NCBI GenBank assembly: GCA_028709545.1
Contig: JAQVWT010000005.1
Location: 1 to 35,606 of the forward strand
Direction of reading: 5' to 3'
Length of the DNA: 35,606 nt
Source: Bacilli bacterium
Lineage (GTDB): Bacteria; Bacillota_I; Bacilli_A; RF39; UBA660
The position numbers were made by a program, and so were the translations under genes. The notes below the pieces were generated by a model. The model was not told where the DNA came from, made no database searches, and worked only from the letters and a program-made list of their open reading frames with translations. Shown here one piece after another: positions 1 through 35,606 of the stretch (positions are counted from its first letter, which is position 1; every line of letters begins with the position of its first letter).

Positions 1-474
1 TAAATTATAAGTATGAACTTTATCAGTCGAAGTTGGTACTGTGAAATTACCATAACCTAAAGGATATGTTCCTTCACCACTTCTTATATTAGTAAGTACA
101 TTAATAGATGATGCAACATTTCCACTATTATCATTGTTAGTGCTTATCATTTTATATTGAATAGCGTTTTCTGAGAATGTATTTTCTTCGACTACTAAAC
201 TTATTTTATAACCCATTGGTGTATTAGTATTATTAAAGCCAGTTACGGTAAATGTTTTGGTTCCAAATGGAGTATTGCCTGGAGCAATATTATCAACATC
301 AACATTACTTCCACCGTTATAGGTAATAACCATTTTACCACCTTTAGCAGTGATAGTAGTTGTCTCCTCACTACCAGTTATATTAGCAGTAAAATAGGCA
401 AAGGATAGTCCAATTGTTATTATTAATAGTAATATAATACCTAGTACAGTTGGGATAATGTTTTGTTTCTGCAT
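1..474 (-). CDS. Partial exported/surface protein (N-terminal part; continues off the left edge), paralog of the protein at 24063..25652
   Basis: Minus-strand frame open from ATG at 474 (MQKQNIIPTVLGIILLLIITIGLSFAYFTANITGSEETTT...) to base 1, with upstream AGGAGGTCCC. Shares 'VITYNGGSNVDVDNIAPGNTPFGTKTFTV...EENTFSENAIQYKM' with the 24063..25652 product. Not in the supplied ORF list because it has no stop in the window. Confidence 0.85.
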   Translation of the reverse strand, partial: MQKQNIIPTVLGIILLLIITIGLSFAYFTANITGSEETTTITAKGGKMVITYNGGSNVDVDNIAPGNTPFGTKTFTVTGFNNTNTPMGYKISLVVEENTFSENAIQYKMISTNNDNSGNVASSINVLTNIRSGEGTYPLGYGNFTVPTSTDKVHTYNL

Positions 475-643
475 ATCGTTTGGGACCTCCTATATTCTCT
501 AATTTAATTTTATCATTTTTAAAGAACTATTTCAATTAGGACTTTCGCTAAAAAAATGATAGCAAATAAACACTTTATAAATATAAATATTATTAAAAAT
601 ATGTGATATTTTATGATATGATTATTATAGGAGAAAATTATTT

Positions 644-1675
644 ATGAAAATTATACGAATTATATTTGTTTTATTATTTTTAGGAATGTTTTTAGTACAA
701 AAGTATCTTAAAAAGAAGTATTTAAAGTATGCTCTAGAAATTGTTTTAATTTTAATTACTTTTTACTGCGTACTACTTTCTGTTGATATGAGCAGAGTTA
801 ATACTTTTAGAAAACCAATATTTACGTGGGAAACCCAAAGCTGTGGTGATGGGTGTACTATCTATAGGGGGCTGGGTTATAAATCTAAAATTAAGAATTA
901 TAATAATGGCATTATTGAAGAAATAACATTATCAATATTTGGTAAAGTAATTGCTGGTGGGGTGCAAGATATTAAGAATGATGATTTTACGATCATTGAT
1001 GAAACTACAACTTGTGATATGGCTTTAGAATATATTTATGAAGATGAGTATTTTACTTACTCATTTGGTTGTATAAAAAGTAAATCTGTCTTTATTATTT
1101 TAATAGACGGGAGTAAAATATCGGTACAAGATGCCCTTTTAGATAAAGAAGTAAATTGGGGTAAACTAATTACCGAAAAATATCCGGAAATGTTTTATAT
1201 ATCAGGAAAAGAAACTGAGAATTCTACTAGTTGCAATATCCCTGATTTTGAAATGAGTTTCTATTCTGATAAGAAAGTTTATACAACAAATGAAAATATT
1301 AAACTTTGGGTAATATTAAAATATGTTGGTAATCAAGATAAGTTAACTATCTGGCATGCAGGTTCTGCTGATCATAATACTTATTTTAATTATTATATTA
1401 CTGATGGAAAAGATTTCAACTTACATAGCGTATCTACTTCTATGTTAAAATCATCAATCATTGATAAAGACAAACTTTATACTTACGATTATGAAAAAAC
1501 TGGTGGTTGGGATGCGGATGCTCCTGATGCTGACTTTTGGGAAAATTTCTTTAAAGAAAAAGACTTATATTTACCCAGTGGCGAGTATCAAATAACAGTA
1601 AGTAGTGGTTTTGGATTAACAACTAAATCACATGATGTGGGTTTAAAGTGCAACTTAAGTATTAAGGTAATATAG
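644..1675 (+). CDS. Hypothetical membrane-anchored protein (two N-terminal hydrophobic segments, C-terminal beta-rich extracellular-type domain)
   Basis: 343-aa ORF with upstream AGGAGAAAAT; hydrophobic N-terminus; no family recognised. Confidence 0.75.
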   Translation: MKIIRIIFVLLFLGMFLVQKYLKKKYLKYALEIVLILITFYCVLLSVDMSRVNTFRKPIFTWETQSCGDGCTIYRGLGYKSKIKNYNNGIIEEITLSIFGKVIAGGVQDIKNDDFTIIDETTTCDMALEYIYEDEYFTYSFGCIKSKSVFIILIDGSKISVQDALLDKEVNWGKLITEKYPEMFYISGKETENSTSCNIPDFEMSFYSDKKVYTTNENIKLWVILKYVGNQDKLTIWHAGSADHNTYFNYYITDGKDFNLHSVSTSMLKSSIIDKDKLYTYDYEKTGGWDADAPDADFWENFFKEKDLYLPSGEYQITVSSGFGLTTKSHDVGLKCNLSIKVI

Positions 1676-1692
1676 ATATTTTTAGGTACTGT

Positions 1693-1721
1693 TTGACAAA
1701 GAGCATATAATTATATATAAT
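1693..1721 (+). promoter_or_regulatory. Sigma-A-type promoter for rpsD
   Basis: TTGACA (1693-1698), 17-bp spacer, TATAAT (1716-1721). Confidence 0.85.
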
Positions 1722-1727
1722 ACAAAT

Positions 1728-1877
1728 GCAGATTTAAGGCAGGACCTTTAATTTTAAGCAAGTAATGTGTTTATCTGAAATAACTTTAGTAACTTATACT
1801 GCCTAAGGGAAAAAGATGAGTAACACCCTACACGTTTAAGAAGGTTATCCTTTTAAAGCAAAGAAAGGAGATATATT
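1728..1877 (+). promoter_or_regulatory. rpsD 5' leader, candidate S4 autoregulatory RNA
   Basis: About 150-nt leader between a consensus promoter and the rpsD ATG, with long-range complementarity AGGCAG (~1736-1741) / CTGCCT (~1800-1805) and further small hairpins before the AAAGGAG SD. Confidence 0.5.
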
Positions 1878-2480
1878 ATGTCAAGATATACAGGACCAGT
1901 TTATCGTAAAAGTCGAAGACTTGGTTTTAGTACTCTAGAAAATGGTAAAGAATTAAGTAGAAAACCATATGCTCCAGGAATTCACGGAACAAGCAGACGT
2001 AAAAAATCTAGCGAATATGGAATTCAATTACAAGAAAAACAAAAGTTAAGATTTATGTATGGACTTACTGAAAAACAATTTGCTCGTACTTTTGAAAAAG
2101 CAGCTAAGATGCCAGGTATTACTGGTGAAAACTTATTTAAACTACTTGAAAGTAGACTTGATAATCTTGTTTATCGTATGGGACTAGCTAGCACTAGACG
2201 TGCTGCTAGACAAATAGTTAATCATGGTCACATTTTAGTTAATGGTGCAAGCGTTGATATTCCATCATATACAGTTAAACCAGAGTCAATAATTTCAGTT
2301 AAAGAAAAATCTTTAAATCATCCAGCTATTAAACAAGCACTTGAATCAACTTTAGCAAGATGCGCTTATGTAGATTTCGATGCTAAAAAGATGAGCGGTA
2401 CATTTATAAGATTACCTGAAAGATCAGAGCTTAACGCTGATATTAATGAATCATTAGTTGTAGAATACTATAATAGATAA
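1878..2480 (+). CDS. rpsD: 30S ribosomal protein S4
   Basis: [37 protein letters not shown]...; 200 aa, S4 domain '[32 protein letters not shown]'. Confidence 0.98.
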
Positions 2481-2506
2481 GAAAACTGAAAATTTCAGTT
2501 TTTTTG
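2481..2506 (+). terminator. Intrinsic terminator after rpsD
   Basis: AAACTGAAAATTTCAGTTTTTTT hairpin plus T tract directly after the stop codon. Confidence 0.75.
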
Positions 2507-2556
2507 GATTTAAATCCAAAACTGTGATACAATATGACGTAAATCAGGAGGTTTTT

Positions 2557-3582
2557 ATGAGTGATAAAACAAAAATACAAATAGAAAATATATATAGTAG
2601 TGCTAAACAAATTTTATCTATATATAATTTATTAAAAAAATTTGAACTAATGAATACGGAAAAAACTAGTGAATATAAAATGACAGTAGATTTTTTAAAT
2701 TTAGTAAGTATTGCTGAAAAAAGTCTATATGATTATTTTATTAAAAATCCTAGTGAAGTTATTCACTTGGTAAAACATATTATTGAAGATACCATCCATT
2801 TACAAGACTGTAATAATATTGACTTAATTATAAAACCAGATGTTGAAGATTTAATAAGTATGCGAGTTAAAAATCAAATTAATAATAGAATTGTAAATGT
2901 TGATTACAACTCTTGTTTTGAATCAATAATTAACAGAAAAGATAATTTAAATGGATTTATTAAAATATTAAATGATTCTACAGATATTAGAATGATAAGT
3001 TTTTTAGAAAAACAGATTAGTAAAGTTGAAGATAAAGATATGAAAAATCATTTAATTTCGGCTAAGTTATGTCTATCATATTTAAATGAAAAAGTTGAAG
3101 AAATAAATTTAAAAAACAATTTTGGTCGTGTTCCTAATAAATTTAATCAAGATTTGGAATTTAATACAACTGAAAAAGATAAAATTAAAGATATGAAAAA
3201 TTTACACGGAGAACTATTATTAGTACAAGGATTAGGTGAATTAGAAGAGTATGATGACAAAGATCTAATAAGTCCTGAAATACACGGAAGATGTATAATT
3301 TGTGAGGGATTAATCCAAAGTTCATTATTATACTTTTCTAGACAACAAGCAAAAATGATGAAGATATTTCTAGATAACAAAATTGAAAAGTTAAATGAAA
3401 GTTCAAAAGAACACGATGAAGAAAAGCGTCTTATTGACGAAATAATTAATTTTAATTCAAATTCAGAAGATTTTGATGAAGAAAAATATTTTATCGAAGA
3501 AATAATTGAAGAAGCTTTTTCTTCAATAGATAATATTAAAAAAGATGCTAACTCTGATTTACCAAAAGAAAAAAGCCTATAA
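2557..3582 (+). CDS. Hypothetical helical protein
   Basis: ORF 2524..3582; best start is ATG 2557 (MSDKTKIQIEN...) preceded by AGGAGG. No family recognised. Confidence 0.75.
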   Translation: MSDKTKIQIENIYSSAKQILSIYNLLKKFELMNTEKTSEYKMTVDFLNLVSIAEKSLYDYFIKNPSEVIHLVKHIIEDTIHLQDCNNIDLIIKPDVEDLISMRVKNQINNRIVNVDYNSCFESIINRKDNLNGFIKILNDSTDIRMISFLEKQISKVEDKDMKNHLISAKLCLSYLNEKVEEINLKNNFGRVPNKFNQDLEFNTTEKDKIKDMKNLHGELLLVQGLGELEEYDDKDLISPEIHGRCIICEGLIQSSLLYFSRQQAKMMKIFLDNKIEKLNESSKEHDEEKRLIDEIINFNSNSEDFDEEKYFIEEIIEEAFSSIDNIKKDANSDLPKEKSL

Positions 3583-3600
3583 AATATTGGCTTTTTCTAT
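3566..3600. terminator. Bidirectional terminator shared by two convergent genes
   Basis: AAAAAGCC-tataaaatatt-GGCTTTTT; overlaps the stop codons of both 2557..3582(+) and ileS(-). Confidence 0.7.
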
Positions 3601-6600
3601 TTCAATAAATACTTGGTGTTCATTAATATTTGTTGTTTGAGTTAAATCATCTTTTAAAGTTATGTTTAGTCCTAAGGTTTCTTCTTTAATATAATTTTCA
3701 AATTTGTTAATCATTTCTGTAATTTTTTCATCAGCGTTATAATAAATATTAATTCGATCTACTAAATCTAAACCTAGTTCTTTACGGATATTTTGAATTT
3801 TACTAACAAGTTCTCTTGCTAAGCCTTCTAATAAGAGTTCGTCAGTTACTTCGGTATTTAAAATAACAAAGTTACTGGCTTCCATACCAACATTTAAGCC
3901 TTCTTTAGATGATATTCTTACTTCGATCATTGCCTCAGTCACTGAAATTTCTTCACCCTTTAAAGCAAGTTTAATCTCTTCGCCATTTTGAAGTTTAGTT
4001 ATATCACTATTTGTTAAACTCTCTAAAGCAGCAGCGAAATCTTTTATTTTTGGACCGAATATTTTACCGACTTCTTTATAATTAGGTTTTACTGATAAAT
4101 GCATATAATCATTTAAATTATTAACATAAGTAATTGTTTTAACATTAAGTTCTTCTTTTATGAGTTCGGTTAATTCTCCGATTATATCTTTATTTTTACC
4201 ATCAAGTAATATTTCAGAAAGAGGCTGACGAACCTTTATTTTAGCATCTTCTCTAACTTTTCTACCAATACTAATTAAGTTTCTTACTAAATCCATTTTA
4301 TTCTCTAGAGGGATATCGATTAAATCTTTATTATATTCAGGAAAATCAGTTAAATGAACTGATTCATAACCAGTTAATTTTCGATATATTTCTTCAGTTA
4401 TAAACGGAGATATTGGTGCGACTATTTTACATAGTCCTACTAAGACTTCATAAGTAGTTATGTAAACAGATTTTTTAGAATTATTCAGTCCACTATCCCA
4501 AAAACGATCTCTATTTCTTCTAATATACCAGTTAGATAAATCCTCTGATACAAATTCAGTTATATATTTTACAACCTTATGAAGATCATATACTTCATAA
4601 GCATCTGTTGTATTTTTAACTAAAGTATTATATTTTGATAATAACCATCTATCTATATCTTCGCGATTCTTTTCGGGAACATCGCATTTATCTATATCAA
4701 TATTATCAATATTAGCATACATTGAGAAAAATGAATAAGTATTTTTAAGAGGATTAAAGAATTTTGAATAAACTTCTTTTAACCCTTCATAGTCAAATTT
4801 AAGTGGCATCCAAACCGGAGATGCATATGGTAAATAAAATCTGACTATATCTGCCCCATATTCTTCCATTAGGGCAAATGGTTCGATAACATTTCCTTTA
4901 CTTTTACTCATTTTTTTACCCTCAGCATCAAGTAATAAATCATTTACTAAGACATTTTTATATGGAGCTTTGCCAGTTACAAATGTTGATATTAAGATAA
5001 GTGTATAAAACCACCCTCGTGTTTGATCTATTCCTTCACAAATGAAATCAGCTGGAAACTGCGTATCAAAAAGTTCTTTATTTTCAAATGGATAATGATA
5101 CTGAGCAAATGGCATCGAGCCAGAATCAAACCAGCAATCTATTACTTCTGGTACTCTTTTCATCTCTTTAGAGCATTTAGAACATTTTAAATATATTTCA
5201 TCAATATATGGTCTATGAAGTGAAATATTATTATCAATTTTAGTAGTAGCTTTTTTTATAAGCTCTTCTCTTGATCCAATCATTTCTTCATGTGTGCATT
5301 CACATCTCCATAATGGAAGTGGCGTTCCCCAGTATCTATTTCTTGATATTGCCCAGTCATTCATATTAAGAAGCCAGTTACCAAAACGTTTTTCACCAAC
5401 ATGAGCAGGAAACCAGTTTACTTTTTTATTTTCAGCAATAACTTTATCTTTAATTTTTGTTACTTCTAAATAATAACTAGGTTTAGAATAATATATAAGA
5501 GGACTATCACATCTCCAGCAATGGGGATAATTATGATTTATTCTTTGTTTTTTAAATAATTTATCATTTTCTCTTAAATATTTAATGATTTCAATATCTG
5601 CATCAAAAACTAACATATCTTGCCATGGACCTTCGTTGTACTTCCCTGCCTCATCAACGGGATTTAATACTGGCAAATTATATTTCCTGCCGATCTCATA
5701 GTCATCTTGACCAAAAGCTGGAGCCATATGAACAATTCCCGTTCCATCTTCCATACTAACAAATGAATCATTAGTAACATAAAAAGCTTTCTTATCAGTT
5801 TTTATAAATGGTAAAAGTTGCTGATACTCTTTATATTCAAGGTCTTTACCTAAGTAGGTTTCAATTACTTCTCCATCTCCTAATATAGTTCCAACTAATT
5901 TTTTAGCAACAATAAAATTATAGTCACCAGACTTTACTTTAACATATTCTTCATTTGGGTTTACACAAAGGGCAACATTGGCAAGAAGTGTCCAAGGAGT
6001 AGTTGTCCAAACTAAAAAATATGCATCTAAATCTTTAGATTTAAATGGAACAATTACTGTATCAACAGCTATATCTTTATACCCTTGGGCAACTTCATGA
6101 CTAGCAAGCCCAGTTCCACATCTTGGGCAATATGGAAGTATTTTATGACCTTCATAAAATAAACCTTCATCAAAGAATTTCTTTAAAATCCACCACTCTG
6201 TTTCTATATAATTATCATGATAAGTTATATAAGGATTTTTAAGGTCAATAAATTGTCCCATTTTAGTTGTAAGTTTAGTAAATAATCCCTCATTACGAAG
6301 AACACTTTCACGGCATTTTTCATTAAACTTAGCAATTCCATATTTTTCAATATCATTTTTTACAGTAAAGCCAAGTTCTTTTTCAACTTCTAGTTCTACT
6401 GGAAGTCCATGGGTATCCCAACCAATCTTGCGTAGTACTTTATAACCTTTCATTGTTTTATATTTACAAAATGAATCTTTTAATAATTTAGCAAGCATAT
6501 GGTGAAGTCCTGGATATCCATTCGCAGTTGCCGGTCCATCATAAAAAACAAAATATTTGCTGCGATTATCAATTGATTTTTGAAAAATATCATTCTTTTC

Positions 6601-6669
6601 CCAATAATCTGAGTATGTAGACTCAACTTTGCTTACCTTTTCTTTACTTAATTCTTCAAATTTTTTCAT
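3577..6669 (-). CDS. ileS: Isoleucyl-tRNA synthetase, IleRS2-like (eukaryote-like type)
   Basis: 1030 aa; 'FYDGPATANGYPGLHHMLAK' signature region, 'GWDTHGLPVELEVEKELG', 'GKKMSKSKGN' KMSKS motif; T-box upstream. Confidence 0.97.
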   Translation of the reverse strand: MKKFEELSKEKVSKVESTYSDYWEKNDIFQKSIDNRSKYFVFYDGPATANGYPGLHHMLAKLLKDSFCKYKTMKGYKVLRKIGWDTHGLPVELEVEKELGFTVKNDIEKYGIAKFNEKCRESVLRNEGLFTKLTTKMGQFIDLKNPYITYHDNYIETEWWILKKFFDEGLFYEGHKILPYCPRCGTGLASHEVAQGYKDIAVDTVIVPFKSKDLDAYFLVWTTTPWTLLANVALCVNPNEEYVKVKSGDYNFIVAKKLVGTILGDGEVIETYLGKDLEYKEYQQLLPFIKTDKKAFYVTNDSFVSMEDGTGIVHMAPAFGQDDYEIGRKYNLPVLNPVDEAGKYNEGPWQDMLVFDADIEIIKYLRENDKLFKKQRINHNYPHCWRCDSPLIYYSKPSYYLEVTKIKDKVIAENKKVNWFPAHVGEKRFGNWLLNMNDWAISRNRYWGTPLPLWRCECTHEEMIGSREELIKKATTKIDNNISLHRPYIDEIYLKCSKCSKEMKRVPEVIDCWFDSGSMPFAQYHYPFENKELFDTQFPADFICEGIDQTRGWFYTLILISTFVTGKAPYKNVLVNDLLLDAEGKKMSKSKGNVIEPFALMEEYGADIVRFYLPYASPVWMPLKFDYEGLKEVYSKFFNPLKNTYSFFSMYANIDNIDIDKCDVPEKNREDIDRWLLSKYNTLVKNTTDAYEVYDLHKVVKYITEFVSEDLSNWYIRRNRDRFWDSGLNNSKKSVYITTYEVLVGLCKIVAPISPFITEEIYRKLTGYESVHLTDFPEYNKDLIDIPLENKMDLVRNLISIGRKVREDAKIKVRQPLSEILLDGKNKDIIGELTELIKEELNVKTITYVNNLNDYMHLSVKPNYKEVGKIFGPKIKDFAAALESLTNSDITKLQNGEEIKLALKGEEISVTEAMIEVRISSKEGLNVGMEASNFVILNTEVTDELLLEGLARELVSKIQNIRKELGLDLVDRINIYYNADEKITEMINKFENYIKEETLGLNITLKDDLTQTTNINEHQVFIEIEKANIL

Positions 6670-6674
6670 GTTTT

Positions 6675-6898
6675 CCTCCTAAAAATAAAAAATCCATAAA
6701 CTAAAGGACGAGTTTTACCCGTGGTACCACCTTAATTCATGAATATCATGCTCTTTAACTCATAACGGGAGTAACCGATTTTTCTTTTGAGAAAAATGCA
6801 TCAGATTAGTGATCTATTAATAAATATTATACTTACTTTTCACCAACTGTAAGTTCTCTATAATAATTTTTTATTAACCGTCTATCTTCGGCTGCTTA
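6675..6898 (-). promoter_or_regulatory. T-box leader of ileS
   Basis: Minus strand contains the T-box core AAGGTGGTACCACGG, Stem-I-like AGAGAACTTACAGTTGGTGAAAAGTAAGT, and a candidate ATC specifier downstream. Confidence 0.9.
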
Positions 6899-6904
6899 TA
6901 TAGA

Positions 6905-6933
6905 ATTATATGCAATTATTGCTACTTTGTCAA
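6905..6933 (-). promoter_or_regulatory. Promoter of the T-box/ileS transcript
   Basis: Minus strand TTGACA (6933-6928), 17-bp spacer, TATAAT (6910-6905). Confidence 0.85.
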
Positions 6934-6939
6934 ATTATT

Positions 6940-7404
6940 TTACAAGTTAGAATCATTATTATTAACTAATTCATTTAAATTACTAATTTCTTTTATAATA
7001 GTTAAAAACTCTAATATATCAAAAGCTATAATATCTATATTATTAAAATGCTTATAAAGTTTTATTGCTTCAATAACATCAACATGAATTTTTGGTGCAA
7101 GAAATATTGAAAAAGTATCCTCTTTAACTTTTTGTTTATATTCTGTTAAGTGTCTTTTTATAGGAATAATTTCATTATTAACTTGATCATGTCTCCCACA
7201 CATTAAAGTAACCTCAATTAAAGTATCCGATGTTTCTTTACTCTTACAAACAATATCAGCAATACCTCCACCTGCGGTAAACCTAGGTAACCCCTCATCA
7301 TCTACACTATAATTAGGCAATATTTCTAAATTTTTAAAACTTTGGGTTAAAGCAATACTTATTAAGAATTCTAATCTTGTAGGCGCACCTATATATCTAA
7401 ACAT
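6940..7404 (-). CDS. AlwI-family type II restriction endonuclease, C-terminal part (frame-shifted from 7446..8576)
   Basis: 'MFRYIGAPTRLEFLISIAL...PNYSVDDEGLPRFTAGGGIADIVC...EVTLMCGRHDQ...NEIIPIKRHL' resembles the AlwI-family catalytic core. The frame is open upstream to the A7 run at 7489-7495. Confidence 0.75.
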   Translation of the reverse strand: MFRYIGAPTRLEFLISIALTQSFKNLEILPNYSVDDEGLPRFTAGGGIADIVCKSKETSDTLIEVTLMCGRHDQVNNEIIPIKRHLTEYKQKVKEDTFSIFLAPKIHVDVIEAIKLYKHFNNIDIIAFDILEFLTIIKEISNLNELVNNNDSNL

Positions 7405-7445
7405 TTCATCTTTAGATTCTTCTTTTTTAGTAGAGCATAATAGTT

Positions 7446-8540
7446 TTAATTCTTTAGTAATATCAGCAAATTTGCAAGTTCCTGCAACTTTTTTTGTCTT
7501 AAATCTACTTGAATCGTTTCGTTTTCCTCATCATATGATAATATCTTACTATCGATTACTCCCATATAATTAAAATATTGTTCTTTGCTTTTAAAATTAA
7601 TAGGACCTGTATATTTTTCTAAAATATAATCTATTTTTTCTTTTTCAAATGAGTTTATATCTAAAAATCTACCATTTCCTCTTAAAGAGAAAATCCCTGT
7701 AATCTGCATTTTTCTAATAAATTCATCAACTGCTTCACCACATATTTGATTGATTTTAAATCTCTTTTTCTGTGTTTCATCCGCACCAAGTATCCCTAAA
7801 CATATATCATATATATATTCATCACTGTAGTTAAAACCTTGAGTCGCTCTTATTTGTTTAATTAATTTGCAAAGCTCACTAGCATCATTATTGTTCCAGC
7901 AGATAAATAAACTTAATTCTTGTCTGAAGATGCCAGCAGATGCATCATCTTCTTGCTTTAACAATTTTATAACTTGAAGAAGTAAAATTAATGGGATATT
8001 GTTATTAGCGTTTTTTCTAAAAGGATTATTTGTTTGATATTTCATTAATGAGTTTAAAAAAACATTTTGAATTTTCAACTGATTAATTTGTTCATCCTCA
8101 TTAAAAGCATCTATCAACATATGACCAGTATTTGATATTTTTAAAGGTTCATTCATCTTGTAATAAACAAATCCAAATTCCATAGGTAGTTTAAACCAAG
8201 TATCAAATCTTGAAGGCCATCCTTTATTAAATCCAAATTCTTTATGGTTTTGAGGGCTATTTATTATAATATCTTTTACTTGTTTTGAAGTGAAAAACAA
8301 ATCCTCAGAATCATAAATGTTTCTATATATATCATTTCTTTTTTCATATCTAGTCCAATAAAGTTTGTTATAAATAACTTTTTCTACTATTTTCATTATT
8401 AATTGATCACTTAAAATTTGATTTTCAAATGGAAGCAAACATGTTAAAAAATTAGCAATTCGATTGGGATTTCTCATGGTCGTTGAAAATGATAATGGTT
8501 TCTTTATCGCTTTTTTCTCACTTTTCATAATTTGTAACAT
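7446..8540 (-). CDS. AlwI-family type II restriction endonuclease, N-terminal part
   Basis: 'KPLSFSTTMRNPNRIANFLTCLLPFENQILS...' AlwI-type N-terminus. Start MLQIMKSEKK at 8540 has AAAGGAAG upstream; ORF runs to 7446 in frame 0. Confidence 0.75.
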   Translation of the reverse strand: MLQIMKSEKKAIKKPLSFSTTMRNPNRIANFLTCLLPFENQILSDQLIMKIVEKVIYNKLYWTRYEKRNDIYRNIYDSEDLFFTSKQVKDIIINSPQNHKEFGFNKGWPSRFDTWFKLPMEFGFVYYKMNEPLKISNTGHMLIDAFNEDEQINQLKIQNVFLNSLMKYQTNNPFRKNANNNIPLILLLQVIKLLKQEDDASAGIFRQELSLFICWNNNDASELCKLIKQIRATQGFNYSDEYIYDICLGILGADETQKKRFKINQICGEAVDEFIRKMQITGIFSLRGNGRFLDINSFEKEKIDYILEKYTGPINFKSKEQYFNYMGVIDSKILSYDEENETIQVDLRQKKLQELANLLILLKN

Positions 8541-10440
8541 ATACTTCCTTTGAATTGTTTTTAATTGTATTATCATTAAAACTAATATAATTACTATTTA
8601 TATTATAGACTTTATACTTTTTACACCACTGATTAAAATAATGATTAGTATTACCTTTATGATAAATTAAATTAGTTATTCCAAATTTTACACCTTTACT
8701 ATTTAATTCATCTAGTAAATCAAATAGTTCTTTATCTTTAGCATCATCCCACATTTTATTATATTCACACGAAGAAACTAAATAAGGTGGATCTAAAAAT
8801 ACAAAGTCCCCTTCTTTAAATTCGATATCATTTATAAATTTTTTATAATCTTTATTATAAAAAATTATATTCTTATTTTCTATAAATGTTATGTAATTTA
8901 TAAGCGCGTTGTAAACATTTTTATTAAAATCTACATTACCCACTGGTAAATTAAAATCATTTTTAGAGTTAAATCTTATCATATGATTAAAACCATAAAT
9001 AAGTAGTAAATATAACCTTAACATATCTTTTTTATTTAAATTATAGTCGGCTCTTAGGTTATAGTATGCCTCTTTATTATATTTAGCATAATAAGTTTTA
9101 GGATATTGTTTTTTTAATTTTTCGGGAACTGTGATTCCTTTATATGAACAAGTTAAATTATAATTTTCTATTAATTCATATAATTTTTTTAATAATTTAT
9201 CCTTTTTATATCGATATTTCAAAAATTCTTTATGAAGTTTTATTATTGACTCATTTAAATCATTAAGAAGATATTCATCGGCAACTGTATTTAGAAAAGA
9301 ACTCCCTCCACCAACAAACGGTTCTATATATCTATTAATTTTTTGAGGAAATAATTCTTTTAATTGAGGCATTAATTTATACTTATCGCCAACATAAAAA
9401 AATGGTGAGCGAATTAAATTTTCTTTATTTTTTTCAACTTCAGTAATAAATACATATTCTTTATGATTATTTAAATTTGTTTTTCCAGCATTAAAAGCCT
9501 TATAGGGTTTTTCAAACACTTTCGTTTTACCCTTTTTTGATAATATTTCCTTAATTTGTTCTAATGATATCTTATTTTGAGAAGAGCTGCTTTTTGACGT
9601 ATAAGTATTATTATAAGTTACAACAATGTATTTAGCATTTATATTATTTATCAGTTCTTCAAAAGCCTTAGATGCATTACTTTTACAATATTCAGACATG
9701 TTTTCTTCTTTTGGTTTAAGGGCAGTTCCATATAACTCTGGTTTATCCCATTTAACTATTGTCTCTAATACATGATAAAATCTACTGTATTGTCTACTAT
9801 TATATGGTGGATCAATAAAGGCAATATCTGTTTTTATATTTTTTGAAAGTTTATTAGAATCTTTACGATATATTTTAATTGATTGATTTTCTTTTAATTT
9901 TATAGGTTTTATTAATTCAAATCTAAATTTATCTTTAATTGCATCTGTCTTTATATAGGCCTCATAATGCCCTACTGTGTTTGAAATTTTGTCAAGAGAA
10001 TATAAGAGTGAACTAATTAAGATAGCATACTCTTTATAATTAATCTTTTTATTTATATAATCATCTTCTATGTTCTGTCTTATATCTCCGATTACTCTTG
10101 CATCATTGTTTGAAAAATATTTATCACCAAAATTAATTGAAACATAATTATCATCTGTAGCCTTTAATTCGTTAAATTTTTCGAAATATTTTTTTAGTTT
10201 TTCTCCATCATAATCTTCTTGTAAAAAGAAGCCATTAAATATTATTTCATTAGAATACAAAAAATCATTAAGTACATAATCATCATATTTTTCTATTAAA
10301 TAATTTGTAACAGAGCCAGTCCCAGCAAAAACGTCAAAAAAAGATTTGCAGCCCTTACAATGCTTAGTTATAAGGGTTTCGATCCAATCCATTAACTTGC
10401 GTTTATTCCCAGTATATCTACGATTATATATATTAAACAT
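8518..10440 (-). CDS. Fused two-domain N6-adenine DNA methyltransferase (two D12/Dam-like domains)
   Basis: 640 aa with two MTase domains: 'RYTGNKRKLMDWIE...FDVFAGTGSV...AFIDPPYNSRQYSRFYH' and 'SPFFYVGDKYKLMPQLKELFP...YIEPFVGGGSSF...VFLDPPYLVS'. Confidence 0.9.
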   Translation of the reverse strand: MFNIYNRRYTGNKRKLMDWIETLITKHCKGCKSFFDVFAGTGSVTNYLIEKYDDYVLNDFLYSNEIIFNGFFLQEDYDGEKLKKYFEKFNELKATDDNYVSINFGDKYFSNNDARVIGDIRQNIEDDYINKKINYKEYAILISSLLYSLDKISNTVGHYEAYIKTDAIKDKFRFELIKPIKLKENQSIKIYRKDSNKLSKNIKTDIAFIDPPYNSRQYSRFYHVLETIVKWDKPELYGTALKPKEENMSEYCKSNASKAFEELINNINAKYIVVTYNNTYTSKSSSSQNKISLEQIKEILSKKGKTKVFEKPYKAFNAGKTNLNNHKEYVFITEVEKNKENLIRSPFFYVGDKYKLMPQLKELFPQKINRYIEPFVGGGSSFLNTVADEYLLNDLNESIIKLHKEFLKYRYKKDKLLKKLYELIENYNLTCSYKGITVPEKLKKQYPKTYYAKYNKEAYYNLRADYNLNKKDMLRLYLLLIYGFNHMIRFNSKNDFNLPVGNVDFNKNVYNALINYITFIENKNIIFYNKDYKKFINDIEFKEGDFVFLDPPYLVSSCEYNKMWDDAKDKELFDLLDELNSKGVKFGITNLIYHKGNTNHYFNQWCKKYKVYNINSNYISFNDNTIKNNSKEVYVTNYEK

Positions 10441-10655
10441 AATAAGCTCCTCTCTACTTTTATATCTATAAAAAGTATATCATCTTTTAAATATAAATGG
10501 AATGACTTTTCAAATTTTCCCATCCACTTTACTCTTTATAATATATGTACACAACTTATTTCTATTTTCCTTTAAAATAATTAAAAATAAAAAAGCAGCT
10601 TTTGAGAAAACAAATCTGCTTCTTATATCTAAAATTTTAATGATAAATACTAAAA

Positions 10656-11915
10656 TTATTTTTTTAAATTCGCGATTGATACTACTAATACTCCATCTGA
10701 TCTTTGATATGAGTTTTGTCCACCGTAAAGAACCATTAAAAATGCTGGTTTACCTTTTATATCAGTATTAATTTTATTTTTTAATTCAAGTAAATTAGCT
10801 GCTGCTTCATCAACTTTTTCTTCGCCAAGTTTTACTTCTACTGCTCCCCATCTACCATCATTTAACTCTAAAATCGCATCGACTTCATAACCTTTTTCTT
10901 CTCTATAACTAAATATATTACCATCAATACTATCTATATATATCCTTAAATCTCGTAAAGCTAATGCTTCAAATAAGAAACCAAAATAATTAAAATCAGT
11001 TAATATTTTTGTGCTTGTTAATCTTAAAGAAGAACATACTAGTGAAGTATCAACTAACAACTTTTTATCACTTTTTCTAAGCGCTGTTTTACTTCTAATT
11101 GAAGTTGGCCATGAAGTAATATTTTCAATTATAAATAATTTTTCTAAAGTATTTTTATAATCACTAAATGTATTACTACTAATTTCTATTCCTTCATTTA
11201 CCATATCTTCCATTATAGTTACATCACTTGCATATGTTGCAATATTTCTAGAATAAGATTTTAATAGAGCATTCATTTTAGACGGATCTCTTTTTACTCC
11301 ATCAATAGTCACGATACGTTCATTTATTAAAGAATTATAATAATCATTCATAAATAAGACGGCATCTTCTTCACTATAATCTATAGTTTTAGGAAACCCT
11401 CCTCTTATTATTAAATATAATATTTTTTCTAAAGAAAGATCACACTGAGCAAAAATTTTATGATTTCCTGAGAAAAGTTTTTGCAAAGATACTTTCCCAT
11501 CTGAATCTCCGCTTTCATATAATGACATTGGTCTCATTTTTAAGGTTGCTATTCTGCCTGTACCAGTATGCATTACTTTATCTCTGTTTATATTAACAGA
11601 CCCCGTAAGAAGATATAATCCGTTTTCACCTTTTTTATCTATATCATGACGGATAGTATCCCAAATCGAATAGTTGTCTTGCCACTCATCAAAAAGAATT
11701 GGATTTTCACTTTCCAATAATGTTTGTGGGCTATTATTTACTTGAAACTTATAAAATTCTTTTTTTACTGGATCTTGAAATTCAATTACAGTTTGAGCAA
11801 ATTGCTTGGCACTTGTTGATTTGCCAACAAATTTAGCTCCGGTAATTAATACTCCTCCAAATATTTTCAATTTTTTTTCTAGCATTTCATCAGATATTCT
11901 TTTTAAATATTTCAT
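10656..11915 (-). CDS. AAA ATPase with DUF4143 C-terminal domain
   Basis: ORF 10656..11930; best start MKYLKRISDEML at 11915 with GGAGG upstream. 'GVLITGAKFVGKSTSAKQF' Walker A, 'PILFDEWQ', 'YLLTGS', C-terminal 'EVDAILELNDGRWGAVEVKLG'. Confidence 0.9.
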   Translation of the reverse strand: MKYLKRISDEMLEKKLKIFGGVLITGAKFVGKSTSAKQFAQTVIEFQDPVKKEFYKFQVNNSPQTLLESENPILFDEWQDNYSIWDTIRHDIDKKGENGLYLLTGSVNINRDKVMHTGTGRIATLKMRPMSLYESGDSDGKVSLQKLFSGNHKIFAQCDLSLEKILYLIIRGGFPKTIDYSEEDAVLFMNDYYNSLINERIVTIDGVKRDPSKMNALLKSYSRNIATYASDVTIMEDMVNEGIEISSNTFSDYKNTLEKLFIIENITSWPTSIRSKTALRKSDKKLLVDTSLVCSSLRLTSTKILTDFNYFGFLFEALALRDLRIYIDSIDGNIFSYREEKGYEVDAILELNDGRWGAVEVKLGEEKVDEAAANLLELKNKINTDIKGKPAFLMVLYGGQNSYQRSDGVLVVSIANLKK

Positions 11916-11970
11916 TTTTAGGACCTCCATTTAAAATATTATACTATAAAAGATGTGACATTGCAAATAA

Positions 11971-12057
11971 TTGAGTGTTTTAGGAAACTTTCATTGAGCG
12001 TTTTAGGAAACTTTCATTGAGTGTTTTAGGAAACTTTCATTGAGTGTTTTAGGAAAA
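11971..12057. repeat. 23-bp tandem repeat array, about 3.8 copies
   Basis: Unit TTGAGTGTTTTAGGAAACTTTCA at 11971, 11994, 12017, 12040 (exact 23-bp period, one T/C difference in copy 2, last copy partial). Confidence 0.95.
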
Positions 12058-12058
12058 C

Positions 12059-12100
12059 AAAACCAGCAGTTATTAATAAAACATTACTGCTGGTTTGATT
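12059..12100 (-). terminator. truB operon terminator
   Basis: Minus strand AAACCAGCAGTaatgttttattaataACTGCTGGTTTTGTTTT. Confidence 0.8.
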
Positions 12101-12921
12101 TTCTCAGGATCTTTATCATACTTTTGATAAAGAGCTATTTCTTTATTACCGACGACAAATAAAATATAATCTTTTATTTCTCTATCTAATATTTGACCAT
12201 TTTTAACTTTATATAGCATTTCTGGATCTATTTCTTCTTGAGGATAGTCTTTTAATATCTCAACTACACTATATAAATAATGTTTATTATATAAAACATC
12301 ATCTAAAGATGCTGCATTTTCTATATTAAAGCTACCTAAGGATGTTCTTTCAAGTTCAGTAAGGGTGGCTACTGTTCCAAGTGAGGCTCCAATATCTCTA
12401 ACTAAACTGCGGATGTAGGTTCCTTTAGATACTTTAGTTTTAATTTTAATAATATCATCTTTAATAGATAAAAGTTCTATATCATATATAGTCACATCTC
12501 TTTTAGGAAGCTCTACTTCCTCATTGTTTCTAGCATATTCATATAATTTTTTACCATCAACTTTAACTGCTGAATAAATAGGTACTTCTTGGTTATATGT
12601 TTTAATATATGATTTTAATATCTTCTTAATTTCTGATTCTTTAATACTTACTTTTTTATTAGTTATTATTTTACCAGTTATATCTAAAGTGTCAGTTAAT
12701 ATGCCTAGTTTAAAGGTGGCAATATATTCTTTATTTTGGCTAGTTAAAATATTTGATAGTTTAGTAGCCTTGCCAACTAAACAAACTAGAACCCCAGTTG
12801 CCATAGGGTCTAATGTGCCTGTATGGCCTATTTCTTTTGTTTCTAAGATTTGATTTAATCTATTTACTACATCTCTACTAGTAATACCCACTGGTTTGTT
12901 GATAACTATCGCACCATTCAT
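12073..12921 (-). CDS. truB: tRNA pseudouridine(55) synthase
   Basis: 'MNGAIVINKPVGITSRDVVNRL...IGHTGTLDPMATGVLVCLVGKATKLS'. Confidence 0.97.
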   Translation of the reverse strand: MNGAIVINKPVGITSRDVVNRLNQILETKEIGHTGTLDPMATGVLVCLVGKATKLSNILTSQNKEYIATFKLGILTDTLDITGKIITNKKVSIKESEIKKILKSYIKTYNQEVPIYSAVKVDGKKLYEYARNNEEVELPKRDVTIYDIELLSIKDDIIKIKTKVSKGTYIRSLVRDIGASLGTVATLTELERTSLGSFNIENAASLDDVLYNKHYLYSVVEILKDYPQEEIDPEMLYKVKNGQILDREIKDYILFVVGNKEIALYQKYDKDPEKIKPAVMFY

Positions 12922-12922
12922 T

Positions 12923-13465
12923 TTATCTACCCTTCTTTATTTTTCCACTATATTTAGTTGCATCATTGTACTGTGCTTGAGGTATAAAGTCGGTTTTTTC
13001 AACAACCTTTTTTAATGCCCCAATAGTATGAGGAACTTCAAGTTCAACTGTATCTATATCATTTGTTAAGAAGTACTCTCTTACGCCTTCTAGTAAGTAT
13101 TCAGATGCTGATTTGTTATCTTTGAAATTTATTATAAACTTCTTACGATACTCTGGTTTTATATAAATACTATATATTCCCCCAACATTGTCAGCAAAAA
13201 TTCCAACGCATGCAAAACCGATTATATCCTCTTCTATATATAATCCTAAGACTCTTTTATCAATCATATTCTTAGGAATAATATCCGAAACTGCTTCAGC
13301 AGTTTGCTTCTCAGCAAAATCTTTATTAAAATCCAAAAACTCTCTTATTTTAGTTATTGGGATTTTACTAGTCCAATCTGTTCCTAAAACTTGTTTATAA
13401 TAATCATAATACATTTCAAGTAGTTCTTCATAGTCCGTTTTTTCAATGTTTTTAATAAAAATCAT
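12923..13465 (-). CDS. GNAT-family N-acetyltransferase
   Basis: 'IGFACVGIFADNVGGIYSIYIKPEYRKKFIINFK...' GNAT-like core; 180 aa. Confidence 0.7.
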   Translation of the reverse strand: MIFIKNIEKTDYEELLEMYYDYYKQVLGTDWTSKIPITKIREFLDFNKDFAEKQTAEAVSDIIPKNMIDKRVLGLYIEEDIIGFACVGIFADNVGGIYSIYIKPEYRKKFIINFKDNKSASEYLLEGVREYFLTNDIDTVELEVPHTIGALKKVVEKTDFIPQAQYNDATKYSGKIKKGR

Positions 13466-13482
13466 AATATCCCCCTAAACGA

Positions 13483-13821
13483 TTATTTATTTATATCGGC
13501 AAGTATTTTTTCAATATTAGCACCATACTCTATCGACTCATCAAAAATAAATCGCAAGTTTGGTGTATGTCTAATATCCATACGCTCAGCAAGTTCTGTT
13601 CTTAAAAAAGAGCTTGCTTTATCTAGTTCATCTTGAACCTCTTTTTTATCATATTCACTTAAATAAGTATAATATATTTTAGCTAAGCCTAAATCAGAAG
13701 TTACATCAGCGGCAGTAATAGTTATTTTATTAAGTATTTCTGATTTAGCTTTTTCTAAAATAATTTCTGATAATTCTTTTACAATTTGTGAACCTATCCG
13801 TTCTGTTTTGATTTTACTCAT
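13483..13821 (-). CDS. rbfA: Ribosome-binding factor A
   Basis: 'SKIKTERIGSQIVKELSEII...ITAADVTSDLGLAKIYYTYL...RTELAERMDIRHTPNLRFIFDES'. Confidence 0.95.
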   Translation of the reverse strand: MSKIKTERIGSQIVKELSEIILEKAKSEILNKITITAADVTSDLGLAKIYYTYLSEYDKKEVQDELDKASSFLRTELAERMDIRHTPNLRFIFDESIEYGANIEKILADINK

Positions 13822-15923
13822 TTCTTTATTTCTACCTTTTCATAAGTTTCAAAAATATCTTTTTCTTTAATGTCATTATAATTTTCAAGAGTTATTCCAC
13901 ATTCAAAACCTTGTTTTACTTCTTTAACAGTGTCTTTCTCTCTTTGAACAGAAGAAATTTTACCATCATGAATTATAACTCCGTCTCTGATGATTCTTAC
14001 CTTAGAATTATTTTTAATTAATCCGCTTGTTACCATAACTCCAGCAATATTTCCAACTTTACTAAATTTAAATAATTGACGAACTTCAGCAGTTCCTATT
14101 ATTTTTTCTTCAAATTCTGGATCAAGTAAACCTTTCATTGCCAGCTCCATCTCTTCTACTAGTTTATAAATAACTTGGTACAATCTAATTTCTACATTGT
14201 ATTCCTTAGCCACATCTTTAGTAATAGAAGAAGGAGATACATTAAAACCAATCACAAGAGCATCAGATGCATTGGCTAGAACAATATCACTTTCCGTAAT
14301 CGTTCCAATGCCAGATCTTATTACTTTGATTCTTGACCCTTCTATATCGATTCTTTCTAGAGCATTTTTAACGGCTTCTTCCGAGCCTCTAACATCACAT
14401 TTTAAAACAACATTTATTTCTTTTACGCCACACTTTATTTTTTCAAACATATCTTCAAAAGTTAAAGGAATATTTTGACATTTTTTTTCTTTACATTGAA
14501 CGAGTCTCTTCTCAGCAACTTCTCGAGCTGATTTTTCAAGTTCAAAAGCCATAAATTTATCTCCAGCTTCTGGATTTGCATTTAGTCCAGTGATTTCAAC
14601 CGGTGTTGAAGGGCCTGCTTCAACAATATCTTTACCCTGATCATCTTTTAAGGTTCTTACTCTACCATGAGTTGTTCCAACGACAACAGGATCTCCAAGT
14701 CTTAATGTTCCGTTTTGAATCAGTAGTGTTGCTACTCCACCAACATTTTTATCAATACGCGATTCAATAACAGTTCCAACTGCATAGCGATTGGGATTAG
14801 CTTTAAGCTCACCAACTTCTGCAATGACTAAAAGTGTTTCTAAAAGTTTGTCGATACCTTCTCCTGTATGAGCGCTGATATTAACAAAGGGAATATCTCC
14901 GCCCCATGCCTCGGGATTTAAATTAAGAGCAGCAAGCTCTTGCATAACTTTATCAGGATTTGCCTCTTTTTTATCGATTTTATTAACGGCAACCACAATT
15001 GGCACTTCAGCTGAAAGTGCATGCTCGATTGCTTCTTTTGTTTGAGGCATTACCCCATCATCGGCTGCAACAATTATAATAACAATATCAGTTACACTTG
15101 CCCCTCTTGCCCGCATTTCTGTAAATGCCGCATGACCTGGTGTATCGATAAATGTTAACTTTTCATTATTATAAGTAGTTTGGTAAGCACCAATTGCTTG
15201 AGTAATTCCTCCGGCTTCACATGATGCCACACTTGCACATCTAATATAATCAAGAAGTGTGGTTTTTCCATGATCTACATGGCCCATAACCGTTATAACT
15301 GGTGGTCTTTTAACTAAATCTTCATCACTATCAATAATTTCATATTCTTCAAAATTAGAAATGTCTTGACTTTCTTCTTTTTTAAGTACTTTTTTATAAT
15401 CAACAACTAGTATTTCTGCTGTTTCAAAATCAAGTACTTGATTTTGATTAAGCATTAGTCCTAAACCAATTAATTTTTTTATTATATCCGCACTATTTAC
15501 TTCTAAACTATCAGCAAAATCTTTAACAGTCATTCCTTCTTTATAAAGAATAATATTACTGCTATCATCGACATTTCCCATTAGTTTAATTTTGTTTTTA
15601 TACATCGCTTTTCTTTTCTTTGTATAATCACTTGATTCTTTAACTGTAGATTTCTTTTTTAATTTTTGTTTTCTTTCAGTATCTTCTTTAATAAAATTCG
15701 ATTCTTTTAATATTTCTTCAACAGCATCATCTAGTACATCATTATCTTCATGGGTTGCATCCGTATCGGTGCTGATAAGGTTCATAGAATTATCTAAAAC
15801 AATAATATCATCATCATCTAAAATATCACTGCCTTCAGTTTTTTTAATTCCCAGTTCATTGCATTTTCCTAGCACTTCTTGAACTGTATAGCCCATCTCC
15901 GCTGCATATTCTTGTATACTCAT
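13818..15923 (-). CDS. infB: Translation initiation factor IF-2
   Basis: 'RPPVITVMGHVDHGKTTLLDYIR...GGITQAIGAYQ...FIDTPGHAAFTEMRARGA...VNKIDK'. Confidence 0.99.
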   Translation of the reverse strand: MSIQEYAAEMGYTVQEVLGKCNELGIKKTEGSDILDDDDIIVLDNSMNLISTDTDATHEDNDVLDDAVEEILKESNFIKEDTERKQKLKKKSTVKESSDYTKKRKAMYKNKIKLMGNVDDSSNIILYKEGMTVKDFADSLEVNSADIIKKLIGLGLMLNQNQVLDFETAEILVVDYKKVLKKEESQDISNFEEYEIIDSDEDLVKRPPVITVMGHVDHGKTTLLDYIRCASVASCEAGGITQAIGAYQTTYNNEKLTFIDTPGHAAFTEMRARGASVTDIVIIIVAADDGVMPQTKEAIEHALSAEVPIVVAVNKIDKKEANPDKVMQELAALNLNPEAWGGDIPFVNISAHTGEGIDKLLETLLVIAEVGELKANPNRYAVGTVIESRIDKNVGGVATLLIQNGTLRLGDPVVVGTTHGRVRTLKDDQGKDIVEAGPSTPVEITGLNANPEAGDKFMAFELEKSAREVAEKRLVQCKEKKCQNIPLTFEDMFEKIKCGVKEINVVLKCDVRGSEEAVKNALERIDIEGSRIKVIRSGIGTITESDIVLANASDALVIGFNVSPSSITKDVAKEYNVEIRLYQVIYKLVEEMELAMKGLLDPEFEEKIIGTAEVRQLFKFSKVGNIAGVMVTSGLIKNNSKVRIIRDGVIIHDGKISSVQREKDTVKEVKQGFECGITLENYNDIKEKDIFETYEKVEIKK

Positions 15924-15941
15924 TTAAGAGCACCGCCTTTC

Positions 15942-16193
15942 TTAATCTATAATCTTTAATAATTCATCATATATTATAGTATCAACTTCAGTTGCAAATA
16001 CTTGATTTAATACTTTAATATTTTTTGCTTTATTTATTACTTCACTATCTTTTTTTAAATAGCATCCTTTACCATTTAGTTTGCCAGTTACATCAATTTT
16101 TATTTCATTTTCATAATTTACAATCCTAATTAATTCTTTTTTAGGTAATTTTTCTTTTGTAACAACGCACATTCTCATGGGAATTTTTTTCAC
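15942..16193 (-). CDS. ylxR: YlxR-family RNA-binding protein
   Basis: 'PMRMCVVTKEKLPKKELIRIV...DVTGKLNGKGCYLKKD' between nusA and infB. Confidence 0.9.
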   Translation of the reverse strand: MKKIPMRMCVVTKEKLPKKELIRIVNYENEIKIDVTGKLNGKGCYLKKDSEVINKAKNIKVLNQVFATEVDTIIYDELLKIID

Positions 16194-17311
16194 TAATCTT
16201 CATTTCCTTCTTCAGTAATTTGCTTTAAAGTTTTAACGGTAATATGAAACTTCGTAAGTCTACTTGCAAGTTTAATATTTATTCCTTTTTTACCAATTGC
16301 CAGTGGTAAGTTATCTTCATCAACAATTGCTAAAGCTTCTCTTGTTTTTGTATCATCGATGATATTTACAATAACACCTTTAGCTGGTGATAATGCATTA
16401 GCAATATATTCGCTGTTATCTTCACTATAAAGAATTAAATCTATTTTTTCACCATTTAATTCTTTTAAAATACTAGATATTCTTGAGCCTCGCTCACCAA
16501 TACACGTTCCAATCGGATCAATTCTTTCTTGATCGGTATTTACAGCTACTTTACTTCTTACCCCTGCTTCTCTAGCAACGCCATAAAGTTGTATTACTCC
16601 ATCGGCAAGTTCTGGTATTTCTTGTTCAAATAATCTTTTAACAAAATTATTATGTTTTCTAGAACATAAGATAAGTGGTCCTTTAGGAGTTTCTTCGATT
16701 TTTTGTAAATATACTTTAATTGAAGTCCCCATTTTTACTTCTTCTCCTGGTATCATTTCGGTTTTAGGTAGTATTCCTCTTGTTCTACCTAGATCGATAT
16801 AATAATTTCTATTATCTTCCATTGCCAGCATACCTAGCATTATTTCATCTTGTTTATTTGAAAACTCTTCAATTATACTTAACTTTTCAGCATCTCTAAT
16901 CTTCTGGGTTAAAACTTGTTTAGCAGTTGATGCTGCTACTCTGCCAAAATCTTTCGGCGTCACTTCTTCTTCAATTGTCTCACCGATTTTAATATTTGCT
17001 ACAAGTTTTTGAGCATCTTCAAGTAGTATTTGAGCATCTTCATTTATTTCTGGTTCTAAATAAGTAATATTACCTTCTTCATCAACAGTTTCTTCTCCAT
17101 CAATATAATCATCGACAACTACTAAATAAGAATAAACTTTAATATCTCCAGTTTCTCTATTAATATCTACTTTAACATTAGTCTTAGAATCAAAGTTTTT
17201 CTTATAAGCAGTCATTAACGCTTGCTCCATACTTTCAAAAACTATATCTTCATTAATCCCTTTTTCTTGAGAAATATTTTTAACTGCCTTAATAAATTCT
17301 TTTGTATCCAT
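16193..17311 (-). CDS. nusA: Transcription termination/antitermination factor NusA
   Basis: 'MDTKEFIKAVKNISQEKGI...RTRGILPKTEMIPGE...RSKVAVNTDQERIDPIGTCIGERGSRI'. Confidence 0.97.
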   Translation of the reverse strand: MDTKEFIKAVKNISQEKGINEDIVFESMEQALMTAYKKNFDSKTNVKVDINRETGDIKVYSYLVVVDDYIDGEETVDEEGNITYLEPEINEDAQILLEDAQKLVANIKIGETIEEEVTPKDFGRVAASTAKQVLTQKIRDAEKLSIIEEFSNKQDEIMLGMLAMEDNRNYYIDLGRTRGILPKTEMIPGEEVKMGTSIKVYLQKIEETPKGPLILCSRKHNNFVKRLFEQEIPELADGVIQLYGVAREAGVRSKVAVNTDQERIDPIGTCIGERGSRISSILKELNGEKIDLILYSEDNSEYIANALSPAKGVIVNIIDDTKTREALAIVDEDNLPLAIGKKGINIKLASRLTKFHITVKTLKQITEEGNED

Positions 17312-17314
17312 CTC

Positions 17315-17566
17315 TTAACCTCTTTCTTTACTGGAAATATCTAATATATATTCTTCTTCTATTAAATCATACTCATCAATGAGTGGATTTATTATCTTAG
17401 TTGCACTTGTTACTGCATCTAAATCAAGACCACCGACTTTGTCTAAAGTAATCTTTAAAAATTTATATTTATTTTCTTTAACAAACTCTATTTTATCAAC
17501 GATGATTTTTTGATCAACTAATTTACTTTCAATTCCTTTTTTTATTTTTTCTAAACTCTCTTGCAT
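17315..17566 (-). CDS. rimP: Short RimP-like ribosome maturation factor (N-terminal domain only)
   Basis: 83 aa directly upstream of nusA: 'FLKITLDKVGGLDLDAVTSATKIINPLIDEYDLIEEEYILDISSKERG'; stops where the N domain normally ends. Confidence 0.75.
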   Translation of the reverse strand: MQESLEKIKKGIESKLVDQKIIVDKIEFVKENKYKFLKITLDKVGGLDLDAVTSATKIINPLIDEYDLIEEEYILDISSKERG

Positions 17567-17581
17567 ATATCCTCCTAAAGC

Positions 17582-17611
17582 AATAATAAAAGCGGGATGT
17601 TTTGCCCACTT
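17582..17611 (-). promoter_or_regulatory. Hairpin plus U-rich tract in the rimP leader (possible attenuator)
   Basis: Minus strand AAGTGGGcaaaacatCCCGCTTTTATTATT between the rimP promoter and its AGGAGG SD. Confidence 0.55.
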
Positions 17612-17625
17612 AAATCTGTATTTGT

Positions 17626-17654
17626 ATTATAGCAAAGGTAACTTCTAAAGTAAA
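17626..17654 (-). promoter_or_regulatory. Promoter of the rimP-nusA-infB operon
   Basis: Minus strand TTTACT, 17-bp spacer, TATAAT (17631-17626). Confidence 0.75.
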
Positions 17655-17714
17655 GGATTTGCATTAAAGTAAAATATGTTTTTATAAATTTTACTGAAAA
17701 TGTATTATTATATA

Positions 17715-17738
17715 AAAAAACAACTAGCTACCAGTTGC
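17715..17738 (-). terminator. Terminator after pgsA
   Basis: Minus strand CAACTggtagctAGTTGTTTTTTT directly after pgsA. Confidence 0.7.
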
Positions 17739-18329
17739 TTATTCAGTTAAATACTTCTTATTTAAAATAAAATACTGCACTCCAGAAAATACTGAAAGAA
17801 TAGTTGCAATAAATACTAAATAATTCCCAAGCGAGATATTTAATAATTCTAATGGTAAGTTTGAGAAAAATATCATTGAAATCCCAACCATCATAAAAAT
17901 AGTTTTAACCTTTCCCCAAATAGATGCTCCAACTGCAGCATTTTTAGACCCTGCTACCATCTTAATTGAATCAACTGCTATATCTCTTGTCACAATTACA
18001 ATTGGCACTATAACAGGCAATAAACCATCATAAGCAAGTGCTATTAATACGCCATTTACTAGTACCTTATCAGCAATAGCATCCATTACTTTACCAAAGT
18101 CCGTAACAATATTGCACTTGCGGGCTATACTTCCATCTAAGAAGTCAGTAATTGAAGCTATAATAAATAAAATTCCTGCTATTATATATTTTAAATCTAT
18201 GATGATTTTCCCAGCTACTAAATATTTTGGAAATTCTACTCCTATTTGATAAAAAGGAAAAACTAATAAAATAATCACTATAACAGCTAAAATCATTCTT
18301 CCTATCGTAATCTTATTTGGTAAATTCAT
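17739..18329 (-). CDS. pgsA: CDP-diacylglycerol--glycerol-3-phosphate 3-phosphatidyltransferase
   Basis: 'MNLPNKITIGRMILAVIVI...ASITDFLDGSIARKCNIVTDFGKVMDAIADK' CDP-alcohol phosphotransferase motif. Confidence 0.95.
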   Translation of the reverse strand: MNLPNKITIGRMILAVIVIILLVFPFYQIGVEFPKYLVAGKIIIDLKYIIAGILFIIASITDFLDGSIARKCNIVTDFGKVMDAIADKVLVNGVLIALAYDGLLPVIVPIVIVTRDIAVDSIKMVAGSKNAAVGASIWGKVKTIFMMVGISMIFFSNLPLELLNISLGNYLVFIATILSVFSGVQYFILNKKYLTE

Positions 18330-18337
18330 ACATCCTC

Positions 18338-18811
18338 CTAATTAAAATAACTCATAATATTAGTCGTTACATTTCCTACAGTAATTTGTTTAACACTCCA
18401 AATTACGGCTAAAATCACTAATACTATTATTAATAACAACATTAATACAAACTGTTTATCACTACTTTTAGGTGCAGATTTTGTATAAGGTGAGGCAACT
18501 CTTTCTTCATTTTCTTCTGCCTCAGCTTTTTCACGTGCTGCTTTTTCAATTTCCTTCATTGGAATTTTTGAAGTAATTTCAAACATATATTCATTAAATT
18601 CATCAATTACTTCAGTAGGATCCAATCCTAAATATTTTGCATAATCACTAATATGTTCTTTAAGTGCAAAAATATCTTTAAAAGCCCCCGTATTACCTTC
18701 TTCAATTTGCTCAAGTACGAGGAGCGGTATTTCTAAATCTTTGCTAACCTCATCAAGACTAACTCCCGATGACTCTCTCGTGCCTTTTAGCACTTCACTT
18801 ATCTCAGTCAA
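18338..18811 (-). CDS. RodZ-like helix-turn-helix, single-TM protein
   Basis: 'LKGTRESSGVSLDEVSKDLEIPLLVLEQIEEGN' HTH, then a TM helix; upstream of pgsA. Confidence 0.8.
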   Translation of the reverse strand: MTEISEVLKGTRESSGVSLDEVSKDLEIPLLVLEQIEEGNTGAFKDIFALKEHISDYAKYLGLDPTEVIDEFNEYMFEITSKIPMKEIEKAAREKAEAEENEERVASPYTKSAPKSSDKQFVLMLLLIIVLVILAVIWSVKQITVGNVTTNIMSYFN

Positions 18812-18844
18812 GTACTTATCACTCCTTTTTAAGAAATAAAAAAT

Positions 18845-19190
18845 AATATCTTATAAGCCATATTCTGTACCTTATTTTCATAAGGCGGTAAACATTTATC
18901 TAGCTTTAGATAAAGCTTCTTTCGCAGTTTCATTTTACTTTGAAAGATTCCCCTACCAAAATTTGGGTTTCTCGCTTGCGGGGTTTACCACGTTCCACTA
19001 TACTTGTTTCCAAGTATACTCGTCTCTTTGGCACTTTTACATCTAATCTAACCATTTAACAGGTTATTTCAAAGCCGTTAGCTAAACGCTACCTAAGGTT
19101 ATTTTTTCCCTTAGCGCAAACACTAAAGTCATCTCAGACTTTGCGAGTATGGACTTTCCTCTACATTAATAATGCAGCATTTACCAAGAT
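18845..19190 (-). ncRNA. rnpB: RNase P RNA, class B
   Basis: Minus strand: GTAGAGGAAAGTCCATACTCGC...CTGAGATGACTTTAGTGTTTGCGC...GAGTATACTTGGAAACAAGTATAGTGGAACGTGGTAAACCCCGCAAGCGAGAAACCCAAATTTTGGTAGGGGAATC...CAGAATATGGCTTATAAG. Matches the conserved core of the Bacillus RNA. Ends approximate. Confidence 0.97.
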
Positions 19191-19191
19191 A

Positions 19192-19518
19192 TTATTCATC
19201 TCTTCCATAAACTATTTTTTCTAGTGAACTAATTCTTTTCAAAAGATCAACAGTTGTAACATTACTAGGTCTTTCATCTTGGTGAAGAGAAATACTAGTT
19301 TTTAATTTTCGATACTCAGCTTGAAGCTTTTTATTATCTTCAATTAAATTAATGTTATCTTGTTCTAATTTTTTAATTGCTTGTAAGAACTCAGTATAAT
19401 CTCTGATTATCATATCAAGATATTTATCAACTTCTTGCATTCTATATCCTCTAGCATCAATTTTAAAATCTTTTTGTAAAATTTCTTGAGGAGTTAAAAA
19501 CAATTTATCATTCATCAT
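19192..19518 (-). CDS. gpsB: Cell division protein GpsB (DivIVA family)
   Basis: 'LTPQEILQKDFKIDARGYRMQEVDKYLDMIIRDYTEF...' upstream of rnpB. Confidence 0.93.
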   Translation of the reverse strand: MMNDKLFLTPQEILQKDFKIDARGYRMQEVDKYLDMIIRDYTEFLQAIKKLEQDNINLIEDNKKLQAEYRKLKTSISLHQDERPSNVTTVDLLKRISSLEKIVYGRDE

Positions 19519-19545
19519 AATATAACCAACCTTCTTACTTCATAT

Positions 19546-19574
19546 ATTGTATTATTATTAGATGATTTTGTCAA
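19546..19574 (-). promoter_or_regulatory. Promoter of gpsB
   Basis: Minus strand TTGACA (19574-19569), 17-bp spacer, TACAAT (19551-19546). Confidence 0.75.
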
Positions 19575-19729
19575 GATATGACCTCACTTATCTAATTTTG
19601 TCAAAATTTCTATTTCTCTATAATTTAATGTAAAAACAAGTAAATTATCAAGTAGTTCATTATATATTTCTTCCACCATCATCACCTACTCTTATAATAA
19701 TAACTATTATAAATAAGTAAAGATATTCG

Positions 19730-21436
19730 TCAATTGATGTCAAAATATTTTAATATTGTATCTGCTATCTTATTAGCAATAAGCTCTTTATTTTGCATTA
19801 TCCATGCAGCATCTTTAACATTATCATGGTGAGCTATTTCAAGTAATACTCCAAACGGAACTGCATCACTCACCTCACCTAAAGCACCACCCGCATACTT
19901 AACTCCTCTATTTGCCTCCTCTGCTTCATTATAATATATGCCAAGCAGAGCATTTTGAATTAAGTTTGCTAAACTATATGTTTTACTAGATTCCTCATTT
20001 ATCCAAGTCTCAATTCCATATTTATCATGATTAACACTCGCATTAGAATGAATTGCTAAATGAAGATCTACTCCATAATAACGTGAATCACTGATCCATA
20101 AATTAATATTACCTAGTGGACTATTTCGATAAACAATAACACCAGCGTCTTTTAATCTTTTCTCCAAATAATCAGTTAAATCATTCATCTCTTTTGCCTC
20201 ATTAGCATAACCAGTACTTGCTACTCCTAAATTACCATCTTGATTAGACGGACTTAAATAAACCGAGTATTTTTTCTTAGTACCAACATTAAAATCAAAC
20301 TCGCTGATAATACTATTATTTTTATTTGGCTCCATCACTACTGCTTTTAAAGTCATATTATCATTTATAGTAATACTACTTCGATATTTATTTCCGCTAG
20401 TTATTGGATCACTTCCATCAACTGTATAATAAATAGTACCATCCTTATTAGGATTGTGCAAAGCAACTTCAGTCCCAGCTTTAATATATTTAGGATAATA
20501 ATCAATATAAACTGGTTTTAAAGTATCTTTTTCATTCATTGTAAAAGATACACTAGTCTCTTTTGTATACTCTTTATATTCTTTATATAAAGCTTTAATC
20601 TTAATTGTATATTCTTCTGTTTTCTCTAAAAGACTAGAAGATATTATACACTTGTTTTTCTTAACAATAGTATCTTTAATTAACCTATTGCCCTTATATA
20701 TTTCCAGAAGATAACTAGTTGCATTATCCCCACCTGTATAAGTTAAAGTAATATCATTATAATCAAGAATATCACCAGTAGTTGGTGTATTTATAATAAT
20801 ATCACTTACTGGGCTTATCTTATTATATAAAGACATTTTAGCAATTGGTACTGCTCCATCAATTATTTCAACCTCAAGCTTTTGTTTTAAACCAGTATAA
20901 TACTTATTATCAATAATATAAGTATTACCTGAAAGTTTTTGTTCTTCTAACTTATAACCATTATCTGACAACCTAATTAAATAATTTTTTTTATTTATAT
21001 CTCCATCAATTAAAAGTTCATAATCTTCATTATCAACAAGGATTATATCATTTTCTAAGCTAAAGGTTGGCTCTAGATAAGTAAAAGCATAGGGATTATT
21101 ATTACTAATACTATCACCAAGTTTATCGTAAGCATAAATAACTATTTTATATTCTTCATTATATTTAATCATTTCCAAATCAATAAGCACATTTGTTTTA
21201 TTGACATTTTTAGAATAGACTTCTATATTTAAATCATTATAAACAACAACATCATAATAACTAGCTGCACCAACTTTTTCAAAATTTATATTAAAAGTAT
21301 GAGCAATATTATCAACACTTATAATACTAAAACTATTTAAAATCTTATCACTATTTAAAAGAATTGCCGACACTGCAAAAGTAACGCCAATGAAAGTTAA
21401 TAATACTGCTGTAAATGAGATAATAATTCTTTTCAT
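19730..21436 (-). CDS. Secreted N-acetylmuramoyl-L-alanine amidase (Amidase_3-like) with chitobiase/HEX-type and Fn3/Ig-like repeats
   Basis: Signal peptide; 'GTIYYTVDGSDPITSGNKYRSSITINDNMTLKAV' CHB_HEX-like; 'SRYYGVDLHLAIHSNAS...GIETWIN...VLLEIAHHDN' amidase motifs. Confidence 0.88.
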   Translation of the reverse strand: MKRIIISFTAVLLTFIGVTFAVSAILLNSDKILNSFSIISVDNIAHTFNINFEKVGAASYYDVVVYNDLNIEVYSKNVNKTNVLIDLEMIKYNEEYKIVIYAYDKLGDSISNNNPYAFTYLEPTFSLENDIILVDNEDYELLIDGDINKKNYLIRLSDNGYKLEEQKLSGNTYIIDNKYYTGLKQKLEVEIIDGAVPIAKMSLYNKISPVSDIIINTPTTGDILDYNDITLTYTGGDNATSYLLEIYKGNRLIKDTIVKKNKCIISSSLLEKTEEYTIKIKALYKEYKEYTKETSVSFTMNEKDTLKPVYIDYYPKYIKAGTEVALHNPNKDGTIYYTVDGSDPITSGNKYRSSITINDNMTLKAVVMEPNKNNSIISEFDFNVGTKKKYSVYLSPSNQDGNLGVASTGYANEAKEMNDLTDYLEKRLKDAGVIVYRNSPLGNINLWISDSRYYGVDLHLAIHSNASVNHDKYGIETWINEESSKTYSLANLIQNALLGIYYNEAEEANRGVKYAGGALGEVSDAVPFGVLLEIAHHDNVKDAAWIMQNKELIANKIADTILKYFDIN

Positions 21437-21479
21437 ACTCTCCTACTTTCTTTCTTATTATATAATATTTATCTCAGAA

Positions 21480-21500
21480 AAAAAAGGCATTAGCCTTAAA
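21480..21500 (-). terminator. Terminator of the 21496..22329 gene
   Basis: Minus strand AAGGCtaatGCCTTTTTTTT overlapping the stop codon. Confidence 0.75.
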
Positions 21501-22329
21501 TTCTATTAAAGATTTCTTTTTTTCTAATAAGTAAGTAAGCAGCAACTGCAACTACGGTTAAGCCAACTACTTCAAAAGGAATTTTAACCTCTGCTGTTGG
21601 TGGACTAGATACGGTAGTTGTCGCATCTACAAAGCAATCTATATATTGTTTATGAATTTTAATAACTGGTCTTAAAACAAATTCATAGTTATCAGTTATA
21701 GAAGTTATTTCATGTGATCGGATGTACGCTAAAGGTGTAAGTGTATCTCCTGCATAATCTTCATTTAAAATAACGGCAAATACTGAAGTTTCTTCAGCCG
21801 ATTCATCATAAATTTCCGTCCAGAAATTATAGGCACTACTTGGTTTTTCCATATTTGGGTATCCTGCTGATAATGAAATCGGGGCAAGATATTTACGATT
21901 CCCCATTATCTCATACTCTCCAGTTTCCGTATTTTTAGGTAAGCCTAAATCAACCAAATCTTGGGCTTGAAGAAGTCTGACAACCTCAGCGCGTGGGCGC
22001 CATGACTCCGTTGCTTGTTGTAAAACTTCATACGCAATGGTTTTTTCCCAAATAGTTAAATCTTCATGTTCATCTGGTATTCTCTCATCAAAAACAGTTA
22101 TTGCGTTACCATACTTATCCATAACATTCTCATTTAAAAGTAGCCAAACATATGGATCATTTGCAATACTTGGTCTAATAACAAAAAACTCATGGCCAAC
22201 CGGCTCGCTTGCCTCAGACACTAACACTTTAACTCTATCTCCAACCTCAAAAGTTTCAGATACTGCTAAAGCATTTCCATTAATTGGCATAAATATAATA
22301 GTTAATAATAATATTAATATCTTTTTCAT
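21496..22329 (-). CDS. Exported protein with C-terminal TM anchor, lectin/FGE-like '...YEFVLRPVIKI' C-terminal motif
   Basis: N-terminal signal peptide, C-terminal 'PFEVVGLTVVAVAAYLLIRKKEIFNRI' anchor. Confidence 0.75.
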   Translation of the reverse strand: MKKILILLLTIIFMPINGNALAVSETFEVGDRVKVLVSEASEPVGHEFFVIRPSIANDPYVWLLLNENVMDKYGNAITVFDERIPDEHEDLTIWEKTIAYEVLQQATESWRPRAEVVRLLQAQDLVDLGLPKNTETGEYEIMGNRKYLAPISLSAGYPNMEKPSSAYNFWTEIYDESAEETSVFAVILNEDYAGDTLTPLAYIRSHEITSITDNYEFVLRPVIKIHKQYIDCFVDATTTVSSPPTAEVKIPFEVVGLTVVAVAAYLLIRKKEIFNRI

Positions 22330-22412
22330 AACTCGCTCCTTACTTTATTGTGTAATTTTCTAACTTAAATATAACACAAAAAACAAATAAAACCTAGCCC
22401 CAATTATTTAGT

Positions 22413-22441
22413 TTGACAACCTAAATAATCCAGTGTATATT
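22413..22441 (+). promoter_or_regulatory. Promoter for the 22460..23116 gene
   Basis: TTGACA (22413-22418), 17-bp spacer, TATATT (22436-22441). Confidence 0.75.
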
Positions 22442-22459
22442 TATACTAGGGTGAAGAAG

Positions 22460-23116
22460 ATGAAAAAGGGTCCTTTAACACTTAGTGTGATACATATATT
22501 TTTTTTAAGTTTAGCAATTATATTTAAAGATAAATATATTTATTTAGCACCTAGTTTAAGTGTCTCTATTTCTTTATTTATATACTCTTTTACCTTTTTA
22601 TTCCCAGTTCTAATAATCAACTGGTCTAAATTAAAAGACGCTAAAAATTTAATAAAAATAAGTACTAAAGCAATGTTTATATTTATATTAATTATTACAA
22701 TATTATCAAGTATTTCAGGAAACATAGATACAGAACATATAGATAGTGCGTTAAAACTTATATTTACACCAAATAGTATAAATATAAAAAACATTATTAT
22801 TCATTATCCTAATTTAAATATTATTGGAATTATAATAACTTATTATTTTTCACATACTATTTTAATTTCTATTTATGAAGCATTAAAAGAATATACTAAT
22901 AAATATTTAAGTTACTGTCTTTCTATATTTATAGCCTTTATCATTGATACCATGTTCATGGTACCCTTAATGCATATAACCGATATATATTACGCAAATG
23001 TTGTCATGTTAGATATTATAAAATACTTAACTGCTGCCTTTATGGTCGTTATATTTACTTCACTTATAATAATATTAATATTTACTTTTTACACTCACTT
23101 TAAAGAAAAGAATTAA
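22460..23116 (+). CDS. Polytopic membrane protein (about 6 TM; possibly VUT/ECF-S-like)
   Basis: ORF 22433..23116; ATG at 22460 (MKKGPLTLSVIHIFF...) fits the promoter position. Family assignment weak. Confidence 0.7.
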   Translation: MKKGPLTLSVIHIFFLSLAIIFKDKYIYLAPSLSVSISLFIYSFTFLFPVLIINWSKLKDAKNLIKISTKAMFIFILIITILSSISGNIDTEHIDSALKLIFTPNSINIKNIIIHYPNLNIIGIIITYYFSHTILISIYEALKEYTNKYLSYCLSIFIAFIIDTMFMVPLMHITDIYYANVVMLDIIKYLTAAFMVVIFTSLIIILIFTFYTHFKEKN

Positions 23117-23796
23117 ACTTTTCTTTTTTTTAAGCTTGCTTTATCACTAATACTTACTCGATAAGAATCACATATTTTAGATATCGTTTTATTTAAAACA
23201 AACTTATCTAAATATAGAGAACTAATATATTTATCAGTCTTATCTTTATACTTAATATAACACTCACATAATAACCAAGATATTGCCATATTAACATAAT
23301 ACATATTACTTTTAAGGCTGATGCATTTATCTAATATATAATCTATATAATTATCATTTACATAATGACTAAGTAGTAATATAAGACCAAATCTTATTTT
23401 AAATTCTTCACCTGTATTAATTAAATCATTAATATATCCAATAAAATATTCATTATTTTTTTTAATTAATTTCATATTACTCGCAGGAGTATCACATAAT
23501 GACCAATCAGTTATCTCTCCGGCATAAAACATTAAATATCCGGCAAGCAACTTTTTATCTTTTAAATAACCTAAAGTAAGACCTAAAACCATCGTTTCTT
23601 CAAAATATCTACCTTGATAATATGAAATAAACTCATCAAGATTATCTATTTCTTTAGCTATCTTTCTAAGTACTGGTATCTTTACGCCAATCTTCTCTTT
23701 AGAATTAAGAACAAGCTTATTAGAAAACTCTCTATACTTATCATCTTTTAATAAAAATAAATTATTAATAAAATTATTATATTTTTCTATACTTAT
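23113..23796 (-). CDS. AlkD-like DNA alkylation repair protein, no ATG/GTG/TTG at the expected 5' end
   Basis: Annotated ORF starts at 23592, but the frame is open from 23796: (I)SIEKYNNFINNLFLLKDDKYREFSNKLVLNSKEKIGVKIPVLRKIAKEIDNLDEFISYYQGRYFEETMVLGL... with AAGGAG at 23805-23800. Confidence 0.65.
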   Translation of the reverse strand: MSIEKYNNFINNLFLLKDDKYREFSNKLVLNSKEKIGVKIPVLRKIAKEIDNLDEFISYYQGRYFEETMVLGLTLGYLKDKKLLAGYLMFYAGEITDWSLCDTPASNMKLIKKNNEYFIGYINDLINTGEEFKIRFGLILLLSHYVNDNYIDYILDKCISLKSNMYYVNMAISWLLCECYIKYKDKTDKYISSLYLDKFVLNKTISKICDSYRVSISDKASLKKRKV

Positions 23797-23856
23797 CTAC
23801 TCCTTAAAATAAAAAAATTCGTGGAAATATTTATTTCGATTGTTAAAAGTGTTAAT

Positions 23857-23882
23857 ACTACTTTCTTTTATAAGAAAGTAGT
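23857..23882. repeat. Perfect 11-bp inverted repeat (hairpin)
   Basis: ACTACTTTCTT-ttat-AAGAAAGTAGT. Confidence 0.9.
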
Positions 23883-23903
23883 AAAGAAATCTTTGCCTTA
23901 GTG

Positions 23904-23950
23904 CTGTAATATTGGACGCTACGTAGTGCCTACGCGTCTCAATATTACGG
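23904..23950. repeat. Long nested inverted repeat
   Basis: GTAATATTG-GACGC-tacGTAGtgcCTAC-GCGTC-t-CAATATTAC. Confidence 0.85.
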
Positions 23951-24003
23951 TTATAATCTTTTTCTTTCAATTATTATAATTCTTTTATCTTCTCATTTTT
24001 TCT

Positions 24004-24024
24004 CCCCGGAAGGGTTTCCGGGTC
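24004..24024. repeat. GC-rich hairpin 39 bp downstream of the candidate variable-protein gene
   Basis: CCCGGAA-gggt-TTCCGGG on the plus strand: 7-bp perfect stem, 4-nt loop. Confidence 0.85.
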
Positions 24025-24062
24025 GATTTCCTCAGAGATAAGAGTCTGCGACATCTATTATT

Positions 24063-25652
24063 CTACTCTACAGCAATTACTGTGAATGGATTGATTGCAC
24101 TACCCTCACCGGATATTCTTGTCGCTGATATAAGAGAAACTGACGGACGCGCCCCGAGGGCGCCGTACACGACGCTGTAGCCCAGATTACCAGACGAATT
24201 AACGCGCCACCCGATCGCATTCCCACCCGAGTCCATGTAGTATGGCGAAAACGACCACCAATTCTGATTGGTGTATAAATAATTTGTACTATTACCTGTT
24301 CCATATACTAATCCTGCCATTGATGCTTCATCTGCTGTTAACAACCCCACTGGATTAGTAAGAGCTCCATTACCTACTTCTCCATCTACACTGGTGGTAA
24401 ATTGATCATTTTGTAATCCACATTTTAAAGTTGGGGTTTTCTTTGTGTATAGTCGATAATATGCGGCGTAATAGGTCGTACTAGTTCCTATACCAGTACC
24501 TGTTGCTTCTCCTCCTACCCCTGGATCGCTTCGAAGTTGGCGGTCATTACAAAATAGATTATCTGCTACCTGGGATCCTAAGCCTTTATCAAATATGTTA
24601 ATCTTATACCAATTATCTAGTATTGTTTTTATATTGGTATTGGTTTGATTGAAGGTGGCTGATACAGAAGTTGTTCCGAATCTTTCAGATGATGCACTTC
24701 CATTTGCACCTCCATACATATATCCGACATATTTTGCATCGTTATAATTTGTTTCATTCCAAGCATGAGTTCCTTCTATTTGGGTAGCTTCTCCAGTATC
24801 GTTTACTTCTCCATTTGTATTAAACTGTGCCTCTGTTCCATTATATAAAAGTCTTATTGACCCATCACCATTGATTCTAACTATCTTCCACTGGAAACCT
24901 CCCCAGATTAGGTTATTGTTGAGTTCTGTTTTTTCTCCTCGATAATAATACGAGGTTCCGTATTCATCTTCAGCTGAATACAAACCCGTATCTTCTGATG
25001 TTGATATTTTACTAAAGTCAGGACCATCTTTTTCCTCTATTGCTGAGGCTCCGCCGCCTTGGGCTAGAATTGCATCGCCTAGTTTAGGTGGTATATAATT
25101 TTCTAGAAGTAGATGAGCTTTAAATGTTTTACCTAAGTCATCTATTTGGTTATCTTCTGTTTTATAAAAATAGATATTTAATTCATAAGTATGGACTCCA
25201 TCAGTTATTTTACCATCATAGTTTCCAATTCCTAGTGATGATGATTCTTGATTTATTGGTGTTCTTGTTGTTATATCTGGAATAGTATTACCATTTGCTG
25301 CAGTATTAATTCCAGTTAATGTATAAGTGATTGCATCTTCTGAAAATGTATTTTCAGCAACTACTATTTTTATTTGATAATACATCTGAATAGCTGTAGT
25401 ATTATTACCTTTTACAGTAAAGGTTTTAGTTGCAAAAGGATCTGTTGATGGAGCTATGTTATTTGCAATAATTTCTGGGCCTCCATCATATTCCATTTTT
25501 AAATTACCAGTATTCCCGGTAACTGTTGTACCTGTTTCAATATCATTTAATCTTGCTAAATAATATGAATATGCAACACCTACTGTTAAGAAAAATACTG
25601 CTACTATTATTATTCCGGCTAAGATCTTATTTATTATTTTTACTGTTTTCAT
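24063..25652 (-). CDS. Exported protein with C-terminal C-type-lectin/FGE-like domain; candidate DGR variable protein
   Basis: N-terminal hydrophobic signal and 'AYSYYLARLNDIETGT'; 'NNNLIWGGFQWKIVRINGDGSIRLLYNG'; C-terminal 'LTADEASMAGLVYG...NWWSFSPYYMDSGGNAIGWRVNSSGNLGYSVVYGALGARPSVSL'. Confidence 0.85.
   Translation of the reverse strand: MKTVKIINKILAGIIIVAVFFLTVGVAYSYYLARLNDIETGTTVTGNTGNLKMEYDGGPEIIANNIAPSTDPFATKTFTVKGNNTTAIQMYYQIKIVVAENTFSEDAITYTLTGINTAANGNTIPDITTRTPINQESSSLGIGNYDGKITDGVHTYELNIYFYKTEDNQIDDLGKTFKAHLLLENYIPPKLGDAILAQGGGASAIEEKDGPDFSKISTSEDTGLYSAEDEYGTSYYYRGEKTELNNNLIWGGFQWKIVRINGDGSIRLLYNGTEAQFNTNGEVNDTGEATQIEGTHAWNETNYNDAKYVGYMYGGANGSASSERFGTTSVSATFNQTNTNIKTILDNWYKINIFDKGLGSQVADNLFCNDRQLRSDPGVGGEATGTGIGTSTTYYAAYYRLYTKKTPTLKCGLQNDQFTTSVDGEVGNGALTNPVGLLTADEASMAGLVYGTGNSTNYLYTNQNWWSFSPYYMDSGGNAIGWRVNSSGNLGYSVVYGALGARPSVSLISATRISGEGSAINPFTVIAVE
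24133..24262 (-). other. Candidate DGR variable region (VR)
   Basis: Codons TAC TAC ATG GAC TCG GGT GGG AAT GCG ATC GGG TGG CGC ... GGC TAC AGC GTC GTG TAC GGC GCC CTC GGG GCG CGT. Hand count 73/120 G+C over 24141-24260 in an otherwise strongly AT-rich window; dominated by NNC codons. Confidence 0.6.
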
Positions 25653-25705
25653 TGTTTTAGCTCCTATCTTAAATTAATTATATTATTTTTTTTAAGTTTA
25701 AGCAA

Positions 25706-25737
25706 ATAAAAAGAGTTGTTATTCACTCTTTTTACTG
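25706..25737 (-). terminator. pnp terminator
   Basis: Minus strand AAAAAGAGTgaataacaACTCTTTTTATTTG, overlapping the pnp stop codon. Confidence 0.75.
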
Positions 25738-27869
25738 TTTTCTTCTTTTGCTTTTGGTTTAGGTAGTGCTTCTTTTCTAGATAAGTTAAGTCTACCACGG
25801 TTATCATAACCTTGAGCTTTAACCATAATAGTATCGCCTACTTTTACAATGTCTGATGGTTTATTTACACGTTCATGAGCAAGCTGACTTACGTGTACTA
25901 AGCCTTCGCAGCCTTCCCAAAGTTTTACAAAGCAGCCAAAGTCTTCAACTTTTACAACTACTGCCTCATATATTTCACCTGGAACAACTTCTTTAACTAT
26001 GTTTTCAATCATCTTAATTGTTTTATCAATTATTTCATAATCTGTGTGATATACGATTACTCTTCCATCATCTTCTAAATCTACTTTAACAGCCTCTTTA
26101 TCATTTACTGAAGATACCCCACTTGCTTCTAAGATAATTTTAGTAATCATCTCACCACCACGACCAATGACATCTTTAATCTTTTCAGGATCAATTGTGA
26201 TCATTTTTATTTTTGGTGCATATTTGCTTAGTTCAGCACGTGGTGCAGGTATTACATCTGTCATAACTTTTAATATTTTAAGTCTCGCTTTTTTTGCATC
26301 AGCAAGAGCCTCTTTTAAAATGTTTTTTGTGACTCCCTTTATTTTAATATCCATTTGTAAAGCTGTTATACCATCTTTTGTACCAGCTACTTTAAAGTCC
26401 ATATCTCCCATATGATCTTCAATACCAGCAATATCTGTTAGTATCGAATATTTTTTACCCTTAGTAATAAGTCCCATAGCAATACCAGCAACTGGTGCTT
26501 TAATAGGAACTCCTGCTGCCATTAAGCTTAAACATCCAGCACAGATACTTGCTTGAGAAGATGATCCATTACTTTCAAGTATTTCACTAACTACTCTAAT
26601 TGTATAAGGAAATTCTTCTTCACTAGGGATTACTTGTAGCAGAGCTTTTTCTCCTAGAGCCCCATGTCCTATTTCTCTTCTACCAGGTGCGCCATATCTT
26701 CCAGTTTCTCCTACAGAGAACTGTGGAAAGTTATAGTGAAGCATAAATCTTTTAGAGTCTTCTATTCCAAGACCGTCTAATATTTGATGTTCACCAATTG
26801 CACCTAATGTAGTAGTTGCAAGGGCTTGGGTTTGACCTCTAGTAAATAAGGCTGAACCATGAGTTCTTGGTAAAAAGTCAATTAGAGCCGATAAATCTCT
26901 TATCTCATCGAGTTTCCTTCCATCAGGTCGAATCTTTTTGTTAGTAATTAAATCTCTTACAACCTTAGCTTCGATATTGTTAACAACTGTTTTTACATTT
27001 TTAGCTACTGTATCATCATCAGAATAAAGATTAGTAAAATACTCGGTAGTTTCTTCTTTAACTTTATCAATTGCTGTATATGATTCAAGTTTGTTTTTAA
27101 TTTGAACAGCTTCTAACATATTTGGTTCTGCATATTTAATAACTTCTTTTTCTAAATCAGCAGGTACTTCAGCAAGTTTTACTTCTACTTTTTCTTTACC
27201 TACTACTTTTATAATTTCTTCTTGGAATTCACATAGTTGTTTAATATATTTTTGACCAAACAATAGAGCTTCTAGCATATCTGCCTCGCTTACTTCTTTA
27301 GCTCCAGCTTCAATCATACAAATATCGTCTTTAGTTCCCGCAACTGTTACTGACATTTGGCTTTGTTCAAGCTCTTCACTTGTTGGATTAATAATATAAT
27401 CTTTACCAATTTTACCAACTATTACTCCAGCAACTGGACCATCAAATGGTATTTCTGAAATACCAAGCGCTAGAGATGATGCAAATAAAGCACTCATCTC
27501 TGGGGAGTGATCTGGATCAACTGACAATACTGTATTAATTACTTGGACTTCATTACGAAAGTTATCGGCAAACATCGGTCTAATTGGTCTATCAATTAGC
27601 CTAGCAGTAAGCGTTGCATTGTCACTTGGTCTTCCTTCTCTTTTAATAAATCCACCAGGTATTTTACCTGCTGAGTATAATTTTTCATTATACATAACTT
27701 GTAATGGAAAAAAGTCAGTTGTTGCTACATTGTTATTCATAACAGCAGCTGTTAAAACTACAGTATCTTCATATCTTACTACAACCGATCCATCAGCTTG
27801 TTTTGCTACTTCTCCTATTTCTACAGTTATATTACGTCCTAAAAAATCAAAATTAAATTCTTTTTTCAT
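25719..27869 (-). CDS. pnp: Polyribonucleotide nucleotidyltransferase
   Basis: ORF 25719..27899; likely start [36 protein letters not shown] at 27869. KH and S1 domains at the C-terminus. Confidence 0.97.
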
Positions 27870-27885
27870 TATCTCACTTCTTCCT

Positions 27886-27914
27886 AAATAAAAAGACACT
27901 AAAAAAGGTAGTGC
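27886..27914 (-). terminator. rpsO-pnp intergenic terminator/attenuator
   Basis: Minus strand GGCACTAccttttTTAGTGTCTTTTTATTT. Confidence 0.65.
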
Positions 27915-28184
27915 CTATTTTCTTAAATTCAATTCTTTTATTACTTTTCGGTAGCTTACTACATTATTTTTCATTAAATAATCTAGTAGACTACGTCTTT
28001 TTCCAACTTTCATTAAAAGTCCACGTTTACTATGATGATCATCTTTATGAGCTTTTAAATGTTCAGTTAGCTGATTAATTTCTTCAGTTAGTATTGCGAT
28101 TTGTGCTTCTGTTGAACCACTATCTTTTTCGTTTTTTCCAAACTTTTTTACTAACTCTGCTTTTTTAGCTTTTGGTATAGCCAT
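27915..28184 (-). CDS. rpsO: 30S ribosomal protein S15
   Basis: '[54 protein letters not shown]'. Confidence 0.98.
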
Positions 28185-28392
28185 TAAATTTTTCCTCCCT
28201 TACATATTATCCGTTATATCCTAGTATGAATTCGAAGGATGAATTGCAAACCAAGGTAAAACTTCTATTTAATTATATTATAGAAACACTAATAAATCAA
28301 CTAGAATCGATAGCTTTTAGTGAGCCTAAACACAAAAATGTTAATATTTTTTGTGTTTTAATAACAGAAAAGTGTATTTGGTTCTAATCCTA

Positions 28393-28468
28393 ACGAATGT
28401 TAGTGCTTTTTTTCACATAATATAGACGAATGAAAGTGCTTTTTTTCACAAAAAACGGGCGAATGTTT
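28393..28468. repeat. Imperfect 33-bp tandem repeat
   Basis: ACGAATGttAGTGCTTTTTTTCACA at 28393, ACGAATGaaAGTGCTTTTTTTCACA at 28426, partial gCGAATGttt at 28459. Confidence 0.85.
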
Positions 28469-28479
28469 AAACAAAATAA

Positions 28480-28508
28480 AGGAAGACTCACGAGTTTCTT
28501 CCTTCATC
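28480..28508 (-). terminator. comEC terminator
   Basis: Minus strand AAGGAAGAaaCTCgtGAGTCTTCCTTTATTTTGTTT. Confidence 0.75.
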
Positions 28509-28540
28509 TATATAAACACTATAATAGTGTACAATATATT

Positions 28541-30559
28541 TTATGGTAAATAGAACTTTTTAGTATAATTATTATGCCTAAATATATAACAAATTGTTCC
28601 TTTTTCTTTAGTATCGTAGTATTTTATATTAAGTTTATCAAGGGTTTTAATAGTTTCTGGGCTAGGATGATTAAACCTGTTATTTCTGCCACTAGATATT
28701 ATTCCTTCTTTTGCTCCTATCTTTTCTAAAAAGATGGGATCACTACTGGTTTTAGAACCATGATGACCTAGTTTAATAATATTGGCTTTAGGGTTTTCTT
28801 CTTTTAAAAATTTTGATTCTTGATCACTCGAAGCATCTCCCATAAATAATATTTTATGATTATTTATGGTGAGGAGAGATATAATACTACTTGAGTTTTC
28901 ATCTTTACCTATATAATTATTATAAATTTTAAAATCAAAACTACTTTGATATGTCTTAGTAATATTATTTGCTAGTTTTATTATTTCTTTTTCTAAGTCG
29001 TTATATTCATTATTATTAAGCATGACATTTTTTACCTTTATATTTTTAATTATATTAGGAGCATCTTTTAAATGATCAGAGTCGCCATGAGTAAGTAAGA
29101 GTAAGTCTATTTTATTTATCCCTAAACTTTTTAAAAACACTAGTGTATTATTACTAACATCATAATTATACACTCCTCCTGTATCAATTAAAATACTTTC
29201 TTTCTTGTTATAAATAAGAGCAGAGTCTCCTTGACCAACATCTAAAAAATAAACATAATTATTATTATCTAAATATGGTTTTAATTTTAAACTTAATATT
29301 AAAATTAAAGATGTTAGTAAATACTTTTTATTTAAGGAATAGATATAAAATATAATTAAGAAATAATATATTAAATAAAACATTATATTTACTTTAGGAA
29401 TAATTAAATTAAATAGAGTAATACTGCTTATAAATAGATTAATATGTTCCATAAACTTAAGTAAAAAATATAGGAGTGGTTCAAATAAACTTAATATAAT
29501 AGTTAGTAGTGATAATGGATAAATTATAAAAGTAATAAGAGGACCAAATATTAAATTATTAAGTGGCGATAATAAGCTTATTTCATAGAAATTTATTAGA
29601 GTAATCGGTGCACTAAATAAAAAGGCGATAAAACTTACCCGTAATAAATTTTTAAAATAGTTATTATTTTTCTTTTTTTTGATACTAATAATCAACCCAT
29701 ATGTAGTAATAACCGAGTACTGAAAACCAATATCAAAGATTATTAAAGGATTAAATATAGTTAAAAAAAAGACGGTTAAGAATAAAATGTTTTTAGTACT
29801 TATATTAAAATCATATATTTTATTTATAGAAAGCAGTATATAAAATATTAAGCTTCTATAAACACTAGCCGATGTATTTATAGTCTCACAAAATATTATT
29901 AAAAAAGAAATAATAATTATCTGTTTAAATACTTCTTTAATATTTGTTTTTTTTAAAATAAATATTAATGATGCGGCGAGGAGATTTATATGCATTCCTG
30001 ATATGGCGAATAAATGAATAACTCCATTTATTTGGAAACCTTTATATACATCATCTTCTAGATCTTTTAAATCTCCTAATATTAAAGCTTTTAAATAAGA
30101 GTTAGTATGTGAAAACGAATTAATTCTCTTATTAATATAATTTTTTATTTTATAAATTATATTTTTATTTTCTTTTAAAATATTTATATTACTTACTTTC
30201 ATCATATAGTAAATATAATGATTATTTAGATATTTTTTATAATTAAACGTATTAGGTATTGTATTATTTAGTGGTAAATATAATTCTCCTTTTAATAAGA
30301 CAGTCATCCCAAGTTCTAAATTTATATTTTCTTTAGGATAGTAATAAGCAATTATTTTTTCATCGGCTTTTATTTCTAATTTATATCTCTCTTGATCGTA
30401 GTCAAGCTTTGTAATTTTTCCGGTTATAATATTATCATTGATATTATATTTACTTTCTAATTTTATAAAATATTTAAATGTAAATGAGAAAAGAAGTGTA
30501 AGTATTAGTAGCCCATAATATATAAAATTAGACTGTAATAAAACTCTTAATCTTAGCAA
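28541..30559 (-). CDS. comEC: ComEC/Rec2 DNA uptake channel protein
   Basis: Competence domain plus metallo-beta-lactamase-like C-terminus: 'YFLDVGQGDSALI...DTGG...LLLTHGDSDHLKDAPNII...LGHHGSKTSSD'. Confidence 0.96.
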   Translation of the reverse strand: MLRLRVLLQSNFIYYGLLILTLLFSFTFKYFIKLESKYNINDNIITGKITKLDYDQERYKLEIKADEKIIAYYYPKENINLELGMTVLLKGELYLPLNNTIPNTFNYKKYLNNHYIYYMMKVSNINILKENKNIIYKIKNYINKRINSFSHTNSYLKALILGDLKDLEDDVYKGFQINGVIHLFAISGMHINLLAASLIFILKKTNIKEVFKQIIIISFLIIFCETINTSASVYRSLIFYILLSINKIYDFNISTKNILFLTVFFLTIFNPLIIFDIGFQYSVITTYGLIISIKKKKNNNYFKNLLRVSFIAFLFSAPITLINFYEISLLSPLNNLIFGPLITFIIYPLSLLTIILSLFEPLLYFLLKFMEHINLFISSITLFNLIIPKVNIMFYLIYYFLIIFYIYSLNKKYLLTSLILILSLKLKPYLDNNNYVYFLDVGQGDSALIYNKKESILIDTGGVYNYDVSNNTLVFLKSLGINKIDLLLLTHGDSDHLKDAPNIIKNIKVKNVMLNNNEYNDLEKEIIKLANNITKTYQSSFDFKIYNNYIGKDENSSSIISLLTINNHKILFMGDASSDQESKFLKEENPKANIIKLGHHGSKTSSDPIFLEKIGAKEGIISSGRNNRFNHPSPETIKTLDKLNIKYYDTKEKGTICYIFRHNNYTKKFYLP

Positions 30560-31085
30560 ATACTACTTCTCCTACTCCTTTAACATTCATAATATCTTCA
30601 ATAAAAGTAAATGGAGCTATAATTCGGTATTCAATAATCGCATCTGCAATTTTATCACCAATACCATTTAAAGAAATCAATTCTACTTTAGATGCGAGAT
30701 TAATATTTATTAAGCTTACTTTACTTGTTTGAGGATATGTTGTAGTAGGAATAACAGGTTTGGTAGTTGTCATAATCATTTTTGTTGTCACTAGTGCAGT
30801 TGTTGCTGGTGTTGTTATTTCTGGTGTAGGACACTCAACTTTTGGACAAATACATATAGGACACTTCTTTGGTCTATCATTTGTACTAGGTATATAAATA
30901 ACCATCTCATCAGTTACTTTTTTACTTAAATTAATAAGTGAAAGACTTGCATCTTTTTTAGGTCCCCCTGCTAAATTGATAATCTCATAAATATTATTAT
31001 TGTTTATTTCATATACTCCAGGATTTTTAACTGCCCCTTTAATATCACAAAACATGATATTTAAAGATAATATTAAATTAATCAT
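30528..31085 (-). CDS. Second ComEA-like protein (SLBB + Cys/Thr-rich linker + helix-hairpin-helix)
   Basis: 'DIKGAVKNPGVYEI...ININLASKVELISLNGIGDKIADAIIEYR'. Confidence 0.85.
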   Translation of the reverse strand: MINLILSLNIMFCDIKGAVKNPGVYEINNNNIYEIINLAGGPKKDASLSLINLSKKVTDEMVIYIPSTNDRPKKCPICICPKVECPTPEITTPATTALVTTKMIMTTTKPVIPTTTYPQTSKVSLININLASKVELISLNGIGDKIADAIIEYRIIAPFTFIEDIMNVKGVGEVVFAKIKSFITV

Positions 31086-31693
31086 AAGGTAATAAACTCT
31101 TTTATACTTTCAAAAAGAGTATCTCCTATTCCTGAAACATTTTTTAAATCTTCTACCTCTTTAAAGTTTCCATGCTCATTTCGATAATTTATTATGGCTT
31201 TTGCTTTGGCATCACCAATACCAGAAAGTGTTAAGAGTGTATCTAACCCCGCAGTATTGATATTAACTTTTCCATCACTACTAACTTCTTCTTGATAACA
31301 ATTATTAACTTCGATAGTCTCACAATTACATTTTGTAGCGCAGCTGATACTTTTAGAACCTTTTTTTATTTCACTAGTTGTATAAACATAAACTACCATT
31401 TCACTTGCTAATTTTTTACTTAAATTAATATTACTAGTATCAGCTTTTTTTGTAAGTCCGCCAGCTTTCTCAATTGCATCTATAACTCTTTGATTAGTAT
31501 TAAATTCATATACACCGGGATTTTTAACAGCCCCTTTAACATCAATAAAAAAGTTAGTGACCGCCTCTGTTGTTATTTCCTTGCTAGCAATATATACTTC
31601 TTCTTCAGATTCAAAAAAAATATAACTTATTAAAGTTAGTACTATTAAAATAAATACTCCCCCTACTTTAAAATATTTTTGATACTTGTTCAT
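31082..31693 (-). CDS. comEA: ComEA DNA-binding competence protein
   Basis: N-terminal TM, SLBB 'DVKGAVKNPGVYEF', HhH 'VNINTAGLDTLLTLSGIGDAKAKAIINYR'. Confidence 0.92.
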   Translation of the reverse strand: MNKYQKYFKVGGVFILIVLTLISYIFFESEEEVYIASKEITTEAVTNFFIDVKGAVKNPGVYEFNTNQRVIDAIEKAGGLTKKADTSNINLSKKLASEMVVYVYTTSEIKKGSKSISCATKCNCETIEVNNCYQEEVSSDGKVNINTAGLDTLLTLSGIGDAKAKAIINYRNEHGNFKEVEDLKNVSGIGDTLFESIKEFITL

Positions 31694-31700
31694 TAAAATA

Positions 31701-31730
31701 CCTCCTATTACTATACGTTGTAATAGGAGG
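31701..31730 (-). promoter_or_regulatory. Perfect 11-bp hairpin containing the comEA Shine-Dalgarno
   Basis: Minus strand CCTCCTATTAC-aacgtata-GTAATAGGAGG-tattttaATG; AGGAGG is in the 3' arm, seven nt before the ATG at 31693. Confidence 0.85.
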
Positions 31731-31744
31731 TTATATTTCCTTTT

Positions 31745-33031
31745 TTATTGTTCTTCTTTTGGTTTTAAGATTGTAATTGCTAGAAGATGTTTTTTCATCT
31801 TTTGAAGTACTGCTTCTGCTGTTTCCAAATTTAAATCTTTATAATAACTATATATATCGGTAATATATTTACCATAATTAATAATATCTTCCCCAATATC
31901 ACCATTAACTATTTCAATTTCATCAAAGCCCATTATTAAATTACTAACCGAACTATTTACTTTACGATTTAATTCATCCCCACTAATTATTAAAGTGTTT
32001 AATGTTTCTTTTATTCTTTTAATAAAATAATCAGGATAATCTGTTGATGTCATAATTGCTTGGATTATATACTCATCAGTCATTGTTAAAAAAGTACTTA
32101 TCGAATTAGTAATAATACCTCCGCTTAATAATTCTTCTTTTAAAAGTGAGGTTGCTCCAAAATTAACTCTAATGATCAAATTTATATATAATCTAAGTTC
32201 TAAATCAGATAATTTTAATGATTTAAAATTACTTTTAGGTATCTTTAAACAAATAGTTACTTTTTCTTTATCAACATTCATTTCTTTTTCTAAATATTTA
32301 TTTTGAATTTTATAAGGTTCATTTACTTCTTTTAGAATTGGTTTATTATATTTAGGAAATTCAAAATCTTTTAAAGTATCAACAGCAATCGCGACTGCTT
32401 CTTCTGGTTTAAAATTACCAGTAATAATTAAAAACATATTTTCTGGATGATAAAAAGCATCATATGCTAAATATAAATCATCTGCGGTCATTTTTTTAAT
32501 ATCCTGGACAGTTCCACTTATTAAATATTGTCTTTCATCTTTAATAAATATATTTCTAAACATTCCATATACTATTTCTGATGCAGGGTTATCACCTATC
32601 ATTTTTATTTCTTCAGTAATTATTCCTTTTTCTGAAGCTACTAATTCCTTAGTAAAATATGGAGTATAAACATACTTTAGTAAATAAGATAAATTTTCTT
32701 TGAATTTATTATTAGAATATACTTCATAACCAGTAATATCATAGGAAGTATAAGCATTAATACTTGATCCTAACTTACTAAAATAATCATGAGCACTAGT
32801 CCCATCAGGCATATTAAATAAGAGGTGCTCTAAAAAATGAGCTGTACCTTTTGGTAATTTATAATTTTTACCATTATATTTAAAATCGGTATGAATCGAG
32901 CCAAACTTGGTATTTAAAGTTAAATAATAATTTTTTACTTTATCACTAGGTACCATTATGATTTGGAGACCATTCTCAAGGGTTTCTGTATAAACATATT
33001 CACCAGTCTTTTTTATAGATGTTTTTTTCAT
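31745..33031 (-). CDS. M16 family peptidase, YmfH-like (HxxEH present)
   Basis: 'LPKGTAHFLEHLLFNMPDG' zinc-binding motif. Confidence 0.9.
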   Translation of the reverse strand: MKKTSIKKTGEYVYTETLENGLQIIMVPSDKVKNYYLTLNTKFGSIHTDFKYNGKNYKLPKGTAHFLEHLLFNMPDGTSAHDYFSKLGSSINAYTSYDITGYEVYSNNKFKENLSYLLKYVYTPYFTKELVASEKGIITEEIKMIGDNPASEIVYGMFRNIFIKDERQYLISGTVQDIKKMTADDLYLAYDAFYHPENMFLIITGNFKPEEAVAIAVDTLKDFEFPKYNKPILKEVNEPYKIQNKYLEKEMNVDKEKVTICLKIPKSNFKSLKLSDLELRLYINLIIRVNFGATSLLKEELLSGGIITNSISTFLTMTDEYIIQAIMTSTDYPDYFIKRIKETLNTLIISGDELNRKVNSSVSNLIMGFDEIEIVNGDIGEDIINYGKYITDIYSYYKDLNLETAEAVLQKMKKHLLAITILKPKEEQ

Positions 33032-34299
33032 AGCTCTTCCTCCCCGACAAGTGAGTAAATAGTACTAATCGATATTTTTTTACTTAAAGCATATATTTCT
33101 TTAGTAGTTACTTTTTTAAATGTTGAAATTCTTGTTTCAAAATCATCTAAATCACTTGTATTATGATAGAAATAATTATCAACTATCTTACCTATATTAT
33201 CCATATTCATATGCAGTGCAGATATTATTAATTCTTTAGCTTGATCAAGCTCTTCTTTAGTAATGTTATTAGTCATATCTTTAATAGCTTGTTTAATTAA
33301 TTTAGTAGCTTTATCTTTTGCATTAACATCAACTGCTGTTGATATTAAAATAAGTCCATCATATTTTTGATACATTGAATTAACATTATAGCATAGTGAG
33401 TTTTCAGCGCGAAGTCTTCTATACAACTTAGTTTCAAGCGAGCCACCACCTAAAATTAAATTATATAAATTAGCAACATATTTCTTTTCATAACTAGTTA
33501 AATTATTTAAATTAAGAATCGCAACTATATTAGTTTGGACATAAATAAATTTGTCTTGTTTAATAACTGCTTTACGTTTAGAATTTTCTATATAATAAGG
33601 AACTTGATGATTCTTAATTATTTTGAATGTTGCATATTTAGAAATTATTTTAGATACTTCTTCCATATTTAAATCACCAATTATGTAAATATCAACATAG
33701 TCATTTTCTAAAACCTCTTGATAATATTTATATAAAGAATTACTAGTTATATTATCTAAATCCTTTAAACTACCAACATTACTAAAACTTGATAAAGAAT
33801 TATCTCCTAAGGTTTTAATAGCTTCTAATAAAGCATATTTTTTAGGACTTTCTTTAACTGATTTAATATCTGCCTCAGATCTTTTTTTAGCTATTTCAAC
33901 CAGCCTACCATTAAACTCATCATTTTCAGCAAGGGGATTAAAAAGCATATCAAAAGGAAGTTTTAAAGTAACATCTAAAATCTTTTTATCAGTATATTTA
34001 GGGTTAATGAAATCAAGACAAACATTAGTTAAAACAGCACCACCTACTTTACTTGTAACACTGTAAAGGCTTGTATTATACAAATCCTCAAGTCTTAAAG
34101 ATAAGGATCTTTTAGTTGGATAATCTTTATTTGCCTCAGTTAAAAGATCAAAAAGAATATTTCTTTTTGTAATATCTTCTTTAACTATATTATTTCTAAA
34201 TATAATTTCCATATGACATAGTTTAAATTTATTTGTCTTTATCATATGTAAAGTATATGGTCCATGTTTCTCGCACTTATATACCATAGTCCACCTCAT
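33028..34299 (-). CDS. M16 family peptidase-like, YmfF-like (no HxxEH recognised)
   Basis: Paired upstream of the YmfH-like gene with ATGA-type overlap; 'ILGGGSLETKLYRRLRAENSLCYNVNSMYQKYDGLILIST'. Confidence 0.85.
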   Translation of the reverse strand: MRWTMVYKCEKHGPYTLHMIKTNKFKLCHMEIIFRNNIVKEDITKRNILFDLLTEANKDYPTKRSLSLRLEDLYNTSLYSVTSKVGGAVLTNVCLDFINPKYTDKKILDVTLKLPFDMLFNPLAENDEFNGRLVEIAKKRSEADIKSVKESPKKYALLEAIKTLGDNSLSSFSNVGSLKDLDNITSNSLYKYYQEVLENDYVDIYIIGDLNMEEVSKIISKYATFKIIKNHQVPYYIENSKRKAVIKQDKFIYVQTNIVAILNLNNLTSYEKKYVANLYNLILGGGSLETKLYRRLRAENSLCYNVNSMYQKYDGLILISTAVDVNAKDKATKLIKQAIKDMTNNITKEELDQAKELIISALHMNMDNIGKIVDNYFYHNTSDLDDFETRISTFKKVTTKEIYALSKKISISTIYSLVGEEEL

Positions 34300-34511
34300 T
34301 TACTAGTATATGTCAATCTCTTTTTTTTATAATGTAATTGTAGCAAATTGCTGGCGCAAAGTCTATAACCACCAGTTTTTTAATATGCACTATTAGGAAG
34401 GGGTTTTATTTGTTATAATGATGTTAGTTAGAAGTGATGAAGTTATGAATAATAAAAATAATGAAAATAAAATTAAAGAATATGAAGATAAAATAGATAA
34501 AGAGGTAGAAC

Positions 34512-35357
34512 ATGAAGATCCAAGAAATAATTAATGAATTAAAATATTTCAATGAAACATTTCCTACGCAAGCAATAATTGAAGCACGAAAAAACAAGCA
34601 AGAAATAGTTGAGTTATTGCTAGATTCGCTAAAATATATAAATAATAATGCTGAAAAAATGTATAAAGAAAATAATAATTATTATTTACATATATATGCT
34701 CTGTTTTTATTGTCAGAATTTAGAGAAAAAAGAGCTTTTCCAATAATAATAGAGATACTAAAAAAAGATGAAAAAATATTAGAATATATATTTGGAGATA
34801 TTTTAACCGAGGATGTAAATAAATTTATAGCCAGTACATTTGATGGAAACATGGAAATGCTTTGTGATTTTATAGAAAATCGAAAATATGATGTTTATGC
34901 TAGAGGATCAGCACTAAATTCTTTTCATATTTTGTTAAATCAAAAAGTAGTAACTCGAAAGTTTTTAGCTCAATATATTCAAAAATTATTAAAAACTGTG
35001 ACCAAAGACGATATTGACTTTGCAACAGGCATAGCTGGCTTTATAGCTGATGCTAATTTTACTGAATTTTTAGATAGTGTAAAAAAACTATATGCTAAAG
35101 GTTTTATTGACCCGATAATGTTTGGAGATTATGATGATTATTTAGAAGAATTTAACTATCCAGCAAGAGATAAAGAATATATAACTGATACTATAAAAGA
35201 AATGAGTTGGTGGTATCGTTGTAATCAAGATAATAATAACATTGATATATATGAGTTGTTTGAAAACAAGCCGGTAATTAATTTAAATAAAATAGGTAGA
35301 AACGAATCTTGTCCATGTGGCAGCGGTCGCAAGTATAAACAGTGCTGTGGTAAATAG
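34512..35357 (+). CDS. DUF1186-like protein with C-terminal SEC-C zinc motif
   Basis: C-terminus '[23 protein letters not shown]'; helical N-terminal region. Confidence 0.88.
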
Positions 35358-35361
35358 CCTC

Positions 35362-35405
35362 GCAAACCCAGGAAATATAAGGGTTTCCGGGGTTTTTGTT
35401 TTTTT
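35362..35405 (+). terminator. Terminator after the SEC-C gene
   Basis: AACCCaGGAAAtataagggTTTCCgGGGTTTTTGTTTTTTT. Confidence 0.75.
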
Positions 35406-35550
35406 AAAAAGTTGTAATTTTTTTCAAAAAAGTGCCTCTACATACGTTTTACATACGTTTTTTTCTGTGAATTTTATGCGTTAGTGTAAAGAGTTCGTGG
35501 GATTTTTATCCGATAAAATGAGATTATTATTAGTTTCATTTTTTTAATAT

Positions 35551-35606
35551 TTAATTATCATATACTGCTTTATAATTTCTTTCATCTATATATTTTAATG
35601 GATTTA
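35551..35606 (-). CDS. Possible C-terminal end of a CDS running off the right edge
   Basis: Minus frame open from the edge: ...NPLKYIDERNYKAVYDN* with TAA at 35553-35551. Only about 18 codons visible. Confidence 0.35.
   Translation of the reverse strand, partial: NPLKYIDERNYKAVYDN

Follow-up and report, generated by a model that had tools for sequence, protein, structure and literature searches.

Diversity-generating retroelements (DGRs) are copy machines that randomise only the adenines of a template. The cellular DGRs with membrane-bound targets described by Roux et al. 2021 (PMC8144416) combine a C-terminal variable repeat (VR), adenine-specific differences from a non-coding template and a reverse transcriptase (RT) with Avd, and their targets are multi-domain proteins that carry a membrane segment at the N-terminus and a C-lectin-like domain at the C-terminus. 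In gut phages, DGRs also target C-lectin-like domains of the DUF6273 type, which tentaclins carry in a form hypermutated by phage DGRs (PMC10743442). In Treponema denticola (PMC4891356) the targets are surface proteins encoded far from the core cassette, with more than one template in the species. Known DGR accessory proteins also include those with a MutS domain I (MSL, PF01624; PMC10053308).

The locus described here lies in a stretch of 35,606 nucleotides from a Bacilli bacterium (RF39; UBA660), referred to as the window, which is contig C32 of its draft assembly. We propose that the minus-strand segment 24142-24248 is very probably the variable repeat of a DGR, and that the target is most likely acted on in trans. 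The locus resembles the systems of Roux et al. 2021 (PMC8144416) in the features listed above, its C-terminal domain being probably C-lectin-like. It differs from them in that one small genome holds two cassettes and also targets that fit a third type of template, each template having several target genes at a distance from the cassette. It shares with the tentaclins (PMC10743442) a target of probable DUF6273 type, likely C-lectin-like, whereas here the gene is cellular and stands among housekeeping genes, the domain is C-terminal, the VR is at the very end of the gene, and the window protein itself falls below the Pfam DUF6273 model. It is like the Treponema denticola DGRs (PMC4891356) in its remote surface-protein targets and multiple templates, but belongs to another phylum, has another target family and involves a MutS-domain-I-like accessory protein in the cassette. 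The class is known; the new case is a probable in-trans cellular DGR target of DUF6273/C-lectin-like type in a small-genome Bacilli/Mollicutes lineage. A literature search for diversity-generating retroelement and Tenericutes together returned only a liver-disease review.

The target gene (24063..25652, minus strand) is an open reading frame of 529 residues comprising an N-terminal hydrophobic segment, a middle part and a C-terminal domain of probable DUF6273/C-lectin-like type, and its product is probably a membrane-anchored surface protein. Its neighbours, by inspection, appear to encode polynucleotide phosphorylase, ribosomal protein S15 and other housekeeping functions, and as far as the window shows the gene lies outside any prophage. 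The protein family has 16 matches in the same genome, and each of the 7 other species in the genus has matches as well. A protein search also identified a fragment of a second family member, the N-terminal part, at 1..447 on the minus strand (residues 10-158 matched); it is cut by the contig end and is separate from the VR.

The original prediction had read a segment of about 61% G+C at the 3' end of this gene as the product of A-to-N retrohoming from an AAC-rich template. Its hand count for 24141-24260 proved exact on recount (73/120, 60.8%); the whole window has 28.1% and the gene before the segment 34.2%. The stretch is near the top in G+C of all 120-bp stretches in the window, and a window scan found at most 48.3% in those starting outside 23900-24400. 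The thirteen NNC codons are present as listed, the C-terminal order NWW-S-SP, VNSSGNL, GARPSVSL had been read correctly, and the 3' position in the minus-strand gene is confirmed, the VR ending about 80 bp short of the stop codon. NNC codons make up 13 of the 44 codons touching the segment and 55 of the 486 in the remainder of the gene (Fisher one-sided P = 0.0017); codons ending in G or C number 29/44 and 89/486, respectively. By itself the NNC excess is modest evidence, which the comparison of paralogs lifts above chance.

VRs with the window skeleton also occur at contig C34 and at the junction of C53 and C13, and more distant VRs are found at C35, whose paralogs have drifted away from the skeleton. 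In the alignment of C32, C34 and C53, 69 of 103 VR columns are invariant, and A stands at only 5 of these 69, against 233 of 607 (38%) in the 800 bp upstream (Fisher P=2e-8). The distribution of changes over codon positions is inverted as well: position 3 differs in 3-10% of the codons within the VR but in 26-27% of those in the preceding part of the domain, whereas positions 1 and 2 differ in 23-38% of VR codons against 10-14% upstream, a two- to threefold higher frequency in the VR. This combination is expected if the sequences were copied repeatedly from a single A-mutated template, and it is not expected from ordinary divergence or selection. About ten of the 39 variable columns need no template A, and ordinary divergence accounts for some of them. 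Because the third codon positions of the three VRs are near-identical while their flanks have diverged, the copying from a common template is recent.

On this basis (the alignment of three paralogous VRs, the A-poor invariant columns and the inverted codon pattern) the VR is placed at about 24142..24248 on the minus strand. Its A-derived variable columns run over 24157-24243, after which it ends in a GC-rich block resembling an IMH, CGGGGCGCGTCCGTC (24142..24156), a candidate initiation-of-mutagenic-homing site by position. The block is common to C32, C53 and, with one change, C34, and the template/VR pairs of the two other cassettes of this genome (C63/C64 and C80) end in equivalent GC-rich blocks. 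The 3' flank GTTTCTCTTATATCA (24126..24140) is identical in the three paralogs. Past the stop codon, some 110-130 bp beyond the VR, a GC-rich hairpin CCCGGAAACCCTTCCGGGG followed by an A-rich stretch can be read from the sequence at approximately 24000..24030, on the same strand.

The source of these variable copies was sought in the organism's own genome, a draft of 1.15 Mb in 80 contigs, 95.8% complete. Searching it for a template and a DGR RT, as the original prediction had advised, revealed two other DGR cassettes, but the matching template was not found in the assembly. The first cassette, on C63 (L001:1-2312), consists of a template, a MutS-domain-I protein (MutS_I), an Avd-like protein and an RT with the motifs GIPIGNYTSQ and YMDD. 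In its VR on C64, 15 template A's are changed, and the repeat is otherwise unaltered up to the GC-rich end. Several VR-like targets of the C63 DGR lie on other contigs (C64, C71, C35:9695 and C6); the C64 target is a clean A-only copy, and C6 holds a chimera-like joint of template and VR where contigs overlap. The second cassette, on C80, comprises a template, genes for Avd and for a small protein resembling the C63 MutS-domain-I protein, and two VR genes, each of which shows about 15-16 A changes; its RT (L002:1180-2157) lacks, in frame, 32 residues that bear YxDD in aligned relatives, and the template and both VR genes remain. The C80 Avd scores 48.3 bits against bAvd, above the Pfam cut-off, and the C63 Avd-like protein scores weakly (19.7 bits, below the cut-off); NCBIfam DivGenRetAVD matched the cassette Avd proteins with E values of 1e-11 and 2e-8, both below its curated cut-off.

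The C63 and C80 templates were rejected as sources of the window VR, since their skeletons differ from it, and weak DNA matches on C54, C5 and C75 proved to be unrelated genes. Searches of the genome for a template of the window type with the VR as query, with the skeleton pattern (3 mismatches allowed) and by an adenine-tolerant scan of a set of contigs found only VRs; across the genus, the same skeleton pattern occurred in this genome only. A search of the assembly with the cassette RT of a sister species (G001, below) revealed no third RT, and the only complete one, that of C63, accompanies a template of another type. The exact predicted-template pattern in viral contigs and a distant search of phage records gave no match, and hence no sign of a phage-borne cassette. 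As neither of the genome's own templates fits and no third RT was found, a third cassette is missing from the assembly, has been lost, or is replaced by service in trans from C63. We infer that the genome has, or until recently had, a third cassette that is absent from the draft assembly.

Loss would make the window VR a fossil: the template and RT of the DGR that wrote it would be gone from the strain, leaving an ordinary, frozen gene end. The absence of both from an assembly of this completeness is consistent with such a history, as are the C35 paralogs that have left the skeleton, and the C80 RT without its YxDD residues implies that cassette decay does happen in this genome. The near-identical third positions of the C32, C34 and C53 VRs beside diverged flanks, however, point to recent copying from a common template. 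Furthermore, DGR loci break this assembly: C53 and C13 (L019 and L020) share an overlap of exactly 127 bases that lies within the VR, apparently a break of the assembly graph at a variable repeat, C63 begins at the flank of its template, and C6 ends in a VR. The absence of the template is thus weak evidence, and we consider a frozen remnant possible but unlikely. The original prediction would have been refuted by a complete genome lacking both template and DGR RT; the present genome is instead an 80-contig draft that holds two other DGR cassettes and is broken at DGR loci, and it does not refute the prediction.

The reading of the VR as the work of a DGR can be followed into relatives by rebuilding its template, for which A was written at 29 of the 39 variable columns of the window VR skeleton. 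The resulting sequence is of the type GGGTGGAACGTTAATTCGTCTGGTAAT... with AAC runs and ends in GGGGCGCG. In a search of 295 genomes of the family, including the genome itself, it matched 34 of the 294 others. Most of these matches are A-rich and non-coding, and an open frame bearing DGR-type RT motifs lies within 1.5 kb of about half of them. The best span 77-104 bases, skeleton included; some of the shorter ones owe their similarity to runs of AAC, which DGR templates have in common. With T written in place of A, the skeleton matched 0/294 other genomes and only the genome itself, as did the real window VR as query, and a reversed skeleton gave weak matches (E >= 4e-4) in 3/295. The proposed A-to-N retrohoming from an AAC-rich template is thereby supported.

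The sister species G001, of the same genus, provides the template/VR pair itself. Its contig C28 carries a non-coding template of the window type, FSPYNFNGSNANVWNVNSTGNLNNNNVNNSNALRPAIS, followed by MutS-domain-I-like, Avd-like and RT genes (the names of the first two reflect their similarity to the C63 proteins), and a homolog of the window protein with a VR is encoded away from this template, on contig C42. Between template and VR, 18 of 33 template A's are changed and 1 of 74 other bases, so that the adenine-specific differences anticipated for the window gene are demonstrable in its homolog. By eye, the window VR can be aligned residue by residue with the G001 template, in which Asn occupies the positions of the window residues Y, D, I, R, G, Y, S, V, Y, G and L, each encoded by an NNC codon. 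Two further pairs, in G201 and L047, have a window-type template and its VR within one locus, with 15 A changes in each.

Some relatives carry more than one template-like segment. Closely spaced segments at G148:C15 (8010 and 8235) and in L051 (G227:C30) are perhaps short template arrays. In L076 (G147:C11:8000-18000) a tandem array of 13 non-coding template-like units, spaced 270-306 bp apart, occupies 3839-7223 on the minus strand and adjoins a gene for a 1061-residue target with a VR; there is no RT within this 10-kb segment (8000-18000). Among the substitutions in its units, 64 of 112 depart from a majority A, and it looks as if the templates themselves were A-mutated; a literature search on tandem arrays of template repeats found no DGR paper. 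Separately, the protein of L079, filed under a Bacteroidales MAG, is identical to that of L087, from a Bacilli MAG, over the compared C-terminal stretch including the VR, and L079 is probably a mis-binned contig.

An arrangement of that kind bears on the possibility that the C63 RT serves the window VR in trans, from a template elsewhere in the genome and with no third RT involved. The C63 RT is the only complete DGR RT in the assembly, its contig starts just upstream of its template, and the relative's 13-unit array has no RT in its 10-kb segment. Most RTs beside window-type templates in relatives are, however, closer to the C80 RT than to that of C63, and G001 has its own RT next to its window-type template, which makes service from C63 rather improbable.

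Far less probable is an origin with no retroelement at all, by gene conversion among paralogs or by strong diversifying selection on a binding loop. The 16 family matches in the genome are potential substrates for conversion, and loops of this kind can change quickly. Neither process, however, predicts a loss of A at invariant columns or codons that change at their first and second positions while the third stays frozen, and both leave unpredicted the non-coding A-rich templates beside RTs in relatives that match the A-filled but not the T-filled skeleton. A recent import from a GC-rich donor, suggested by 61% G+C within a 28% G+C window, can practically be dismissed, as three diverged paralogs have this GC-rich skeleton in the same position and differ in it mainly at A-derived columns, and the G001 pair copies G, C and T positions almost unchanged.

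The part of the protein that includes the VR-encoded end was modelled with AlphaFold2 (residues 191-529, 20 relatives aligned), giving a confident model (pLDDT 88.6). Its best fold match in the PDB is the IgA peptidase of Thomasclavelia ramosa (9qa6; E 8.7e-6, with a TM-score of only 0.34), for which we know of no DGR link. The N-terminal domain of that enzyme is DUF6273 (PMC12402451); the window protein, unlike it, has no peptidase. The C-terminal domain of Legionella Lcl (E 0.26) and several C-type lectins are weak fold matches, and several of the best viral fold matches, which are significant, are DUF6273 proteins. In Pfam, DUF6273 (PF19789) is recognised in 7 of the 20 family members aligned, with a best E of 1.2e-4, and the window protein falls short of the model; a PDB sequence search with the family profile returned nothing significant. 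The C-terminal domain is therefore likely C-lectin-like in its modelled form, and a C-lectin fold is not claimed as established because the fold overlap is only partial (TM about 0.3-0.4).

Taken together, it is proposed that the DGR RT and Avd copy the RNA of a non-coding, AAC-rich template repeat with misincorporation at template A's, and that the resulting cDNA would be exchanged for the corresponding 3' end of the target gene, with the GC-rich block CGGGGCGCGTCCGTC as its anchor. The altered residues would lie on the probably C-lectin-like C-terminal domain of a protein presumably displayed at the cell surface, where they may alter the binding of a ligand. A wider and more doubtful extension is a genome-wide network of unlinked templates, RTs and targets, in which several template types, some of them A-mutated tandem arrays, serve many surface-protein genes in trans, and a single RT may also work for templates that have a dead RT (C80) or none of their own (the window type).

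From variable copies alone it is thus possible to identify a DGR target, to reconstruct its missing template and to locate that template in relatives. The locus points to a small-genome lineage with a large surface-protein family kept variable by several DGR cassettes.
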